NCBI GenBank assembly: GCA_028866575.1
Contig: JAGWHU010000006.1
Location: 1-64,000 of the forward strand
Direction: 5' to 3'
Length of the DNA: 64,000 nucleotides
Source: Candidatus Micrarchaeota archaeon
Lineage (GTDB): Archaea > Micrarchaeota > Micrarchaeia > Micrarchaeales > Micrarchaeaceae
Shown: in pieces, positions 1 to 64,000 of the stretch
Position numbering within the stretch: position 1 is the first letter of the stretch
Layout of the letters: every line of letters starts with the position of its first letter
Position numbers and translations under genes: made by a program
Notes under the pieces: generated by a model
The model's input: the letters and a program-made list of their open reading frames with translations, nothing else
What the model was told of the DNA's origin: nothing
Database searches by the model: none

Positions 1-190
1 TTTTGTCGAGAAGAACAAGTTTGGAGATGGTCTTAGGAGTAGACTGCTCCGTATGCAAAGAAAGGAGATGGTTGTAGTCGATATTGTGTACAATATTTAC
101 AGGTACATGAATCATTTTATTTTGTTTTGGAAGGATTTCTACACCGCCTCCTGTGCAAAATATATAAATATCTGGCAAAACATACCCTAG
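1..190 (+). CDS. C-terminal end of an unidentified protein (partial at window edge)
   Basis: An open frame (codons from base 2) runs in from the left edge and stops at TAG 188-190, giving 62 residues. The tail is basic and rich in aromatics (for example RYMNHFILFWKDFY), so it could be a membrane-associated C-terminus. I cannot assign a family. It matters for the next gene: the frame is open through the TTG at 127, so the downstream gene probably starts at the ATG at 202, after this stop. Confidence 0.5.
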   Translation, partial: FVEKNKFGDGLRSRLLRMQRKEMVVVDIVYNIYRYMNHFILFWKDFYTASCAKYINIWQNIP

Positions 191-201
191 ATGATGATAT
201 A

Positions 202-879
202 ATGCAAAAAACCGCGGTTCAACCGATATCAGAAGGCGAAAGGAGCGAATTTTTGTCAAAGTTTGAAAATACCTCAATGTATGCAAGGGCAGAGGTGGAA
301 AATACGCGCAAGATTGCGAAAAGATCCGACAGCAAAGGGATAAAAGACGGCCTGGAGCAGATGGAGAGGCTCACCGGCACGGAAGCTACGCGCAAGCTCA
401 TGCTTCTTGTAAAAGGCACGTTCTCGGAAACGGCAGCGCCTGCACAGAGCTACCATATATTCCACGGCGTCATAGACATCGCCAAGAATACCATAAAGGG
501 CAGCGGCGACATCGACGGGATAGAGAACCTGAAGTCGTTTATGGAAACCGTCGGGTTCGTTAAGCCCTCAAGGGAAAAGCAGGATATTGTCCACAGCGCG
601 GAAAGGGTAATAGACGAAGTATCAAGATCGGAGAGCTATGATGGCGCTTCAAACAAGGTCCTCGGGGCAATAACCAAGACCCTGGATGAATACCTGCTCA
701 ACGGAAAGGAATCGGAGGCAATAAAGATGATGTTACTGATGCCCGAGATAGCAAGGGCAGTAAAAGGGGACGCTACGGCCATAGGCGACGTGCTAGCGGC
801 ATTCAGCGGCAACAACAAGCGCGATCTGTACAAGAACGAATTGGTGCACATAGGCGTGGATCAATTGCGCTCAGGCTAG
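202..879 (+). CDS. Hypothetical helical protein
   Basis: A 225-residue protein of unknown function, predominantly alpha-helical by composition, with no signal peptide or membrane segment. I start it at ATG 202 rather than the in-frame TTG at 127, because the preceding gene ends at 190. Charged amphipathic stretches around the middle and C-terminal half look like a helical-repeat or all-alpha fold. It ends 4 bp inside the end of the convergent glycosyltransferase gene. No recognised catalytic motif; probably lineage-specific. Confidence 0.6.
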   Translation: MQKTAVQPISEGERSEFLSKFENTSMYARAEVENTRKIAKRSDSKGIKDGLEQMERLTGTEATRKLMLLVKGTFSETAAPAQSYHIFHGVIDIAKNTIKGSGDIDGIENLKSFMETVGFVKPSREKQDIVHSAERVIDEVSRSESYDGASNKVLGAITKTLDEYLLNGKESEAIKMMLLMPEIARAVKGDATAIGDVLAAFSGNNKRDLYKNELVHIGVDQLRSG

Positions 880-1580
880 CTCAGGGTGGATTTCAGCGTA
901 TTCCATACCTGCTTTATCCCGAGCTTCGATTCGCCATACTTCCTTTCATGGAAGGTGCCAAACGGCACCTCGTCAATCCTTGCATCTTTTCCTATTACCC
1001 TGAGCGTGTCAAGCAGCACCTTGTATCCGCTTCCCACATACTCGCTTCTGTTGTTTCTTATCAGCGTCTTGAACAATGCAGTCCTTATCCCGAAGAATCC
1101 TGACATCATGTCGCTGCATGTAGGCCTTCCCGCAAGCTTGAATGCGCTGTAAACGAAGGAATTCATGCACATTGATATGATCCTCCTCTGGATTCCCCAG
1201 TTCCTCACCGTCGTCCTTACCCCTATCACAAGGTCGTTGCCGTCAAGGGCCTTTGCTATCTCTCCGACTTTCTGGAAAGGGTGCTGTAAATCCCCGTCCA
1301 TGACCACTGTCTTTGCGGTATTCACGCGCGTTGCCGCATCTATAACGCTTGAGGTGAGCCCATGATCGCGATTCCCGCTCCTGTCGAGCAGCTTTATGTT
1401 GCTATTGCCCCTTGAAAGCCTTGTCACCGCTTCCTGCGTACCGTCACTTGAGCCGTCGTCTGCAACCATTATCCTGACATCTTTGTATCTCCTTGTTAGA
1501 AGGTCTATCAGCCTTGGTATGTTCTTGGCTTCGTTGAGGGTTGGTATTATGACAGTGAGATCAGAGAAATTCTTCTTCAT
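876..1580 (-). CDS. Family 2 glycosyltransferase, DPM1-like
   Basis: A 234-residue GT-A glycosyltransferase close to polyprenyl-phosphate mannosyltransferase (DPM1/DPMS). It would transfer a sugar from a nucleotide donor to a lipid phosphate on the cytoplasmic face for protein glycosylation. Visible motifs: the N-terminal strand IIPTLNEAKNI, the nucleotide-binding DDGSSDGT (residues 41-48), the metal-binding DGDLQHP (95-101) and a later RNWGIQRR segment like the acceptor-loop arginines of DPM1. There are no C-terminal membrane helices, so it is the short soluble form. The surface proteins downstream are rich in N-x-S/T sequons, which fits a glycosylation role. The exact donor sugar is not determinable. 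Confidence 0.85.
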   Translation of the reverse strand: MKKNFSDLTVIIPTLNEAKNIPRLIDLLTRRYKDVRIMVADDGSSDGTQEAVTRLSRGNSNIKLLDRSGNRDHGLTSSVIDAATRVNTAKTVVMDGDLQHPFQKVGEIAKALDGNDLVIGVRTTVRNWGIQRRIISMCMNSFVYSAFKLAGRPTCSDMMSGFFGIRTALFKTLIRNNRSEYVGSGYKVLLDTLRVIGKDARIDEVPFGTFHERKYGESKLGIKQVWNTLKSTLS

Positions 1581-1597
1581 CGAATCCGATTAGTATT

Positions 1598-2011
1598 TTA
1601 GTCCAGTTTTGAATTCTTTACCATTTTGTCGAGCAGCTCCTTCATCTTTGATATGTTCTTTGCGTCGTTGATTAGCCCCTTGTTCTCCTTGGAGACATGG
1701 CTGAACATGGCACTCCTCTCCTTCGTTGCAAGCTTTATCGCGTATAGCCCCTCCTTGATGTATGCGACGGTCAGGTTTATGTCTATCTTGCCCCTCCTCT
1801 GTATCTCCCCTGCAGGGGTTTCGCCCTCGGGGAGCGCCTCCTCGAACCTCTTGAGGTAATCCTGCCCGTTCAACTTCTCAAGCTCCTTTCGCGTAACAGT
1901 CCAGACAACGGAAAGGTGCACGCTCTCGCCGCCGCTGCTCTTGCTAAGCGTTATGCCGCTGCCAGAAAGCCTCCTTTCAAGCGCCTCCAGCGCATCCTTC
2001 TTTTTCTCCAT
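1598..2011 (-). CDS. Small hypothetical protein
   Basis: A 137-residue soluble protein of unknown function. The N-terminus is charged (MEKKKDALEALERRL); the middle has alternating hydrophobic beta-type segments; the C-terminus is a basic helix. It sits between the glycosyltransferase and the metallopeptidase on the same strand with short gaps (17 and 26 nt), so the three are probably co-transcribed. A GGTAGGTTGA stretch lies just upstream of the ATG and may be the ribosome binding site. No family recognised. Confidence 0.6.
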   Translation of the reverse strand: MEKKKDALEALERRLSGSGITLSKSSGGESVHLSVVWTVTRKELEKLNGQDYLKRFEEALPEGETPAGEIQRRGKIDINLTVAYIKEGLYAIKLATKERSAMFSHVSKENKGLINDAKNISKMKELLDKMVKNSKLD

Positions 2012-2037
2012 TCAACCTACCATTATGCATTTGCTTT

Positions 2038-3390
2038 TCATCTTATTATTTCTTTCAGGCTGCCTATGATCTTCCCGTCTGTGTCATTCTTTACCTCATG
2101 CGCCAGCTTTTCCACAAGGATGTGGTACGGCTGCGCGTCTATCAGCTCCTTCGTGGTCCTGTTCAGGTCGAAGCCGTTTGCCGCATAGAGCAGCGCAGGT
2201 ATCGCAATGCCCATTCCGTACTTGTTTGACTTGTCCCTGTCGTAATCCTTGGCCATGGCATTGTATAGGGAATCAGCAGGGTTCTTTGACCTGTCGCCAA
2301 GGGCTCCGTATATATTTTCAATCCATCCGCCAAGCTTTTCCATGCTTGCCCTGCTCTCCCCTTCCTTATGGTGGAAGAATGAGTTGGCGTACACGTCCAG
2401 GCTCTTCAGAAGGAAATCCTTGTTGAGGTATTCCTTTCCCAACCTGCTTGCTGAGTATACCTCCTGGAAGAAGCACGCGCTGCCTTCGGCTATCGTGCTG
2501 CTGATTATCCCGTAATTCTTGTAAACGCCCTCCCCTTCGGCGTTTGTCCCTGTCTCGTTCTTGCCGTCTTCGGAATAAGTCAGGTACGGCGCGTTCAGCT
2601 TCCTGTACTGGAGGCTGTGGGTGAGCTCGTGCACTATTGTCGTTGCAGTTGATACGCTGTTGAACGTTGCCGCGCTTATGAACACCTCGTCCTTGATTGG
2701 AAGGTAATGGCCGTATTTCTCCTCCTTCAGCGCTATTATCCTAGCTTCCGGCCTGCTTCCTGTGTATTTCTCGAAGAAGCTGTCGAACTCCTCGCGCCTT
2801 TTATATCCCATCATTATCACTTCGGCGCAACCAACTACCTCGTCCTTGCCGTAACGAGGGCTCATGAATATGCCATCCTTTCCATGGAAAGAAGAATTCC
2901 TGTAATTGCCGTCATAGACCATGGAGAATACGTTTCTTGATATGAGCTCCTCGCTGCCCGTTGCCTTCCGTATCGCGTTTGCCGATGTTTTTACCATTTC
3001 CACAAAATCCTTGTCGGAGAATATGTCGGAAAGGTTCCTGAACGTGCCTTCCATCGCGTTGCGCCTGAAGCCTATGTCCTTGATCTTCAATCGGTGGTGC
3101 TCTTCCATCTCCTTGGCCATGCGGTATATGGCGTATGATACTCCGTACATCGCATGGGGTATGTCATTGTAATTGTCCAGGGCCTTGACTGTCTTTCTCT
3201 TTGCGCCGCTGCTTATAATCCCTTCGCTGCGCAGTCCATCCATGTAATAGATGAGCTCCCTGTTTCCCTCCCTGCCTTCAAACCTGTCAGCAGTTCCGAG
3301 GCCGAGCTTCTGCAGCGCCCTCTTCCTGAGTGTGAGGCGCAGCTCCTCCTTTCCGGAATTTCCAATGCCCTTTTGGACCTCCTTTTCCAT
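2038..3390 (-). CDS. Zincin-like metallopeptidase family protein
   Basis: A 450-residue protein with the zinc-metallopeptidase signature HELTH (residues 254-258). A candidate third ligand follows in AEGSACFFQE (Glu302), a spacing and motif typical of gluzincins. The N-terminal 240 residues are helical and of unknown function; the C-terminal 150 residues are also helical. No signal peptide is visible, so it is probably cytoplasmic, which is unusual for proteins that might process surface substrates. A GTGAAGGG stretch before the ATG is a good ribosome binding site. Activity is inferred from the motif only; substrate unknown. Confidence 0.7.
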   Translation of the reverse strand: MEKEVQKGIGNSGKEELRLTLRKRALQKLGLGTADRFEGREGNRELIYYMDGLRSEGIISSGAKRKTVKALDNYNDIPHAMYGVSYAIYRMAKEMEEHHRLKIKDIGFRRNAMEGTFRNLSDIFSDKDFVEMVKTSANAIRKATGSEELISRNVFSMVYDGNYRNSSFHGKDGIFMSPRYGKDEVVGCAEVIMMGYKRREEFDSFFEKYTGSRPEARIIALKEEKYGHYLPIKDEVFISAATFNSVSTATTIVHELTHSLQYRKLNAPYLTYSEDGKNETGTNAEGEGVYKNYGIISSTIAEGSACFFQEVYSASRLGKEYLNKDFLLKSLDVYANSFFHHKEGESRASMEKLGGWIENIYGALGDRSKNPADSLYNAMAKDYDRDKSNKYGMGIAIPALLYAANGFDLNRTTKELIDAQPYHILVEKLAHEVKNDTDGKIIGSLKEIIR

Positions 3391-3461
3391 CCCTTCACTC
3401 TATAGCAGATAATCTGCTGTGCCAGTAATATTTATTCATTCTCTTTGGGGAAATGGGCTTG

Positions 3462-4706
3462 TCAGGGTATCTGCGCCGCTATTGCCGAAAGCGCCTCCTC
3501 GCCCGCACTTGGATCCCCTGCGCTCATGAGCACGACCTCGTCCTGCTTCACCCCCATTATCTCCTTTATGAACAGGTCCTGCTCCTTGTTTATCAGGCTC
3601 TTCTCGCTGTTGAAATATATGAGCGTATTGCGCCTCTCCTCGTTGAGCTGCCTTTTTACTGTGCCTATCGCCTTTTTGGACTCCCTGTCTATCTTTATCG
3701 CTAGGACCCTGCCTCCGGACCTTATTATGTTGTATATGGAAGGCGCATCGGTATTGACGAACGCGCTTGTAACGTCATGTATCGTCCTGTTGCTGGCAGT
3801 GCCCTTGGAGAGGTAAGTTCCACCCTTCCTGTCGAATTTCTGCATCAGCAGCCCTACGGATACGAGGACCGCTATCGCTATGTAATAGAAGTATATCCGC
3901 TCGCCGAGCATGATCCACGAGAAAAGGAAGGTTATGAACGGCGACAGGAAATACGCGTTTGTTACGAGCGTAGTCTTTATCATGCGCAGCGCCCCGTAGT
4001 ACATGAGGCCAACGAATACGTTGTATATCGCGCCTACGTAGAGTATCGCCAGCAGGGCGCTGGCATTTACGGGCTGGAAAGGCGCCTTTACCGCGAAGAA
4101 AAGCGCTGCGAAGAACACGAATGTCGCGAGGCTGAATATGAAAACAGCTATCTCCATGTCGAAGGAGTACTTCTTTATCGCAACGCTGACAAAGGCGGAT
4201 GAAAGCGCTATCAGCGCGACGAATCCTATGATAGCTGTGTTTGCGCCTCCCAATGCGGTTATGCTGCCACCTGTTATTGCTATGTAGAGGCCCGCAAAAC
4301 CTAGCAGCAAGGCGATTATCTGGAGCTTGCTCACGCGCTCCTTGAGTATTATCGGAAGGAATATGAGCATGAGGAGCGGCGATATCCTGTAAACGACAGT
4401 AGCAAGTGAGGAGCTTATGAATTTCTCGGAATAAGCAAGGCCGTATTCCAGCATTCCGTAATTGAGGAGCCCAAGGAAGGCTATAAATGCGAATTCCTTG
4501 ACGTTCCTCATGCTGCCGATGAGCCTGCCCGTTTTCCTCCTGAAGAGCACGAACATGAACGATACCGGTAGCGACACGAGGAACGTGAGCATGAGGTACT
4601 CGTATATGTTTATGTTCTGCGTCGCTATCTTGAGCATTACAGGTACAAGTGCGCCCAGCACCAGCGCAAGCACAAGATAAACGTTAGCCACATGCTTTAT
4701 CTTCAT
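3462..4706 (-). CDS. DMT/EamA-family transporter with extra C-terminal domain
   Basis: About 414 residues. Residues 1 to about 285 hold ten hydrophobic helices in the two-fold EamA arrangement of drug/metabolite transporters (inner membrane exporters of amino acids, nucleosides or drugs). The last roughly 130 residues are hydrophilic and contain IIRSGGRVLAIKIDRESKK and a charged helix, a soluble domain that ordinary DMT proteins lack. GTGGGGAAA precedes the ATG at 4706; an in-frame GTG at 4715 is an alternative start. A TATA-like CTTTAATAG lies upstream on the same strand. Substrate cannot be predicted. Confidence 0.8.
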   Translation of the reverse strand: MKIKHVANVYLVLALVLGALVPVMLKIATQNINIYEYLMLTFLVSLPVSFMFVLFRRKTGRLIGSMRNVKEFAFIAFLGLLNYGMLEYGLAYSEKFISSSLATVVYRISPLLMLIFLPIILKERVSKLQIIALLLGFAGLYIAITGGSITALGGANTAIIGFVALIALSSAFVSVAIKKYSFDMEIAVFIFSLATFVFFAALFFAVKAPFQPVNASALLAILYVGAIYNVFVGLMYYGALRMIKTTLVTNAYFLSPFITFLFSWIMLGERIYFYYIAIAVLVSVGLLMQKFDRKGGTYLSKGTASNRTIHDVTSAFVNTDAPSIYNIIRSGGRVLAIKIDRESKKAIGTVKRQLNEERRNTLIYFNSEKSLINKEQDLFIKEIMGVKQDEVVLMSAGDPSAGEEALSAIAAQIP

Positions 4707-4829
4707 TTTCCCCACTGCATTGTAATAGTAAGAATTGTCGCGAATGGCTATTAAAGGTTAACTTATTGTAAAAATTATTGGCAATTGTTTGTTGTTTTGA
4801 TACCCTATAAGGTTGGCAAATCACCGGCA

Positions 4830-4877
4830 GCAGCTAAAAGAAAAAAGAAAGAGAACGCAGCTGCACAATGCAGCTGC
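4830..4877 (-). terminator. Hairpin plus T-rich terminator
   Basis: Read on the minus strand after the stop of the repetitive secreted-protein gene, GCAGCTGC-ATTGT-GCAGCTGC forms an 8-bp stem. A long T-rich tract (plus-strand A-rich 4836-4856) follows. This resembles an intrinsic terminator and separates the gene from the transporter downstream. Confidence 0.6.
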
Positions 4878-4890
4878 AAGCAGAAAAAGT

Positions 4891-5385
4891 TCAGGCTATG
4901 CTAAGGCTTGCCTGTATGCTCGCAAATACCCTAGACAATTCTACTTCTATCTGTGCAATGATGCCGGCATTTGCACTGGCTTGTGCGTTGGCAGAGGTTT
5001 CCGCGCCTGACTGCGGGCTGGTGTTAGCGCTGTAGCCCGCATTCGCGCTCTGCTGTGCCATAGCCGTTGCATTTGCGTTTGCACCCCCATTCATGTTTCC
5101 ACCCAGGTCAACTACGGTGCCTGCAACCATTCCAACAGTGGAATTGCCCTGAATATCAGATGTGGCGTTTGCGTTTGCAGATTGCTGCGTTGCCGCAGAT
5201 GCATTCGCGCTCTGCTGCGATGCCGAATACGTAGCTGCATTCGCATGCGAGCCGGAACCAACGCTCATCTGCGTGTTGAGGTTTGTACCAAAGCTCAGCG
5301 TGGATGTTGCAAGAGCCATCGAAACGAAGGCTATCAGCACACCCAAGGCCGATATCGTTGCTATTTTCCCGTTCATGTTAACCAC
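4891..5385 (-). CDS. Small secreted Ala/Asn/Ser-rich repetitive protein
   Basis: A 164-residue protein with one N-terminal hydrophobic segment (residues about 8-28), a signal peptide or anchor. A low-complexity body follows, built on imperfect QQSANA units (QQSANAS, QQSANAN, QQSANAG, SANAQASANAG). There are no cysteines. The last 20 residues form a possible amphipathic helix (IAQIEVELSRVFASIQASLSIA is its region). The start GTG 5385 lies 25-26 nt from the centre of a TATA element (GGTATTTAAG region at 5405-5416), as expected for leaderless mRNA; ATG 5376 is the alternative. The repeat composition resembles structural surface polypeptides rather than an enzyme. Function unknown. Confidence 0.6.
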   Translation of the reverse strand: MVNMNGKIATISALGVLIAFVSMALATSTLSFGTNLNTQMSVGSGSHANAATYSASQQSANASAATQQSANANATSDIQGNSTVGMVAGTVVDLGGNMNGGANANATAMAQQSANAGYSANTSPQSGAETSANAQASANAGIIAQIEVELSRVFASIQASLSIA

Positions 5386-5404
5386 ACTAACATCTGGTCA
5401 TCAA

Positions 5405-5416
5405 GGCTTAAATACC
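5405..5416 (-). promoter_or_regulatory. TATA element for the repetitive secreted protein
   Basis: Minus-strand GGTATTTAAGCC centred near 5410 is about 25 nt from GTG 5385, the archaeal TATA-to-start distance for a leaderless transcript. Confidence 0.5.
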
Positions 5417-5599
5417 GTTATAAAATCTTTAGGTTTTCATTTCGGTTTTCAGAATGCAGTAAAGATCCAAATATGCGCAATTCTATTTACGTTTTTGCAG
5501 CACAAGCGCTCGGGAAAAAATGCGAAACTAAGAATGCCGAAGAAATAAGGAGTTTCAATTCTCATTAAATATCCTGAAATTATTGTCATTATGGTAAGC

Positions 5600-5609
5600 A
5601 TATTTAAAG
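5600..5609 (+). promoter_or_regulatory. TATA element, leaderless start of the Lrp-type regulator
   Basis: ATATTTAAAG is centred about 26 nt upstream of ATG 5630. It lies inside a longer reading frame that could start at 5591, which argues that the real start is 5630. Confidence 0.6.
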
Positions 5610-5629
5610 GTTCCCTGACAAGCAATACC

Positions 5630-6655
5630 ATGGATGGCGGGGGTATCAGGAGCGAGTTCAACGACAGGTACAGCGTAACCGCAAGGAAGATGGTCAGAAT
5701 AGTCTCTGCAAATTCAAGGGCAAAAATTACTGAAATAGCTAACATGCTCAAGATATCAAGGAGGACCGCGGCATTGAAACTCTCGGGCATGGAGAAGGAG
5801 CTCAAGATCCACTACATACTGGAACTGAATGAGGAGAAGCTGGGGCTAAACAGGCCTCACCTCATACTTGTGAAGTTCAAGGCAAAGCCAGATTATGCAA
5901 AGGTTGCGGCCCTTCTCAACAAGTCGCACATACCGCAGGTCGCCGCATCGGTAAAGGGCACGTACGACATGCTGATATATGCGAATGCGCTTTCGGGTAC
6001 GGAATACGCGCATTGGGACAAGAAGATGCAAACGCTGCTTGCGCCTTACAAGGTCGAATGGCACAGCTCAGAAGTAGTGCACAGGCAGCTTGGATTCTTC
6101 CCTCTCAGGAACGAGATAATAGAAAAGGCTAACATAAAGGAGAAGTACAAGAAGATACTGCGCATACTGAACAGCAACTCAAGGATAAGCTTCCAGGAGC
6201 TCGCGAAGGAATTGGACATGAACGTGAACACCGCGGTGTACAACTTCAACAACATAATGCGAATGGGCTACATAAAGTCGTTCACAATATCGATAGAGCC
6301 GCCGAAGAGCATATCATTCATGACGTTCTTCAGCAAGTACATACCTGCAGAGGGCTATGAGGATGCGTCCGCAAAGGCGAGGAAGGCATTCACCAGCGAC
6401 GACGAGAATTCGCTCATAAGCAGGTACATAATAACAGCGCCGCTAATAGGCAGCTACGACTTCTTCACCCTTGGTGCATTCGACAGCTTCAGCATAGGCT
6501 ACAGGGAGGACGTGCTTCATCACAAGGACCTGTTCAGGAAGTTCGGCATAACGATGCTTTACGGGGAGATAGACAGAATACTGATTGGAAGGCTCCCCAT
6601 AAGGAGCATGGACACGAAAAGCGAGTACAAGACCCTGGTATGGAGCACCGATTGA
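5630..6655 (+). CDS. Lrp/AsnC-type regulator with two tandem units
   Basis: About 341 residues with two successive winged-helix DNA-binding domains. The first covers about residues 10-60 (ITEIANMLKISRRTAALKL). The second covers about 165-215 (ISFQELAKELDMNVNTAVYNF). Each is followed by a beta/alpha region like the Lrp ligand/oligomerisation domain. Ordinary Lrp proteins have one such unit and about 150 residues, so this is a tandem or pseudo-dimeric form. It sits directly upstream of the giant surface-protein genes, with about 210 bp between, and is a candidate regulator of them. That link is inferred from position only. Confidence 0.75.
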   Translation: MDGGGIRSEFNDRYSVTARKMVRIVSANSRAKITEIANMLKISRRTAALKLSGMEKELKIHYILELNEEKLGLNRPHLILVKFKAKPDYAKVAALLNKSHIPQVAASVKGTYDMLIYANALSGTEYAHWDKKMQTLLAPYKVEWHSSEVVHRQLGFFPLRNEIIEKANIKEKYKKILRILNSNSRISFQELAKELDMNVNTAVYNFNNIMRMGYIKSFTISIEPPKSISFMTFFSKYIPAEGYEDASAKARKAFTSDDENSLISRYIITAPLIGSYDFFTLGAFDSFSIGYREDVLHHKDLFRKFGITMLYGEIDRILIGRLPIRSMDTKSEYKTLVWSTD

Positions 6656-6809
6656 TCGGTTTTGTGACTGCGTTTCTGCTTTTTATAAAAATAAGAATCA
6701 GAGGGAAAAACGGCACCACAAAACTTTTATTCCGCTAATCGCAAAAAAGCAAAACTTTAAATATTATATAGATTCCAAGTAGATACTGAAGTCTAGCGGT
6801 TTCGTACAC

Positions 6810-6822
6810 AGCTTTTTATATG
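6810..6822 (+). promoter_or_regulatory. Promoter block shared by the two giant surface genes (copy 1)
   Basis: AGCTTTTTATATG is present here and identically at 12876-12888, 57 nt and 74 nt before the respective start codons. It contains a TATA element. A TTTAAATATTATATAG stretch further upstream (about 6753-6770) may be a second TATA. Confidence 0.5.
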
Positions 6823-6866
6823 AGTGTTTGCGTTGCCGTCTGGAAGTCATATTTAGCGGGGGTAAA

Positions 6867-9800
6867 ATGAATAGTGTTAGGAGTTATTTGCTAATAATAG
6901 CGCTCGGTGCGCTTTTCCTTGTAGGATTTTCTCATGTTACAAATGCGCTTACTGCTCAACTGCAGGCCTGCGCAGGCTCAACTAGCTGCACGAATTTCGT
7001 AAGCACCAATTCTACAGCAAGCTGGTACATAGACCAAGGCCAGGCAATTAGCTTCAAAGGAATTGCTACAGGCGGAAGTAACGGGTGCTATGGCAATGCT
7101 ACAGAAAATTACGAGCAATGGAGCTCTTGCCCGCCAACAGGCGTCTACTATAACATTGGCAAATACTTCTTCACCTACACGATAGGTGGTCCACTGTCAT
7201 ACCCATCGGCTTATTGCCCAGGTGGTACATACTACTATAATGCATTTTGGGGATCTCCTTCAGTGAGTGGCAATCCAAACATCCCATGGTCGGATTCTCC
7301 GATGCCTGTATTTTATGCAAATAAAGACGGCAATACTGGAATCTCCTTCACCGCAGGTTATGGCGGCAGCTTAGTATCATGCTATACAACTAAGCCCGGG
7401 GAGATAACTCCTGTATCTTTTGATGTCTTTGATGCAAGCAATCCTGTAGGAGACGAATATGTATCCTATAATGTAATTATAAACCCGACACTTACGGCAC
7501 CTACCCTTACTGTATCCAATTCAGTTGTCGATGTTGGAACGCCGATATCATTTGATGTCAGTAATTGGATGAACGGGACATCTCCATACAAAGTTGAGAT
7601 TGCCCAGACCCAGCCAACAGGCACAGACTCATGCGGCTCTCTTGCTGGGGCGTCATTCAGCACCACTCAGTCTACAAATGCTTTGGTGACTTATTCTGTA
7701 CCTGGCTCGCAGATCAACACCCCCGGCACTTATTACTTCTGCGCTACTGTGACTGACAACTCATTGAGCCCTGAATCGAACACATCCACTCCTGTGAAGC
7801 TCGTGGTTAATCCGCCGCTTTCTGCATCGCTTAATGTTACCTCTTCAGTTACAATGGATGCGGGACAGACAATAACGCTTGTCGCAACACCTTCCGGTGG
7901 AAGCGGCAACTACATATATTCCTGGCAGCAGGGCAGCAGCACTGATTGCCCAGGTTTCGCGGGCCAGAATCCCGGTGATTCCAACACATTTGTGTATTCG
8001 CCGACTAGCCAATCAAGCAGCGTTTGCGGGATAGAGGTCAACGTAAATGACGGATTTAATACCGTCCAGGAAAGCACAGGCTCTATAACAATAAACAAAG
8101 TACTCAGCGCACCAACAGTATCTCCTTCGCCGGTAAACATGGACAACGGGCAGACAATGACCCTTTCTTCCAACACGCAGGGAGGGACAGGATCCTATGG
8201 CCTTTACCTATGGGGATCAAGCTGTACTGGCGTATCATTAAGTACTGTATCTACACCTGCTTTGACATTCACCCCAACCGGCACCGGAGCATGCACTGCT
8301 GAAATAGAGGTCAATGACACAGGCACATCCACAGGTGTGGGACTTTTCCCATTGCAGGAGTCCAATACATCGGCACTTGATTCAATTACCATCAACACGG
8401 TCCTTACGGCGCCTTCGCAGCCTACCGTAACAAACACCATAATGGACCAGGGTGAAGACACCATAATTACTGCAACATTGCCAAGCAGCGGAACGCCGCC
8501 ATACACATACAACTGGATGGTTTCAACCAATGGCGGAGGCAGTTTCTCTCCTGCAACTGCGCAGTGTGGAGCCACTGCAAGCGGAACCGCGCTTGCAGAC
8601 GAGCAGGTAAGCTGCACATTCAAGACAAATACCCTTACTGCACCGCTTGGCGGATACTATTTCGAGCTCAAGATAAATGACAGTACAACTGCAGGGGCAA
8701 CGCCGCCTGAAGTCAACACGTCGCCAAGGTCGACATTGATAACGCTAAACCAACCGCTAAAGCAACCATCTACTCCAACAGCGTCAAACTCTGTAATAGA
8801 CCAGGGCCAAACCACCGTAATATCAACTTCCATACCAAACCCAGAGCTTGGTTCAGGAGGATATTCATACCAGTGGGTATATTCGCTTAACGGCGGAGCA
8901 AACATGATAGCACCTGTCTCTCTTTGCATCGTAAACTCAAGCGCATCGGTATCGCAGGGAGCCGCACTCAAATGCGTGTTCAACACCAACGTGCTGTCGC
9001 AGGATGGCGTGTATGAATTCTCGCTTAAGCTGAACGACACAGTGGCAACGACACCAACGTCAATACTCACCTCGCCAGTGCAAGTGAATCTCTACAAGCT
9101 TCCGAAGATAACCATAGCACCGAGCAACACCCTCACGGATTCGCTGCAGACTGAAACATATACCATATCCGCAACAAATGGTGCGGGCCCGTTTGATGTT
9201 GAGCTCTTCAACATAACCGGCTCAAAGAATCAGAATGCGAACGTAATGGTGGCTTCCGGAGGGACAAATGAGGTAAGCTTTACCGTAGCATCGCCTGTGA
9301 ACGGCAATTCATTCACATTCAACGCTATTGCTACAGACAAGGGGACAATTAGCACGCCATTCGTATTCAGTTCATCGCCCAACACAATTTTCGTCAATAA
9401 AACGCTTACACAAGCATCCACGCCTACTGCAACAAACACCCTTGTGGACAAGGGCCAGATTACAGTGATTGCAAGCACTCTTCCGGCAACTGGCACATAT
9501 CCGTATTCGTACCAGTGGCTTGTTTCGTACAACGGCGGCTCGTATGCAGCTGCGTCTTCAACAGAATGCGCAACCCCATCGGGGGCAAGCCAGCCGAAAT
9601 TAACATCGGAATCATGCATATTCTCGACAAACCAGCTTACCCAAACTGGTTATTACGATTTCGAGCTGCAGATAACTGACAGCGCATCAACCGCTGCAAG
9701 CACGACATCCGCACCTGTAACAGTGCATGTGAACTCCACGCTTACGGCATCATCGTCTCCGCTCTCTGTGACCAACACTGTCATAGATCAGGGGCAGACA

Positions 9801-12779
9801 ACTGTATTGTCTACAACACTTCCAGCAACTGGAACCTACGGATACAATTGGCAGTGGCTGGTATGGCCAGAGAACGTAGTGGGATATTACGGCTATGTTC
9901 CTGCGAACCAGGTCTTTGGGTCAAACGTTGTATGCGCAGTCCCTAGCGGGTCTACAGGTGCAACAGGCATCATGGTCAACGGAGTACTCACGTGCAAGTT
10001 CACCACATCGAACAGCACGGTAGGTTCAACCCCTGTGGGGCTGTATTCATTCAGATTGCAGGTGACTGACAGCGCAACCACTAACGAAGTGACTAACACA
10101 TCAATATCAACGATTACAGTTAACAGGCAGGCTATGCCTACAGTGGGCCTGCCTACAAACACGCTCATGGACCAGGGACAGGCAACAGTGATAAGCAGCA
10201 CCATGCAGCACAACGGGACGTATGCAGGATCATTCCCGTATTCGTACCAGTGGCTCTATGAGTACAACGGCATAGGCGGCTACACTGCTGCGCCTTCGTC
10301 CATATGCGCAACACCCTCTGGCAGTGGCCTATTGGCAAGCGGGGCAGTCTCATGCGTATTCAGCACGAACGCGATGACAGCAACAGGAAGCTACAACTTC
10401 GAATTGCAGCTGACTGACAGTGCAACAACCCAATTCACCAACGTTTCTGCACCTACTGCAACAATAGGGCTGAATGTCATTCCCGGCACGCATCTTCTGG
10501 TGTCATATCCAACTCAGATAGAGGCAAGCACAATCGATTCTGCCTCAGCCACAAGCACATCCAACATGCTTTCCGTATCAACCTCAAATACCTTGGTCGG
10601 ATCGCCGCTTTACATATGTGCAGGCGCCGCAGGCAATAACGGGCTCATAAGCACTTCATGGGTTCCTGACGCAAACGATGCTGCCACATTCGGCTCAACA
10701 TATCCTGGAGTATCATCCATTGGTCATCAAACTGGCAGCACATGCAGCTTCAGCACGGCCTCTACAGGTCCGGATCTTGCCGGTGCAGTTATCGGCCTAA
10801 GCAACCCAGGTCCGTATCAATTATACACGAGCGCGTCCCCATCTGGAACTAATACACAAACGCTAGACTACCATGTTACAAACACCCTGGGCTCATCCGT
10901 AGTCATAGCGGTAGGGTGCGGTTGGTACGGTTGCGGCGCCAATCCTGACGGCGGGAACATAATCATACCCAATGGCTGCACAATCATACAGAACGTAACT
11001 GGCGCTGATACCTATGAAACTGCGTTCCTTGCTCTGTGCACATCACAGAGCCCCGGCAACTATGCGGTTACTGCGAATCTGGATCTTGCAGGCGCAGCAT
11101 CATTGGCGGCATATGTATTCAACGCCCCGATAACTGATAATGTCGTAGCCACGAACACGATAGTCCTTACAAACTCTATAATGTACGGGAACAGCGCAGT
11201 CACGAACGCACTGACGCTCAACGGAACTGGTCCGTTCAGCTTTGCGTGGCTCATAAACGGCGCAAACGCGTTGAATGCAACGATAAACACGATAAGCTCT
11301 TCCAACACCATGGCGCTGCCTGCAGTTGGCAACTACCTGGTAGATGTCAGTGCACTGGACCTTGGCACGACAACGCACGATCCGGTTGCAACATCAAGCA
11401 ACACGATTATCGTGTACAGGAACACGACACTAAGTGCGACAGTCACATACTGCACGACACCACCGCCAGGGGGCGGCCGTACAACGTGCTCCAACACAAA
11501 CCCCGGCACTGTCGGCTATTACGACACTGAAACGATAACCTTCAACGGAACCAAGACAATCGGCAACCAGAGCAGCTGGATACTTGAGGTTACCGGACCA
11601 GCGCAGAACTTCCCGTTCACATCCAATGTATTCTACGCGAATTCGGTGATTACGGTGCAGATAGGCCAGGGATACCCTGGCCTGTACACGTTCAAGTTCA
11701 TGAATGGCAACGCTAACTACACCAACTTCACCACTACCTCAACGCTGGTCAAGGGATCCACTACAGGATCAGGCCCCACAACAGGAGGCAGCAGCTCCGG
11801 TAGTGGAAGCGGATCAGGCGGAGGCGGAGGAGGCAGCCCTGGAGGAGGCGGCGGAGCTCCATCAGGAGGCGGCGGAGGCAGCTCCTTCAAGCCTGTGGTT
11901 ACAACGATGACCAACGGCTTCAACGTTGCCAACGTGTCGCAGCTCGCAACGTTCAACCTTACGCTGTGCGGAACAAGGCTTAACGTTACCGAGAACTTCA
12001 TAACACCGACAACTGCGGGAATAACGGTAAACGGCAACAAGTACACCCTTTCGATAGGCCAGTCCGATCAGATAATCGGCCTCTCATCGGGATGCAACGT
12101 TGAGCTTAAGAACATAACATACATACCGATACTTCAGACGGCTTCGTTCCAGTTCTTCCAGAACACGCCGATATTGCTTAACAACGCAACGAACTCGTCC
12201 AACACGATAGGCCAGTTCAATGTCACGTTCGCAATATCCTCTACCGGAATATTCGGGGTAAGCGCAGGCAACTACACCACATTCGTCACCATAACAAACG
12301 TGACAACAGCGACGCCCAACGCGCCTTCCGGACTTGACAAGCTGTACGTGTTCAACATATCTGTAAGCAACTCGCTCAACGTGACGAGCCTGCAGCTGGA
12401 AACGACATACAACTGCACCCTGAGCAATGTGCAGCCGTACATACTCAAGAACGGAACCTGGGAGGCGATAACTCCATTCTCCATATCCAATTCAACAGGA
12501 GGGTGCGCAATCAGGTTCACTATACCTGCGGATCCCATAGTTGCGCTGATGCAGCAGACTCAGCAGCAGCCGCAGCTGAGGCCTACAGTCGCAACAACCA
12601 CGATTCAGCAGGCAGTGGTGCAGGGCCCAGGCGCACAATCAGGCCCGTCCAAGTCGTCAAAGGGTGCGATGGCCGCGGTGGTCGTGTTCATCGGCGTAGT
12701 CGGCCTTGCTGCAGGAATTGTGGCGATGTCGCGCGGCAGGAGGCGCAGGAAATTCGGCAAGGGAAGGAGATTCAGGTAA
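6867..12779 (+). CDS. Giant cell-surface protein with tandem Ig-like/PKD-like repeats
   Basis: About 1970 residues. N-terminal signal segment (YLLIIALGALFLVGFSHVTNA), then a secreted region rich in N-x-S/T sequons. At least nine repeats of about 95-130 residues share a core like TNTxxDxGQxTVISxT followed by YxYQWLV and a TDSATT-type end; cores begin near bases 7520, 7850, 8135, 8437, 8792, 9132, 9441, 9780 and 10165. A long Gly/Ser/Pro hinge (bases about 11760-11890) leads to a C-terminal module ending in PADPIVAL. One transmembrane helix and a basic RRRRKFGKGRR tail follow. I start at ATG 6867 after GGGGGT. Likely S-layer-like or adhesive; ligand unknown. Confidence 0.8.
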   Translation: MNSVRSYLLIIALGALFLVGFSHVTNALTAQLQACAGSTSCTNFVSTNSTASWYIDQGQAISFKGIATGGSNGCYGNATENYEQWSSCPPTGVYYNIGKYFFTYTIGGPLSYPSAYCPGGTYYYNAFWGSPSVSGNPNIPWSDSPMPVFYANKDGNTGISFTAGYGGSLVSCYTTKPGEITPVSFDVFDASNPVGDEYVSYNVIINPTLTAPTLTVSNSVVDVGTPISFDVSNWMNGTSPYKVEIAQTQPTGTDSCGSLAGASFSTTQSTNALVTYSVPGSQINTPGTYYFCATVTDNSLSPESNTSTPVKLVVNPPLSASLNVTSSVTMDAGQTITLVATPSGGSGNYIYSWQQGSSTDCPGFAGQNPGDSNTFVYSPTSQSSSVCGIEVNVNDGFNTVQESTGSITINKVLSAPTVSPSPVNMDNGQTMTLSSNTQGGTGSYGLYLWGSSCTGVSLSTVSTPALTFTPTGTGACTAEIEVNDTGTSTGVGLFPLQESNTSALDSITINTVLTAPSQPTVTNTIMDQGEDTIITATLPSSGTPPYTYNWMVSTNGGGSFSPATAQCGATASGTALADEQVSCTFKTNTLTAPLGGYYFELKINDSTTAGATPPEVNTSPRSTLITLNQPLKQPSTPTASNSVIDQGQTTVISTSIPNPELGSGGYSYQWVYSLNGGANMIAPVSLCIVNSSASVSQGAALKCVFNTNVLSQDGVYEFSLKLNDTVATTPTSILTSPVQVNLYKLPKITIAPSNTLTDSLQTETYTISATNGAGPFDVELFNITGSKNQNANVMVASGGTNEVSFTVASPVNGNSFTFNAIATDKGTISTPFVFSSSPNTIFVNKTLTQASTPTATNTLVDKGQITVIASTLPATGTYPYSYQWLVSYNGGSYAAASSTECATPSGASQPKLTSESCIFSTNQLTQTGYYDFELQITDSASTAASTTSAPVTVHVNSTLTASSSPLSVTNTVIDQGQTTVLSTTLPATGTYGYNWQWLVWPENVVGYYGYVPANQVFGSNVVCAVPSGSTGATGIMVNGVLTCKFTTSNSTVGSTPVGLYSFRLQVTDSATTNEVTNTSISTITVNRQAMPTVGLPTNTLMDQGQATVISSTMQHNGTYAGSFPYSYQWLYEYNGIGGYTAAPSSICATPSGSGLLASGAVSCVFSTNAMTATGSYNFELQLTDSATTQFTNVSAPTATIGLNVIPGTHLLVSYPTQIEASTIDSASATSTSNMLSVSTSNTLVGSPLYICAGAAGNNGLISTSWVPDANDAATFGSTYPGVSSIGHQTGSTCSFSTASTGPDLAGAVIGLSNPGPYQLYTSASPSGTNTQTLDYHVTNTLGSSVVIAVGCGWYGCGANPDGGNIIIPNGCTIIQNVTGADTYETAFLALCTSQSPGNYAVTANLDLAGAASLAAYVFNAPITDNVVATNTIVLTNSIMYGNSAVTNALTLNGTGPFSFAWLINGANALNATINTISSSNTMALPAVGNYLVDVSALDLGTTTHDPVATSSNTIIVYRNTTLSATVTYCTTPPPGGGRTTCSNTNPGTVGYYDTETITFNGTKTIGNQSSWILEVTGPAQNFPFTSNVFYANSVITVQIGQGYPGLYTFKFMNGNANYTNFTTTSTLVKGSTTGSGPTTGGSSSGSGSGSGGGGGGSPGGGGGAPSGGGGGSSFKPVVTTMTNGFNVANVSQLATFNLTLCGTRLNVTENFITPTTAGITVNGNKYTLSIGQSDQIIGLSSGCNVELKNITYIPILQTASFQFFQNTPILLNNATNSSNTIGQFNVTFAISSTGIFGVSAGNYTTFVTITNVTTATPNAPSGLDKLYVFNISVSNSLNVTSLQLETTYNCTLSNVQPYILKNGTWEAITPFSISNSTGGCAIRFTIPADPIVALMQQTQQQPQLRPTVATTTIQQAVVQGPGAQSGPSKSSKGAMAAVVVFIGVVGLAAGIVAMSRGRRRRKFGKGRRFR

Positions 12780-12790
12780 ATGATGACAAA

Positions 12791-12826
12791 GGGATTTGAT
12801 CTTCAAATCCCTGCTTTTTCTTGTTT
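12791..12826 (+). terminator. Intrinsic-type terminator after the first giant surface gene
   Basis: GGGATTTGA (12791-12799), a 3-nt loop and TCAAATCCC (12803-12811) form a 9-bp perfect stem, followed by the T-rich TGCTTTTTCTTGTTT. The second surface gene therefore has its own promoter rather than reading through. Confidence 0.75.
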
Positions 12827-12875
12827 GGCTTCAGGAACTTATTTCGGGATAAAAAAAAACGCTATCCGAACGTAT

Positions 12876-12888
12876 AGCTTTTTATATG
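12876..12888 (+). promoter_or_regulatory. Promoter block shared by the two giant surface genes (copy 2)
   Basis: AGCTTTTTATATG, identical to 6810-6822, includes the TATA element of the second giant gene. The surrounding leader is about 60 nt and ends in CCGGGGT before the start codon. Confidence 0.5.
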
Positions 12889-12949
12889 TTTACAGGTTTC
12901 TAGTATTATATTGCAACTACTGCAGTACCAATAATTGCAAACCCGGGGT

Positions 12950-15900
12950 ATGATGAAAGCCAACCGAATCGCGCTAGCAATCCTGACAATGGCCGTATTT
13001 GTCCTTTCTTCCGCGATTCCTGTCCAGGCGCATTCTAATCCTACTGCCTTGGCATACAATCCGGCAACAAATACCCTGTACGTGGCGGATGGCTCATCAG
13101 GCAGCGTAAGCGTGGTCAACTGGGTTACCAATACGGTGACCAACATAATAATCGTCGGTCCTTCCCCATCATCGATAGCGATAAACCCCTCAAACACACT
13201 TGCATACGTTGCAAACGGCGGCACAAACACCATATCCGTAGTCTCGCTTGCGACCAACACCGTTGTCAATACGATAAACAACGCCTACAAACCCAGGGCG
13301 ATAGCAATAAGTCCCGACGGAACCCTTGCATACGTGACTGAAACTGGCAACGATGTAGTCAGCGTGGTTAACCTAGCATCAAACAGCATTGTAAACTCCA
13401 TATCATTGGGATATGCGTGCTCCGGCATGACAATAGGCGGGATAGCCTTCCTTCCCTCAGGGGCCGAGGCGCTCACAGTTGCGAGCTGCGGCAACGGAAG
13501 CGGATCCGCAAACGCGATGCTAATAGACGTTGCATCAAACACCGTGACCAACACGATAGCATTGCATTCAAACGACAACCCCTATGGCGTATCAATCAAT
13601 CCAGCCGGAACAATTGCATACATCGCCGTTGCGTACAATGACGGATTTGACGTGATAAACATACCTGCAAACCATCTTTATACCAATACTAACACGGGTC
13701 CCTGGCCGCAGGCAATAGCATTCAACCCGAGCGGCACATTGGCTTACGAGTTGGCAAGCACATTGACTTCCGGAGCCGGAAACGTTGAGGTCATAAACGC
13801 TGCGACCAACAGCGTCATAAATACGATTGGCGTAGGCACGCAGAGCAGCGGCGATACAGTTCCAGGAAGTTTGGCATTCACTCCGGACAACCTGTTCGGC
13901 TTCGCTACAAACTTCGGCGACGGCAGTGTCAGCGTGGTAAACGTCATGTCCAACAGCATAGTCAATACGATCTTCATACCAAAAGGCACGATAAGCGACG
14001 CGATATCAATCAACCCGCAGACGCCTATACTGCAGGCAGGCAGCAGCTTCACGGTCACGCATTCAACCTCTGGGGGACTGCAGCCTTATACGTATGGCTG
14101 GTTCCTCGGAAATGTTGTAGGCGGCTTCGACCAGCTGCAGTTCTCCCTTGTAGCTCCGTTCCGCATGCCCACTCCGCCGCCGCCCAACACGCTGCCCACG
14201 CCGATGCTCTACTACCAGAATCCCGGCAACACTATGACAATAACGCCGTACATATGGAACGGCGTGGCATTCAACGCCGTGCAAACTGCAAACGCGCTTG
14301 CCATAGTGGGAGGGAACGAGTCGAGGCTTCCTGCATTTCTCCCGAACCTGTTTACCGTAACGAGCATGCTTGCGAACACATTCACCATAAGGCTTCCTGG
14401 CGGTGCGATTGCCCCTGTCCAGAACCCGTCATCCCAGCTCATCTATGACCTTGACACATATTCGCTAGTGCAGACCAACACCCTTAACGTGAACACCGTG
14501 CTGAACTCCAACAGCCCCGTAATCGTGAACGCGATAGCAAACGGCGTCGTAGGCCTTAACGTCACGCTCACCAACCTTGGCATAAGCGGCAAGTACGTAA
14601 GCGCAAACACACCTCCCATGGGCATATCCGTTACCGGATGGTCCTCCAGCGGCGGCTCAGCATATCTTGTGCATGTGTTCTTCACTGCAAACTCCCTGCC
14701 AAGTGCCCACAATACTATACGTTTGCAGATGCAGGGCGGCGGAGGCTTCAACCCATTGCTCTACAATGTCACCAGCATATCCGTATTCGGACCGCTGCCG
14801 CCAGCGCCCGGCGTGGAGGTGCAGATATACGATTCGGTGAACCAGCCTGCACCTTCCAACACCGCAAACGACCTGCTGCTTGCCACGTACTCATACAACG
14901 GGCCCACTCTGATATACAATACTACGCAGCCCTTCTTCGGCGACATTCCCGGTACTGGCAATGTAGTTTACTACCTAGGCGAGAACGACATACCCGTCAA
15001 TTTCGTGCTCACCTCAAACTCCTCTCTTTCAGGCAACATCCCTACTAACTCCGTGCCGTATTTCACATACAACGTACCGGAGATAACAAGCGTGCCTACC
15101 AACGTGCCAAACACGTACATGCTGGTTAACCTCACGAACCAGACTATGTTCGGGGCGATGCCGGTATACAGCTTCGTGAAGTCGATGTCCAGGTCCAACC
15201 CTGTATTCAACCTTGTATATGTGAACTCATCCGGTACAGGAATAAGGGAGATGTCAAGCAACGTGACCCTCCGCGGCAGCGGGATAGGCCCGATAAACCC
15301 CATGCTCATATCCTATTACATGGCGACTAACGTCGTGGCGTATAATTCAATCCCGTTCAGCACATCTAACTCGTACGTATTCAACTCCAACATACTCAAA
15401 GTGGGACCCAACCTCATAAAGATGCAGATATCGGACAGCGTGCCGCGCACAAAGACGGTATATGCTGGAGGGGTCATATTCCCGCAACTGCAGCCGGCGC
15501 AGGAAAGCATAACCAACAGCTCAATCAAGGTCGGCGGTACGACATTCATAACTATAACGATGAAGGGAGGCCAGCCGCCGTTCACAGGCTACTGGAGCAT
15601 GTTCCCGCCCAGCGTATCCAGCATTCAGGGCAACACCTTCATGCTTACGCTTCCGACAAACCAGATAACCCTTCTCGTGAACGTCACATCATCCAATACA
15701 ATACTGCTTACGCCGACATTGGGCACCAACACAACCGTAGGCGGCGGAAGGAACAACTCGATGCTGCTCTACATACTCAACCATGACGCATACCTGCAGT
15801 TCCCGTCCTTCGGGGGCTCAAGCCAGCCGCCGCTGCTCATGGCGTCGGGCCTGGCCAACAGCACCATATACGGGCTGTGGAGCGCGAACAGCACAGTCAA

Positions 15901-16942
15901 CAACAGCGACCCGGGGGAGCAGTTCTCTATAAAATCAAACACCACTGTAACCACTACGATACCGTATAGTGGATCATCCACTACCGGCGGAGCGGTTTCC
16001 GGAGGCGGAGGGGGCGGCCCCGGCGGAGGCGGCAGCACATCTAAGCCCGTGGTAACAAAGACCGGCAGCGGATACAATGTGACCAACATCGCAAAGCTTG
16101 ACTCCTTCAACTTTACACTCAACGGCGTCATATTCAACGTAACGGACAACTACATAAACCCGAATTCAACAGGCATAACCGTAAACGGCAACACCTATCT
16201 GCTGCAGCTCAACGATACCGTAAGCCTTGGCGGCTCTGCGGCCAAATACTATGCAAGGCTGTTCAGCGTGCTCTATGTACCCATACAGCACGCAGTAGGG
16301 ATATTGTTCTATTCCAATTCTACCAATTCGTCCCCAGCGACATCGGGATCGTCAAGGCTGGTAAGCCTCAACGGATCGATAATGTTCAACGGAAGCGCAA
16401 ACCTCTCGGAGCATTCGCCTCTATACATAAACTTCACCTCATCAGGCCTGCTCCTGCAGGTGCGCTCAGGCTCATCTTCAAACTTCAGCGCCAACATAAT
16501 GATAACGAACGTGACCAACTCATCATCGCTTCCAGTGCTTGCAGGGAAGGAGCGCCTGCTCGCCCTCAACATAAGCGTAGCGCCTCCGGAGAACGTGACG
16601 CTAAACCTTACTGTTAAGTACAACTGCAGCATAGGCTCAAGCTACATAGCCCCCTACATCGTCTCAAACAGCATCTGGGAGCCGATAAACTCATTTACTG
16701 TCGATTCAAGCGCGTGCAGCATGTCCTTCTCACTGCCGGCCGATCCTGTTGTTGCCCTCTATTCGTCGCAGCATGCGAATACCACAACAATTGCGGCTAC
16801 AACCGCATCCTCGCTGCCCAGCACCACTACGATACGGCAGGCACCGCAGCGCGGGAGCGGCCACGACATTGCCTATGCTGCGATAGCCGTTGTAATAATA
16901 CTGCTCGTGCTGATATATGCGTATTCAAGGCGGCGCAAGTGA
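12950..16942 (+). CDS. Giant cell-surface protein with YVTN-type beta-propeller
   Basis: About 1331 residues. Signal peptide (ILTMAVFVLSSAIPVQA), then about seven YVTN/Lvo-like blades (bases about 13050-13990) with repeats such as NTLYVADGSSGSVSVVN and NTLAYVANGGTNTISVV, predicting a seven-bladed extracellular propeller. An Ig-like and sequon-rich middle region follows, with a Gly-rich hinge (about 15985-16035) and a C-terminal module that parallels the upstream giant protein: GITVNGN, a W-E-x-I-x-x-F segment and PADPVVAL. It ends in one membrane helix and SRRRK. Start ATG 12950 or 12953 follows CCGGGGT. The shared C-terminal module suggests both proteins are anchored and assembled in the same way. 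Confidence 0.8.
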   Translation: MMKANRIALAILTMAVFVLSSAIPVQAHSNPTALAYNPATNTLYVADGSSGSVSVVNWVTNTVTNIIIVGPSPSSIAINPSNTLAYVANGGTNTISVVSLATNTVVNTINNAYKPRAIAISPDGTLAYVTETGNDVVSVVNLASNSIVNSISLGYACSGMTIGGIAFLPSGAEALTVASCGNGSGSANAMLIDVASNTVTNTIALHSNDNPYGVSINPAGTIAYIAVAYNDGFDVINIPANHLYTNTNTGPWPQAIAFNPSGTLAYELASTLTSGAGNVEVINAATNSVINTIGVGTQSSGDTVPGSLAFTPDNLFGFATNFGDGSVSVVNVMSNSIVNTIFIPKGTISDAISINPQTPILQAGSSFTVTHSTSGGLQPYTYGWFLGNVVGGFDQLQFSLVAPFRMPTPPPPNTLPTPMLYYQNPGNTMTITPYIWNGVAFNAVQTANALAIVGGNESRLPAFLPNLFTVTSMLANTFTIRLPGGAIAPVQNPSSQLIYDLDTYSLVQTNTLNVNTVLNSNSPVIVNAIANGVVGLNVTLTNLGISGKYVSANTPPMGISVTGWSSSGGSAYLVHVFFTANSLPSAHNTIRLQMQGGGGFNPLLYNVTSISVFGPLPPAPGVEVQIYDSVNQPAPSNTANDLLLATYSYNGPTLIYNTTQPFFGDIPGTGNVVYYLGENDIPVNFVLTSNSSLSGNIPTNSVPYFTYNVPEITSVPTNVPNTYMLVNLTNQTMFGAMPVYSFVKSMSRSNPVFNLVYVNSSGTGIREMSSNVTLRGSGIGPINPMLISYYMATNVVAYNSIPFSTSNSYVFNSNILKVGPNLIKMQISDSVPRTKTVYAGGVIFPQLQPAQESITNSSIKVGGTTFITITMKGGQPPFTGYWSMFPPSVSSIQGNTFMLTLPTNQITLLVNVTSSNTILLTPTLGTNTTVGGGRNNSMLLYILNHDAYLQFPSFGGSSQPPLLMASGLANSTIYGLWSANSTVNNSDPGEQFSIKSNTTVTTTIPYSGSSTTGGAVSGGGGGGPGGGGSTSKPVVTKTGSGYNVTNIAKLDSFNFTLNGVIFNVTDNYINPNSTGITVNGNTYLLQLNDTVSLGGSAAKYYARLFSVLYVPIQHAVGILFYSNSTNSSPATSGSSRLVSLNGSIMFNGSANLSEHSPLYINFTSSGLLLQVRSGSSSNFSANIMITNVTNSSSLPVLAGKERLLALNISVAPPENVTLNLTVKYNCSIGSSYIAPYIVSNSIWEPINSFTVDSSACSMSFSLPADPVVALYSSQHANTTTIAATTASSLPSTTTIRQAPQRGSGHDIAYAAIAVVIILLVLIYAYSRRRK

Positions 16943-17060
16943 CATTCTTGTGCCAACGCTTCCATAAAAAGCGCCGATACCTGACTGTATTCCATAAATG
17001 CCAATATACGCAAGATATTTAAAGTTTGTCAAGGATATATAACCAGAAGTAGGTGCTCAA

Positions 17061-17357
17061 ATGAGGATCAGTGAAATATACAGCATGGATGTATATGCGG
17101 ACAACGGCCAGTACCTCGGCGAGGTACAGGATGCGATAGTGGACCTGGAAAGGGGAGAGGTAAGCAGATTGCTAATGGAGCAGTGGAGGAACATAGACAA
17201 GGCTGAGATGAGGAAGTCACTGCAGAACAAGAGCGTGCTTTTCAAGAATGTCAGGAACATAGGGGACGTGGTGCTTGTTACGGCGCCGAACAGCGGCTCT
17301 GCGCAGCAGAACGAGAGCTCAAGCGCCGAGATGTCCGACCTGATGTCAAGGAGATAA
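17061..17357 (+). CDS. PRC-barrel domain protein
   Basis: A 98-residue protein matching the PRC-barrel fold: residues 1-75 read MRISEIYSMDVYADNGQYLG and continue with DAIVDLERGEVSRLL, the typical opening strands and turn. The tail is Ser/Gln rich. Archaeal one-domain PRC-barrel proteins are implicated in RNA handling or, in some lineages, in cell division (CdpB). This copy cannot be assigned to either from sequence. TATA (ATATTTAAAG, about 17016-17025) and a GGTG ribosome binding site precede ATG 17061. Confidence 0.8.
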   Translation: MRISEIYSMDVYADNGQYLGEVQDAIVDLERGEVSRLLMEQWRNIDKAEMRKSLQNKSVLFKNVRNIGDVVLVTAPNSGSAQQNESSSAEMSDLMSRR

Positions 17358-17386
17358 CTAGCTGTTGCTAGTTCTTCTTTTCTTTT
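17356..17386 (+). terminator. Hairpin terminator after the PRC-barrel gene
   Basis: AACTAGC (17356-17362), loop TGTT and GCTAGTT (17367-17373) form a 7-bp stem overlapping the stop codon, followed by CTTCTTTTCTTTT. Confidence 0.65.
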
Positions 17387-17454
17387 GCGGAAAGAAGCAG
17401 GTTGAAGTTTCACAGATGATTAATTTTGCCAAGAGCTAAATCTTAGGTGCTAGT

Positions 17455-17616
17455 ATGGGAAAGTTTCCAATAGCTGACGCGGAAATAACTAAAATATGGA
17501 TATGCAAGCGGTGCAAGGCCAGGAACCGCGCCGGCGCCGAAAAATGCAGGAAGTGCGGAAGCAAGTACCTCAGGCCGAAGAAGAAGACCATAAAGGCGAA
17601 GAAGGCAAGCGGTTGA
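17455..17616 (+). CDS. rpl40e: Ribosomal protein eL40
   Basis: A 53-residue basic protein of the large ribosomal subunit. The family's zinc ribbon is intact: Cys17-x2-Cys20 and Cys31-x2-Cys34, with the expected CKRCKARN and [14 protein letters not shown] surroundings. Archaeal eL40 stands alone, without the ubiquitin fusion seen in eukaryotes, as here. An AGGTG ribosome binding site lies 5 nt before the ATG. It heads a short plus-strand cluster with the winged-helix protein and a hypothetical protein. Confidence 0.93.
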
Positions 17617-17634
17617 CGCTTATAGGTGAACACA

Positions 17635-17856
17635 ATGGAAGGTCTTACACCAATAGAGCAGGCAGTGCTATCTGCAATGAAGGAGCTTGGAGCCACTAAG
17701 GACAGCGTTATAAAGACCGCTGACGACATAACCAAGAAATCCAGCAGGCCGAAGGGGCTTGTGACGAACGCGCTCGTGGCGCTTGCGCAGAAGGGCGTTA
17801 TAAAGCGCGTCGCAAGGGAAAAGGCCGCAGGCTACTACATAGTCAAGGTGTCATGA
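17635..17856 (+). CDS. Small winged-helix DNA-binding-like protein
   Basis: A 73-residue protein with a full winged-helix pattern: an N-terminal helix (PIEQAVLSAMKELG), an HTH (IKTADDITKKSSRPKGLVTNALVAL) and a beta wing ending in KRVAREKAAGYYIV. This is a DNA- or RNA-binding fold. The start ATG 17635 has AGGTGA eight bases upstream; an in-frame GTG at 17626 is less likely. It lies between eL40 and a hypothetical gene with gaps of 18 and 1 nt, so they are co-transcribed. Target unknown. Confidence 0.7.
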   Translation: MEGLTPIEQAVLSAMKELGATKDSVIKTADDITKKSSRPKGLVTNALVALAQKGVIKRVAREKAAGYYIVKVS

Positions 17857-17857
17857 A

Positions 17858-18313
17858 TTGGACGAGGCAGAGGAGTATATAGACTTCATGGCAAAGTACA
17901 GGGACTGGATATCGATAAAGCGGCTCGGCATAAGGGAGAACACAAAACCCGAGGAGGTGGTGCACCACCTTGCTGCGATACGCTCCACGATAGACAGCAA
18001 GAGCTATCCGCTGCTGAAGGTAAACACCTCGATGCTAGACCAGTATGCAAGCAAGCTGTCCGCAAACTCAAGGAGGAGCTACAGCTCCCTCTCAAGCGCC
18101 ATAGCGGCGCTGGACAACCCCGAGACAAAAAAGGTGCTTGCAGAATCCTGCTCGAAGGAGCTTGCGCCAATTGCGGAGACATACCTGCTTGGCAGGCTCA
18201 TAACGGACATGGGCTTCGACACCAGCATAAACCAGAGGCTGATGTCCAAGATATATCCTGACCTGAAGCCGCCCAAGGCTCCCGGGAGGAAGGGCAAAAA
18301 GTCAGAGGAATAG
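17858..18313 (+). CDS. Hypothetical helical protein
   Basis: A 151-residue soluble, mostly helical protein. The proposed TTG start is one base after the previous stop; the first internal ATG is 17888. The C-terminus is a basic tail (PPKAPGRKGKKSEE). Its N-terminal phrase, RDWISIKRLGIRENTKPEEVVHHLAAIR, looks like a helical docking module, but I recognise no family. Its position behind eL40 and a DNA/RNA-binding protein hints at nucleic-acid association, which is only an inference. Confidence 0.6.
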   Translation: MDEAEEYIDFMAKYRDWISIKRLGIRENTKPEEVVHHLAAIRSTIDSKSYPLLKVNTSMLDQYASKLSANSRRSYSSLSSAIAALDNPETKKVLAESCSKELAPIAETYLLGRLITDMGFDTSINQRLMSKIYPDLKPPKAPGRKGKKSEE

Positions 18314-18358
18314 GCCCTAGCCTGGCATCGGGTCAGACCTGGTGCTGATTATCTGCAT

Positions 18359-18583
18359 CTAGTTCCTGTCAACTATCTTCCTTATCTCCATTACTATCTC
18401 CGCCGCGTCCTTTTCAGGTATTGCGAGTATGCTCTTCTCCAGATGCCCGAGATAGCTGCTCACTATGAAGTTGCTCCTGAGCTTGTACCTCCTCACTACC
18501 ATGTTCATAAGCGACAGAAGCTTCCTCTTGCTGTTCATTATTTTCTGCCTTGTCCTCATTTTATCATCTGTAGCATTATGCAA
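18359..18583 (-). CDS. Possible small helical protein
   Basis: A 74-codon frame (or 66 codons from the second ATG at 18559) encoding a strongly basic helical polypeptide (KMRTRQKIMNSKRKLLSLMNMVVRRYK) with a more acidic end. It fills an otherwise empty 367-base gap between convergent genes. AT-rich sequence lies upstream on its strand. Composition is protein-like, but there is no family match; it may be real. Confidence 0.35.
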   Translation of the reverse strand: MHNATDDKMRTRQKIMNSKRKLLSLMNMVVRRYKLRSNFIVSSYLGHLEKSILAIPEKDAAEIVMEIRKIVDRN

Positions 18584-18680
18584 CTCAAAATTATTAATTC
18601 TAGTGCGCTAATTCTTGTCGCGCCTTACAGGAACAGGCCCATGCCCCGTCGCATGCGTCAGCTGAAACAAGGATATGCCG

Positions 18681-20384
18681 TCAGGCCTTGACCGCAATGT
18701 TCCATGCGGTTATGTCCTTCTTGTTGCCTATGCCGTAGGTCCTTGCCTTCTCGACATCCACGCCGTTCTTCGCCGCTATCCTTTCTACTGCCTTGTACAT
18801 CATGTAGCCTCCGCTCCCTATTATGCCTGCGGTGCCTGCCCTCACTATCGGGTTGCCGGAAGAGTCCTTCCACGCGTCCCTTATTGCCATCTTCGCGAGG
18901 TGCCTGTACGAGGAAACATACACAGCAAGCATCGACTGGCTCAGCGTTGCGTCTATGTTCTTTGACTTTATCCTTCCAAGCGGCACGTTGAGCAGCGGGT
19001 TTACTGTGAATTCGAACGGCCTTCCGTCAGAGACGGAGTTGCTGAGCCTGTTTATAAGCGCGACCGTGTCCCAGTTGTCCTCGTCAGTCTCGTCGGTCTG
19101 GCCCACCTGCACGGTGAATGCCGGCCTCCAGTAGTATTTGTTGAGGTTGTGCACCCCGTTCCACACTATTTCCTGCCAGGTGCCGTCCTTGCCTATGCTC
19201 AGCGGCAGCGTCTTCGCAGGCATGTGCTTGAGCGCCAGCTTGTCGCTGCCAGTCTCAAGGCCGACCTGTATGCCTATGTAGTTGTTGGGTCCTGCCCTCA
19301 TTATCTTCGAAAGCTTCTCTATGAGCCCAGGATAGGCCGCAGGTATGGATATCCTGCCGTGCGTGGGGTTCGACCTTTCCACGCCCTTTATAGCCATTAT
19401 CGCGGTGAACACCTCCACGAGCGCATCCTCGTTGGGCACGTATCTGGGGAGGTGCTTGTAGGCGAATATCTCGTCGGAATGCAGCCATGCGAGGGAGCTG
19501 CCCCCCTTCTCCACGTTCACCTTTATCTCCTTGACCATCTTCTCAATAGGATAGTATCTCAATTCCCTGAGCGTCACCTCGCAGAAGTCGCAGCCTATGC
19601 CGCATCCCCTCATCGATTCCGTGAGCCCCTTTGTAGATGGGTTGACTATGTCAGGGATTGTATCTAGCGAGGGGAAGGTCTTGAGCCCCTTGCCCCTTGA
19701 GAGGAACCTCGGATCCTCCTTTACTGTTCTCCTGAAGCTGTCGTCGTACGTGACGTAGCTGTGCGCGAACATGTTGCTGTCTATGTTGTTGCTGGCTATC
19801 TGCCCGAAGAGCTCGGGAACGACGTCGTCGGTTTCCCCCTGGAAGAGATAGTCGATCCTGTGCCTCTCTATCTCCTCCGGCATGAGCATGTATTCCCATA
19901 CGCCTGGGCCCCCCACGAGCAGCTTGGCCTTCCTGTTTTCCCTGAGCCTGTTGACCTTGAATATGAGGTTCTCCCAGTCCTGCCTTACAAATGCCATGAC
20001 CTCGTGGCCCTTCCTGTACGACTCGAAAAGCGCGTAGAATGACATTGTCGTAGGGCCGAGGCCGAACGGGTCCATAGTGTTTATGCCTATAACTTCAGTG
20101 TCCTCCTTTATGAAGTTCTCCATGTAATCCGGGTGCGCCACGACTACGTCAGCAGCGCTGTTCCTGCCAAGCAGTGCCGCCTCCACCTTCCTGAGGCCGT
20201 AAGGCGCGTACATCAGCCTTCCGTTGTCGACCGGCGGCGACACCCTGCCCTTGAGGAATGTGTATATCCTGTCAGGCATTGAGTATACCGGGGCGCATGG
20301 CAGGAAATCAAGAAGCGGGAAATTCCTATAATCGTAAATCAGCGTATCGTCTGAAAGGAGTACGTATTTAGCCAACCCACACAC
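18681..20384 (-). CDS. Radical SAM protein with B12-binding-like N-terminal domain
   Basis: A 567-residue protein. The N-terminal half has an alpha/beta domain with phrases typical of cobalamin-binding-type domains (ADVVVAHPDY, VIGINTMDPFG, AKLLVGGPG). The second part has the radical SAM cluster motif CGIGCDFC (C-x3-C-x2-C) after LTESMRG, binding a 4Fe-4S cluster and S-adenosylmethionine. The class includes methyltransferases and C-C bond-forming enzymes; the substrate is not apparent. It resembles the archaeal B12-binding/radical SAM proteins widespread in euryarchaea. A GTG at 20384 is the longest start; a TTG three codons in has AGGTG upstream. Confidence 0.8.
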   Translation of the reverse strand: MCGLAKYVLLSDDTLIYDYRNFPLLDFLPCAPVYSMPDRIYTFLKGRVSPPVDNGRLMYAPYGLRKVEAALLGRNSAADVVVAHPDYMENFIKEDTEVIGINTMDPFGLGPTTMSFYALFESYRKGHEVMAFVRQDWENLIFKVNRLRENRKAKLLVGGPGVWEYMLMPEEIERHRIDYLFQGETDDVVPELFGQIASNNIDSNMFAHSYVTYDDSFRRTVKEDPRFLSRGKGLKTFPSLDTIPDIVNPSTKGLTESMRGCGIGCDFCEVTLRELRYYPIEKMVKEIKVNVEKGGSSLAWLHSDEIFAYKHLPRYVPNEDALVEVFTAIMAIKGVERSNPTHGRISIPAAYPGLIEKLSKIMRAGPNNYIGIQVGLETGSDKLALKHMPAKTLPLSIGKDGTWQEIVWNGVHNLNKYYWRPAFTVQVGQTDETDEDNWDTVALINRLSNSVSDGRPFEFTVNPLLNVPLGRIKSKNIDATLSQSMLAVYVSSYRHLAKMAIRDAWKDSSGNPIVRAGTAGIIGSGGYMMYKAVERIAAKNGVDVEKARTYGIGNKKDITAWNIAVKA

Positions 20385-20525
20385 CTGTTATATACAAGTA
20401 AAATTAACAGTCCTTTAATACTTAAATTGCTGAAAAACGTATTTAAGCCTTTTCTAATGGTTCTGTTTATGTGATTTCTTTAGTTGCATTCCAAAAATAT
20501 GGCATTATGCGTTGACTGCACAGAA

Positions 20526-20732
20526 TCAGGCACGCCTCATCAGTTTCATGCGCATCCTGCGCCTGATATCTGTATCCTCAGGGTCATCGTCCTCTATCAC
20601 ATCCACCATGTCCAGGAGCAGCAGCGCGGAATAATCACTTGCCCAGTTGGATGTTGTCCTTAGCAGCGGTGCATTTTTGCCTGAGGGGATGCCTGTTGAA
20701 GGTTGCCCCTGGGTTTTGGATTTAGCAGGCAT
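20526..20732 (-). CDS. Small hypothetical protein
   Basis: A 68-residue frame with its own TATA-like element (CTATTTATATG) about 34 nt upstream on the minus strand. The N-terminus is polar and Ser/Gly/Pro rich; the middle is a short hydrophobic stretch (ALLLLDMVDVI); then an acidic patch (EDDDPEDTD) and a basic Arg/Met-rich tail. It could be a small adaptor or regulator. No family recognised. Confidence 0.4.
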   Translation of the reverse strand: MPAKSKTQGQPSTGIPSGKNAPLLRTTSNWASDYSALLLLDMVDVIEDDDPEDTDIRRRMRMKLMRRA

Positions 20733-20777
20733 GGCCTATCGATAGAATGAATGCAGCTACATATAAATAGCTATCCT

Positions 20778-21599
20778 TCAGCCCTTCAGCAGCCTGCCTA
20801 TGAGCTTGCCCTGCGTGCCGGGATCGTCATCAAACGACCTGACGAGCTTCGCCATCTCCTCCCCGTGCAGCTTCCCTATCTGCGATATAGCCTCGTTGAG
20901 CCTCTCAGCTTCCTGCTCGCTGCCCGTCTTCGCCTTCCTGGCCTTGCTTAGCAGGCTGCTGTCCCTCCATCTCGTTGCTATCCTCTCTATTATGTCCGCC
21001 ACGCTCTCGCCCTTCGAGTCCCTGAGCAGCGCAACTCCTTGCGTGTCTATTATCCTGTCAAGCGACCGCTCGTTAATCCTCTCGTCGCCCTTCTCAGCAA
21101 GCGACACTATGAGGTGCGCTACGGTGAACCTGCTGTCAAGTATTATGTCGTTCTTTATCCTGTGCTGCTCGCCGCCGTACATCGTCTGCATGCGCATTAT
21201 GTCCTGCCTGCCTATTATCCTGTCTATCACGTCGGCTTTCCCGTTCAGCACGAAGCTCACCACTAGCGGCATGTCGCCGTCGCTAAGAGAGAGCAGGTCC
21301 ATCCTGCCCATTATCCTTTCCTGCACGTAGCGCGTCACATCCGTTATCCTAGGGTTGTCTATCACGCTCGCATCAGCTGTCACGTACCTGCCTAGCTCGT
21401 AATACAGCTTGTTGCCGTACTGGCTCTGCATCGCGTCCATCTTCCTCGGGCTCAGCGAATCTATGGCGTTGCCTATCTCCTCCTTCGAGGGCGGCCTCCC
21501 TATCTGCGAGTACTGGTAGTCGAAGTTTATTATGCGCAATATGTCCTGTGCGCTCAGCTCCTTGGCTGGCATGTCCTTGTTCTGGCCTGGAAACAGCAT
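20778..21599 (-). CDS. Hypothetical helical protein
   Basis: About 273 residues, soluble, with repeated helical segments rich in Arg, Asp and Ile (IIDTQGVALLRDSKG, VADIIERIATRW). No membrane segment or catalytic signature. ATG 21599 has GGTG seven bases upstream; a GTG three codons earlier is possible. A TATA-like AAATATTTATAC lies further upstream, so it has its own promoter separate from rps2. It shares its general character (all-alpha, charged, no known domain) with several other proteins in this window. Confidence 0.6.
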   Translation of the reverse strand: MLFPGQNKDMPAKELSAQDILRIINFDYQYSQIGRPPSKEEIGNAIDSLSPRKMDAMQSQYGNKLYYELGRYVTADASVIDNPRITDVTRYVQERIMGRMDLLSLSDGDMPLVVSFVLNGKADVIDRIIGRQDIMRMQTMYGGEQHRIKNDIILDSRFTVAHLIVSLAEKGDERINERSLDRIIDTQGVALLRDSKGESVADIIERIATRWRDSSLLSKARKAKTGSEQEAERLNEAISQIGKLHGEEMAKLVRSFDDDPGTQGKLIGRLLKG

Positions 21600-21700
21600 G
21601 AGAAACACCGAATATATCTCCTATTCAATGTATAAATATTTATCCTGTGGTTTCGGTTTTTCCTCTGCAAAACAAGGGCAGAACCTGATTTATGCGCCAA

Positions 21701-22339
21701 TCAGAAGCTGGACTGCACAACGTGCTGCTTGGTGCTGTCCATCTTTGCCTCGAAGTCCGATACCGAGTACTTGAATTCCTCGTTGCTGCCTATGGTGCCC
21801 CTTGCCTTGAGGACCTCCCTTGCGAGGATATAGTACACGAAAGCCAGGGATCTCCTTCCCCTGTTGTTCACAGGTATGATTAGGTCTATGAACTTCGTGG
21901 AGTTGTCGGTGTCGCTCAGCGCGAGTATCGGCACGTTGACCTTGCTGGCCTCCTTTATCGCCTGCTTCTCGTTGCGCGAGTCGCTTATGATTATCAGCAT
22001 CGGCTCCATGAAGCCCTCCCTGTTCGGGTTGGTGAATATCCCAGGGGTTACCCTACCCTTTATGAACTTCGCCTCTATTATCTCAGCGAACTTCTGGGCC
22101 GCGACTATCGCGTATATCCTTGACGCCGTGACAACTATCTTCCTAGGCTCGTAAGAGGCTATCATCTTCGAGGCCATCTTTATCCTCATGTCTATCGTCT
22201 TCAGGTCCAGCAGGTAGAGCCCGTCCTCCCTCACCTTGTATATGAACCTCTTCATGCCAGGGCTCCTGGTCTTCGTCGCTATGTGCACTCCTGCCTCTAG
22301 ATAGTCGTTCTGGTTTGCCAATAGTTCTTCATCAGTCAT
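21701..22339 (-). CDS. rps2: Ribosomal protein uS2
   Basis: A 212-residue small-subunit ribosomal protein at the head-body junction of the 30S subunit. Family phrases are clear: HIATKTRSPGMKRFIYKVREDGLYLLDL, RVTPGIFTNPNREGFMEP and ALSDTDNSTKFIDLIIPVNNRGRRSLA. ATG 22339 is chosen because AAGGTG lies eight bases upstream and the family begins there; the frame extends 29 codons further, but that stretch overlaps a tRNA fragment. In many archaea rps2 closes the rpoD-rpl13-rps9-rpoN operon. Here it is separated from rpoN by the split tRNA-Pro island, and it probably uses a promoter inside the island, such as GTATTTAGG at 22411-22420. Confidence 0.95.
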   Translation of the reverse strand: MTDEELLANQNDYLEAGVHIATKTRSPGMKRFIYKVREDGLYLLDLKTIDMRIKMASKMIASYEPRKIVVTASRIYAIVAAQKFAEIIEAKFIKGRVTPGIFTNPNREGFMEPMLIIISDSRNEKQAIKEASKVNVPILALSDTDNSTKFIDLIIPVNNRGRRSLAFVYYILAREVLKARGTIGSNEEFKYSVSDFEAKMDSTKQHVVQSSF

Positions 22340-22351
22340 CTGAAACACCTT

Positions 22352-22401
22352 CGGGGCCGCCGAGACTTCCAACAATATGTTTTTGAACTCGGGTCGCTGG
22401 C
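22352..22401 (-). tRNA. 3' half of a split tRNA-Pro(GGG) gene, with T-loop insertion
   Basis: Minus-strand reading: GCCAG (anticodon-stem 3' side, 22397-22401), 4-nt variable loop, T-stem CCGAG (22388-22392), a 23-nt T-loop, T-stem CTCGG (22360-22364), acceptor CGGCCCC (22353-22359) and discriminator G. It pairs perfectly with the 5' half at 24972-25012: acceptor 7/7 bp, anticodon stem 5/5 bp. The normal 7-nt T-loop starts TTCAA and ends GT with 16 extra nt between, an intron-sized insertion at a non-canonical place. It ends 12 nt before the rps2 start. Whether it is expressed or trans-spliced is unknown. Confidence 0.75.
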
Positions 22402-22410
22402 ACCCATGCC
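22399..22410 (-). repeat. Left attachment-like direct repeat of the island
   Basis: Minus-strand GGCATGGGTGCC matches the right-end GGCATGGGGTGC (24973-24983 region), apart from three versus four G. It is the anticodon-loop sequence of the interrupted tRNA-Pro, repeated at both island ends in the same orientation, as expected for att sites left by site-specific integration. Confidence 0.55.
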
Positions 22411-22492
22411 TAAATACGTTGCGCAATTATGTTATGCCACATAATAGCATTAGTTTAACAAATGTTATTGTTATAAAAGTATATAAAGATGT

Positions 22493-22566
22493 GGGGCTGT
22501 GGCGTAGCTTGGTAGCGTACTAGCATGGGGTGCTAGTGGTCGTGAGTTCGAATCTCACCAGCCCCG
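22493..22566 (+). tRNA. tRNA-Pro(GGG), complete
   Basis: A 74-nt cloverleaf: acceptor GGGGCTG/CAGCCCC, D-arm with GCTTGGTA, anticodon stem CTAGC/GCTAG around loop ATGGGGT (anticodon GGG), T-arm GTGAG-TTCGAAT-CTCAC and discriminator G. TATA-like TTATAAAAG and TATATAAAG lie just upstream. It is inside the island, on the opposite strand to the split tRNA-Pro with the same anticodon, and differs from it throughout the stems. It could replace the interrupted gene. Confidence 0.92.
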
Positions 22567-22841
22567 AATTATATAGGAGATATAGATAAGCGAGAAAAAT
22601 TAGAGTTCAAATAAAAATTATTTTATAGGTGGCATAGTTTATACCTAATTTCCGATATAAAGTGTTTGTCCCTACTGGGAAAAACTAGAGTCCCTGGATG
22701 TGCTTCCTGATCCTTGATTATTTGCTGATTGTTGGCGTTTATTTGACCTATTTTGAACGTTCTGCTCGAGGGTTAGATGACCTTTATCTAGGCAGTTGAA
22801 CGTTCTGAATGTGAGGTCGGGACGAAATTGATGAAAGTATA
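22567..22841. other. Gene-free stretch with a 12-bp direct repeat
   Basis: No protein-coding frame is supported here. TTGAACGTTCTG occurs twice, at 22753-22764 and 22796-22807, 43 bp apart. Each copy contains the palindrome GAACGTTC, so they could be paired operator or replication-protein sites of the island. Otherwise AT-rich and unassigned. Confidence 0.5.
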
Positions 22842-23213
22842 TTACTTTTTAACATTATCCACAATCTCCTTTATCTTGGGATCTACAGTTTCTTCTTCCT
22901 TATTCCTTTCAACAGCTATACGTGGAATTCCGAAAAGAACGTAATTCCAATTATTTATTTGCTGTATGTTGGTCAAGAATGGAGTCAAATATTCTGCTTT
23001 TACGAAGTGATAATGAGCTTCGCCGTTCCACCCTTTCCATGCAAGATTTGTAGGTGCACCTCTCGGTGTAACATTTCCCACTCCTAGATGTTTGTTTAAC
23101 TCGACTTCGCTTAGCTCTGATCCTAAAGCAGAAGTTCTGATAATATCTTCACTAGACCTAAGCAGCTTTGTAGTACCTGCAAATTCCTTTCGTTCCTTGC
23201 CCTTTGTAGACAT
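22842..23213 (-). CDS. Hypothetical island protein
   Basis: A 123-residue protein (ATG 23213; a TTG at 23240 would be too close to the TATA element). Contains the segments GAPTNLAWKGWNGEAHYHF and NNWNYVLFGIPRIAVERNKEEE, and a lysine-rich end. The aromatic-rich middle suggests a compact beta domain. I do not recognise a family. It diverges from the acetyltransferase operon over a shared TATA region (23241-23251), and its base composition is AT-rich like the rest of the island. Confidence 0.6.
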   Translation of the reverse strand: MSTKGKERKEFAGTTKLLRSSEDIIRTSALGSELSEVELNKHLGVGNVTPRGAPTNLAWKGWNGEAHYHFVKAEYLTPFLTNIQQINNWNYVLFGIPRIAVERNKEEETVDPKIKEIVDNVKK

Positions 23214-23240
23214 AGTATCTATTAATTGTTTATTTTTCAA

Positions 23241-23251
23241 GATATATATAA
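23241..23251 (+). promoter_or_regulatory. Bidirectional TATA region of the island genes
   Basis: GATATATATAA is centred 27 nt before the acetyltransferase ATG at 23273, giving a leaderless start. It is nearly symmetric and can also serve the divergent gene starting at 23213. Confidence 0.5.
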
Positions 23252-23272
23252 TGTTAGGAAAAAATTGATTTT

Positions 23273-23782
23273 ATGCAAAAGACCAAAGAAAGTATAAAAA
23301 GGGCTAGTCTACACGATCTGGACACCTTATTAGATATATATGAAACTTGTAACGATTGGCTATTAAAGAAGGGAATGAATCATTGGCAAGGTGTATATAG
23401 TAGAGAGGTTGTGTCTCAAAGAATAAAAGAAATGGACGTGTACATCATATACGAAAAGGATTTACCAGTAGGAACAATTTCCTTAAGCAACAAACCCTCA
23501 TCATTTTATAGAGAAACTGATATGGCTTTCTTTAAAGATAAGAATGCACCAGCGATATATCTGAGAGGTTTAGCAATATTGCCAGGTCATCAAGGTAAAG
23601 GATTAGCATCTAAACTTATGGCTTTTGCAGAGCAGAAGGTGAAAGAAAAAGGTATCCCATACATAAGATTTGATAGCGTAGGGTTTGAATATTTTGATAA
23701 ATTCAATGCATCCTATTTAAGAAAAGGATACCATGTTGTAGGAAAACGAGGCAATAGTCTTTTCTTTGAGAAGATTTTATAA
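23273..23782 (+). CDS. GNAT-family N-acetyltransferase (first of two in the island)
   Basis: A 169-residue acetyl-CoA-dependent acetyltransferase. The acetyl-CoA pyrophosphate-binding loop is visible in LPGHQGKGLASKLM (Q-x-x-G-x-G/A type), preceded by the beta-4 strand IYLRGLAI. The N-terminal half has a substrate region with the phrase ETCNDWLLKKGMNHW. It resembles bacterial GNATs of unknown small-molecule or peptide substrate, and may be of bacterial origin. First gene of a three-gene operon (gaps of 12 and 34 nt); leaderless start. Markedly AT-rich compared with the flanking chromosome. Confidence 0.85.
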   Translation: MQKTKESIKRASLHDLDTLLDIYETCNDWLLKKGMNHWQGVYSREVVSQRIKEMDVYIIYEKDLPVGTISLSNKPSSFYRETDMAFFKDKNAPAIYLRGLAILPGHQGKGLASKLMAFAEQKVKEKGIPYIRFDSVGFEYFDKFNASYLRKGYHVVGKRGNSLFFEKIL

Positions 23783-23794
23783 TAAGGTGAAACT

Positions 23795-24064
23795 ATGAGT
23801 CTAAATGAAATTAAAACCCTGGTTCATAAACATCTTGATAATTTGATAACTCAACACCATTTTCCTTCTGAATCAAGAAATAAACTGATGAAAATTAGAA
23901 ACGATTTAGATAGAGCAAACAGCAATGACCAGTTAAATAATATAAGAGATGAACTTGCTGAATTATCCGAGGATAGAGAAAGAAAATTGACAAGAGAGCA
24001 AAGAGGAGAAGTATATTCACCTGTATGTTGGATAGAAGATTATTTGAAAGAAAAAAGTACTTGA
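23795..24064 (+). CDS. Small hypothetical protein between the acetyltransferases
   Basis: An 89-residue charged helical protein with an AAGGTGAAACT ribosome binding region before the ATG. Heptad-like segments (KLMKIRNDLDRANSNDQLNNI) suggest a short coiled coil; the C-terminus carries one Cys and a Trp (SPVCWIEDYLKEK). Its place between two GNAT genes in one operon makes it a candidate substrate, inhibitor or partner, by context only. Confidence 0.6.
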   Translation: MSLNEIKTLVHKHLDNLITQHHFPSESRNKLMKIRNDLDRANSNDQLNNIRDELAELSEDRERKLTREQRGEVYSPVCWIEDYLKEKST

Positions 24065-24098
24065 CTTATAAGTTTTTGTATTTGAAATTGGTGAATTA

Positions 24099-24557
24099 AT
24101 GAAAATGAGGAAAGCAGGTAATAAGGATATTGTCGTCCTTGCCAAACTTTTACATAACTATGATGTTTTTGAGCATGATCTAGATAAAAGAGTAGAAGTT
24201 ACATCGGAAAGGGAATACAAAAAGTACCTTAGTAAGACCTTCAGAGATAACTCAACTACTTACATTATTGCAGAAGACGGTTCAAAACCTGTTGGATTTA
24301 TCAGCTATGTGATATGGAAACAGGGTAAAATGTCGGCTGGTGCTATACAAGACACACTCATAATTGATGGTCATCGCGGGAAAGGGATAGGGAAGGCGCT
24401 CGTTCGTTATGTAATCAATAAGATGAAAAAAGCAAAATGTGAATATGTTAAAAGCGGTGTTAGAGTAAAGAATAAACGCGCTCAGAAGTTTTGGAAGAAA
24501 CAAGGATTTAAGGTCAATTTTAACCAGGTAGACTATTCTATGCGGAAGGAGCTATGA
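24099..24557 (+). CDS. GNAT-family N-acetyltransferase (second of two in the island)
   Basis: A 152-residue acetyltransferase with the acetyl-CoA motif DGHRGKGIGKALV and a following helix ending in KSGVRVKNKRAQKFWKKQGF, the family's typical C-terminal signature (N/K-x-x-A-x-x-F-Y/W-x-x-x-G-F). A GGTGA ribosome binding site lies seven bases before ATG 24099. It is not a close duplicate of the first GNAT, so the pair is not a recent tandem duplication. Substrate unknown; could modify antibiotics, polyamines or a small protein. Confidence 0.85.
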   Translation: MKMRKAGNKDIVVLAKLLHNYDVFEHDLDKRVEVTSEREYKKYLSKTFRDNSTTYIIAEDGSKPVGFISYVIWKQGKMSAGAIQDTLIIDGHRGKGIGKALVRYVINKMKKAKCEYVKSGVRVKNKRAQKFWKKQGFKVNFNQVDYSMRKEL

Positions 24558-24637
24558 TAAAACGAAATAACATTTACAAAAGTCTTATCATACGTTTTCG
24601 TACCGCAGCTATCAACAGCTTACTGGTTTATATTGCT

Positions 24638-24900
24638 CTATCTTAAATCACCACAAAACAACCTGCTAAGCCTTTTAATCGCTGTAATCTTTGCTTCTGC
24701 TGTACAGCTCAAATCTTTGTTATTATACATGAAGTTCTCAAATGTGGGTTTCTTTGTTTCAGATAAAAGAAAACGTTTCAACTGTTTACCATTTCTATCG
24801 TTTCCTACATAATCGGGTTTACAGTTTTGGAATTATTGGGGTACCATTTATTTTCAGAGCCTTAATGTCGGCATACATAATAAATACGATAGTAGCAGCA
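24638..24900 (-). pseudogene. Possible decayed coding remnant near the right end of the island
   Basis: On the minus strand a protein-like frame ends at 24638 and reads about 58 residues including VGNDRNGKQLKRFLLSETKKP and FCGDLR. A second frame just upstream (ATG near 24878) reads MYADIKALKINGTPIIPKL and then stops. They can be joined only by a frameshift near 24825. Composition is coding-like but there is no family match; it could be what is left of an element gene such as a recombinase. Confidence 0.25.
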
Positions 24901-24936
24901 CTTATAACGAAATATCTTACAAAAATCAGCATACAC

Positions 24937-24982
24937 GCATGGGGCATAAGTGGTTGCCTAACTGTCATAAAGCACCCCATGC
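24937..24982. repeat. Inverted repeat at the right end of the island
   Basis: GCATGGGG (24937-24944) and CCCCATGC (24975-24982) are perfect inverted repeats around a 30-nt loop. The right arm is the anticodon-loop region of the tRNA-Pro 5' half. The island thus carries an extra inverted copy of its own crossover sequence. Confidence 0.6.
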
Positions 24983-25012
24983 CAGAAGCCTACCAGGCTA
25001 GCCTACGGCCCC
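24972..25012 (-). tRNA. 5' half of a split tRNA-Pro(GGG) gene
   Basis: Minus-strand reading: acceptor GGGGCCG (25006-25012), TA, D-arm GGCTAGCCTGGTAGGCT, anticodon stem CTGGC, loop ATGGGGT with anticodon GGG, then GC. After this the sequence no longer fits a tRNA (GCTTT in place of GCCAG). The missing part is at 22352-22401 on the same strand and completes all stems. It begins 17 nt after the rpoN stop. The original gene must have stood between rpoN and rps2. Confidence 0.8.
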
Positions 25013-25029
25013 ATCAATTCAATAATGCA

Positions 25030-25230
25030 TCACTTCCTTCCGAATTGTATGAACTCGTCTATGAGCTCCACGTTGCTTATGAACATCCTCCTGCAGCAAT
25101 ACCTCTTGAATCCTAGCTCGTCAAGCACCTTGTCCGCCTGCTCGTGCTCCTTGTTGACTCTCTTGTCGTATTCCTCCCACTTGTCAGCCACTACAGCACC
25201 GCAGCTAAAACATCTTACAGGCATCATCAT
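25030..25230 (-). CDS. rpoN: DNA-directed RNA polymerase subunit N (Rpb10)
   Basis: A 66-residue archaeal RNA polymerase subunit homologous to eukaryotic Rpb10, which helps bind the RpoD-RpoL assembly platform. The zinc ligands are all present: Cys7 and Cys10 in RCFSCG and the adjacent Cys45-Cys46 in YCCRRM. There are three consecutive ATG codons at the start; any may be used. It follows rps9 by 4 nt in the standard archaeal order. In most archaea rpoK, eno and rps2 follow; here the tRNA-Pro 5' half and the island follow instead. Confidence 0.95.
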   Translation of the reverse strand: MMMPVRCFSCGAVVADKWEEYDKRVNKEHEQADKVLDELGFKRYCCRRMFISNVELIDEFIQFGRK

Positions 25231-25234
25231 AGTA

Positions 25235-25771
25235 TCATCTATAGGATTTCTGGAACCTTGCCCTTGCCTTCGGTCCCTTGAACTTCTTGGGCTCCACCCT
25301 TCTGGTATCGTCTATCAGAATGAACCTGTCGTAGCGTATGTACTCCTGCCTTATCGCGTCGCTCTTGGAGGCCGCAACTATGCTCTTCGCTATTGCCCCC
25401 CTTACCGCCTGTGCCTGCGCGCTCTGGCCGCCTCCGTATACGCTTACCCTTATGTCTATGCCCCTGGCTTGCTGCTCCGTTGCGCCGGAGACGTAAAGGG
25501 GCTCGAGCATCAGCCTGCGCAGCTCTATCGGCTCGACCACGTTTATGTCAAAGCCGTTCACCCTTATCTTGCCTGTTCCGCCCCTGGAGGATGCCCTTGC
25601 CACTGCGCTCTTCCTCTTGCTCTTCACGAACTCGATATGCTGCTTCACCGGCGCTTTCTTCTGCGCCTTCCTTCTAGGAGCCCTTTTCTTCGGAGCTTCC
25701 TTCTGGGGCTTCTCCTCTTGCACTTCGGGCTTTGCCTCAGCCTCTACCGTTTGTGTTGTTGTTTCAGCCAT
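25235..25771 (-). CDS. rps9: Ribosomal protein uS9
   Basis: A 178-residue small-subunit protein whose C-terminal tail reaches the P-site tRNA. The core from about residue 45 carries the family motifs KSAVARASSRGGTGKIRVNG, YGGGQSAQAQAVRGAIAKS and the tail KGPKARARFQKSYR. The first 45 residues are a Glu/Lys/Ala-rich extension absent from typical archaeal uS9 (about 130-135 residues), so the protein is longer than usual. AGTGACA before the ATG is the ribosome binding site. Part of the rpoD cluster. Confidence 0.95.
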   Translation of the reverse strand: MAETTTQTVEAEAKPEVQEEKPQKEAPKKRAPRRKAQKKAPVKQHIEFVKSKRKSAVARASSRGGTGKIRVNGFDINVVEPIELRRLMLEPLYVSGATEQQARGIDIRVSVYGGGQSAQAQAVRGAIAKSIVAASKSDAIRQEYIRYDRFILIDDTRRVEPKKFKGPKARARFQKSYR

Positions 25772-25778
25772 TTGAATG

Positions 25779-26237
25779 TCACTTCGCTTTGTTGTATCCG
25801 AGCAGCTTGGAGAGGTCGCCTATGTAGACGTAGCCTACGTACATGCTCTTGGGCGCCTTTGTCCTTATCTCTATGGGCTTTCGTCCATTTAATTCTTTTG
25901 GAGTGCCAACGAAGACCTTGAGCCTCTTGAACGCGCTCTTCCCCGAGGGCTTCTTGTGGTACGGGAGCATGCCCCTTATTATGCGCCTCACCAGCATGTC
26001 CGGCCTCCTGGGCCAGTACGGCGAGTGCTCCGGGTTCTCCTTCTCCTGCAGCCTCAGTCGCACCTTGTACCTTTTAGCTATCATCTGCTTGTTGCCGCTT
26101 ATGAATGCCTTCTCCGCGTTTATGACAACTACGCTCTTCCCGTTCATCAGGTCCTTGGCCACTGTGCTTGCAAGCCTTCCTAGCACCTTGTCCCTAGCAT
26201 CATAAACGTTATAATCCTTGTATTCGTTCTGCTCCAT
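25779..26237 (-). CDS. rpl13: Ribosomal protein uL13
   Basis: A 152-residue large-subunit protein. Typical segments are VYDARDKVLGRLASTVAKDLMNGKSVVVINAE, SPYWPRRPDMLVRRIIRGMLPYHKKPSGKSAFKRLKVFVGTP and a conserved short end. It lies between rpl18e and rps9 with gaps of 6 and 7 nt. GTGAT upstream of the ATG is the ribosome binding site. Confidence 0.95.
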   Translation of the reverse strand: MEQNEYKDYNVYDARDKVLGRLASTVAKDLMNGKSVVVINAEKAFISGNKQMIAKRYKVRLRLQEKENPEHSPYWPRRPDMLVRRIIRGMLPYHKKPSGKSAFKRLKVFVGTPKELNGRKPIEIRTKAPKSMYVGYVYIGDLSKLLGYNKAK

Positions 26238-26243
26238 GCAAAA

Positions 26244-26597
26244 TCACACTATTATGCGTATGTTCTTCTCGCCCAGCATTTCCTTTATGCTCATGATCCT
26301 GCATCCGGAGCCGCCTAGGCTCTTTAGCGCGCTTTCCGAGAATTCCATCGCTGCTATGTTCACCTTGTGCCCCAATGAGCCTGTTGACAGCACCTTTCCG
26401 GGCACTACAACGTTGTCGCCCTCCTTGGTGTTCTTCTCTATCTTGGAGAGGTTCACCTCGATTTTCTTCCTTGTGGGCGATGCCGCAAGCCTGTGCACCC
26501 TCTTCCACAGCTTGGGGTAGTGCTTGCCCCTCGACGCCTCGTCCAGCATTGCGAGCCATTCGCGCACGTTCGATTTCTCTGCGTTTGTTGCCTTCAT
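26244..26597 (-). CDS. rpl18e: Ribosomal protein eL18
   Basis: A 117-residue archaeal/eukaryal large-subunit protein. Recognised from WKRVHRLAASPTRKKIEVNLSKIE, VVVPGKVLSTGSLGHKVNIAAMEFSESA and the C-terminal MLGEKNIRIIV. It is the second protein gene of the rpoD cluster, preceded by a tRNA-Leu gene. AGAGGTAAGCTC just before the ATG includes the ribosome binding site. Confidence 0.95.
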   Translation of the reverse strand: MKATNAEKSNVREWLAMLDEASRGKHYPKLWKRVHRLAASPTRKKIEVNLSKIEKNTKEGDNVVVPGKVLSTGSLGHKVNIAAMEFSESALKSLGGSGCRIMSIKEMLGEKNIRIIV

Positions 26598-26630
26598 TGA
26601 GCTTACCTCTGATGTTATTTCACCGTTTTA

Positions 26631-26747
26631 TGCGGGGGACGAGATTTGAACTCGTGCAGTCTCTAAAGACACAGGAGTTCTGCGCGAAATTCGCATTAAA
26701 TTCCACACCTCAGTCCTGCGCATTTGGCCATGCTCTGCCACCCCCGC
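26631..26747 (-). tRNA. tRNA-Leu(GAG) with a 30-nt intron
   Basis: A 117-nt gene with acceptor GCGGGGG/CCCCCGC, discriminator A, long class II variable arm (GTCT/AGAC stem) and T-arm ACGAG-TTCAAAT-CTCGT. Anticodon stem CAGGA (26714-26718) pairs with TCCTG (26672-26676). Anticodon GAG is 26709-26711. An intron of about 30 nt (26678-26707) sits at the canonical 37/38 position and must be removed by the archaeal splicing endonuclease. The gene begins one base after the rpoD stop codon and is embedded in the ribosomal operon, so its 5' end is probably produced by RNase P from the polycistronic transcript. Confidence 0.9.
26678..26707 (-). other. tRNA-Leu intron
   Basis: About 30 nt between anticodon-loop positions 37 and 38, with flanks that can form the helix needed for splicing. 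The exact boundaries may shift by one or two bases. Confidence 0.7.
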
Positions 26748-26748
26748 A

Positions 26749-27324
26749 TTAAATTTTCTTAACTTCCTTCTCTATTTCCTTCAATTCCTCTTTAATTGCG
26801 CTGAAAGCCTTATTAATGATTTCTTTGGGTGGCATTTGACCAAATGTTTCAACGTAGAAGTTGAACGTGCTTTCATCCTCCTGATCGTAAGTTATGAGCC
26901 CCGGCTGGAACTTCGAATGCCTTGCGCCGTTGCCGAGTATCGCCTTGCAGTCTATCCTGAGGCGCTGCTCGCTGGCCAGCTTTATTATCGGTATGTTTTC
27001 GTTTGCTACCTTTACCTCCTTGTCCTTTCCCTCCAGCTCCTTCGAGTACACTACCTTCGGCCCCTCTGCATCCAGCGTGAACAGTATAGCGTCGTCTTCG
27101 GAGTACCCGCTGCTTGGGGTGCTTATCGGTATGAGGCCTATCCTGTGCGCGACATACTCGTCGAACATCGCGCTGGAGTTCTCGTAGAACGTCACGGTGT
27201 CTATTGCAAAGCACTTTACGTGGTTTGTCGCGACTCTCCTCAGCGCGTTCGCATACCCGTTGGTTGCGCCCTTCAGCGCAAACCTGAATACCTTGTTGTT
27301 GTCTTCTAAGCTTTCTATTTTCAT
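26749..27324 (-). CDS. rpoD: DNA-directed RNA polymerase subunit D (Rpb3)
   Basis: About 191 residues, the archaeal Rpb3/alpha-like subunit that nucleates polymerase assembly with RpoL. The dimerisation fold is clear (NALRRVATNHVKCFAIDTVTFYENSSA, EYVAHRIGLIPISTP). Some archaeal RpoD proteins carry a ferredoxin-like 3Fe-4S/4Fe-4S domain in the middle; here it is absent, since the protein has only two cysteines, and the length matches the short form. ATG 27324 has GAGTGA close upstream. A TTG at 27336 lies about 25 nt from a CTATTTAGC element and could be a leaderless start. First gene of the cluster. Confidence 0.93.
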   Translation of the reverse strand: MKIESLEDNNKVFRFALKGATNGYANALRRVATNHVKCFAIDTVTFYENSSAMFDEYVAHRIGLIPISTPSSGYSEDDAILFTLDAEGPKVVYSKELEGKDKEVKVANENIPIIKLASEQRLRIDCKAILGNGARHSKFQPGLITYDQEDESTFNFYVETFGQMPPKEIINKAFSAIKEELKEIEKEVKKI

Positions 27325-27423
27325 CGATTCACTCAAAGAGTAGTAAAGAAACTGCTAAATAGCATCGCTAAGTATATAAAACGTTAAAATTATTGTATAA
27401 TCATATTTAAATACCTTTATGGT

Positions 27424-28035
27424 GTGGGATTGAGCTTCGAAAGCATATTCGGGAATGACGTAAAAGGCGAATTGAGCAAAAGCGAATATGTCCGCAGGTT
27501 CAAGGAGCGCGTCCACATGTCAAAGAGCAGGATGGACGAGTATTCCGAGGCGGAGTACCTGGAGGTCGGCGATTCATTCGAAATGCACTACACCGACGAT
27601 TCGGAAAAGAGGTACGTGGCCGCAACCGGCCTTACGTATGACCTAATTGTGAGCCTTTTCGACGTGAACACAAGGAGCTCGCTCGTGTGCAGGACCTTCA
27701 AGGACCCGAAGATCCTTGAGGAGGAGATGCTCCGGTTCATAAAAAGCATGGGGAAACGCAGCAAAATAGAATCAAGGATAATAGGCATGCAGAGCGGCTA
27801 TGAGGACTTCTACACCATTCTCGACTACGTTGCGGAGCTGCTGGTAAAAAACAGGATAAAGCTTGTTGAAGTGGATTTGTTCGGGAGCAATACCAGGCAC
27901 ATAGCTATAGATTTGAAGCTAGGCACCACGTACAACGTGCTGATGGAGGACAGGCTCTACAGGGCAGGCGAGCTTGCAAACAATTTGACGCTCGAGAACT
28001 TCCAGAATGCGCTGATGCAGAAATCCAAGGCGTAA
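27424..28035 (+). CDS. Uncharacterised protein, weakly CheD-like
   Basis: A 203-residue soluble protein. The central part (YVAATGLTYDLIVSLFDVNTRSSL) and the later part (RIIGMQSGYEDFYTILDYVAELLVKNRIKLVEVDLFG followed by a beta hairpin) follow the order of secondary structure of CheD-type deamidases. The catalytic Cys and His positions of CheD are not conserved (Thr-Tyr in place of Ser-Cys), so if related it is inactive. TATA (ATATTTAAATA, 27403-27413) is close to the start; GTG 27424 or TTG 27430 may be used. Family assignment is an inference. Confidence 0.5.
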   Translation: MGLSFESIFGNDVKGELSKSEYVRRFKERVHMSKSRMDEYSEAEYLEVGDSFEMHYTDDSEKRYVAATGLTYDLIVSLFDVNTRSSLVCRTFKDPKILEEEMLRFIKSMGKRSKIESRIIGMQSGYEDFYTILDYVAELLVKNRIKLVEVDLFGSNTRHIAIDLKLGTTYNVLMEDRLYRAGELANNLTLENFQNALMQKSKA

Positions 28036-28038
28036 TAA

Positions 28039-28584
28039 TCAGAGATATCTTGTGTGCAAATCTGTGTATACCGGCCCTTTGCCCGTGAGCACGCTCTTCC
28101 TGAGCGTTATCCTGTCGCAGACGAATTCCCCGAATTCAACCGATGAGTTCCTTTCAACGAACTCCCCGATTGCTTGCCTGTCGAAACCCTTTATCCTTGC
28201 AATGGTGAGGTGCGGGATGTATTCCCTGCTTTCGATGACTATGCCCGAGTCCCTGACAGCATTGGCGAGCGACCCGTACATGTCTATCATCTCTTTTTTC
28301 CCGATGCCGATTTTTGCGAACAACACCCTTGGCGCTCTTCCGGGAAGAGTATCAACCCCTTTCACTGAAGACTTGAAGGGCTTTGCCTCAACGGCGTTCA
28401 TTGCGCCTTTGACCAGCAATATCTTTTCCTCGCTTATTTCGCCGAGAAACAGCAGGGTTATGTGCATGTTCTCCTTTGACACTGGCCGCGCCCTCTCTTC
28501 CAGTTCGCGGTCCAATTCCAATATGCCATCCTTGATATGGTCTGGCAAATCTATGGCTATGAATGCCCTGACTGCATCATCCAT
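28039..28584 (-). CDS. thpR: RNA 2',3'-cyclic phosphodiesterase (ThpR/LigT)
   Basis: A 181-residue 2H phosphoesterase that opens 2',3'-cyclic phosphates on RNA ends and can act as a 2'-5' RNA ligase in vitro. Both catalytic HxT motifs are present: HITLLFLG (His41/Thr43) and HLTIARIK (His125/Thr127), in the expected symmetrical arrangement. Length is standard. It could take part in tRNA-end processing along with the splicing of the intron-containing tRNAs here. It converges on the preceding gene with a 3-bp gap. Confidence 0.93.
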   Translation of the reverse strand: MDDAVRAFIAIDLPDHIKDGILELDRELEERARPVSKENMHITLLFLGEISEEKILLVKGAMNAVEAKPFKSSVKGVDTLPGRAPRVLFAKIGIGKKEMIDMYGSLANAVRDSGIVIESREYIPHLTIARIKGFDRQAIGEFVERNSSVEFGEFVCDRITLRKSVLTGKGPVYTDLHTRYL

Positions 28585-28626
28585 GTATTAATCAGGCAGG
28601 GCATAAAAATAAATATTGCTGCGAAG

Positions 28627-30036
28627 CTATCCCTTCCTTGACTCCTCGCTCTCCTGCGGCACATCCTGCACGTATTTCCCGTTGAGGCAGGAGAGGCAGA
28701 GGTCCTTTTCCCTTACCCCTATAGCACTGACAAGGTCTGGTATTGTCGGGTAATAAAACGAGTCCGCGCCGATTTTGGCAGCTACAAGCTCGCTCATCTT
28801 TTCATGCTTCCTGTCCATGTACTGCCTTGCTATGAGGTCCTTGTTGTAGAAATCCAATCCGAAGTGGCACTGGCTTATTATCGGAGGGCACGAAACAGCT
28901 ATATGCACCTCGTTCGCTCCAGCATCCCTCAGCTCCTTTATGGTCCCTGCGATCGTCGTGCCCCTGACAAGGCTGTCATCCATCAAAAGTACCCTGTTGC
29001 CTTTTACGACCTCTGCCACTACGCTCAATTTTTTGTTTACTACGTTTACCCTCAATTTCTGGTCCTCCTGCATGAAGCTCCTCTTCGATTCGTACCTGTC
29101 CTTCACTATCCCCATTCGGATTGGTATACCTGTAGCCTGGTTGTACCCGTACGCAACGGATATGCCTGAATCAGGCACAGGCACTATGCAATCTACGTCC
29201 GGCCTGTAGTTCCCGGCTATCCTGAACCCCATGCTTTCCCTCATCTTGTACACGTTGGCGCCCTCTATCGTGGAATCAGGCCTGCACATGTATATCCACT
29301 GGAACATGCAGTACTGCTTTTGCTGCGATTCAAACAGCTGGTAGGTCCTGACTCCGGTCCTGTCTATTTCCAGCATCTCGCCTGGAGCGATGGGCCTGTA
29401 CGGCGCGTCAAGGTATTTCCTCGAAAGTGTTACGGGCTCCGAAGCTACAAAGAAACCCCTTTCGTTCTGGCCGAAAAACAGCGGCATGTACCCGTACTTG
29501 TCCCTTGTGGCTATGAGCTTCGGGCTCTTGCCCCCAATAACTATTGCAAGCGAATAGGAGCCTATTGTCATTCCCAGCCTGCTCCTCATTTCTCCTGAAA
29601 GATCGTTATCGCCTATGCCCCTGCCGAGCAGCATTCCCAATGCTCTCGTATCCGATACCCCGTTCCCTTCAATCCTGAGGATCGACTTTATGCCCTTGTC
29701 GTTTGCTATGTTGCCGTTGTGGCTTATCGCGTACTGTATGCCTGATTCCGTCTCGAGCTGTATCGGCTGCGCGTTGCTCATGCTGCTTTCCGAGGATGTT
29801 ATGTACCTGGTGTGCCCTATCAGCATGTTGCCCCTCAGTGCATTGCTGAATATCTTGGAATCCCTCACGAGGCCTAGCTCTTTCTGCGTCGCTATCCTCC
29901 CATTGCCGTCAAGGACAGCAACTCCGTGCGCATTCTCGCCGCGATGATTGAGCGTACCGAGGCCGGTGCTTGCAACCGCCTTGAGATCGTCCTCTCCGTC
30001 CTTAAGCACTATTCCAAGAACCCCGCAGGCCATCAT
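28627..30036 (-). CDS. purF: Amidophosphoribosyltransferase (PurF)
   Basis: About 469 residues; catalyses the first step of purine synthesis, PRPP plus glutamine to 5-phosphoribosylamine. The N-terminal nucleophile hydrolase domain starts MMACGVLGIV, whose Cys4 becomes the N-terminal nucleophile after processing. The phosphoribosyltransferase domain has the PRPP loop VLLMDDSLVRGTT. I start at ATG 30036 rather than a longer frame because a TATA element (minus CTATTAAAAAG, 30055-30065) lies about 24 nt upstream and the Cys must be near the N-terminus. C-terminal CLSCLNGKY includes a Cys pair also found in Fe-S-containing PurF. Divergent from pyrG. Confidence 0.95.
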   Translation of the reverse strand: MMACGVLGIVLKDGEDDLKAVASTGLGTLNHRGENAHGVAVLDGNGRIATQKELGLVRDSKIFSNALRGNMLIGHTRYITSSESSMSNAQPIQLETESGIQYAISHNGNIANDKGIKSILRIEGNGVSDTRALGMLLGRGIGDNDLSGEMRSRLGMTIGSYSLAIVIGGKSPKLIATRDKYGYMPLFFGQNERGFFVASEPVTLSRKYLDAPYRPIAPGEMLEIDRTGVRTYQLFESQQKQYCMFQWIYMCRPDSTIEGANVYKMRESMGFRIAGNYRPDVDCIVPVPDSGISVAYGYNQATGIPIRMGIVKDRYESKRSFMQEDQKLRVNVVNKKLSVVAEVVKGNRVLLMDDSLVRGTTIAGTIKELRDAGANEVHIAVSCPPIISQCHFGLDFYNKDLIARQYMDRKHEKMSELVAAKIGADSFYYPTIPDLVSAIGVREKDLCLSCLNGKYVQDVPQESEESRKG

Positions 30037-30054
30037 ATATGATTGCCAACCAAT

Positions 30055-30065
30055 CTTTTTAATAG
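30055..30065 (-). promoter_or_regulatory. TATA element of purF
   Basis: Minus CTATTAAAAAG about 24 nt before ATG 30036, consistent with a leaderless message. Confidence 0.55.
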
Positions 30066-30109
30066 TGCATCTTGGCCAGCACAAAAAAATAAAAGGAAAC
30101 CGCACAAAA

Positions 30110-30120
30110 CTTTTTAAAAG
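30110..30120 (+). promoter_or_regulatory. TATA element of pyrG
   Basis: CTTTTTAAAAG, centred about 24 nt before GTG 30139. purF and pyrG promoters lie back to back, 45 nt apart, so the two nucleotide-synthesis genes may share regulation. Confidence 0.55.
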
Positions 30121-30138
30121 CTGTCATACAAAGCGTAT

Positions 30139-31740
30139 GTGCCAACCAGATACCTTGTAGTTTTGGGTTCGCTGCTTAGCGGCATAGGCAAGGGCATAGC
30201 CTCTTCCTCGATAGCAAAGGTGCTCTCCACATACGACCTGAACGTGATGCCGCTGAAGTTCGACGGCTACCTGAACTACGACTGCGGAACCATGAACCCA
30301 CTGAAGCACGGTGAGGTGTTCGTGCTTGACGACAAGAGCGAAGTCGACATGGACTTCGGGACGTATGAGCGCTTCCTGAACAGGGACTTCAACGGCGCCT
30401 TCTCGCTTACCGGTGGGAAGCTTTTCAGCGAGATAATAGCCAAGGAGAGGAAGGGCGACTTCCTAGGAAGCGACGTGCAGATAATACCGCACATGACCGA
30501 CCTGATACTGAAGAAGCTCAAGAGAACTGCGGAGGAGAACAAGCTAGACGTCATGCTCATAGAAGTTGGCGGAACTGTGGGAGACATAGAGAACAGCTAC
30601 TTCATAGAGGCGATAAGGGAGCTGGCAATCAAGGAGAAGGTCGTGTTCGTCGCTGTCACGTACGTTCCGGAGCTGGATGTAGTGGGCGAGCAGAAGACAA
30701 AGCCCACGCAGCTTGCCTTGCGCTCGCTCATGCAGATAGGGATACAGCCCGACTTCATAATAACGAGGTCGGAGAACCCATTGAAGGGCACCACAAGGGA
30801 CAAGATAGCGCTGTTCGCCAACCTTCCCCCTGAGCACATAATAGACAACCGCGACACCAACAACATATACAGGGTGCCGATAAATTTCATGGATAACGGA
30901 TTCGCCAAGCTGCTGCTCGAGGAACTGGGATACGGCACTATGGAGCCTAACGGCAAGAAGCTGGAGTCCTGGAAGAGTTACATATCAAGCATGGAGGACG
31001 GAAACAAGGATGTCAACATAAGCATAGTGGGCAAGTACGTCAACCTGCACGATTCGTACGTTAGCATAAACGAGGCCATAGTGCATGCATCGGCAGCCCT
31101 GGGGGTTCATCCGGTGATACGATGGATAGAGGCGGAGAGGTTCGAGGAGGACGAATCGAGGATAGCCAATTCGCTGGAAAAATCCAACGGCATACTCGTG
31201 CCCTACGGGTTCGGCTCAAGGGGCACAGAGGGCATGCTCAGCGCGATAAGATACTCGAGGGAGAACAGGATACCTTACCTGGGGATATGCTTCGGGATGC
31301 AGCTCATGGCGATAGAGTTCGCAAGGAACGTGGCCGGGCTCTCCGGCGCGAACTCGTCTGAAATAGACATGTCCTCGGCGCACAAGATAATAGACATAAT
31401 GGAGACGCAGAAGGGCGTGACGGAGAAGGGGGGAACGATGCGCCTGGGATCCTGGCCTGCAAAGGTAAGGAAAGGAACATACGCCTATGACGCATACAGG
31501 GAGGAGCTCATACACGAGAGGCACAGGCACAGGTACGAATTCAACAATTCCTACAGGGAATCGCTCGAGTCCCTTGGCCTCAGGATAAGCGCAACCACCC
31601 CTGACGACAGGCTTGTTGAAATCATAGAATGGAAGGATTCATTCGGCATGGGGACGCAGGCGCACCCTGAGCTGAAGTCCAGGCCCGAGCGCCCTGCGCC
31701 TATGTTCGTCGAATTCATAAAACATGCTGCTGGGCTTTAA
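30139..31740 (+). CDS. pyrG: CTP synthase
   Basis: A 533-residue enzyme that aminates UTP to CTP using ATP and glutamine. The N-terminal synthase domain (residues 1 to about 265) has the P-loop region GSLLSGIGKGIASSS and IEVGGTVGDIE. The C-terminal class I glutamine amidotransferase domain has the nucleophile Cys384 in GICFGMQ and the His509/Glu511 pair in AHPELKSRP. Full length. It starts with GTG (MPTRYLVV), placed by the TATA at 30110-30120. The overlapping ATG at 30137 is out of frame. Confidence 0.97.
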   Translation: MPTRYLVVLGSLLSGIGKGIASSSIAKVLSTYDLNVMPLKFDGYLNYDCGTMNPLKHGEVFVLDDKSEVDMDFGTYERFLNRDFNGAFSLTGGKLFSEIIAKERKGDFLGSDVQIIPHMTDLILKKLKRTAEENKLDVMLIEVGGTVGDIENSYFIEAIRELAIKEKVVFVAVTYVPELDVVGEQKTKPTQLALRSLMQIGIQPDFIITRSENPLKGTTRDKIALFANLPPEHIIDNRDTNNIYRVPINFMDNGFAKLLLEELGYGTMEPNGKKLESWKSYISSMEDGNKDVNISIVGKYVNLHDSYVSINEAIVHASAALGVHPVIRWIEAERFEEDESRIANSLEKSNGILVPYGFGSRGTEGMLSAIRYSRENRIPYLGICFGMQLMAIEFARNVAGLSGANSSEIDMSSAHKIIDIMETQKGVTEKGGTMRLGSWPAKVRKGTYAYDAYREELIHERHRHRYEFNNSYRESLESLGLRISATTPDDRLVEIIEWKDSFGMGTQAHPELKSRPERPAPMFVEFIKHAAGL

Positions 31741-31779
31741 AAACCTTAAGTGACAATCCCATTCTAGTGCGCTGATCTT

Positions 31780-32451
31780 ATGGCATATGGCGTGATAAAG
31801 ATAATAATGGACAACAGGGAGAGGAACGGCACCCTGCTGGAAGCCCTAGAATCCGCAGGCATAGAGATAGAGCTGAGGACGCTGCACGTTGGTGATTATG
31901 TCGTCTCGGACAGGGTGTGCATAGAGCGCAAGACTGTAAGCGACTTCGAGAGCTCCATAATGAACGGCAGGCTCTTCGAGCAGATAAAGAGGCTGAAGGA
32001 AAGCTACGAGATGCCCATGCTGGTACTTGAGGGCGACGCCGAATACTTCAAGCTGAAGAGCAGCGTGATAAACGGCGCCATAGCATCCCTGTACATAGAC
32101 TACGGCATAATGGTTATGCATACGCAGGATGCCAAGGACACTGCGCTGATGCTGGCCAGCATGGCAAGGCACGAGCAGCTGGACCACGAGCGACATCCAT
32201 CCCTGAAGGGCGGCGCAAGGTCCTTCACCGAAAGCCAGTTCCAGGAGCGCGTCATAGGCAACATACCCGGGATAGGGCCGAAGCTGGCAAGGTCGCTTCT
32301 AACGCACTTCAGGAGCATAAGGGGCATAGCGAATGCAGATGAAAGCGAGCTCATGAAGGTCGAGAAGATCGGAAGGAAAAAGGCGCATCTGATAAGGAGC
32401 ACGCTCAACGGCAGGTATGAAAATGATGAGGATTCAGATGCGGAGCCGTAG
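31780..32451 (+). CDS. xpf: XPF/ERCC4-type structure-specific nuclease, short form
   Basis: A 223-residue endonuclease cutting 3'-flap and fork structures in repair and restart of replication. The ERCC4 nuclease core is visible: DNRERNG, GDYVV (38-42) and the catalytic ERKTVSDF (Glu49-Arg-Lys51). A tandem helix-hairpin-helix domain follows (IGNIPGIGPKLARSLL, VEKIGRKKAHLI) for DNA binding and dimerisation. There is no N-terminal helicase, as in the crenarchaeal type; euryarchaeal Hef has one. It would normally need PCNA as partner. Acidic C-terminal end. Confidence 0.92.
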   Translation: MAYGVIKIIMDNRERNGTLLEALESAGIEIELRTLHVGDYVVSDRVCIERKTVSDFESSIMNGRLFEQIKRLKESYEMPMLVLEGDAEYFKLKSSVINGAIASLYIDYGIMVMHTQDAKDTALMLASMARHEQLDHERHPSLKGGARSFTESQFQERVIGNIPGIGPKLARSLLTHFRSIRGIANADESELMKVEKIGRKKAHLIRSTLNGRYENDEDSDAEP

Positions 32452-32463
32452 TAATTTAAATGT

Positions 32464-34791
32464 ATGTTGCATAATCTAATAGACAGCTGGACAGCTTCGC
32501 TTGGTGGTGAAATAGAATCAGACGCTAAAGTGCAAGAAAGCAAAGTTGGCGAGCACGCCGCATCACCAAAGAGGCAGCAGAAGCGCTTCAACATGGAAGA
32601 CTGCGCAAGGCATGCGCTCGCGTTTGCGCTCTACCTGGTCATAGCCCTGGTGATGTTCTATCCGATAGCCCTGCACATGGGCACATATGCGCCGGGTACT
32701 GGAGCGGATACATACCAGAACCTTTGGGACATATGGTGGGTAAAGTACGCAGTATTCAACCTGCATACGAACGTATTCTACACGAAGATGATATTCTGGC
32801 CGATAGGGGCCAACCTTGCGTACCTCACGCTCACGCCGCTGCTTGGCATAATATCCGCGCCGCTCCAGGCGATAGGGACGGTATTCGCGTACAACGTGAT
32901 GTTCCTGCTCGGCTTTGCGCTCTCCGGTCTTACGATGTACGTGCTTGCCGATTACCTAACAAGTAATCGCTATGCGGCTGTAGTCTCGGGATTCGTGTTC
33001 GCCTTCAGCGCTTTCCACATCGCGCAGTCCTATTCGCACATACACTTCATGAACATAGAATGGATACCGCTGTTCGTGTATTTCCTTATAAGGACCATAA
33101 AAGATGACAGGAAATGGGCGAAATGGACAAACATTGCAGGCATGTCCGCAACCTTCGCGCTCACTACGCTGATGGGCAACATAGAGGAAACGATAATGCT
33201 GACGTTCGCGCTGGTGCTCATACTCGCTATTTATCTTTCGTACAGCGATACCAGGAAGCGCATGCTCAGCATAGGCTTCGTAGCATCGATGATTGCTTTC
33301 CTTGCGCTCGCGTTTGCGATAGGATCCTGGAACTTCATACCGTTGATTGGCGCTGTTAGCCATTCGGGAGGGCTAGGCGTTGCAAACTACCTCAACAATT
33401 TCACAACCAACGTGCAATGGAGCGTAAAGCCGGCTGCGCTATTCATACCAAGCTACTACAACGGGATAGTCTACTCGTCGGGGGTGCCCAGCTCCATAAA
33501 CAATTGGCTCTATGCACCCGACCCCGTGGAGAAGATAGGCTACATAGGCTACGTGGTACTTGCGCTTATGGCGTTTGCGATATACAAGTACAAGAGGGAC
33601 ATGCTGCCATGGGCCCTCGGCGCTGCGATATTCATATGGCTTGCGCTCGGCCCGCAGTTCGGGCTGTACCAGCTGTACCATGCGCTTCCTGGAATAAACG
33701 TGGTCAGGGAGCCTGGAAGGTTTGACCTCATCGCGACGCTGTTCATTGCGATACTTGCCGCATACGGCTCAAAGGCTGTCCTTGAGGCATTTGCCGGCAC
33801 CGACAAAAAGGCCGGAGCAAAGGCGGCATACATGATAGTCGCGATACTGATAGTCGTTATGTTCATGGAGAACAACGGGATGCCGCTATATAAATCGCCG
33901 TATTACATAACGCACGTCACGGTGCCTCCGCTGTACTACCAGCTTTCCAACCTCACTAGCAACTTCTCGGTGCTCGGTTTACCTGCGCTTCCAGCAGGAA
34001 ACAACCCCAACCTCTATCCTGGCGAGGACACCTATTACACATCGGTATCGCACAAGCCGCTTGTCGGTGGATACTCTGGAAGGCCCAACCTCACGAGCTC
34101 GCTCCTGCTCTACAACATACCCCTGACTGTGCAGACTAGCTACCTCATAACCAACGGCACAGGGACATACCCGTCGCCTGTGAACCAGAACTACACCAAC
34201 CAGACGCTGCTTTCGCTTTTCAACTACAACACGGACTTCGTCATACTGCACAAGAACGCCTTCACGCAGCAGGAGGGCCTGGCGCTCGCATCTTATATGT
34301 ACAGCGTTTTCGGCAACGCGATATACAACGACAACACAACCATGGCCTTTGAGACGCTCCACGCGATAAACAATTCGATATTCAAGAGCTATGTCGCTTA
34401 TCCGATACTGCTCGACTGGTCCTCGACAAACATATTCCTCAATGGAAGCTACCAGACGTTCTGGATACCAAGCAGGGGCGCGAGCATTGCAGTATATGCG
34501 CCATACACGTCGAGCGTGCCGCTGAGCGCGATAAACCCGTACAGCATATCCTACATCAACACCACGATAAGCTTCGTCGCATTCTCCAATGCCCAGCAAA
34601 CGCTTTCCATAGACCAGCCCTCAAGCGCAAACAGCGTCACCGCTGCCGCTACGATGAGCATATCCACGAAGCCGCAAAGGTATACAACTCACGTGACATT
34701 CGTATCCGGGCCCATAGGAAACCTGGTATATTTCGTGCAGTCGGGGAGCAGCCCGGTGCTGATAAACAACATAACATTCTCAAGAGGCTAG
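32464..34791 (+). CDS. Large multi-pass membrane protein, GT-C glycosyltransferase-like
   Basis: Up to 775 residues. After a 45-residue polar N-terminus come about ten or eleven membrane helices to residue about 475, then a large outside domain of about 300 residues with many N-x-S/T sequons. The first external loop has YAPGTGADTYQNLWDIWW, an acidic-aromatic motif like the DxD-type loop after TM1 in GT-C enzymes, and a later loop has HALPGINVVREPGRF, as in YfhO-like proteins. It probably transfers sugars from polyprenyl-phosphate carriers, fitting the DPM1-like enzyme elsewhere in the window. A TATA-like AATTTAAATG overlaps the proposed start, so the N-terminus may be shorter. Confidence 0.7.
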   Translation: MLHNLIDSWTASLGGEIESDAKVQESKVGEHAASPKRQQKRFNMEDCARHALAFALYLVIALVMFYPIALHMGTYAPGTGADTYQNLWDIWWVKYAVFNLHTNVFYTKMIFWPIGANLAYLTLTPLLGIISAPLQAIGTVFAYNVMFLLGFALSGLTMYVLADYLTSNRYAAVVSGFVFAFSAFHIAQSYSHIHFMNIEWIPLFVYFLIRTIKDDRKWAKWTNIAGMSATFALTTLMGNIEETIMLTFALVLILAIYLSYSDTRKRMLSIGFVASMIAFLALAFAIGSWNFIPLIGAVSHSGGLGVANYLNNFTTNVQWSVKPAALFIPSYYNGIVYSSGVPSSINNWLYAPDPVEKIGYIGYVVLALMAFAIYKYKRDMLPWALGAAIFIWLALGPQFGLYQLYHALPGINVVREPGRFDLIATLFIAILAAYGSKAVLEAFAGTDKKAGAKAAYMIVAILIVVMFMENNGMPLYKSPYYITHVTVPPLYYQLSNLTSNFSVLGLPALPAGNNPNLYPGEDTYYTSVSHKPLVGGYSGRPNLTSSLLLYNIPLTVQTSYLITNGTGTYPSPVNQNYTNQTLLSLFNYNTDFVILHKNAFTQQEGLALASYMYSVFGNAIYNDNTTMAFETLHAINNSIFKSYVAYPILLDWSSTNIFLNGSYQTFWIPSRGASIAVYAPYTSSVPLSAINPYSISYINTTISFVAFSNAQQTLSIDQPSSANSVTAAATMSISTKPQRYTTHVTFVSGPIGNLVYFVQSGSSPVLINNITFSRG

Positions 34792-34820
34792 TCATTCAGC
34801 CCATATTGCATGGTAAGTAC

Positions 34821-35255
34821 ATGGGAAAAAGGCTGATATTGCTTGCCGCATTGGTGGCGGTTGCATCATTGATTATACTTATAGCGCTAGTGGTGCCTTT
34901 CGAGCAGCAGCAGGCGATAAGGTCAGAAACGCAGTCCACTGGCACGTGCTCCATGCTCAACGAATCCGCAAGCAAGACAATAATAACGTGCAGGGTAGGA
35001 GAGCGGATTGGCGGCTTCAAGCTGCTGAAAGTAGGAATGCTTTCCGCTCAGATACTGGTGTACGACGACTGCGGCGCATGCGTCCATACTTCATCAAACG
35101 AAAACCAGTTCCTGAAGGTAATCGATATCAACGTATACCAGAGGTTCGGCAGCCCATGCTGGGGCATATACCCTACAGAGCTGTTATCCACTGATGTCAT
35201 AAACGGCAGCGCCACTTTCGAATCCAACATGTCCGGGGAGATGTACTGCATCTAG
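34821..35255 (+). CDS. Small membrane-anchored extracellular protein with CxxC
   Basis: About 144 residues: one N-terminal membrane helix (ILLAALVAVASLIILIALVV) and an outside domain with six cysteines, including DDCGACVHTSS (C-x-x-C). The pairs could be disulfides or a redox motif, but no thioredoxin fold is evident. GGTAAG before the ATG is the likely ribosome binding site; it follows the large membrane protein by 29 nt and is probably co-transcribed. Unassigned family. Confidence 0.6.
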   Translation: MGKRLILLAALVAVASLIILIALVVPFEQQQAIRSETQSTGTCSMLNESASKTIITCRVGERIGGFKLLKVGMLSAQILVYDDCGACVHTSSNENQFLKVIDINVYQRFGSPCWGIYPTELLSTDVINGSATFESNMSGEMYCI

Positions 35256-35269
35256 ATTGGCTATGCATT

Positions 35270-36205
35270 TCAGATCGGGCAGCCGCCGTAGGTGCTTGTA
35301 TTTGCTATGGGTGTGAAAACCGCGGTGTTGTTTGAGTATATGCTAGTTAACTTGAACTCCGTGTTGTCGCATGCATATCCAACTGTTGAATTCACGTGTA
35401 TGGTTGTGTTTACCCCGACGTTGCTTGCCACGGGATACTGGACGTACAGGAGCCCGGATACGGTTCCGGAATTATAGTCGACGCCCTGCACCAGGAAGTT
35501 GCTTACACGCTGCCCGGCGCGCACGTTTACCGAAGTTCCGTAAGTGGTCCCGTTGTTATGGTTGCCCCCGCCTCCCAGGCCTATGCCAATCCTTGCCTTT
35601 ATGCTGCCCATTATCGATGCTACGCTGCCTATGTTGGTGTTTATGTTGACCGATGAGTTGCTGTTTATGACTATCGCCCTTGCGGCAGGAGCCATCACAT
35701 ACGTAGTGGAATTTGCGCCTGAATGCGCATTGACCGTAGGGAAAAGATCCACGAGAACTGCGGATGAGCTTGAATTCACCTTTTGTTGCCCTGTCACTGC
35801 AACGCTGACCTGCGAATTCGGTACTGTCACGTTGTAAGTTGTATTGTTCACCACGATCTGCGCCGAGGTTATGTCAAACCTCACGAGATTGATGCTGGAA
35901 TTTGATGACACATCTGCGCTCGCTATCGTCTTCGAGACGTTTACCAGCGCCATCAGGTCGACTGTACCGCTGCCTGATGCGTTTATCCAGCCTGACTGGC
36001 TTGCGTTTCCGGTGCTATGGACCTGCACCGAGGAATACGCAACGATTAGGTGCTGCGTCCCCTGTGGAACGTTGGGCGGGTCGGTCATCTGCACTGCAAG
36101 CCTTGACATTCCCGAACCAAGACCTCCCATGGACAGGAAGTAAACAGCAACCACTGCCAATATCACCAATACCAGCGCAACTGCATACAGCGTTTTTGAT
36201 GCCAT
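35270..36205 (-). CDS. DUF4382-like membrane-anchored protein
   Basis: A 311-residue protein with one N-terminal membrane helix (LYAVALVLVILAVVAVYFL). The outside region begins RLAVQMTDPPNVPQGTQHLIVAYSSVQVHST and continues GWINASGSGTVDLMALVNV, then a ..LVRFDITSAQIVVN segment: the strand order of DUF4382 beta-sandwich domains found in surface lipoproteins. Sequons are numerous. The C-terminal 110 residues (IGLGGGGNHNNGTTYG onward) are less conserved. Function unknown; likely cell-surface carbohydrate or matrix binding. Confidence 0.7.
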   Translation of the reverse strand: MASKTLYAVALVLVILAVVAVYFLSMGGLGSGMSRLAVQMTDPPNVPQGTQHLIVAYSSVQVHSTGNASQSGWINASGSGTVDLMALVNVSKTIASADVSSNSSINLVRFDITSAQIVVNNTTYNVTVPNSQVSVAVTGQQKVNSSSSAVLVDLFPTVNAHSGANSTTYVMAPAARAIVINSNSSVNINTNIGSVASIMGSIKARIGIGLGGGGNHNNGTTYGTSVNVRAGQRVSNFLVQGVDYNSGTVSGLLYVQYPVASNVGVNTTIHVNSTVGYACDNTEFKLTSIYSNNTAVFTPIANTSTYGGCPI

Positions 36206-36349
36206 ATAATCAATTCTACTTTGTAGAAATGTGCTTTTAATACTTGGCAGGTATTACGGTTAGGCATATGCAAAACAAGCCCGATGCGGAATCGGAAAAA
36301 CGGAAAACAATCATGCTCCCCAACTAACGATGGACCTGCTAGGCGTCTT

Positions 36350-36952
36350 TCAGTTTAGCCTAACTATCTTGTACAACGGATTTACCTTTGCTATGGAATC
36401 TATTACCCCTTTTAATTCAGGGTCCTTTTCGTTTGATCGCATGGCGTTTATCAGTCCATTCGAAAATTCGGTCCTTCGATCAAGCCATGTAGTCATAATG
36501 GATATAATCTGGGGCAATATTACTGCAGCCTTTATGTTCTTTTTGTCCTGGACATGCTCGGATTCAAGAATCCCGTTATAATTCATGACAAATGTGGCTA
36601 TGGCACCCTTGTCATCGCACTGGTATTGGGCAATTAGCGGCTTGAGCGTTAGCCTCACGGTACTTTCGCTGAATTCATCGTACCTGATCCTTCCCATACC
36701 GAGCTTATCCCTCAGCACGAACATGTTCATCTCCAGTGGTTTAATGACCTCTTTCACCAGCCTGGACATCTCCTCCCTTGTTTCTTGATCCGGTATGTGG
36801 AATGCGCGCGCCAATTCCAACCCCTCGTCCTTCCTTAAGGCATGCGCGATAATGTATGCAGGTATACCGATCCTCATTATGGACCTATCGTCAAATTTTT
36901 TCCTAAGGAGGGATGCCGCCTCTTCGAGCTTGCCGTAACTTGTAGTTGCCAT
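36350..36952 (-). CDS. Hypothetical helical protein
   Basis: A 200-residue soluble alpha-helical protein with mixed charge. It has no membrane segment and no recognised motif; segments like LRKKFDDRSIMRIGIPAYIIAHALRKDEG suggest helical packing. TATA-like AATATTATAAAAG lies about 38 nt upstream. Located alone between the DUF4382-like protein and the ArsR regulator. Confidence 0.55.
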   Translation of the reverse strand: MATTSYGKLEEAASLLRKKFDDRSIMRIGIPAYIIAHALRKDEGLELARAFHIPDQETREEMSRLVKEVIKPLEMNMFVLRDKLGMGRIRYDEFSESTVRLTLKPLIAQYQCDDKGAIATFVMNYNGILESEHVQDKKNIKAAVILPQIISIMTTWLDRRTEFSNGLINAMRSNEKDPELKGVIDSIAKVNPLYKIVRLN

Positions 36953-37074
36953 ATTAACACGGTTTTATCACAGGTTCGTATGGCTTTTATAATATTTATA
37001 TGTTTTTTTAAGGATTTTGAAAGGGATGCTATTAGCTTAAGGACATAGGTTTGCCCTCAGAATATGCGCGGTTA

Positions 37075-37395
37075 TTATGGCTTGGATCTGCCCCTCTTGC
37101 CTGCCCTGCCCTTGAAGTAATGCTTCAGGTTGTGCAGCGGGTACGCCCAAAACGCATCAACGAACTCGAACAGCTCATTCATGCCATCGGCGTTGAGGGA
37201 GTAAATCCTTCGCTGACCCTCCCTGCGCTCTGTTATGAGCCCTGCATCCTTGAGGATCCTCAGGTGGGTGGACAGGGCCGGCATGGTGAAATTGAACTTT
37301 ACGACAATCTCGCCAGGGCTCTTCTCGCCGTCTATCAGCATGAGCAAAACCTTTCTGCGGCTGTCATCGGCCAGTGCCTTCCATACGGTTCCCAT
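37075..37395 (-). CDS. ArsR-family transcriptional regulator
   Basis: A 106-residue winged-helix repressor. It opens MGTVWKALADDSRRKVLLMLIDGEKSPGEIVVKF, with the HTH recognition helix in MPALSTHLRILKDAGLI and wing ERREGQRRIYSLN. No metal-binding cysteines are present, so it is of the SdpR-like non-metal group rather than an arsenic or zinc sensor. It lies 13 nt downstream of a small two-helix membrane protein in the same direction, a layout similar to the SdpR/SdpI pairs in bacteria. Confidence 0.88.
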   Translation of the reverse strand: MGTVWKALADDSRRKVLLMLIDGEKSPGEIVVKFNFTMPALSTHLRILKDAGLITERREGQRRIYSLNADGMNELFEFVDAFWAYPLHNLKHYFKGRAGKRGRSKP

Positions 37396-37408
37396 TATGT
37401 CAACTATT

Positions 37409-37591
37409 TCATGTCAAAAAGGACAGCGCAATGAATACTGCGCTCAGCACTATCTCAAGCAATATGAGCGCTATCGGTATGGGGATCTTTGTGTGCTTTA
37501 TTCCCTTCCTTTGCAGCCAGTAGGCCAGGACACTTGTCACCCAGGCTATCAGCAATCCAATCCCGACGCCCCGGAAATATGGGTTTCTCAT
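37409..37591 (-). CDS. Small two-helix membrane protein upstream of the ArsR regulator
   Basis: A 60-residue protein with two hydrophobic helices (GVGIGLLIAWVTSVLAYWL and IPIALILLEIVLSAVFIALSFL) and a short basic loop. ATG 37591 has GTGATAA just upstream; an earlier in-frame start at 37615 lacks a site. A TATA-like AACATTTAAATAC is further upstream. It may be a small partner of the regulator, by operon context only. Confidence 0.55.
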   Translation of the reverse strand: MRNPYFRGVGIGLLIAWVTSVLAYWLQRKGIKHTKIPIPIALILLEIVLSAVFIALSFLT

Positions 37592-37615
37592 GTTATCACG
37601 TTTGAATATTAACAC

Positions 37616-37789
37616 AGAATGGGTTCCTATCCGGCTTCAGTCCTTCAGATCCCATAACATATTAATGATTAAATAAGTATTTAAATGTTTATGTAGTAAT
37701 GTGCCCTTTCCGCTTGGCTGAATTGAACAACCATCCGCAGCAAGCCTGAAACGGGTCCGCGGTTCTGCTTAATCAAAGTTCGGTTCTGG
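37616..37789. other. Intergenic stretch
   Basis: Holds the AT-rich promoter region of the small membrane protein/ArsR pair (ATTTAAATAC on the minus strand near 37680) and a GC-richer part with no convincing gene. Confidence 0.4.
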
Positions 37790-38047
37790 TTACATCCTAC
37801 CGTATACTTTGCTCCTATGTCCGACCCTCACGACAAATATCAGCATGTGGTTGGATTGTATATCCATTATCACCCTGTAATCCCCTATCCTCAAGCTGAA
37901 CAGCGGCATGCCCTTTAGACGTTTTACGAATCTGAATGGATCATCCTTTATACCCTCCAATTTTCTTGATATTCGTGCTGCCGTCCTTCTGTCAATAGAA
38001 CCAAGATTTTCTTTTGCAGTATCAGAGAGCTTTATTACATAGCTCAT
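37790..38047 (-). CDS. RelE/ParE-family toxin
   Basis: An 85-residue RelE-superfamily ribonuclease-like toxin: MSYVIKLSDTAKENLGSIDRR at the N-terminus, KLEGIKDDPFRFVKRLKG, LRIGDYRVIMDI and FVVRVGHRSKVYGRM at the C-terminus, matching RelE beta strands with the conserved basic residues (Arg in RIGDYR, Arg and Lys near the end). It overlaps the upstream antitoxin gene by 4 bp (ATGA), a translational coupling typical of these operons. Confidence 0.9.
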   Translation of the reverse strand: MSYVIKLSDTAKENLGSIDRRTAARISRKLEGIKDDPFRFVKRLKGMPLFSLRIGDYRVIMDIQSNHMLIFVVRVGHRSKVYGRM

Positions 38048-38277
38048 TTAATCCCTATATCTTTCTTTACTTCATCTAGGGAATAAACCTTGCCTTTCTT
38101 TATGTCGTCTAGAGATTTTTCTATGTCCCTTATCTCCTCTTTTGAAAGCGGCTCTTCGTCGATTGCCATGTTTGTGAGCCTTTCGATTACCGAGCCCATA
38201 GATTCATTCGGATATATCTTTAACATGTCTAGCTTCTTTTTTATGCTCTTTTTTACCTGAATTGTCGTGGTTTCCAT
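38044..38277 (-). CDS. RelB-like antitoxin
   Basis: A 77-residue partner of the toxin. The N-terminal METTTIQVKKSIKKKLDMLK is a ribbon-helix-helix-like DNA-binding start, followed by an acidic helical C-terminus (KEEIRDIEKSLDDIKKGK, VYSLDEVKKDIGIK) that would wrap the toxin. ATG 38277 is chosen over a longer frame whose extra 15 residues are hydrophobic and lie in the TATA-rich promoter. First gene of the pair, so it probably autoregulates. Confidence 0.85.
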   Translation of the reverse strand: METTTIQVKKSIKKKLDMLKIYPNESMGSVIERLTNMAIDEEPLSKEEIRDIEKSLDDIKKGKVYSLDEVKKDIGIK

Positions 38278-38356
38278 AAATATTATATGTATATATAAGT
38301 ACTTATAGTTTTCTATAAGCATTGATACATTCGATTCTAAGTTCGTTTCTCGTATA

Positions 38357-38428
38357 TGGGCCCGCGGAGAATCGAACTCCGTATCTTCACGTTGTCAACG
38401 TGACGTCTTACCAATCGACTACGAGCCC
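38357..38428 (-). tRNA. tRNA-Val(GAC)
   Basis: A 72-nt cloverleaf on the minus strand: acceptor GGGCTCG/CGGGCCC, anticodon stem TCACG/CGTGA, loop TTGACAA with anticodon GAC, T-arm CGGAG-TTCGATT-CTCCG and discriminator A. It ends 3 nt from the RNase Z stop codon on the same strand. An intron is not present. Confidence 0.93.
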
Positions 38429-38431
38429 CTG

Positions 38432-39319
38432 TCAAAGATTTATTACCATCCCGTCCTTTGCTATCTGCGTGTTCCTGAATACCTTCCTTGCCTCTTTTGC
38501 AAGCACCTCGGCATCCTTGTACCTTGCGCTCGGGTGAGTTATCACGAGCATTTTCGCCTTCGCCTTCCTCGCTATGTCCGCGGCCTCAATTGCCGTAGAA
38601 TGGAAGCGCTCCTTGGCGAGATTGCTTTCCTTGTCGGAATACGTCGACTCGTGCACCAGTATGTCGGCATTACTCGCGGCGCTTATGGTGGCCTTCGTCG
38701 GCCTTGTATCCGTAGCATAAACTATCTTCCTTCCGATCTTCTTCGTGCTCACGTCACCGAGCCTTATTATCTTGTTGTTTATTTTTATGTGTTTCTTTTT
38801 CAGGAGCGTGCTGAACGTTTCTCCCTTCAATCCCAGGTTTTTTATCTTCGGCTTTATGAACCTCACGGTGTCGTTTTCCTTGAACACGAATCCGTATGTG
38901 CTTGCGGTATGCACCAGCCTGAATGCGCTTATGGAGAAATCCTTCCCTTTGTATATCTCCCCGCTCCTTACTTTCCTTATGATTATCCTGTAGTTTATTG
39001 TAGCCTTGTCGAATCCTATCAGCGTCTCGAGCGCCTTCTCCCCTCCCTCGGGTATGAATATCTCCAGCGGCTTCGTCCTGTTTGTCAGTGTCAATGTCCT
39101 TACGAGCCCCGCTATCCCTATCGTGTGGTCGCCGTGTATGTGCGTCAGGAATACAGCCCTGACCTTTGCTATGCTGACCGAGTGCTGCATCATCTGCCTC
39201 TGGGTCCCCTCCCCGCAGTCGAACATGAATATGTCTCCGTCATGGTAGATCGCTATGCTGGGCATGCCCCTCGCCTTCGTAGGCACTGATCCTGCTGTAC
39301 CAAAGAATAGCAGCTTCAT
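38432..39319 (-). CDS. rnz: Ribonuclease Z (tRNA 3'-end processing)
   Basis: A 295-residue short-form RNase Z, a metallo-beta-lactamase endonuclease that removes the 3' trailer of tRNA precursors. Zinc-binding HIHGDH (His60, His62, Asp64, His65), TDTRPT, and the late His (VITHPSAR region) are present, with the PxKxRG motif-like SVPTKARG at the start. The flexible arm used for tRNA binding is in the middle. AGTGATC precedes the ATG; the gene overlaps the upstream NFACT-like gene by 4 bp. A tRNA-Val lies immediately downstream. Confidence 0.95.
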   Translation of the reverse strand: MKLLFFGTAGSVPTKARGMPSIAIYHDGDIFMFDCGEGTQRQMMQHSVSIAKVRAVFLTHIHGDHTIGIAGLVRTLTLTNRTKPLEIFIPEGGEKALETLIGFDKATINYRIIIRKVRSGEIYKGKDFSISAFRLVHTASTYGFVFKENDTVRFIKPKIKNLGLKGETFSTLLKKKHIKINNKIIRLGDVSTKKIGRKIVYATDTRPTKATISAASNADILVHESTYSDKESNLAKERFHSTAIEAADIARKAKAKMLVITHPSARYKDAEVLAKEARKVFRNTQIAKDGMVINL

Positions 39320-40452
39320 TTTTGATCACTGTCTTCAACACTGAGCGATACTGTCTTATCTTTCCTGTTTATGCTTATTATTCTTGCCCTGTCTGGCGTG
39401 TACACCGATTCCATTCCTGCGCTTCTGTCCTTCATCCTGCCCTTCAGCTCCTCTATCATCGAGTTGAGCTCGTGCATGTGGCCCATTATGTAGTCCCCGG
39501 CCTCCCTGCTCCGCAGCATGTCGCTGTCGATGCCTTCCAGTATCTTCTCCTGCTTGGCTATGCTGGCCAGTATCCTCTCCTCTTCCAGGTTGGCTTTCTC
39601 CTTCTGCATCGGCGCGTTGCTGTAGATGAAATCAAGGCATTCCTCAAGGGAATCGAACTGCCTTGTTTCCATTGAGGAGTATTTCCCGATGCTGCACAGC
39701 GAGAAATTCTCGGAAGCACCATTGCCCACATATGCGATGAACCTCGGGCGCTCAAGGCATTCCGACACTATCTCCAGCATGCTCTTCATTATCCTGCTTA
39801 TTGTAGCTGGATCTGCATCGCCGATCCTTGACTTATTGTCTGCTTCTGCCCTTGCAAGCGCCTCCTCTATGTACATCTTCCCTATCCCTGTCCTTTTGGT
39901 AAGGTAGTTGAGCATCGTGAGCTCTTTCCCCGCATTTTCCATCTCCTTGGCTATCAGCTCAGCGTTCCCTTCCTGCGATATGTCAAGCGCAGGGTTTTCC
40001 GGAAGCCTGTAAACGGAGTTCGGCCTCACCCTCCTGTCCTTGAAATCGTGCACCCTGTACGCAAGGAGTATGTTCATATCATGGTTTACTACCACCATGT
40101 TGCCCTTTCCGAACATCTCCAGTATTATGCTTTCTTCCTCGCCTTTCCTCTCGAGCCTCAGCGCGATTATCCTGTCGTTGCCGAGTTGCTCAACCCTCTT
40201 TATGCGCGCGCCGCCTATCCTCTTCCTTGCTGCAATGGAGAAGTTGGTCGCGCTCTCCTTTATCTCTATTGTTTCCGTCCCGTTCAGCGAGTACGGCAGC
40301 AGGCACTGCAGGTTGGCCTTCTCGCCCTTCCTGCTCAGCTTCAGCCTGAACCTGTCCTTGTCCAATTCGTAGAACTGGTCTATGTAGAATCCCTCAATCC
40401 GCCTGAGCTCACCTGCAAGCCGCGTAAGCTCAAGCGTATACAGCTCGCGCAT
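39316..40452 (-). CDS. NFACT/RqcH-family protein lacking the C-terminal half
   Basis: A 378-residue protein related to RqcH/NEMF, ribosome-quality-control factors that bind stalled 60S/50S subunits and add C-terminal tails. Present: the NFACT-N domain (MRELYTLELTRLAGELRRI, LGNDRIIALRLER with the conserved Asp-Arg, YRLPENPALD), an HhH-like centre (KRTGIGKMYIEEAL) and the beginning of the coiled coil. Missing: the rest of the coiled coil and the NFACT-R domain, so the protein is only about 60% of normal length (about 600-680). It ends in an ordinary stop, coupled to RNase Z. The frame is intact, so it is a genuine short form. Confidence 0.8.
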   Translation of the reverse strand: MRELYTLELTRLAGELRRIEGFYIDQFYELDKDRFRLKLSRKGEKANLQCLLPYSLNGTETIEIKESATNFSIAARKRIGGARIKRVEQLGNDRIIALRLERKGEEESIILEMFGKGNMVVVNHDMNILLAYRVHDFKDRRVRPNSVYRLPENPALDISQEGNAELIAKEMENAGKELTMLNYLTKRTGIGKMYIEEALARAEADNKSRIGDADPATISRIMKSMLEIVSECLERPRFIAYVGNGASENFSLCSIGKYSSMETRQFDSLEECLDFIYSNAPMQKEKANLEEERILASIAKQEKILEGIDSDMLRSREAGDYIMGHMHELNSMIEELKGRMKDRSAGMESVYTPDRARIISINRKDKTVSLSVEDSDQK

Positions 40453-40454
40453 AA

Positions 40455-41249
40455 CTATCGCATGAGTAGTTTCTTCTTCCTCCCCTCTTCCTTCGCTATC
40501 TTCGAGAAGAGCATCGCCCTCTTGTAGGCCTTAGCGGTGTCCTCGAACGCGGTCCCTATCTGCGCTATGTCGCCGCCGCTTGAATACACGCCGCGCAATT
40601 CATCCACTGTTGTTATTCCTCCGGCAACTATGTAGGGCACGCTTATGACTGACTTCACAGCCTTTATCATCTCCCTCGGCACAGGGCCAGATCCCTGCAG
40701 CTTCGGGTTCGATCCCGTGTCCGTTATTATGAACCTGTTGCCCAGGAATTCCCCAGACATCGCAAGCGCTGCGGCTATCTTTGGCTTTTCCCTAGGCACG
40801 AAGTTTGCATCGCCGACCCATCCTACAGTTCCCCCTGGATGCACTATTACGTATCCGACAGGCAGCGGCTCTATCCTGTATTTCTTTATCACCGGCGCCG
40901 CGAGCATCTGCGCCTGTGTTATCCAGTACGGGTTCCTTGCGTTGAGTAGCGACATGAAGTATATCGCATCGGAGTACTTCGTTATGGTTGCTATGTTTCC
41001 GGGGAACAGGACCAGAGGTATCTCTATTGCATCCTTTATGCCGCGCGCCACTTCGTCCAGCATCTCGCCCTGCGCGCCGGTGCTTCCGCCCAATAGTATC
41101 ATGTCAGCGCCCCCCCTTGCGAGCTCCTTTGCGGTCCTTACGGCGCTGGACTCGTCCCTGAAGTCAACAGGGTCGATAAGGCTGAAGAGCATCGCGCCCT
41201 TCGATTCAAGCATCTCGTGTATGTACAACTCTACCTTTCCTATCTTCAT
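40455..41249 (-). CDS. Geranylgeranylglyceryl-phosphate synthase
   Basis: About 264 residues. The enzyme makes the first ether bond of archaeal lipids, joining sn-glycerol-1-phosphate and geranylgeranyl diphosphate. TIM-barrel signatures are VLFPGNIATITKYSDAIYFMSLLN, PVGYVIVHPGG, ITDTGSNPKLQGSGPVP and IVAGGITTVDELRG with IAQIGTAFED for phosphate binding. ATG 41249 has GAGTGATA upstream; a GTG three codons earlier is possible. Good evidence that the organism is an archaeon with its own lipid synthesis. Confidence 0.95.
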   Translation of the reverse strand: MKIGKVELYIHEMLESKGAMLFSLIDPVDFRDESSAVRTAKELARGGADMILLGGSTGAQGEMLDEVARGIKDAIEIPLVLFPGNIATITKYSDAIYFMSLLNARNPYWITQAQMLAAPVIKKYRIEPLPVGYVIVHPGGTVGWVGDANFVPREKPKIAAALAMSGEFLGNRFIITDTGSNPKLQGSGPVPREMIKAVKSVISVPYIVAGGITTVDELRGVYSSGGDIAQIGTAFEDTAKAYKRAMLFSKIAKEEGRKKKLLMR

Positions 41250-41264
41250 CACTATCACTCAATA

Positions 41265-42311
41265 TCAGTACTGCTCCAGGAACTCCTTCGCCAGCCTCTT
41301 TCCGGCAACGTCTATGTTAACCGAAGGCCTGAATCCCAGTTCCTTAGATATCCTCCTTATGCTCACGATCCTGTCGCTGGTCAAGAAATATAACTCCTCG
41401 GCATCTATGCCCCTTGCCCTTGCGCCTATCCTTGCAAGGAGCGGGTGTATACCCTTTGTCGGGGCCTCCGCATCGAGCATCTTTGCAGCCTTCTGGAACA
41501 GCTCCTTCTGCGTGTACGCAACCCCGTCCGTAAGGTTGTATGTCCTGTTGTTGCTTCCCTTCCCGGACCTCATCGCCCTGAGCATCGCGTCAACCACGTC
41601 CTTGACGTTTATCAGCGTGAGATGGTTTTCCCCTTTCCCCACGAACCTGAGCTTCCTCTCCTTTATGAGCCTGAATATGCGCATGAAGCTGGACTCGTAG
41701 TTTTCCCCGTAGACTACGCCTATGCGGAACACCGTGTACTTCATCTTCCTGTTCGCGGCTGCGAACGCCTTTATGACCTGCTCGGCCATGTACTTGCTTT
41801 CCGCGTATGCGCTTGAAGGCCTAGGGTCTGATTCCTCTGTAAGGGTTTCCCCCTCCCTCCTGTTCCCGTACACCGCGACGCTGCTTGCGTATATGACCTG
41901 CAGATTCCTCCCCTTGTTAGAGTCGCCGTACGCCTGCAGTATGCTCTCCGTTCCAACCACGTTAGTGGCTATCATCAGGTTGGTGTTCACCTTCTCGTTG
42001 CCGTACCTTTCCCTGTAGTTCCTTGTTGCGGCTGCAAGGTGGAACAGCACGTCAACGCCCCTGCAGGCATCCCGAAGCGCCCTCCTTGTGCCCTCGCCGG
42101 TCTCGCTTATGTCTATTGCGTATATGCTGGCGCCGGCAGGGAGATCCTTCCATTCATGGTGCTCGCTGGGCCTCTTCCTGAGTATGACCCTCACCTCGTA
42201 GCGCATGCGGAGCAGCTCGCTGACTAGCAGTCTTCCTATGCCGCTTGTCGCCCCTGTGACCAGAGCCACCCCCGCGCCCTTAACCCGCTTTGGAGCCTTC
42301 GTTTTCGACAT
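41265..42311 (-). CDS. NAD-dependent epimerase/dehydratase (extended SDR)
   Basis: About 348 residues. The Rossmann dinucleotide loop is TGATSGIG near the N-terminus; the catalytic Y-x-x-x-K is YAESKYMAEQ, and the upstream IYASSVAVYGNR supplies the Ser/Thr. The C-terminal region binds a nucleotide sugar or other substrate. It resembles UDP-sugar 4-epimerases and dehydratases, but substrate cannot be fixed. Its N-terminal 32 nt overlap the end of the proline-dehydrogenase-like gene; TTG 42320 is an alternative start with a longer overlap. Confidence 0.85.
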   Translation of the reverse strand: MSKTKAPKRVKGAGVALVTGATSGIGRLLVSELLRMRYEVRVILRKRPSEHHEWKDLPAGASIYAIDISETGEGTRRALRDACRGVDVLFHLAAATRNYRERYGNEKVNTNLMIATNVVGTESILQAYGDSNKGRNLQVIYASSVAVYGNRREGETLTEESDPRPSSAYAESKYMAEQVIKAFAAANRKMKYTVFRIGVVYGENYESSFMRIFRLIKERKLRFVGKGENHLTLINVKDVVDAMLRAMRSGKGSNNRTYNLTDGVAYTQKELFQKAAKMLDAEAPTKGIHPLLARIGARARGIDAEELYFLTSDRIVSIRRISKELGFRPSVNIDVAGKRLAKEFLEQY

Positions 42312-43209
42312 TTGAACCAATGTTAGATCTCTCGCCGTTGAGCAGAGCCACGGCGATATTCCTTACCCTCCCTTCGGCAAGCCTGTTTATCAGATACGGG
42401 ACCCAGTCCTTGCCATAGGGCACGTACACGCTCAGGTTAAGCTTGCTTTTCTGCAGCGCATTGAGCTTCTTCGCGCTGTAACCTAATGGAATCTCAAATA
42501 TTAAATTCCTTTTGTAGTCCTTGCCCGATGCTATTATCCTGTTTATCAGCACAGGGTCGTTCTCCAGTATCGTGAGGTTCACCTTCCTGTCCATCAGCGC
42601 GTCAACGTATTCCTTGTATATCTTGAACTTGCTGATCTTCTCCTTGCGCCTGGCCTTGGCGCCCTCCTTTTCCTCGACCGGTGCGACAAGCTTCACCATA
42701 TCCCTGGACGAAAGCCCCCTCGCTATCCTCGATGCGGCGTTGCCGCTTGTGTAATCCGGCCTGACCTCGACACCCAATGTATTGCAGTGTGCCCTGAACC
42801 TCCTGTAAACGTCCATTACGCCGTACCTGTTAGGGTATGTCTCGCTCTCCAGCCAGAGGCGCTGCCTGTAGGAGTTCGCAACAGTAAGTATGTCCCTGAG
42901 GTTCTTCTCCATTACTGCGTTGTCTATGCCGTAGCCTATCTGGCCCAGCCTTACTGAAACGCTCGAATCAAGGTGCAGCCTTGAGAGCTGCCTTATCGAT
43001 TGCGTATAGGAATTGGTGTTGTACCTTGCCTTTGTCTGGTCCTCCACGTGATCGTTGAGGAATGTCACAGTGGCATGAAAACCCCTGCTGTTGAGATCCC
43101 TCACGACGTTAAGAACAGCGCCGCTTGTGGACCCTGCTATCCTTTTCCTTACCAGCCTGAACACAAGCTTTTTTATGATGTTGTTTTTTTGCTCTTCCAA
43201 ATTAACCAC
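42280..43209 (-). CDS. Proline dehydrogenase-like barrel protein
   Basis: A 309-residue protein similar to the (beta/alpha)8 domain of FAD-dependent proline dehydrogenase. Visible: RGFHATVTFLNDHVEDQ, SVSVRLGQIGYGID, LWLESETYP, VKLVAPVEEKEGA, IFEIPLGYS and the closing LSVYVPYGKDWVPYLINRL, equivalent to the family's VPYGxxWxxYxxRR/L segment. There is no P5C dehydrogenase beside it, unlike PutA operons. GTG 43209 is the proposed start. It heads a run of five genes to RNase Z. Proline is the likely substrate class, but not proven. Confidence 0.75.
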   Translation of the reverse strand: MVNLEEQKNNIIKKLVFRLVRKRIAGSTSGAVLNVVRDLNSRGFHATVTFLNDHVEDQTKARYNTNSYTQSIRQLSRLHLDSSVSVRLGQIGYGIDNAVMEKNLRDILTVANSYRQRLWLESETYPNRYGVMDVYRRFRAHCNTLGVEVRPDYTSGNAASRIARGLSSRDMVKLVAPVEEKEGAKARRKEKISKFKIYKEYVDALMDRKVNLTILENDPVLINRIIASGKDYKRNLIFEIPLGYSAKKLNALQKSKLNLSVYVPYGKDWVPYLINRLAEGRVRNIAVALLNGERSNIGSNVENEGSKAG

Positions 43210-43305
43210 TCACGCAGGCATGAAACGGCAGGCTTTTGGTTGGGCGTGTATGACGTGACACTAAAAATATTCCCATTAGGTATTTAATAACTTATCTGTT
43301 CTTTT

Positions 43306-44364
43306 ATGTATGCTTTGGTTGAATGCATGGTAAAGAACTTCAAGGACCTGCCGCTTGACGCGCTTTTCAGCAAGCTGCACGGGCTGATGGTCAATCTGGT
43401 AAACGACATTGACAGCGTCATAGAGGACAACAAGGAAATAGGGATGGACGCGATAAAGGAGCTGCGCGACGAGATAAGCGGCAGGCCTGAAGGTAGTGAT
43501 GGCGCAAAGGACAGCGACAGGCTGCTCAAGATACTAAACCTATTCTCGGAGGACAAGGCCGTCATAGAGATAATAAGGGAGGACGCTGAGGAGTGGCTGG
43601 AGCTGCTTGATGCGATAGAGAACAGCATAAAGAGCCAGGGAGCAACTCTCACCCCTGATGATCTCCAGGAGATAAATGCAATAAAGCAGCTGAAGACGGA
43701 GGTGAAGCACCTCGTAAGGACAGAGGACATGGCGATAAGCACAGTGCCATTCCAGACTGACAGGCTCAACGCGCTCAAGAGGAAAAGGGGAGCACTCAAC
43801 GTTGCAATCGTGTGCTTCGGGTTCGTTGCGGCGTTGCTCCTGTACAGCATAGTGGTGTATTCAGAGCACCACATAGGGGTGCATTTCATAGTGGTCATGG
43901 GCGCGCTTGCAACCATACTCACGTGCATTGTCTTCGTTGCCGATTCAGCGAACAGCAGCATGATGATAAGGAAGATGGAAAAGGGCATAAAGAAATCCGA
44001 GAAGCAGAAGGGAAGGGACCTGCTCGTGCTTGACCTAATCACGAATTCGAAGTCGTTCATCGACAGGGAAGTGGAGATAAGCGCAACAGTAAGGGGAGTG
44101 CTCTACAGCGGCAAGGGACAGCCAGCAGGGAAGGGGAGGGTTAACATCTACATAGAGGACGGCTCCGGCCCCTGGTGGTACAACAACAAGGTGCTCGTAT
44201 CTCTTGACCCGGAAAGGTTCAGCTTCTCCACGATAGAGCTGTTCAGGAGGCTCAGGAGGGGTGATGGAGTAATAATAAAAGGAATATTCAGGAAGAGCGC
44301 TGAGAGCAGCGGCAGAAAACCCTCCTATTACATAGATGCCTACCAGGTGTCACTCGTAGCATAG
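43306..44364 (+). CDS. Two-helix membrane protein with C-terminal OB-fold-like domain
   Basis: A 352-residue protein. Residues 1-160 are charged and helical. Two membrane helices follow (about 163-185 and 192-213), close together as a hairpin. Residues 240-352 look like an OB-fold (VEISATVRGVLYSG, VNIYIEDGSGPWWYNNKVLVSL, LRRGDGVIIKGIFRKS), a pattern shared with membrane-linked OB domains. It may bind nucleic acid, sugar or protein at the membrane. TATA-like TATTTAATAA (43281-43290) lies upstream; ATG 43306 is the first start. Confidence 0.6.
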   Translation: MYALVECMVKNFKDLPLDALFSKLHGLMVNLVNDIDSVIEDNKEIGMDAIKELRDEISGRPEGSDGAKDSDRLLKILNLFSEDKAVIEIIREDAEEWLELLDAIENSIKSQGATLTPDDLQEINAIKQLKTEVKHLVRTEDMAISTVPFQTDRLNALKRKRGALNVAIVCFGFVAALLLYSIVVYSEHHIGVHFIVVMGALATILTCIVFVADSANSSMMIRKMEKGIKKSEKQKGRDLLVLDLITNSKSFIDREVEISATVRGVLYSGKGQPAGKGRVNIYIEDGSGPWWYNNKVLVSLDPERFSFSTIELFRRLRRGDGVIIKGIFRKSAESSGRKPSYYIDAYQVSLVA

Positions 44365-44395
44365 ATTCAGGTGCAGGAAAATTGCAGCTTCGTGA

Positions 44396-45991
44396 TCATT
44401 CCTTTTTTTCTTTGTCCTTCTTGCCTGTGCTGATCCTTTTCTTCAAATCCCTTAGCTCATCGGCAAGCGAAAGCGAGTTGTTGCCAACCGCGTTCCCTGT
44501 GCTCTCCCATGGGTACACTGTTATCTTGGATACCACTTTAGGCGCAAAGTGCCTGCCTTTGTCGTCAACGACCGCAGTCTTGATGGGCTTGCCCACCTTG
44601 AGCTCCTCATCCCCCAATGGTATCCTGTAGCCTATTCCCTTTCCTTCAACGCTAAGTATGTCCACCATCGAGTTCCCGCTCCCTGCCATCACATACGTCT
44701 TCCCGTCATCTGTCTCGATCTTTACTCCCTTAAGCTTGCCGTTGAGCAGGTCCCCTGTCTTCGCCCTGATTACCCCGTACCCTTTTCCCATCCCCATTTC
44801 ATGCAGGTACTGGTACCTTTTCTGCGCCTCTGCAACCGTCGCGTTGTCAACAACTGAACCAGCCTCAGCCTGCTTCGGATTGCCGGGTTTTGCGTTATCC
44901 AATAAGGTATCGGCAACCCTTTCCGCTGCTGCTTTCTGGGCCTCTGCCATTTTCCTCCCAGAGCTTTCCCCGATACCCTCGCCTTTCTCGAAATCGAACA
45001 GCGACGGAGGCGGCGAAATGACCCCGTTGCCTTTGCCCATCGTGCCTTCCGGCGGCGGTGGCGTAGTCACATTCTCCCTTTCCCTGCCTGCAAGCATGTG
45101 TCCCCTGTATGCCGAGAGCGAGAACCTGTACATGTGCGCCCAAAGGCTGTCGTTTCCGGAATAGTCCCTTTCATCCGTTTTTTTCTTCAGGTTGCTGTAG
45201 TGTATCGTGTTCATCTCGTTGTAATTGTTGTAGAAGCTCGTCATCCCGAACCTAACGTCGCGCGGTATGACCTGCCTCCAGTGCTTCATCGTCTTGTGCA
45301 GCACAGCCTCAGCCTCCTCCCTGTTCCTCTTCAGCATCTCCTCCAGCTCCTGCATCGACGCCTCGGTGCCGTCTCTCTTCCTGTAGTTTCCTGATTTTAT
45401 CCTGTCGTTGTGGTCCATCAGGTAAACGAGGTATTTCCTTGCATTGGCGGGGTTCTTGAACTCCTCCCTTTCCTCAGTTTCCTTGAATTCCCTTTCCGAG
45501 AAATAGCCATTCTTCTCGAATATGCCGACGAAAATTGGCATGTAGTAGTTGACATGGTGGGCGAGCGACTCCCTGGCTATGTTCCTCGCCTCATACGCTG
45601 ACAGGTTTTCCTTCGAGGTCCTTTCGATTAGGCCCTTTGCGGTTTCGCTGTCTATCGTGTCCGTCTTCTCCAGCCATATCTTGTGCACCTCCTGCCACAG
45701 CTTCACAGCTGTTGCGAGCTCGCTTTTCTCGTCAACGTCCTTTATGAGACTTTCTATCCTGTTCTTTTGCTCCAGGCTGAGCCCGGCCCATTTTGCAAAT
45801 CCGTTGCTCTCGTTGTATTTGACCCCGTTCCTGGTGTATTCCTCGCCGTAGTAATAGTCCTTTATCGTGTCTACCCAGTCCCTCTCTATCTTGTTTATGA
45901 CTGGTATGTTGCTCTTCCTGTATATCCTCTCCTTGCCCTCGTTCCCGGCGCTGGTTTCCTTGCCCTCGCCGCTCTTCTCCTTTGTAACCAT
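44396..45991 (-). CDS. Large hypothetical protein
   Basis: A 531-residue protein of unknown family. The N-terminal 290 residues are helical (KLWQEVHKIWLEKTDTIDS, LSAYEARNIARESLAHHVNYYM), a Pro/Gly-rich linker follows (about 295-335, TTPPPPEGTMGKGNG), and the C-terminal 160 residues contain beta segments (ETDDGKTYVMAGSGNSM, VVSKITVYPWES). There is no signal peptide, membrane helix or catalytic motif. The start of the protein is very charged (VTKEKSGEGKETSAGNEG), suggesting disorder. Confidence 0.55.
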   Translation of the reverse strand: MVTKEKSGEGKETSAGNEGKERIYRKSNIPVINKIERDWVDTIKDYYYGEEYTRNGVKYNESNGFAKWAGLSLEQKNRIESLIKDVDEKSELATAVKLWQEVHKIWLEKTDTIDSETAKGLIERTSKENLSAYEARNIARESLAHHVNYYMPIFVGIFEKNGYFSEREFKETEEREEFKNPANARKYLVYLMDHNDRIKSGNYRKRDGTEASMQELEEMLKRNREEAEAVLHKTMKHWRQVIPRDVRFGMTSFYNNYNEMNTIHYSNLKKKTDERDYSGNDSLWAHMYRFSLSAYRGHMLAGRERENVTTPPPPEGTMGKGNGVISPPPSLFDFEKGEGIGESSGRKMAEAQKAAAERVADTLLDNAKPGNPKQAEAGSVVDNATVAEAQKRYQYLHEMGMGKGYGVIRAKTGDLLNGKLKGVKIETDDGKTYVMAGSGNSMVDILSVEGKGIGYRIPLGDEELKVGKPIKTAVVDDKGRHFAPKVVSKITVYPWESTGNAVGNNSLSLADELRDLKKRISTGKKDKEKKE

Positions 45992-46047
45992 GGAATCGCT
46001 ATGAGAATTAGTGCCTATTTAGATATTTATAACTTGCATTTGCGCAT

Positions 46048-46791
46048 CTATGCCCCATTTTTCCTGCTTATTCCTGTGCTGCACATGTCCCTTAAGGGGC
46101 ACCTGCCGCACAACGGGTCCCTTTTCCTGCAGTAGTTCTTCCCCAATTCTACGAACTGCGCATGGAAATCCTTGTACAGGTCAAGCCTTCTTTTTACCGA
46201 CCGCTCGAAATACTCCTGAAGCCTGTCGTACTCTATGTCCTCGGGCATTTCCGGGTTTATCCTGTGCATGGCCCTTTTCGTATACGCGTCTATCACGAAT
46301 GCAGGCTTGTTCGCAGCATACAATACTATGGAATCCGCAGTTTCCTTGCCTATGCCGCTGTACGACAGCAGCGCCTCGCGCAATGCCCTCTTTTCCAGAA
46401 TAAGCAATCCTTTCAGGCTCCCGTACTCGCCAACTATGGACCTGCACAGGTTCCTGAGCCTTCTCGCCTTCTGCCTGTAGTATCCGCTGGGCCTTATGAG
46501 CCTCTCCAATTCGCCTATGCGCGCATCTGCTATCCTTTCCATTGATAGGCATCCGGCATCCCTGAGGTTTGCGATCGCTTTCTCCACGTTCTTCCATGTT
46601 GTCTGCTGGGTGAGCACCGCGCCTATGAAAACCTCAGAAGGAGTTTCCCCGGGCCACCATCCCCTGTGGCCAAAGTGCCCTCTAAGGGTATTGTATATCA
46701 GGATGGGATCTGCGGCTTTAGCTGCGATTACAGCTTCAGCTCCCCTGTCTTTATCTTTCGTATGGTTTCCCTTGGGCTCTCGCCTTCGCAT
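46048..46791 (-). CDS. Endonuclease III/MagIII-like DNA glycosylase
   Basis: A 247-residue HhH-GPD base-excision enzyme with a C-terminal iron-sulfur loop. The HhH is LLSYSGIGKETADSIVLYA, the following Asp is in FVIDAYTKR, and the 4Fe-4S cysteines are C221-x6-C228-x2-C231-x5-C237. The phrase GKETADSIVLY with VIDAYTKR is closer to the MagIII (3-methyladenine) subgroup than to classical endonuclease III, so it may act on alkylated bases. The start ATG 46791 lies 64 nt inside the end of uL11, and there is no good in-frame alternative start. Confidence 0.9.
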   Translation of the reverse strand: MRRREPKGNHTKDKDRGAEAVIAAKAADPILIYNTLRGHFGHRGWWPGETPSEVFIGAVLTQQTTWKNVEKAIANLRDAGCLSMERIADARIGELERLIRPSGYYRQKARRLRNLCRSIVGEYGSLKGLLILEKRALREALLSYSGIGKETADSIVLYAANKPAFVIDAYTKRAMHRINPEMPEDIEYDRLQEYFERSVKRRLDLYKDFHAQFVELGKNYCRKRDPLCGRCPLRDMCSTGISRKNGA

Positions 46792-47195
46792 GTGACCCCC
46801 ATGCTGTTGCAGGTGCCCAGCACCTGGTTGACCCTCTGGCCCATTGAATTGCCGTAGATCTTGGCCTCCTTAGCAGTTGCTATCTTCTTCACCTGCTCGA
46901 GGGTTATGTTGCCTACTATCTGGCCCTTCTCCTTAGCCCCCGCCTGTATCCCCAATTCTTTGAGTATCAGCGCGCTGGTTGGCGGCGCCCCTATCTCAAC
47001 CCTGTAAGACTTGGTTGCGGTATCAACGTGCACCTTGACAGGTATCTTTATGCCTGCATACTGCTTGGTCTTCTCGTTAATCTCGCCCACTATGGCGCCT
47101 ATGTTTACGCCAAGCGGACCCAGGGCGGGCCCGAACGGAGGCCCTGATGTTGCCTTTCCACCCTCAACCAATCCAGCTATCGTCGTCTCTCCCAT
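46728..47195 (-). CDS. rpl11: Ribosomal protein uL11
   Basis: A 155-residue stalk-base protein of the large subunit that binds 23S rRNA at the GTPase-associated centre. Recognised from the family N-terminus AGLVEGGKATSGPPFGPALGPLGVNIG and from KVHVDTATKSYRVEIGAPPTSALI. The C-terminal RNA-binding domain (GNITLEQVKKIATAKEAKIYGNS, VNQVLGTCNSMGVTCEG) is intact. It follows Spt5 by 4 nt in the conserved archaeal nusG-rpl11 order, and its last 64 nt are also the start of the glycosylase gene. Confidence 0.96.
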   Translation of the reverse strand: MGETTIAGLVEGGKATSGPPFGPALGPLGVNIGAIVGEINEKTKQYAGIKIPVKVHVDTATKSYRVEIGAPPTSALILKELGIQAGAKEKGQIVGNITLEQVKKIATAKEAKIYGNSMGQRVNQVLGTCNSMGVTCEGESPRETIRKIKTGELKL

Positions 47196-47199
47196 AATA

Positions 47200-47655
47200 T
47201 CATGCCTTGTTTGCCTTTTGTATCACTTTTGCGGTGTTCATCTTTGTTGTTATCGGTATGGGCACAACCACGTCCATCAGCTCCACGGTTATGTCATCCT
47301 TCAGGTCATCGACCTTCAGGACGCGTGCCTTGTACCCCTTGAACGGCCCGGTTGTGAATTCAACGGTATCGCCCTTCTCTATGCCAACGGCATGGCTCCT
47401 TACCTCTATCAGCTTGTTTACCTCCGCCTCGCTGAGCGACTTGGGCAATACCCCCCTTATGCTCCTGCCCTTGGTGACGAACTGCCTCGCGGATACCTCG
47501 TCCTCAGCCTCTAGTATTATGTAGCCCTTCACGCCCTCAACAACTATTATGGAGTATATGGGCATGTCCACCTTGGATATCTTGTTCTGCAGGATGTTTG
47601 CAGCAATCCTCTCCTGGCCGGATGTTACCTTCACGACAAAGTACAATTGAATCAC
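47200..47655 (-). CDS. spt5: Transcription elongation factor Spt5 (NusG)
   Basis: A 151-residue archaeal Spt5: an NGN domain (YFVVKVTSGQERIAANILQNKI, IYSIIVVEGVKGYIILEAE) and a KOW domain (IEKGDTVEFTTGPFKGYKARVLKVD). It binds the polymerase clamp with Spt4 to increase processivity and couple transcription to translation. GTG 47655 is the first possible start; a TTG at 47646 follows GTGAT and is an alternative. SecE, which commonly precedes this gene, is not visible here; the 5' side is a divergent promoter region. Confidence 0.95.
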   Translation of the reverse strand: MIQLYFVVKVTSGQERIAANILQNKISKVDMPIYSIIVVEGVKGYIILEAEDEVSARQFVTKGRSIRGVLPKSLSEAEVNKLIEVRSHAVGIEKGDTVEFTTGPFKGYKARVLKVDDLKDDITVELMDVVVPIPITTKMNTAKVIQKANKA

Positions 47656-47770
47656 TAGTTAACATTGTTAATATGTCCGATCGTATATATTACGCGCCCT
47701 ACCATTTGCGCAGGGCGATGTCGGGCAGCCGAAGCTATGTGTTTTTTAACACTAGATATTAAGCATGCAA

Positions 47771-47781
47771 AGCATATAAAA
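47771..47781 (+). promoter_or_regulatory. TATA element of trm5
   Basis: GCATATAAAAC is centred about 28 nt upstream of ATG 47804, supporting that start over the TTG at 47786. Confidence 0.5.
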
Positions 47782-47803
47782 CTTATTGGTGGGTTCCTTG
47801 AAC

Positions 47804-48652
47804 ATGGATGGTGCGCCAAAGACGAGAAAGTCGTTCGAGACGGAGCTGGAGCGCAGCATAGGCAGGGCCGAGATGGCAAAGCTATCCAGGGGATATGACC
47901 TGCTAGGCAATATCGCGATAATAGACTTTGCCGGCGGCATCAGAGACTGCAGGAAGATAGCGGCTGCGCTGATGAGGCATAACAAGAGCATAAGCACCGT
48001 TCTTGCAAAGGCCGGCGCGGTTTCCGGGAGGTACAGGATCAGGAAGCTCAAGTACGTTGCAGGCAAGAGGAATTACATGGCAGTGCACAGGGAAAACAAC
48101 TGCACCTTCAGGTTCGACGTGAGGAAGGTCTATTTCTCGAACAGGCTGTCCTTCGAGCGATCGAGGATAATCAAGCTGGTCAGGGAAAACGAGAACGTAA
48201 TGGTGATGTTCGCAGGTACCGGGCCGTTCGCGATAGAGATAGCGAAGTCCGTAAAGGGCACGAGAGTAGTAGCCATAGAGCTCAACAAGTCGGCATACGT
48301 ACACATGCTTGAGAACATAGCGCTGAACAAAACGCCGAACGTGGATGCTATACTAGGGGATGTGAAGAGGGTGTGCGGCAAGTACAGGTCATTCGCAGAC
48401 AGGATAATAATGCCGCTGCCCATGTCGAGCACCGATTACCTTGACTGCGTAGCTGCAGTGGCAAAAAGGCGCGCGAGCGTGCACATCTACGCGCTCGCAT
48501 CTATAAGCAGCGGCGGCGAGGACGTGAAAAAAATAGTTAGGGGGCACGCGCTTGCAAACAACTACAAGGTAAGGTTTACCGGCATCAGGACTGTCAGGCC
48601 ATATTCGAGCAAGCAGGCAGAGATGGTTCTTGATTACAGCATTAGCAAATAG
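47804..48652 (+). CDS. trm5: tRNA (guanine-37-N1)-methyltransferase, Trm5-type
   Basis: About 282 residues; methylates G37 next to the anticodon, which prevents frameshifting, notably on tRNA-Pro and tRNA-Leu of the kind found here (G37 after GGG/GAG anticodons). It has the Rossmann methyltransferase signature VMVMFAGTGPFAIEIA, VVAIELNKSAYVHMLENI and MPLPMSS in the catalytic region. It lacks the extra N-terminal D1 domain of longer Trm5 proteins. ATG 47804 is favoured by the TATA distance. Adjacent to Spt5 in divergent orientation. Confidence 0.9.
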   Translation: MDGAPKTRKSFETELERSIGRAEMAKLSRGYDLLGNIAIIDFAGGIRDCRKIAAALMRHNKSISTVLAKAGAVSGRYRIRKLKYVAGKRNYMAVHRENNCTFRFDVRKVYFSNRLSFERSRIIKLVRENENVMVMFAGTGPFAIEIAKSVKGTRVVAIELNKSAYVHMLENIALNKTPNVDAILGDVKRVCGKYRSFADRIIMPLPMSSTDYLDCVAAVAKRRASVHIYALASISSGGEDVKKIVRGHALANNYKVRFTGIRTVRPYSSKQAEMVLDYSISK

Positions 48653-48653
48653 G

Positions 48654-49496
48654 CTATTTCCTCAAATCGGCCGGTGCTTCGCCAGCCCTTGTATGCTCCC
48701 TATGTTTTCGCCTGATGCTCCCGTATCCGTATGCCTGCATGCTTTGCGGCACCTTCTTTACTATGCTCTGCAGGTCTTCGTAGGAGAGGAACTTGGTTGC
48801 GACCCTTGCCGCATCTCCGGACAATCCGGATTTCATCAGGTTCGACACTACCTTCGATGACATCTCCTTAATGCCATCGCCTGACAATCCAAAGTTTCCG
48901 CTATCCCTTACGATGAGCATGACGCCGATGCATGCATCTGTGCAGGTGGCCCTGCTGTCCCTGTCGCTTTTCATGCTTTCGAGGTAGCGCACCAGCCCGG
49001 AAGAAACGCATTCAGCCCTCTTGTGATCGTTGAACCCGAACATACGCGTTGCGTCTGCAACTGTTGCAATGAGCCTTTCCGCATTCTTAGCGCCATCATG
49101 GTTGCTTTCTTGTATTTCACCGGCTGCGAGCACCACAAGCTTCGTCGCTCCCTTTGATATGGACCTTGCAACCAGGCTCTCAGGAAGGCAGAACGCATTG
49201 GGCACGAGCCTAGCCTTGCCCAGATCGCACCTTTCCACTAGGCAGGCCAGCCCGTCGGATGCGGATGACCTCACTTCCTTGTGCGACAGCCTGCGCTCGC
49301 GCATCCTCATTTCTGCGGACTTCAGGTCACCCTCTCCTATCATGCGCTTGATGTCGTTCAGAACGTCGATGAGCATGCGCTTGTCCTCCCTTGCCCTTAT
49401 GTGCGGCCTTATCATCGAGAGCGCCTGCTGCTCGGTAAGCGCGGATTCCTTTACCTTTCCGTCCTGCAACCTTGGCAGCTTATATATCACATCCAT
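48654..49496 (-). CDS. Hypothetical helical-repeat protein
   Basis: A 280-residue soluble protein, all-helical by appearance, with repeated segments such as NAERLIATVADATRMFGF and AACIGVM-like stretches (DACIGVMLIVRDSGNFGLSG) that suggest alpha-solenoid packing. ATG 49496 (MDVIYKLPRL) is preferred; the longer frame would overlap the divergent scpA gene. It converges on trm5 with a one-base gap. No family recognised. Confidence 0.55.
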   Translation of the reverse strand: MDVIYKLPRLQDGKVKESALTEQQALSMIRPHIRAREDKRMLIDVLNDIKRMIGEGDLKSAEMRMRERRLSHKEVRSSASDGLACLVERCDLGKARLVPNAFCLPESLVARSISKGATKLVVLAAGEIQESNHDGAKNAERLIATVADATRMFGFNDHKRAECVSSGLVRYLESMKSDRDSRATCTDACIGVMLIVRDSGNFGLSGDGIKEMSSKVVSNLMKSGLSGDAARVATKFLSYEDLQSIVKKVPQSMQAYGYGSIRRKHREHTRAGEAPADLRK

Positions 49497-49532
49497 CAAT
49501 GAACCCCGAATGCAGTATAATCGCGATTCAGA

Positions 49533-49543
49533 TATAAATAAAT
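49533..49543 (+). promoter_or_regulatory. TATA element of scpA
   Basis: TATAAATAAAT is centred about 29 nt before ATG 49567; the AT-rich block 49533-49546 may also serve the divergent gene at 49496. Confidence 0.45.
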
Positions 49544-49566
49544 ATGTAGCTTTCGTATAGAATCTA

Positions 49567-50292
49567 ATGACCAGTGGAGCTGAGGTTACCGCATTCGGCA
49601 GTGGGTTGAATCTCCAGGAATTCGTGAAGAACGCGACGTGGCGAGAGCTGCTCATGGAGCTTGTCGACACGAACAGGCTGGACCCGTGGGACATAGACAT
49701 AGCAAAGGTTGTTGACAGCTACATAGCTGCTGTAAGGAAGATGCAGATAATGGACCTGCACATACCAGCAAACATAATGCTTGCATCTTCAATACTGCTG
49801 CGCATGAAGAGCGAAACGGTGAACATCCTGCACGAGGAGGAGACGCTTGAGCCCGAGGAGGAATTGCAGACGTTCAGGACAATACCAGATGTGCCGATGC
49901 TCGTGCCCAGGCTGAGGCTGCAGCCGAAGAGGAAGATAACTTTGGGGGAGCTCATGGACGCACTTGGCGACGCGATGAAGGTCACGGAGAAAAGGCAGTC
50001 TGTGGTAAGGCAGCGGGCGGAGCCGATAAACCTTGTAATAGAACGGGAGGACATAGACGAGAAGATGCACGGCACTCTGAACCTCGTCAGGGAAAGCATG
50101 GACCGCGAGGGCATCACGACATTCGCCATGCTTTCGAAGGGGTACAGCTCCATCGAGAGCATACTGCTGGGGCTGTTCGTGCCGCTGCTCTTCCTTGCGC
50201 ACAGGGGGGACGTGACGTTGATGCAGGACGAGTTCTTCAAAGAAATATTCGTAAAGCTGAACGGCGATTCAGATGGAAAAGGAAAGCAGTGA
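49567..50292 (+). CDS. scpA: Segregation and condensation protein A
   Basis: A 241-residue kleisin that bridges SMC heads in chromosome compaction. The N-terminal domain is recognisable (LMELVDTNRLDPWDIDIAKV, LHIPANIMLASSILLRMKSE), followed by an acidic linker and a C-terminal winged-helix (FAMLSKGYSSIESILLGLFVPLLFLAHRGDVTL). It overlaps scpB by 20 nt. The SMC gene itself is not in this window. Confidence 0.93.
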   Translation: MTSGAEVTAFGSGLNLQEFVKNATWRELLMELVDTNRLDPWDIDIAKVVDSYIAAVRKMQIMDLHIPANIMLASSILLRMKSETVNILHEEETLEPEEELQTFRTIPDVPMLVPRLRLQPKRKITLGELMDALGDAMKVTEKRQSVVRQRAEPINLVIEREDIDEKMHGTLNLVRESMDREGITTFAMLSKGYSSIESILLGLFVPLLFLAHRGDVTLMQDEFFKEIFVKLNGDSDGKGKQ

Positions 50293-50737
50293 TCAAAAGA
50301 AGACGATAGAGGCTGCTCTGTTCGTCTCAGGAAGGGCGATGGAAGTCAGCGAGATAGCAGATATCGTCGGCATAGGCTCTGTCGGGCACGTCAAGAAGAT
50401 GCTGGACGAATTGATGGATGATTACCAGAAGAGGGACAGCTCCCTCATGATATCAAAGGTAGGGGAGAAGTACACCCTCGGCATAAGGAACGAGTACGCA
50501 AACAGGGTGAACTCGCTTGCAGGATCTCCGGACATATCAAAGGGCTCGCTCAGGATACTCGCTTACATAAGCAAGAACGAGCCGGTGATGCAGAACGCTG
50601 TTGTAAAGGCCTTCGGGAGCTCCACATACGACCACATGAAGGAGCTGGTGGAAAAGGAATTCGTGAAGACGATAAGGATAGGGCGTACCAAGAGGATAGA
50701 GACGACAGGCAAGTTCAAGGAATACTTCAGCCTTTGA
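50273..50737 (+). CDS. scpB: Segregation and condensation protein B
   Basis: A 154-residue partner of ScpA with two winged-helix domains: ATIEAALFVSGRAMEVSEIADIVG in the first and SLRILAYISKNEPVMQNAVVKAFG in the second (the first is preceded by Lys-Thr-Ile). The C-terminus (KTIRIGRTKRIETTGKFKEYF) is the typical beta-wing. The gene starts inside scpA, indicating translational coupling and fixed stoichiometry. Confidence 0.93.
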   Translation: MEKESSDQKKTIEAALFVSGRAMEVSEIADIVGIGSVGHVKKMLDELMDDYQKRDSSLMISKVGEKYTLGIRNEYANRVNSLAGSPDISKGSLRILAYISKNEPVMQNAVVKAFGSSTYDHMKELVEKEFVKTIRIGRTKRIETTGKFKEYFSL

Positions 50738-50751
50738 GCTCCCTAGCAAAC

Positions 50752-50761
50752 TATTTTAAAA
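50752..50761 (+). promoter_or_regulatory. TATA element of the pterin dehydratase gene
   Basis: TATTTTAAAA is centred about 25 nt before ATG 50782, inside the end of a longer frame that would start at 50734. This supports a leaderless start at 50782. Confidence 0.6.
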
Positions 50762-50781
50762 TTGGAGTGCGTGTTTATATC

Positions 50782-51102
50782 ATGGATCTTAAAGGGAAGA
50801 AGTGCAAGCCGTGCGAAGGTGGAACGAAACCCATGGGCAAGAGGGAATCTGCAAAGTACCTCAAGTTCGTAAATGGATGGGTGCTTGAAGGCAACAAAAT
50901 ATCGAAAGAGATGGATTTCAAGGACTTCAATAAGGCAATGGCATTCACGAACAAAGTTGCTGCTGTAGCAGAAAGGGAAGGGCATCACCCTGACATGTAC
51001 CTGCATGACTGGAACAAACTGCGAATAACCACATACACGCATGCCATAGGCGGCCTCTCAATAAACGATTTCATACTTGCGGCAAAGATAGACGGCATAT
51101 GA
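50782..51102 (+). CDS. Pterin-4a-carbinolamine dehydratase family protein
   Basis: A 106-residue protein of the DCoH/PCD family, which dehydrates 4a-hydroxytetrahydropterin. The active-site signature is EGHHPDMYLHDW (His68, His69, Pro70, His75) followed by ITTYTHAIGGLS with a third active-site His. The N-terminus has Cys8-x2-Cys11, not typical of the family. In archaea lacking aromatic amino-acid hydroxylases its role is not the classical one; molybdopterin- or folate-related pterin recycling has been proposed. It is separated from scpB by 44 nt and has its own promoter. Confidence 0.88.
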   Translation: MDLKGKKCKPCEGGTKPMGKRESAKYLKFVNGWVLEGNKISKEMDFKDFNKAMAFTNKVAAVAEREGHHPDMYLHDWNKLRITTYTHAIGGLSINDFILAAKIDGI

Positions 51103-51107
51103 ATCGA

Positions 51108-51659
51108 TTACAGATTGCGTATCCCGTGCTGCTCGCTTTCCCATTCTCGCCTGCCGGGGCTGAAAGTTACAGTCAACCCAAACTTGTGCCCGAACATTTT
51201 GTACGGGACAACGCCTATTTTGCACTCCGTGCAACCCAATGCATTGCTTATCGAGCCTCTGAGGCTTAGCACCTCTATGGGATTGCTTTCCGCATGTATT
51301 GACAGGTCGTCTGGCGCAATTATCACGGACCTGCACGAAGATACCCTCAGCTTTATGTTCTTCCCTATCAGCTCCTCTATTTTTTCCAGGTTATTTATCC
51401 ATTGCCTTTGGGTAAAATGGGTAAGTATCCCTGATCTGCCCCCTTCCGATTCCATGTGCAGAATTGTGGCGATGCATCCGTTGAGGTACATGGTAACAAG
51501 ATCCCCCTTTGAGGCATACTTGCCATCATACATTCCGACCTTGTTGCCTGGAAGACTGATTGGTGTAATGCCATCGTGATAAGCCCTTAGCATGTCCTGC
51601 AGTTTCAGAGTCTCATCATAAGCCAAATGCAAATTACTTTTGAAGTGCTTGCTGTGCAA
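51108..51659 (-). CDS. CheD-like protein with Cys-His pair
   Basis: A 183-residue protein. The segment YLNGCIATILHMESEGGRSGILTHF has the order of the CheD deamidase active site: Gly-Cys62-x-Ala followed by Gly-x-x-x-His81-Phe. Later, IEELIGKNIKLRVSSCRSVIIA and KIGVVPYKMFGHKFGLTV fit the remaining strands. CheD deamidates glutamines of chemoreceptors, but no chemotaxis gene is in the window. A related function on other proteins is possible. It resembles the 27424-28035 product in organisation but keeps the catalytic pair. Family placement is an inference. Confidence 0.5.
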   Translation of the reverse strand: MHSKHFKSNLHLAYDETLKLQDMLRAYHDGITPISLPGNKVGMYDGKYASKGDLVTMYLNGCIATILHMESEGGRSGILTHFTQRQWINNLEKIEELIGKNIKLRVSSCRSVIIAPDDLSIHAESNPIEVLSLRGSISNALGCTECKIGVVPYKMFGHKFGLTVTFSPGRREWESEQHGIRNL

Positions 51660-51767
51660 ATTACCACTTTTAGCTTATGCATGGGGGAAATATTTATACG
51701 TAACTGTGCATGCGGCGGGCAAGCATAAATCATTAATAACATTCAAGTGAAATTACACTACTGCATC

Positions 51768-51839
51768 GGGCCTGTGGTCGAATGGTAAGACGTTACCTTC
51801 ACAAGGTAAAGATCAGGAGTTCGATTCTCCTCAGGCCCA
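51768..51839 (+). tRNA. tRNA-Val(CAC)
   Basis: A 72-nt cloverleaf: acceptor GGGCCTG/CAGGCCC, anticodon stem TTACC/GGTAA, loop TTCACAA with anticodon CAC, T-arm AGGAG-TTCGATT-CTCCT and discriminator A. It complements the GAC isoacceptor at 38357-38428. No intron. A methyltransferase-like gene follows. Confidence 0.93.
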
Positions 51840-51854
51840 TACTGCACCATCGGA

Positions 51855-52649
51855 ATGCGGTTGGCAATCATGAATCCCATTTCCTCAATCGAGAACGGCT
51901 TCATAAGGCTCGCATATCTTGCAAGCGGGTGGAAGATACTGGAAAGAAGGGGAAACATATTCGTGCTTGAGGACAGGGGAAGCATAATAATGAAGTGCGG
52001 CTATTCTACCACGTACTCCATACTCAACAAGAAATCAATTTACACGCACTCCTATTTCGATTACTTCATACCACTTGCGTACCTGCACAATAGGCCGAGG
52101 ATACTCGTCATAGGCATGGGCGGGGGAACGATACCGCTGCAGATGGCAAGGCTCCTGGGTAGCGATGCGTCCATAGAGGTTGTCGACGTGAACGGCTCCA
52201 TAATGGAGCTGGCCAAAAGGCATTTCCTGAAGGGCGAAAGCATAAAGACGGCAATAGGCGACGGAGTCGAATACCTCTCGGGAAAAAGGCGCGAGTACGA
52301 TCTGATAATACTCGACGCTTTCGAAGGTCCAAGGATACCGCAGCAGTTCCTTGAGCGCAGGTTTGCCGAGATTGCCGGTGACGCGCTCGCAGATGATGGC
52401 ATACTCGGCATAAACGTCGATACGATGGACGGCAGGGTAAAGAGCTACATGAAAATCATGCAGGAGCGCTTCAAGGTGTACAGCATAAGGCCGTCGCTCA
52501 CGTCAACGAATCTTATACTTATCTGCTCCAAAAAACTTGACAATAATCAAATAGCTGATGCTGTAAATTCACGTATCAAGAAAACAGGGGAAAACGAATT
52601 CCTGGTAAGGAGGTACGCAGGCCTGCATTCCAATGGCAAAGGATATTAA
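51855..52649 (+). CDS. Spermidine-synthase-like protein
   Basis: A 264-residue class I Rossmann-fold protein similar to polyamine aminopropyltransferases. The nucleotide loop is VIGMGGGTIPLQMARL, with GGGT where spermidine synthases have GGGDG. The acidic residue after beta-2 is in IEVVDVNGSIM. The active-site segment is LIILDAFEGPRIP, resembling D-A-F/D-D/E-G but not the D-S-T-D-P of true synthases. It may be a methyltransferase or an aminopropyltransferase of altered specificity. ATG 51855 or a second ATG at 51870 may be used. Confidence 0.75.
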   Translation: MRLAIMNPISSIENGFIRLAYLASGWKILERRGNIFVLEDRGSIIMKCGYSTTYSILNKKSIYTHSYFDYFIPLAYLHNRPRILVIGMGGGTIPLQMARLLGSDASIEVVDVNGSIMELAKRHFLKGESIKTAIGDGVEYLSGKRREYDLIILDAFEGPRIPQQFLERRFAEIAGDALADDGILGINVDTMDGRVKSYMKIMQERFKVYSIRPSLTSTNLILICSKKLDNNQIADAVNSRIKKTGENEFLVRRYAGLHSNGKGY

Positions 52650-52724
52650 TCCCGTTGCCATAATACTAGGTTGGCAAGGCATGCACGTGAATTCGCCCTG
52701 TTTTCCTCATTGGTATGGAATAGT

Positions 52725-53882
52725 ATGGAATATAGTGATCTGATGGATTATGGATTAGGCGTAGTCGGATTAGGGCACTGGTTCAACAGGCTCAACATAG
52801 GCATACAGAAGGTCGGGGGCCTTTCGCTGATGAAGGCTGTGGGCACGAAGCCGTTCGATCAGAAGGCGGAGGTCCTGCAGTCATTCGGCATAACCAGGGA
52901 CAACTACTACATAGCGGATAAGGGGAAAATACCGGATGGGTTCTTCAACGGAATAGACGTGGTTCACATATCCGACCCGAACAGGTTTCATGCGCAGCAG
53001 ATACAGGATTCGCTCGAGCACGGGAAATATACGATCACGGAAAAGAGCCTTGCAACCAATAGGAGGGAATTCGGCAGGATAGCCTCGTTCATAAGGAAGA
53101 GCAACAGCGAAGGCAGGGTATACCTCCATCTCCACTACGTGCACAAGCAGCCGTCGCTGATGCTTAAGGACCTGCTGCCCGGGCTTGTAGGCAGGTACGG
53201 CAGGATAAGGGAGGTCAAGGCAACCTTCTTCGAGAAGGCAAGCGAGGAGGACTCAAGGAGGACATGGCTGTTCGCGCCTGAGAACGGCGGCATATTCATG
53301 GACTGGGTGCACCCGTTCGAGGTGCTCTACGATTCGACAGGGTCCACGTTCGGGCACATAAAAGAGCTGTCGCTCTATGCAACAAACCTCTCCTACGATG
53401 GCAGGAACCCCACGGGGGTTAGGGCAATAGTGGAAACGAGAGGAAGGAGCTATTCCAAGGGCGCGCTTGCAGAAGTAAACGTTGCCAAGGGCGTTGACGG
53501 ATTGCATGACTGCAAGTCGATAAAGGTGACATTCGAGAACGGCTTGTACGCCAGGCTGTGCTATGTCGGTGCGGGCGTTGAATCTGCATCATCGGAGAGG
53601 GGCACCCTCGAGATAGCCGGAATGCGCGACGGATCCGAGAAGGTCATCATGTCAAGCAGGCTTTCCGGACCCAACCCGTACGAGATATTCGTCGAGGACA
53701 TAATAGGCCTGTGCAGGGGCAACAAGGTTGGCTTCGGGATAAAGGACATCGGCAAGATCTTCAAGCCCCAGTGGGAGTACCAGCGCCTCTCGAAGTCAAG
53801 GGAGCTCATAAGGAACAATGCAGATGTATCCGGGTTCCTGGAGGGTGGCGTATCCGGAATGGGGTACAACAATTCAGAGTGA
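52725..53882 (+). CDS. Gfo/Idh/MocA-like oxidoreductase
   Basis: About 385 residues: an N-terminal Rossmann domain (GLGVVGLGHWFNRLNIGIQKV, GxGxxG-type) with the E-K-x-L segment EKSLATNRREFG near residue 105, and a C-terminal alpha/beta dimerisation domain. The EKP motif of this family reads EKS here. Similar enzymes reduce or epimerise sugars and inositols. A full nicotinamide-binding loop is present, but the general pattern is divergent. Starts ATG 52725 (MEYSDLM) or 52743; a longer frame is less likely. Confidence 0.75.
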   Translation: MEYSDLMDYGLGVVGLGHWFNRLNIGIQKVGGLSLMKAVGTKPFDQKAEVLQSFGITRDNYYIADKGKIPDGFFNGIDVVHISDPNRFHAQQIQDSLEHGKYTITEKSLATNRREFGRIASFIRKSNSEGRVYLHLHYVHKQPSLMLKDLLPGLVGRYGRIREVKATFFEKASEEDSRRTWLFAPENGGIFMDWVHPFEVLYDSTGSTFGHIKELSLYATNLSYDGRNPTGVRAIVETRGRSYSKGALAEVNVAKGVDGLHDCKSIKVTFENGLYARLCYVGAGVESASSERGTLEIAGMRDGSEKVIMSSRLSGPNPYEIFVEDIIGLCRGNKVGFGIKDIGKIFKPQWEYQRLSKSRELIRNNADVSGFLEGGVSGMGYNNSE

Positions 53883-53948
53883 GTCTGTTCCGCAAATAAT
53901 CCACATTTAAATAATGTTCTGTTTTAAAGTAAAGAAGGTGCGACCAAC

Positions 53949-54860
53949 ATGCCGGACAAGAGGCTGAACGCAGGCTCGATAATAGAGCCGCTGCTGGTTA
54001 TACTTTCGATAATCGTCTACGTCATGGCAAGGGCGTATCCGAACATGCAGCCGTTCGCGTCAATACCAGAGGCCGCTGCGCTGGCCCTCCAGGTTGCGCT
54101 CGGGCTTTCGCTCATATTCATGGGATCCGCCATACTGGACTTCTACGGCAGGTCCATAAGGAACGAGCGCGATGTCCGCGACACCACGCAGGTGTTCAGG
54201 CTCATCGCATACCCGATACTGGTCCTTGTGCTGCTCCACACGCTCAACATATCAATAGGCAGCTTGCTGGTCGGCGCGGGGTTCCTAGGCATAATAATAG
54301 GCCTTGCGGCGCAGACAAGCCTCGGGAACGTCTTCGCAGGCATTTCCATAATATACGCCAGGCCATTCGCCGTAGGGGACAAGATAACCTTCATACCCAT
54401 GTATACCGGGAGCCAGCCGCCCACGTACCCGCATGACGTGCTTATGACATCGATAACAGGAACTGTGAAAAGGATCGGCATTGTATACACGAGGTTGCTC
54501 AGGGACGACATGTCACTCATATACATACCAAATGCAGCTCTAAACCAGGGCTATGTCCAGAACCACAGCAGGATGGACGAGAAAATGGTAAGGATAAGGC
54601 TTGACTCAAGCAGGGACATAGACATCGAGTCCTTCAGGAAAAGGCTGGTATCAAGGCTGAAGAAGGAAAACGAGCAGGAGTACGACAAGCTGATGGCGCT
54701 TGAGGCCAAATTATCGCTCATGAGCACCCCTGACTCAATAGGCATCATAATAACAGCAAGGGTGAAGATACTGGATTACGACAGGCTGAGCCAGTGGCTG
54801 CTTGAAAACTCGATAAAGGCCCTGAACGGCAGCAAGAAGGGCAGCCCAAGGCAGGACTGA
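53949..54860 (+). CDS. MscS-family mechanosensitive channel
   Basis: A 303-residue small-conductance mechanosensitive channel homologue. Three membrane helices lie in the first 130 residues. TM3 carries the family's glycine/alanine pore pattern (AGFLGIIIGLAAQTSLGNVFAGISI). The cytosolic beta domain follows (ARPFAVGDKITFI), with a charged C-terminus. It relieves osmotic pressure by opening under tension. TATA CATTTAAATAAT (53903-53914) and AAGGTG, 10 nt before the ATG, are both visible. Confidence 0.93.
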   Translation: MPDKRLNAGSIIEPLLVILSIIVYVMARAYPNMQPFASIPEAAALALQVALGLSLIFMGSAILDFYGRSIRNERDVRDTTQVFRLIAYPILVLVLLHTLNISIGSLLVGAGFLGIIIGLAAQTSLGNVFAGISIIYARPFAVGDKITFIPMYTGSQPPTYPHDVLMTSITGTVKRIGIVYTRLLRDDMSLIYIPNAALNQGYVQNHSRMDEKMVRIRLDSSRDIDIESFRKRLVSRLKKENEQEYDKLMALEAKLSLMSTPDSIGIIITARVKILDYDRLSQWLLENSIKALNGSKKGSPRQD

Positions 54861-54864
54861 CTTC

Positions 54865-55614
54865 TCAGTAAAGATTGCATATGTCCGTCTCGACATTCCT
54901 CATGAATGGCATCATCTTGAGCACGTCTTTCTGGTTTTCAGCCCACCTGCGCTCGTGCTTGTCTGAAGCTACTATCTTCAGCTTCCTTATGCCGAGGTTT
55001 ATTGCGGCTATCTCTATGTCAGGCATTATGTCTATTATGCTGAAGGCGTTGAGGCAGTACATGGACCACGGGTCTATGTGCAGCTTGTCCGCCAGCTCCC
55101 CGTATTTCCCGGTATAGGGCTTGCCTATGGCCAATACGTACTCCTCGTGGGATTCCGGAACCCCGAGCTCCTTGACGTCCATAGTCCTCACGCTGGTCTC
55201 TATGCCAGAGTCCCTGAACTTCTGCAGCGCGTTTCCCTGCAGCTCAACGTTAAGTGATTCGACGTCCACGGGGCTGGCGAATGATTTCTTCTCCTTGATG
55301 AACTGGCTCACGAGCACGTTGTTCACCATCTCGCTGACCTCTATGGACTTGTTGGAGGCCTGGTATACGACGTTGCATGCGCCGCATTCGTTGTGCTCGA
55401 AGAAGAGTATCCTCTTTATCCCCTCGTTCTCCTTGAGGATTATGTCAAGGGTTTCCTCAAGGCCGTTGACGTTGCCCCCAGCATTCCTGACGAACATGAC
55501 GCTTCCCGGCTCGTATTTACCTGCCTCTTTGTCAAGCGCCTTTCCGAGCCTCCTGTCCATGCAGGCGCCTATTATGGTTTCTATTCCCGTTTTCCCGTCT
55601 TTTGTTGCATTCAT
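54865..55614 (-). CDS. Beta-carbonic-anhydrase-like protein
   Basis: A 249-residue protein with the beta-class zinc site: Cys18 in ACMDRRL, His74 and Cys77 in FFEHNECGAC, and the Asp20-Arg22 pair that activates the water. The motif VRNAGG (42-47) is also conserved. It reversibly hydrates CO2. Typical archaeal beta enzymes are about 170-210 residues; the extra 40-70 residues lie in the C-terminal half, which contains MPDIEIAAINLGIRK and an added helical end. AGGTC precedes the ATG. It converges on mscS with a 4-bp gap. Confidence 0.8.
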   Translation of the reverse strand: MNATKDGKTGIETIIGACMDRRLGKALDKEAGKYEPGSVMFVRNAGGNVNGLEETLDIILKENEGIKRILFFEHNECGACNVVYQASNKSIEVSEMVNNVLVSQFIKEKKSFASPVDVESLNVELQGNALQKFRDSGIETSVRTMDVKELGVPESHEEYVLAIGKPYTGKYGELADKLHIDPWSMYCLNAFSIIDIMPDIEIAAINLGIRKLKIVASDKHERRWAENQKDVLKMMPFMRNVETDICNLY

Positions 55615-55668
55615 CGCAAGACCTCTTGATTCGTTGTTTTTTGAATGTGAGCCTGGTAATATTTATTC

Positions 55669-56625
55669 CTATTGCACTGCGGACCTGGCGAGCGCGGAGT
55701 CGCAGAAAGGCATCGCGTCATAGCCCTGCGAGCGGAGGTTCTCGGCGAATGGGGCTGCATTGGTCCCGTATGTGAGTATGCTTTTCGCGCCGGTTTCCTC
55801 TATGTAGTCAACGCTCTGGCTGAAATCCGCATGGTCGCTGAGGGGGAACTGCACGTCGGTATTGAACCTGAAGGTCTTGGCGAATCCGGTTGCCACAGCT
55901 GTGTACACTTTCCTTCCGTGCGCTGATTCCAGGACGGATCTCATCGACGCGAGGTCCCTGCTGTCCGTTATGCCGACGAAGTTGTCCCTAACTATGCTGT
56001 CGTAATCATCGTCGCCGTATGCGGATGAGTATGAAAGCCTTATGCCGTTAAGGGAATACACCCTGGATACCCTGCTTACCTTCCTGCTCACCAATGGCTT
56101 TATGCCGATGTCGTTGAATATCGCTATCAGCTCCTGCGCCTTGCCCATCGCATATGCGCTGAACACCACTATGCCATTCCTGAGCCTCTTGAGCGTCCAG
56201 TCCTGTATTGCAGATTCCACTTCCTGCTTGTCATCGAACCTCGGGAAGGAGCTCGGATAGGTTGAATCCATTATGAGTACGTCTGTGTCAAGCACCTTTA
56301 TCGGCCGAGCGGTCTTCGACCTTGCGGTCTGGAAGTCACCGGTGTATGTTATGCGCCTTCCTGACGCGCTGTCGTTTACAACGAGCTGCCTTGAGCCAAG
56401 CATGTGCCCTGCCTCAACCATCTCGAATGCGGATCCATCTGCCCTGTTGCGTATCTCGATGTTGTGCGCCTGCTCTATCAGTTGCAGCGTCTGCTCGCTC
56501 GCGAGTATGCCCTTCGACGCCCTTACAGCGCCTATGTGGTCCGTGTGCGCGTGCGATACGAAATCCACGTCCGAATCGTGCTCCCTCCTGTCAAGGGATA
56601 TCCTGGTATTATTTGATTGGATCAT
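55669..56625 (-). CDS. Metallo-beta-lactamase fold nuclease (SNM1/CPSF-like)
   Basis: A 318-residue MBL-fold protein. The zinc site is HAHTDH near residue 25 (SHAHTDHIG), with a later AGHMLGSRQLVV and TGDFQT, and SDHADFSQ near the end. These match the beta-CASP-like/SNM1 type exonuclease and 3'-processing family, but it is short and the beta-CASP insertion is small. It probably cuts RNA or DNA ends. Divergent from trxB over a region with several TATA-like elements. Confidence 0.85.
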   Translation of the reverse strand: MIQSNNTRISLDRREHDSDVDFVSHAHTDHIGAVRASKGILASEQTLQLIEQAHNIEIRNRADGSAFEMVEAGHMLGSRQLVVNDSASGRRITYTGDFQTARSKTARPIKVLDTDVLIMDSTYPSSFPRFDDKQEVESAIQDWTLKRLRNGIVVFSAYAMGKAQELIAIFNDIGIKPLVSRKVSRVSRVYSLNGIRLSYSSAYGDDDYDSIVRDNFVGITDSRDLASMRSVLESAHGRKVYTAVATGFAKTFRFNTDVQFPLSDHADFSQSVDYIEETGAKSILTYGTNAAPFAENLRSQGYDAMPFCDSALARSAVQ

Positions 56626-56683
56626 CTGGTCGCCATCTGCCGGTCGTCAGCAAAATACCTTAAAAGTATTATACGACTGTGTC

Positions 56684-56694
56684 ATATTTAAATA
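56684..56694 (+). promoter_or_regulatory. TATA element of trxB
   Basis: ATATTTAAATA is centred about 28 nt before ATG 56718 and lies within a longer frame starting at 56679, so 56718 is the likely leaderless start. Confidence 0.6.
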
Positions 56695-56717
56695 TTTACA
56701 TCAGCCTAATATTACTT

Positions 56718-57647
56718 ATGGAAAAAGTAGAGGATCTGATTATAATAGGCGGAGGACCCGCAGGATACACTGCAGCGATATACGCGGCAAGGGAGGAATT
56801 CAGGCCCCTGGTGATAGGCGGCGCGCTTAGCGGGGGCCAGCTGATGCTCACCAGCGCGGTTGAGAATTATCCGGGGTTCCCTGACGGGATTCTCGGCCCT
56901 GAGCTGATGGACCTGTTCAGGAAGCAGGCCGAAAGGTTCGGCGCAAGGTTTGTTGACGACAACGTTTCAGGTGTGGATTTCTCAAAGAGGCCTTTCAGCG
57001 TGTTCGTGGACAAAAGCGAGTACAGGGCGAACTGCGTCATAATAGCAACAGGGGCTTCTGCGAAGTGGCTTGGCATAGAGTCGGAGCAGAAGTTCATAGG
57101 CAAGGGTGTCAGCAGCTGCGCGACCTGCGACGCGCCTTTCTTCAAGAACAAGGACGCGATAGTTGTCGGAGGAGGCGACACAGCCATGGAGGACTCGATG
57201 TTCCTAACAAAGTTCGCAAGGAGCGTTACGATAGTGCACAGGAGGGACTCATTCAAGGCAAGCAGGATAATGCAGGAAAAGGCGAAGTCAAACCCTAAGA
57301 TAAAGATCATGCTGAACAGCGCGGTGGAAGAGATAACGGGCAACGAAAAGGTTACCGGTGCTAAGATAAAGAACACTGCAAGCGGGGAAACGACCGACAT
57401 GAAGATTGATGGGGTGTTCGTTGCCATAGGACATTCCCCGAATACCGCTTTCCTCAACGGGGCGCTCAAGCTTGACGAGCACGGCTACATAATGACAAAG
57501 GATGAGGTAAAGACAGACATAGATGGCGTATTTGTGGCGGGTGACGTATCCGACAGGGTCTACAGGCAGGCCGTCACAGCTTCAGGCAGCGGCACCAAGG
57601 CTGCGCTGGAGGCAAGGAACTACCTCCATGGACTAGGAAAGTTCTGA
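56718..57647 (+). CDS. trxB: Thioredoxin reductase
   Basis: A 309-residue flavoprotein. It reduces thioredoxin with NAD(P)H through FAD and a disulfide. GGGPAG (11-16) binds FAD; the redox pair is Cys134-Ala-Thr-Cys137 in SSCATCDAPFF; a second Rossmann loop is VVGGGDTAMED; and the C-terminal FAD-contact is VFVAGDVSDRVYRQAVTASGSG. Length is standard. The start ATG 56718 is set by the TATA distance and by the family N-terminus (DLIIIGGGPAG). Its end overlaps the convergent PH-rhodanese gene by 15 bp. Confidence 0.95.
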   Translation: MEKVEDLIIIGGGPAGYTAAIYAAREEFRPLVIGGALSGGQLMLTSAVENYPGFPDGILGPELMDLFRKQAERFGARFVDDNVSGVDFSKRPFSVFVDKSEYRANCVIIATGASAKWLGIESEQKFIGKGVSSCATCDAPFFKNKDAIVVGGGDTAMEDSMFLTKFARSVTIVHRRDSFKASRIMQEKAKSNPKIKIMLNSAVEEITGNEKVTGAKIKNTASGETTDMKIDGVFVAIGHSPNTAFLNGALKLDEHGYIMTKDEVKTDIDGVFVAGDVSDRVYRQAVTASGSGTKAALEARNYLHGLGKF

Positions 57648-58553
57648 ATCAATTGCAGGGCTCTTTATGCCCATCTTGCTTATGTCGAAGATCCTCTTGG
57701 CCTGGTATTCTATGCCGCCGGAAAGCACGTACGTATCCGTATCGTGCACGTCCTTCAGGAACCTGGACATGTAGGCTGAAAAATTGCCGTTGTTGCACAC
57801 CAGTATGCTGCCCCTTAGCTTGGAGAATTTCTGCTTGTCCATGTGGACAAAGTCGTTAGGATTGACGGCCAGTATCGCGCTGCCGTCTATGTCAAGCTTG
57901 TCAGCAACGTATTCAAGCGGCTCCCTCCCCAGCCATATGAATTTCGAGCCGGTGTACTTTATCAGCCTTCTGGAGGTTTCCATGTCCACGAAATTGGAAT
58001 CAACATTGCCATACCCGATGTTCATCTGGCTTGCTATGCTCTCCTTGCTTTCCTTGACGTCGCCTCTCAGATACTCCGTCATCTTCTCCAGGAAGGTGAA
58101 TATAGCCCTGGCATCATCGGTCTTGAGCCCGTCCACCTCGCCCTCGCCGTTGCTTGCGCCGGTATTCATGTGTATGTACAGCGACGAGAATTTCATCCCG
58201 GTGTAAAGCGTTATGTTTATTATGTTGCTGTATGGTATGGACTCGTATTTTGTAGGGGAGAAGACGTTGTGGCCTGTCCACAGCGACCAGAACGACGGCT
58301 TGACAACTATGACGCGCTGGTTCGTGGCCAGCACCCGCATAGGTGCAAAGGACTTGAGCAGGCTCTGCTTCGCCTCTATGACTGTGTATTCATCCTTGTA
58401 CAGTATGTGCCTCAGGACATTGTAGCATCTCTCGCTGTGCAGATGCCTTGGAAGAAAATTCCCCGGAAGGAACAACACTGCCTTTTCTATCGCGGCTTCG
58501 ATAGCAGAGATGTCACGACTTGCATCCCTTTCCGCCGAAGTGTTCTCGGCCAT
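57633..58553 (-). CDS. PH-domain protein with a C-terminal rhodanese-like domain
   Basis: About 306 residues. Residues about 50-165 have the pattern of YokE-type PH domains (VLATNQRVIVVKPSFWSLW, YESIPYSNIINITLYTG). Residues about 205-285 resemble a rhodanese: a DIDGSAILAV strand, then the active-site loop LVCNNGNFSA with Cys253 and the closing DTYVLSGGIEY. The usual rhodanese loop is Cys-x-x-Gly-x-Arg-Ser; here Arg is replaced by Phe. Such fusions are rare. ATG 58553 follows GGGTGATG. It converges with trxB, so a redox or sulfur link is possible but not proven. Confidence 0.65.
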   Translation of the reverse strand: MAENTSAERDASRDISAIEAAIEKAVLFLPGNFLPRHLHSERCYNVLRHILYKDEYTVIEAKQSLLKSFAPMRVLATNQRVIVVKPSFWSLWTGHNVFSPTKYESIPYSNIINITLYTGMKFSSLYIHMNTGASNGEGEVDGLKTDDARAIFTFLEKMTEYLRGDVKESKESIASQMNIGYGNVDSNFVDMETSRRLIKYTGSKFIWLGREPLEYVADKLDIDGSAILAVNPNDFVHMDKQKFSKLRGSILVCNNGNFSAYMSRFLKDVHDTDTYVLSGGIEYQAKRIFDISKMGIKSPAIDSELS

Positions 58554-58698
58554 TTGCATCACCCAACAACTCACCCATTATACTATGCATATAAGTTAAT
58601 ATAAGCGTTTCCGAGGTTATGTGGTATTGCGGTATATGTGCATTTTGGCATCTCCGAAACAGTTGCGCCAAAACAGGAAAACCTAAAATTTTGAAAGC

Positions 58699-58707
58699 AA
58701 TTAAAAG
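58699..58707 (+). promoter_or_regulatory. TATA element of the membrane PH-domain gene
   Basis: AATTAAAAG is centred about 25 nt before ATG 58728, the leaderless spacing. Confidence 0.45.
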
Positions 58708-58727
58708 CTTGAAAAAAGCATAGCATT

Positions 58728-59378
58728 ATGGTGGATGGTGTGGATGCACAGGGCTTCGGCGAGGCCGAGGGCAGCAACATAGAATGGGTAGGGCAGCTGC
58801 CGTTCAGGCTGCAGGAGAAGGAGATGATACTGAGGCAGGTGAAGCCCAAGTTCCTGGGCTTCATGCTCTCGAGAACATTTGGCGCGTACATAGCATTGGC
58901 CATGTTCATGATCGCGCTCATTGCAATTTCCGGCATACTCGTACTCCCTGCGTACATTGCCCTCGGGGGTGCGGGGATACTCATCCTGATGTTCGTAATA
59001 GTGTCGATAAAGCCGCTTGTGACGTACGGCAAGTTCCTTTATTGGATAACCAACCACAGGGTAATAGGGAAGAGGGGCGTCATAGGCTACAGCGTGGATT
59101 CCATACCGTTGGAAAACGTGACGGACGTAGTGATCAACAGGAGCACGATAGACAGGCTGCTCGGACTTTCTTCGCTGATAATAGTGCCCATGACGACCGC
59201 AAGGACCAGCGGCAACTCGCCTGACGAGCAAACGCAGAACCCCAACTTCTTCCCCGCATTGAGCCCAGATACAGCCGAGGAGTTGCAAAAACTCCTGTTC
59301 GACCTGAAGGACTCAAGGAAGAAGGAGCTTTCAGCAGCGGCGGCACCACCGGTACCAACCGCGGTTGCAGGGAGATAG
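58728..59378 (+). CDS. Membrane protein with bacterial PH (bPH_2-like) domain
   Basis: A 216-residue protein. Two membrane helices (about residues 50-70 and 77-100) precede the PH-like domain with the phrase YWITNHRVIGKRGVIGYSVDSIPLENVTDVVINRSTIDRLLG, the hallmark of bPH_2 proteins. The tail is disordered and Pro/Ala rich. Function of such domains is poorly known. It is followed by the deacetylase-like gene after one base and likely forms an operon with it. Confidence 0.8.
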   Translation: MVDGVDAQGFGEAEGSNIEWVGQLPFRLQEKEMILRQVKPKFLGFMLSRTFGAYIALAMFMIALIAISGILVLPAYIALGGAGILILMFVIVSIKPLVTYGKFLYWITNHRVIGKRGVIGYSVDSIPLENVTDVVINRSTIDRLLGLSSLIIVPMTTARTSGNSPDEQTQNPNFFPALSPDTAEELQKLLFDLKDSRKKELSAAAAPPVPTAVAGR

Positions 59379-59379
59379 A

Positions 59380-60651
59380 ATGCGCAGCATGAAGGTGCTT
59401 TTCGTAATGCTATCGCTGCTAGCGCTGGCAGGCGTTTCCAGGGCGGATTCTATGGTGACGATACTTGATTATCACCAGTTCGCGCCCAACGGCACCGAGA
59501 CAAGCCAGTACATAACAAACTACAGCGTATTCATGAAGCAGATGGACTGGCTGCAAAGGAACAACTACCACACCATAACGCTGGCAAGGCTGGTTGATTA
59601 CATGGCGAACGGAACCCCGGTGCCGCAGAACACCGTGGTTCTCACCTTCTCCGACGGCTGGAAAACGGACATAACTTTTGTGCAGCCGGTGCTGAAATCG
59701 CACGGGTTCGTAGGGACATTCTGCATCGTTGCAGGATACATGGCTAATTCCTATCCTGCATTCATGAATACTTCCGATGTCAAGTACCTGCAGGGCCAAG
59801 GCGACGAGATATGCGGCCACACGTACAACCACCTGAACCTTGTCAATCCATCGGAGAACCCGAATGACGAGGCTGCAAATTGGGTGCTCGAGCTGAACGT
59901 ATCAACAAACATGTTCAGGAGCAACGGTATAAACGTGACGGATTTCAACGTTCCGTATTGCCAGTACAACGAGTCGCTTGTAAGGTGGGTAGAGGCGTTG
60001 GGCTACAGGGCCACAAAACTGTGCGAAAACAACTTCCAGAACTTCAGCGATCCTTCCATAGACCCGAGGTTTGATTACACGATGTTCGGGACCAATGCGC
60101 CTTACTGGGGCATAACGGATGTAGAGCCGAATGCGACGCTTGCGAACATAACCGTTTTTGCAAACCTGGTAATGGACGGCGACAGGGGTCCTCAGGCCAC
60201 GATTACCACTACAATAGCAACAACGGCAATCAGCTCGACAACAATCCATTTTGCGACAACGACGATAAGCCAGAATTGCATGTACAGGAATTCGGGAGGG
60301 GCGGACGACAGCGGTTGGTGGTGCTTCACAGTGCCAGGAAACGATTCGGGGGAGGAGCTTAGCTGGGTGACAAGATATTTCGGGATATGCACAGCTACGC
60401 TTGTTTCGGACAACAACATACCTCCTGACGCAAAGACATATTCTGGGGAGGTGCTCAGGATACCCAACGGCAAGGGATGCCCGGTCGCGGCCATCGCACC
60501 GGATCCTGGCATTACAATATACCCGATAACGATAGGCAACACAGGCCCGGGCAAGAAGCCGATATTCGGGCCCATAACCTATGCCGTCATAAAGATGATC
60601 AAAGATCTGGGCATGAAGTTCTTCAGCGTGATAGAGCAGGAGATAAAATAG
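59380..60651 (+). CDS. Secreted polysaccharide-deacetylase-like protein without the catalytic base
   Basis: About 423 residues: signal peptide (VLFVMLSLLALAGVSRA), then a NodB-type domain. The metal triad is present: Asp92 in TFSDGW and His147/His151 in GHTYNH. The first Asp of the usual TFDDG, the catalytic base, is Ser91. A Thr-rich linker (about 275-300) joins an outer domain with several cysteines. It may bind glycans without cleaving, or use another base. GGGAGAT before ATG 59380 is the ribosome binding site; it directly follows the PH-domain gene. Confidence 0.8.
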   Translation: MRSMKVLFVMLSLLALAGVSRADSMVTILDYHQFAPNGTETSQYITNYSVFMKQMDWLQRNNYHTITLARLVDYMANGTPVPQNTVVLTFSDGWKTDITFVQPVLKSHGFVGTFCIVAGYMANSYPAFMNTSDVKYLQGQGDEICGHTYNHLNLVNPSENPNDEAANWVLELNVSTNMFRSNGINVTDFNVPYCQYNESLVRWVEALGYRATKLCENNFQNFSDPSIDPRFDYTMFGTNAPYWGITDVEPNATLANITVFANLVMDGDRGPQATITTTIATTAISSTTIHFATTTISQNCMYRNSGGADDSGWWCFTVPGNDSGEELSWVTRYFGICTATLVSDNNIPPDAKTYSGEVLRIPNGKGCPVAAIAPDPGITIYPITIGNTGPGKKPIFGPITYAVIKMIKDLGMKFFSVIEQEIK

Positions 60652-60652
60652 A

Positions 60653-61720
60653 TCACACAAGGGCCCTTTGGCCCGTTCTCTTTTCCAGCATGTAGACCCT
60701 TACGCCTACCTTCCTCACGCTCCTGCCGCTCGTGATTTCGGCGAGCAGCGGCAGGGCTATGCCCTCCAGCGCCTCTATTGAATCGGCATAGTTGCTGATC
60801 TTCCTGTTCTTTATGCGCTCGGTGAAATCGGAATACCTTGCCTTTACCGATATCCCTTTGAACCACATCCCCTTTTTTTTGACTTCCAGTATGACCTCAT
60901 TGGACAGCTTCCTCGCCATGCTGGCAATCTTGGCCCCGTCCCTTGTGTCGCTCTCCAGCGTCCTTTCCCTGCCTATGGAAAGCACAGCGTCGTAATTGCC
61001 GCTTACCCTGCTATTGTCCATCCCGTTCGCAAGCAGGAAAAGCTCCCTGCCGAATGCCCCGAACATCTCTATCAACACGTTGGGGTCCGCTTTTGAAAGC
61101 TGGCCTATTGTAGTTATGCCCCTTTCCCTGAGCCTGGCCTCGCTGCTCCTGCCCACGCCGAGGATGCTGCCTATGCCCTTGTCCTTCAGGAACTGCTTGA
61201 TCTCTTGCTCTTTGAGTATGCCTATGCCGTTGGGCTTGGCGCTGTCGCACACGATCTTGGCGTATGTCTTGCCCGCGCATATGCCTATGGTGCACGGCAG
61301 CTGCATATCCTTGTTTATCTTATCCTTGATGGACTTTGCGAGAGTTTCCGCGTCCGGATAGCTGATGTCGCCTATGTCTAGCGCAGCCTCGTCTATGCTT
61401 ATGACCTCCGTCTTGAATCCGTAACTTTTCAGCATCTCCATCACCTTCCCTGAAACCTGCTCGTAGAAATTCTCGTCGGATTCAAGATATACCAGATCCG
61501 GATCCAGCCTCAGAGCCTGCATCGTCGGCATGCCGCTGCGTATCCCGAATTTCCTGGCCTCGTAATTGCACGTCTGGACAACCCCCTTCTCCTTCCTTGC
61601 TATGGTTGCAGTGCCAACGACCAGCGGCTTTGATTTCAGATCGGGGTGCCGGGACTCCTCGCATGCTGCGAAGAAATAATCCATGTCAAGGAACAACACC
61701 AGCGGCAAAGACACACCCAC
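60653..61720 (-). CDS. dinB: Y-family DNA polymerase (DinB/Dpo4)
   Basis: A translesion polymerase of 355 residues. The palm has the metal-binding FLDMDYFFA and the SIDEAALDI signature (Asp-Glu pair); fingers, thumb (ILGVGRSSEARLRERGITTIGQLS) and the little-finger domain (TEVILEVKKKGMWFKGISVKARYSDFT-like segment, here NEVILEVKKKG) are complete. GTG 61720 is the longest start; a TTG at 61708 with GGGTG upstream places the catalytic Asp closer to the N-terminus, as in the family. Convergent with the deacetylase-like gene by 1 bp. Confidence 0.95.
   Translation of the reverse strand: MGVSLPLVLFLDMDYFFAACEESRHPDLKSKPLVVGTATIARKEKGVVQTCNYEARKFGIRSGMPTMQALRLDPDLVYLESDENFYEQVSGKVMEMLKSYGFKTEVISIDEAALDIGDISYPDAETLAKSIKDKINKDMQLPCTIGICAGKTYAKIVCDSAKPNGIGILKEQEIKQFLKDKGIGSILGVGRSSEARLRERGITTIGQLSKADPNVLIEMFGAFGRELFLLANGMDNSRVSGNYDAVLSIGRERTLESDTRDGAKIASMARKLSNEVILEVKKKGMWFKGISVKARYSDFTERIKNRKISNYADSIEALEGIALPLLAEITSGRSVRKVGVRVYMLEKRTGQRALV
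60661..60684 (+). terminator. Hairpin terminator between convergent genes
   Basis: GGGCC (60661-60665), a 4-nt loop and GGCCC (60670-60674), followed by GTTCTCTTTT. It serves the plus-strand gene and lies within the end of dinB. Confidence 0.5.
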
Positions 61721-61760
61721 GGAGAAACAAATAAATTAGAGAACGGAATGTATATATAAC

Positions 61761-62585
61761 ATGAGAGGCAGCGTCTTCCAGGGGATGTTCTACCCGTCAA
61801 GCAGGCCGGAGATACGGAAATTCGTGGAGTCATCTGTGAAAGATGCGGAAATCGGCGAGGACGTCGATGGCGCGAATGCGTACGTGTCACCGCATGCCGG
61901 ATACATGTACTCCGGCGGCACGGCAGCATACACCTACAGGGCGCTGATGGAAAACCGAAAACTCAAAGATGCTGATTCAATAGTGTTTGTGGGGCCCAAC
62001 CATACGGGTAACGGAAGGCCCATATCCGTATCGATGGAAGACTGGGAAACCCCTGCGGGGAAATCGCTGAACGACAGGAAACTCTCGAAGGAGATAGCTG
62101 GAAGCTCAGAATACATAGACGTGGACGAGGAGGCCCATTCCGGGGAGCACTCTATAGAGGTGCAGCTGCCGTTCCTGCAGTGCCTTGCGCCCGAGAAGAA
62201 GGTATCAATAATATGCATGGGAGACCAGGGCCTGAAGGCAAGCAGGATACTGGCTGATGCGATAATAAAGGCATCGGAGAGCACTCGCAGGAATATACTG
62301 GTGATTGCAAGCTCGGACTTCAACCATTACGAATCCGCTGAAACTGCAAGAAGGAAGGACATGAGGCTCCTGGATGCAGCAAAGTCCCTTGACAGCGCAG
62401 GCATCATAAGCCTTGCTGGCGAAACAGGGGACAGCGCGTGCGGGATAGGCCCGATTGCGGTTGCGATGCTCTTTGCAAAGCACAGCGGCTCTAAGAGGGG
62501 TGCGGTGCTCAAGTACAGCAATTCCGGGTACGCAACAAAGGACTATTCAAGCGTTGTTGCGTATTCATCGATTGCATTCGTATAA
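61761..62585 (+). CDS. Memo-family protein
   Basis: A 274-residue homologue of the Memo/YjbM-type superfamily (related to class III extradiol dioxygenases). The N-terminus RGSVFQGMFYPSS corresponds to the family's R-x-x-x-x-G-x-F-Y-P. Conserved phrases include VSPHAGYMYSGGTAAYTYRAL, VGPNHTGNG and ASSDFNHYESAE; the last His and the first His-Ala-Gly could bind metal. Catalytic role is unproven in archaea. An AATAAATTA element about 28 nt upstream supports ATG 61761. Divergent from dinB. Confidence 0.9.
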   Translation: MRGSVFQGMFYPSSRPEIRKFVESSVKDAEIGEDVDGANAYVSPHAGYMYSGGTAAYTYRALMENRKLKDADSIVFVGPNHTGNGRPISVSMEDWETPAGKSLNDRKLSKEIAGSSEYIDVDEEAHSGEHSIEVQLPFLQCLAPEKKVSIICMGDQGLKASRILADAIIKASESTRRNILVIASSDFNHYESAETARRKDMRLLDAAKSLDSAGIISLAGETGDSACGIGPIAVAMLFAKHSGSKRGAVLKYSNSGYATKDYSSVVAYSSIAFV

Positions 62586-62622
62586 TCAGGAAAAGCTATT
62601 TAAATCCTCTCATCTTTATATA

Positions 62623-63285
62623 ATGGAACAATGGGGGAGTATGTATATGTTGAAAATAGCACCCAACACTAGGGCAATTGGCATTATCCTGGCGCTTTCA
62701 TTTCTGATAATGCAGTTCGGCGTACTGCAGTTTGGTGCACAGCCTGCACAGACGATAACGGGGCTTTCTGTATTCGATGTATCCCAGAGCAGTGCGACAA
62801 TATACCTGAACAGCAGCCTTGCCATACCGTTCACGATGAGGCTCACGAACGGCACATCAGGGACATCTTACTTAATAGTGGCCAATGGTGCGGCCCTACA
62901 GGCAAACGGCATATACGTAGGCATAAATCCGAGCAGCGGATCGCCGTCATTCAACGGCACGTTGTACATAAACACCAACATAAACAGCAGCGTGGTTCCG
63001 GGCACGTACGTGCTTAAGATAGAGAGCGGAGGCGCAGACCCACTGTATCCGGGGGTATTCAACTTCACGCTTACAGTAATGAACACAGCAGTGCCGATAA
63101 CTACGCCGCCCATATCCGGGCACACGACATCCTATTCCGTGACATCCGCCCCGACAACCGTTACGCAGTCGCAGGGCGGCGGATCGCTTGGGGGGCTGTC
63201 GATGTCAAGCCTTGAGATAGCGGGCATAATAATAGTGATAATAATCATTGTTATCGTGCTGTTTGCTGTTTCCAGGAAGAAATAA
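62623..63285 (+). CDS. Small cell-surface protein with C-terminal anchor
   Basis: About 220 residues: an N-terminal hydrophobic signal (AIGIILALSFLIMQFGVLQFG), a sequon-rich beta-sandwich-like region, then a Thr/Ser/Gly-rich linker. A C-terminal membrane helix (IAGIIIVIIIIVIVLFAVS) ends in RKK. The architecture is a miniature of the two giant surface proteins, but without repeats. TATA (CTATTTAAAT) at 62596-62605; starts at ATG 62623, or 62641 after GGGGGAG. It probably belongs to the cell envelope. Confidence 0.65.
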   Translation: MEQWGSMYMLKIAPNTRAIGIILALSFLIMQFGVLQFGAQPAQTITGLSVFDVSQSSATIYLNSSLAIPFTMRLTNGTSGTSYLIVANGAALQANGIYVGINPSSGSPSFNGTLYINTNINSSVVPGTYVLKIESGGADPLYPGVFNFTLTVMNTAVPITTPPISGHTTSYSVTSAPTTVTQSQGGGSLGGLSMSSLEIAGIIIVIIIIVIVLFAVSRKK

Positions 63286-63290
63286 CGGGA

Positions 63291-63330
63291 TGCAGGCCCG
63301 TTTGATGCCTGCACATTTTTATATTTTTAT
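63291..63330 (+). terminator. Hairpin terminator after the small surface protein
   Basis: TGCAGGC (63291-63297), a 9-nt loop and GCCTGCA (63307-63313), followed by CATTTTTATATTTTT. It may act on both strands, since the convergent gene ends at 63327. Confidence 0.65.
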
Positions 63331-64000
63331 TCTACTATGCCTACCCCTATGAAGTCCTCGTTCCTGTATATCGCGAATCTTCCTAGCTCGCCGTACTCCT
63401 TGAACCTTTCTACAGGATAGGGCTTTCCGAGATTTACATCAGCATACACAACGCTGTTTGCCGCAACGCCCTTTGAAGGCGAAGGTGCAGAATACGACCC
63501 GGATATGGGCGAGAGCACCCTCTTTATTTTCAGGCCCTTTAGCTGCAGCTCGTGGCTGTTTATGCGTATCGAAAGGCCGGAGCCGGCCTTCCTGCCTTCA
63601 AGCCCTTTTATCAGGAACATCTTTGCTCCGAAAGAGCCCCTCCTGTGCGGGGCCTCGCCCTTGCCGTATATGACGCTGCCGCGCTCTATGCCAGTGGTGC
63701 CGCCGAACATGATAGCCACGTTTGTGCCCGCATGGGCAGACCTTACTTTCTTCCCCTTCACGTATATGCTTTTTATCGTGCCTGTCCTGCCTGAGGGCTC
63801 TATCCTTATCGAGTCGCCAGACTTCATGGAGCCGCTGTACACTATCCCGAACACGGATTCCCTGCCGTCTATTTCCATGCTGTCCTGCACGAATACCCTG
63901 AGCCCTTTACCCTTTTTGCCTGTTCTGGAATGCCTTGCGGCAAGCTCCCTTATGAGCTCAAGCATAGGCTTCCCCTTGTACCACTTCATTCTCCCAGATT
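63327..64000 (-). CDS. EF-1A-class translational GTPase, C-terminal part (partial)
   Basis: At least 223 residues, open into the right edge. Beta-barrel domains 2 and 3 of the EF-1A/HBS1/SelB class: WYKGKPMLELIREL (compare WYKGxTLLEALD of EF-1A), VFVQDSMEIDGRESVFGIVYSGSMKSGDSIRI in domain 2, and a divergent domain 3 ending GRFAIYRNEDFIGVGIVE, as in EF-1A (GRFAVRDMRQTVAVGVI). The sequence differs a lot from canonical aEF-1A, so it is likely an aEF-1A paralogue (release/rescue or SelB-like). The GTPase domain is outside the window. Confidence 0.8.
   Translation of the reverse strand, partial: SGRMKWYKGKPMLELIRELAARHSRTGKKGKGLRVFVQDSMEIDGRESVFGIVYSGSMKSGDSIRIEPSGRTGTIKSIYVKGKKVRSAHAGTNVAIMFGGTTGIERGSVIYGKGEAPHRRGSFGAKMFLIKGLEGRKAGSGLSIRINSHELQLKGLKIKRVLSPISGSYSAPSPSKGVAANSVVYADVNLGKPYPVERFKEYGELGRFAIYRNEDFIGVGIVE

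What the first reader, a model, noticed from the sequence alone, without database searches (positions are those of the whole stretch)
22352..25012. A tRNA-Pro(GGG) gene split at its anticodon loop by a 2.6-kb island
The minus strand holds a 5' tRNA half at 24972-25012 and a 3' half at 22352-22401. Joined, they give a tRNA with a perfect 7-bp acceptor stem (GGGGCCG/CGGCCCC), a perfect anticodon stem (CTGGC/GCCAG) and a perfect T-stem (CCGAG/CTCGG). The break is in the anticodon loop, where GGCATGGG(G)TGC is repeated in the same orientation at both ends. The halves lie 17 nt from rpoN and 12 nt from rps2, so the gene stood inside that operon. This is either an integrated element at an anticodon-loop attachment site, or a split tRNA gene maintained by trans-splicing. 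Intact stems in both halves argue against long decay. I know of no described case with this arrangement, though I cannot search.
Basis: partly seen in the sequence, partly recalled or inferred. Interest (0 to 1): 0.9.

Follow-up and report, generated by a model that had tools for sequence, protein, structure and literature searches.

The report
Split proline-tRNA gene, replaced by invader's copy
In a tiny archaeon (a Micrarchaeota genome bin) a piece of foreign DNA sits in the middle of a proline-tRNA gene that is intact in its relatives, and instead of rebuilding the broken gene, as such insertions normally do, the insert carries a complete bacterial-looking gene for the same tRNA.

Summary
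The minus strand holds two intact halves of a tRNA-Pro(GGG) gene split in its anticodon loop, with an 11/12-bp direct repeat at the break. In close relatives (Micrarchaeota) the same gene is uninterrupted between rpoN and rps2, with short T-loop introns; 48 distinct intact genes were read.

The 2.56-kb AT-rich insert carries, on the opposite strand (22493-22566), a complete intronless tRNA-Pro(GGG). It is the only complete GGG gene found in the assembly (97.5% complete). Its body is bacterial/phage-type (32-nt exact identity with a Legionella tRNA-Pro), while its acceptor stem matches the host's tRNA-Pro(CGG).

Most likely this is an anticodon-loop integration that did not restore the target in cis and instead supplies the tRNA from a gene of its own; the native halves are relics. 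Two other tRNA-associated islands in the same genome do restore their target. Trans-splicing is poorly supported. No recombinase lies in the island, and function is inferred. New variant of a known kind.

The parts
24972..25012 (-). 5' half of the native tRNA-Pro(GGG): acceptor 5' strand, D arm, anticodon stem 5' strand and whole 7-nt loop ATGGGGT
   Evidence: 40/41 identical to the intact gene of three relatives
22352..22401 (-). 3' half of the native tRNA-Pro(GGG): anticodon stem 3' strand, variable loop, T arm with a 16-nt insert in the T loop, acceptor 3' strand, discriminator G
   Evidence: the same place carries introns in nearly all of 48 intact genes of relatives
24972..24983 (-). rpoN-side copy of the direct repeat, GGCATGGGGTGC (anticodon-loop core)
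22400..22410 (-). rps2-side copy of the direct repeat, GGCATGGGTGC (one G shorter)
22411..24971 (.). AT-rich island between the repeats, 2,561 bp, with no recognisable integrase or transposase
   Evidence: the genome's PF00589 integrases lie elsewhere
22493..22566 (+). complete intronless tRNA-Pro(GGG), bacterial/phage-type body with a host-like acceptor stem and G73; the only complete GGG gene found in the assembly
22842..23240 (-). 132-aa ORF of unknown function, with paralogues in this genome and in the congener
23273..23782 (+). 169-aa GNAT-fold acetyltransferase
   Evidence: PF00583, E 9e-10
23795..24064 (+). 89-aa ORF, homologues (38-40% identity) in two Micrarchaeota of another family
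24099..24557 (+). 152-aa GNAT-fold acetyltransferase
   Evidence: PF00583, E 8e-19; 47-48% identical homologue in another Micrarchaeota
24560..24971 (+). degraded, frameshifted membrane-protein-like reading frame that runs into the rpoN-side junction
   Evidence: no family match above cut-off
25030..25230 (-). rpoN, flanking operon gene
   Evidence: PF01194, E 1e-28
21701..22339 (-). rps2, flanking operon gene
   Evidence: PF00318, E 3e-21

Best explanation
A foreign DNA segment was inserted by site-specific recombination, most likely by a tyrosine recombinase acting in trans or since lost, into the anticodon loop of the native tRNA-Pro(GGG) gene, which stood between rpoN and rps2. Unlike ordinary tRNA-gene islands it did not bring a piece that rebuilds the target. 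It carries a complete tRNA-Pro(GGG) gene of its own, of bacterial/phage ancestry in its body and host-like in its acceptor end, in the opposite orientation, and this gene now supplies the CCC/CCU-reading tRNA. The native halves are young relics. Shown: the uninterrupted gene in relatives, the split with a direct repeat of the loop, the foreign composition, the complete gene inside, and no other complete GGG gene found. Inferred: the recombinase, that the tRNA arrived with the insert, and that it is expressed, charged and sufficient.
For: Intact gene at the same place in relatives. The break is exactly in the loop, with an 11/12-bp direct repeat, which matches the anticodon-loop crossover of known integrases (PMC8371274). 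G+C drops from about 52% to about 35%. Complete 60-bit tRNA-Pro(GGG) inside. No other complete GGG gene in RF00005, DNA and pattern searches of the genome, while tRNA-Pro CGG and TGG are present. The island tRNA body matches bacterial/phage tRNA-Pro(GGG) at up to 40/43 positions against 25-30/43 for archaeal ones, and its acceptor stem plus N73 matches host tRNA-Pro(CGG) at 14/14 against 7/14 for bacterial ones. All complete tRNA-Pro genes of this genome share G73. Tyrosine integrases occur next to other tRNA genes of the genome, and two of these sites (Leu-TAG, Asp) show ordinary restored islands with displaced fragments.
Against: The island holds no integrase, and its rpoN-side end lies within a degraded reading frame rather than an evident element end. 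The two repeats differ by one G. No second genome with this island was found. The Rfam search misses tRNAs with odd introns (about 35 of an expected 46 or so were recognised), so a second GGG gene is not strictly excluded. No expression data.
Confidence: 0.68

Rival explanations
1. Two separate events: the bacterial-type tRNA-Pro gene was acquired or duplicated first and made the native gene dispensable; later DNA entered the native gene by illegitimate or transposition-like recombination, and the present island is a remnant of several insertions and deletions.
For: No recombinase in the island; the rpoN-side junction cuts a degraded reading frame; recognisable cargo is related to genes of other Micrarchaeota, not to viruses; in the congener G001 only a decayed 3' end of the native gene remains beside rps2.
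Against: Break at the loop with an 11/12-bp direct repeat is the signature of site-specific integration; the complete tRNA lies within 100 bp of one junction, an unlikely place by chance.
Confidence: 0.2
2. The halves are a functional split tRNA gene: both are transcribed and joined by the tRNA splicing endonuclease, in trans or across a 2.6-kb intron.
For: Both halves are sequence-intact; the lineage tolerates many odd tRNA introns; the ARMAN-2 endonuclease accepts relaxed motifs (PMC12397907); leader/trailer pairing is slightly better than shuffles (-20.2 against -14.1 kcal/mol, 4.4% of shuffles as good).
Against: A complete tRNA-Pro(GGG) exists in the island; no junction register gives a full bulge-helix-bulge (best 8 of 13 pairs; the scan separates poorly from the genome's own introns); the longest leader/trailer helix is about 7 bp, against a 14-bp G/C-rich stem in Aeropyrum (PMC3218864); an exact direct repeat is not expected from splicing.
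Confidence: 0.07
3. Assembly or binning artefact: the island was joined to the operon wrongly.
For: The genome is a fragmented bin (53 contigs) and no reads could be examined.
Against: The repeat is 11/12 bp, shorter than usual assembly k-mers; contig C6 is 75 kb with host genes on both sides; the congener G001 also has a damaged native gene at this place.
Confidence: 0.05

Closest known systems
Genomic islands integrated in tRNA genes (Islander type, anticodon-loop site)
   Same: Target is a tRNA gene, crossover at the 7-nt anticodon loop, direct repeat at both ends, foreign composition; such islands occur in this genome.
   Different: The target is not restored in cis; both halves are left apart and a different, complete gene of the same anticodon lies inside in the opposite orientation; no integrase. 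Islander's rules reject islands without an integrase or with opposite orientation (PMC4383910).
Archaeal integrative elements of the SSV1, pTN3 and pT26-2 type
   Same: Anticodon-loop or tRNA-gene attachment sites used by tyrosine recombinases (PMC8371274).
   Different: Those restore an uninterrupted tRNA gene and carry an integrase gene; here neither holds.
Split, trans-spliced tRNA genes of Nanoarchaeum, Caldivirga and Desulfurococcales
   Same: Two halves, join near position 37/38, nearby in the genome; a mobile-element origin was proposed for the recent ones (PMC3218864).
   Different: No full bulge-helix-bulge or long complementary leader/trailer found; a complete gene for the same tRNA is present.
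Tycheposons
   Same: Islands with a tRNA gene at their border (described in PMC10872708).
   Different: No tyrosine recombinase gene and far smaller; in the tycheposons described there the tRNA stands at the border of the island, not split around it.

Membership tests
Genomic island integrated in a tRNA gene | target tRNA gene uninterrupted in relatives lacking the island | tested here: met
Genomic island integrated in a tRNA gene | direct repeat of the target at both ends | tested here: met
   11/12 bp, one G different
Genomic island integrated in a tRNA gene | integrase gene in the island | tested here: not met
Genomic island integrated in a tRNA gene | target tRNA gene restored in cis by the island | tested here: not met
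   neither junction rebuilds the gene; compare the restored Leu and Asp islands
Split (trans-spliced) tRNA gene | bulge-helix-bulge at the junction | tested here: inconclusive
   no full motif, best 8 of 13 pairs, but the control introns scored only 8-11
Split (trans-spliced) tRNA gene | long complementary leader and trailer | tested here: not met
   longest helix about 7 bp; 4.4% of shuffles as good
Split (trans-spliced) tRNA gene | no other gene for the same anticodon | tested here: not met
   complete tRNA-Pro(GGG) at 22493-22566
Split (trans-spliced) tRNA gene | joined mature RNA detected | not testable with these tools
   no RNA data

The most novel reading that the evidence does not exclude
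A split tRNA gene caught at birth: an element recently inserted into the anticodon loop, both intact halves are still expressed and joined by the relaxed splicing endonuclease, and the island's complete tRNA is a back-up. This would be direct evidence that split tRNA genes arise from mobile-element insertion.
Probability: 0.06. Interest if true: 0.9.

Novelty: new variant of a known kind. Interest (0 to 1): 0.57.

Why it matters
A review of archaeal integrases states that integration into tRNA genes restores an uninterrupted copy. Here a probably essential archaeal tRNA gene was broken and its role apparently taken over by a bacterial-type gene carried by the insert. [quoted passage not shown] It also gives a natural test of whether such insertions can give rise to split tRNA genes.

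Tried and rejected
Trans-splicing or a giant intron: no full bulge-helix-bulge register and marginal pairing. The first duplex energies were computed on letters with T; the U-converted repeat is the one used.

A second, degenerate copy of the island tRNA at 24928-24954: 20/27 identities to the anticodon arm and 0 of 400 shuffles as good, but the same bases read SIHAWGISG in a degraded reading frame. I recalled a PAP2-phosphatase-like motif, which Pfam and NCBIfam did not support. Left open.

Viral origin of the cargo: no relatives in IMG/VR for four ORFs, none in phage records for the 132-aa ORF, and at most remote GNAT matches in plasmids.

A like event in other relatives: among 30 loci only this genome and perhaps congener G001 are broken here; G036, G010 and G033 lack the tRNA between rpoN and rps2 without an island.

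Shared island in G001: its 160 nt upstream of the remnant do not match this island, and rpoN was not found in that incomplete bin. Upstream TATA-like motifs did not discriminate.

Full report
What was checked. On the minus strand the 5' half (25012-24972) holds the acceptor 5' strand, D arm, anticodon stem and the whole loop; the 3' half (22401-22352) holds the rest. GGCATGGGGTGC at 24972-24983 is repeated, one G shorter, at 22400-22410. ARAGORN and Rfam do not report the split gene but report a complete tRNA-Pro(GGG) on the plus strand at 22493-22566, inside the island.

The ancestral state. Relatives of the window's genome (G000) were searched with the neighbouring rps2 protein. In most of the 30 loci read, rpoN and rps2 are separated by about 120-240 nt that hold an intact tRNA-Pro(GGG). 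The window's 5' half is 40/41 identical to three of them, against a background best of at most 20/41. A pattern scan of one genome per species found 45 such stretches, nearly all titled Micrarchaeota (four are titled Marsarchaeota), so the window is from this lineage. The scan's pattern also allowed the island tRNA's own form, and it returned only members of this lineage. From all loci 48 distinct intact genes were parsed. Nearly all carry one or two short inserts in the T loop; two have none (TTCAAAT). The window's 3' half carries a 16-nt insert at the same place (between TTCAAA and TCTCGG), so the joined gene was a normal intron-bearing member of this family.

The island. Between the repeats lie 2,561 bp of about 35% G+C in a 52% neighbourhood. 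The ORFs are two GNAT acetyltransferases, an 89-aa protein with homologues in two Micrarchaeota of another family, a 132-aa protein with paralogues in this genome and its congener, and a degraded frame against the rpoN-side junction. No integrase or transposase family was found, and the only phage-family matches are to acetyltransferases; viral-contig scans with four ORFs were empty. The genome does have tyrosine integrases elsewhere, most of them next to tRNA genes. For tRNA-Leu(TAG) an exact 31-nt 3' fragment lies 3 kb downstream, and for tRNA-Asp a 59-nt fragment (92%) lies 0.8 kb downstream. Those are ordinary islands with a restored target and serve as internal controls.

The island's tRNA. 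It is complete, intronless, with all stems paired, and scores 60 bits. It is the only complete GGG gene found in G000: the Rfam search of the genome gave 38 hits, among them one tRNA-Pro each for CGG, TGG and GGG; a DNA search with the island gene found only itself and the native 5' half; and the exact loop core occurs only in these two. Limits: the Rfam search misses or misreads intron-rich tRNAs, and the bin is 97.5% complete. Its body (positions 8-48) matches a Legionella plasmid-borne tRNA-Pro(GGG) and an IMG/VR phage tRNA at 40/43 each, and a Pseudomonas phage tRNA at 36/43, with 32 consecutive identical bases to Legionella; archaeal tRNA-Pro reach 25-30/43. The bacterial examples are best database hits, so the comparison is biased in their favour, but the contrast is large. 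The acceptor stem and N73 match the host's tRNA-Pro(CGG) at 14/14 and the bacterial ones at 7/14. All complete tRNA-Pro genes of G000 have G73, whereas 48 of 48 relatives' GGG genes have A73; the congener's CGG gene has A73. The acceptor end therefore looks fitted to this host. This is an inference; charging was not tested.

Mechanism. The seven bases of the anticodon loop with the flanking stem form the classical overlap and core of tyrosine-recombinase sites (PMC8371274), and the break with its direct repeat lies exactly there. The simplest course is integration at this loop by a recombinase acting in trans or since lost. The reviewed rule is that integration restores an uninterrupted tRNA gene (PMC8371274; PMC4383910). 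Here it does not: the halves stay apart and a different gene of the same anticodon stands about 80 bp inside one junction, in the other orientation. Archaeal decoding normally needs a GGG tRNA for CCC and CCU (established knowledge), so the island gene is the likely supplier. Whether it came with the insert or before it is not known.

Trans-splicing. Trailer and leader pair slightly better than shuffled letters (-20.2 against a mean of -14.1 kcal/mol; 4.4% as good), with at most about 7 contiguous pairs. Aeropyrum's split tRNA has a canonical motif followed by a 14-bp G/C-rich stem (PMC3218864). No register at the junction gives a full bulge-helix-bulge, though the scan scored the genome's own introns only 8-11 of 13, so it is weak evidence. 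The ARMAN-2 endonuclease, from an organism of this phylum, takes relaxed motifs (PMC12397907), so the view is not excluded.

Time. Both native halves are still intact, which suggests a young insertion or selection. In the congener G001 only a decayed 3' end remains beside rps2, sharing G73 and a TGGAA end of the T-loop insert with the window; the sequence upstream does not match this island and the contig ends there. Whether both species descend from one disruption is open.

Verdict. A real and unusual case: a non-restoring insertion in a tRNA gene with an in-built heterologous replacement. A literature search for such a replacement gave nothing, but the library is partial. New variant of a known kind.

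Noticed in passing
L002-L030, L148-L192 (intervals between rpoN and rps2): tRNA-Pro(GGG) of this Micrarchaeota lineage carries one or two very short inserts in the T arm, on one or both sides of TTCAAA, in nearly all of 48 distinct genes; two have none. A ready series for intron gain and loss at a T-loop position.
   Followed up: partly
window 22352 and 22566; L081, L082 (G000): All tRNA-Pro sequences of this genome have G at the discriminator position 73, including the split native gene, whereas 48 of 48 relatives' GGG genes have A. A species-level switch of a ProRS identity position.
   Followed up: partly
L136 12425-12499 (G000 C5:62426) and C5:61586-61644, C5:46229-46250; L139 2803-2890 and G000 C3:51955-51985: Ordinary tRNA-gene islands in the same genome: tRNA-Asp with displaced fragments at 0.8 and 16 kb, tRNA-Leu(TAG) with an exact 31-nt fragment 3 kb downstream, each next to a tyrosine integrase gene or a remnant of one.
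   Followed up: partly
L020 (G036), L028 (G033), L030 (G010): Three relatives lack the tRNA between rpoN and rps2 altogether, without an island; where their GGG gene is was not determined.
   Followed up: no
window 22842-23240; L134 4345-4893; L135 557-1222: A 132-aa protein family without Pfam, NCBIfam or PHROG match, with several diverged copies in this genus.
   Followed up: partly
window 24928-24954: 27 nt resembling the island tRNA's anticodon arm (20/27, 0 of 400 shuffles as good), same orientation, 17 nt from the native 5' half; the same bases are part of a degraded reading frame.
   Followed up: partly
window 23273-24557: Two GNAT acetyltransferase genes flank an 89-aa gene; GNAT proteins include toxins that acetylate aminoacyl-tRNA, but no antitoxin family was recognised.
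   Followed up: no
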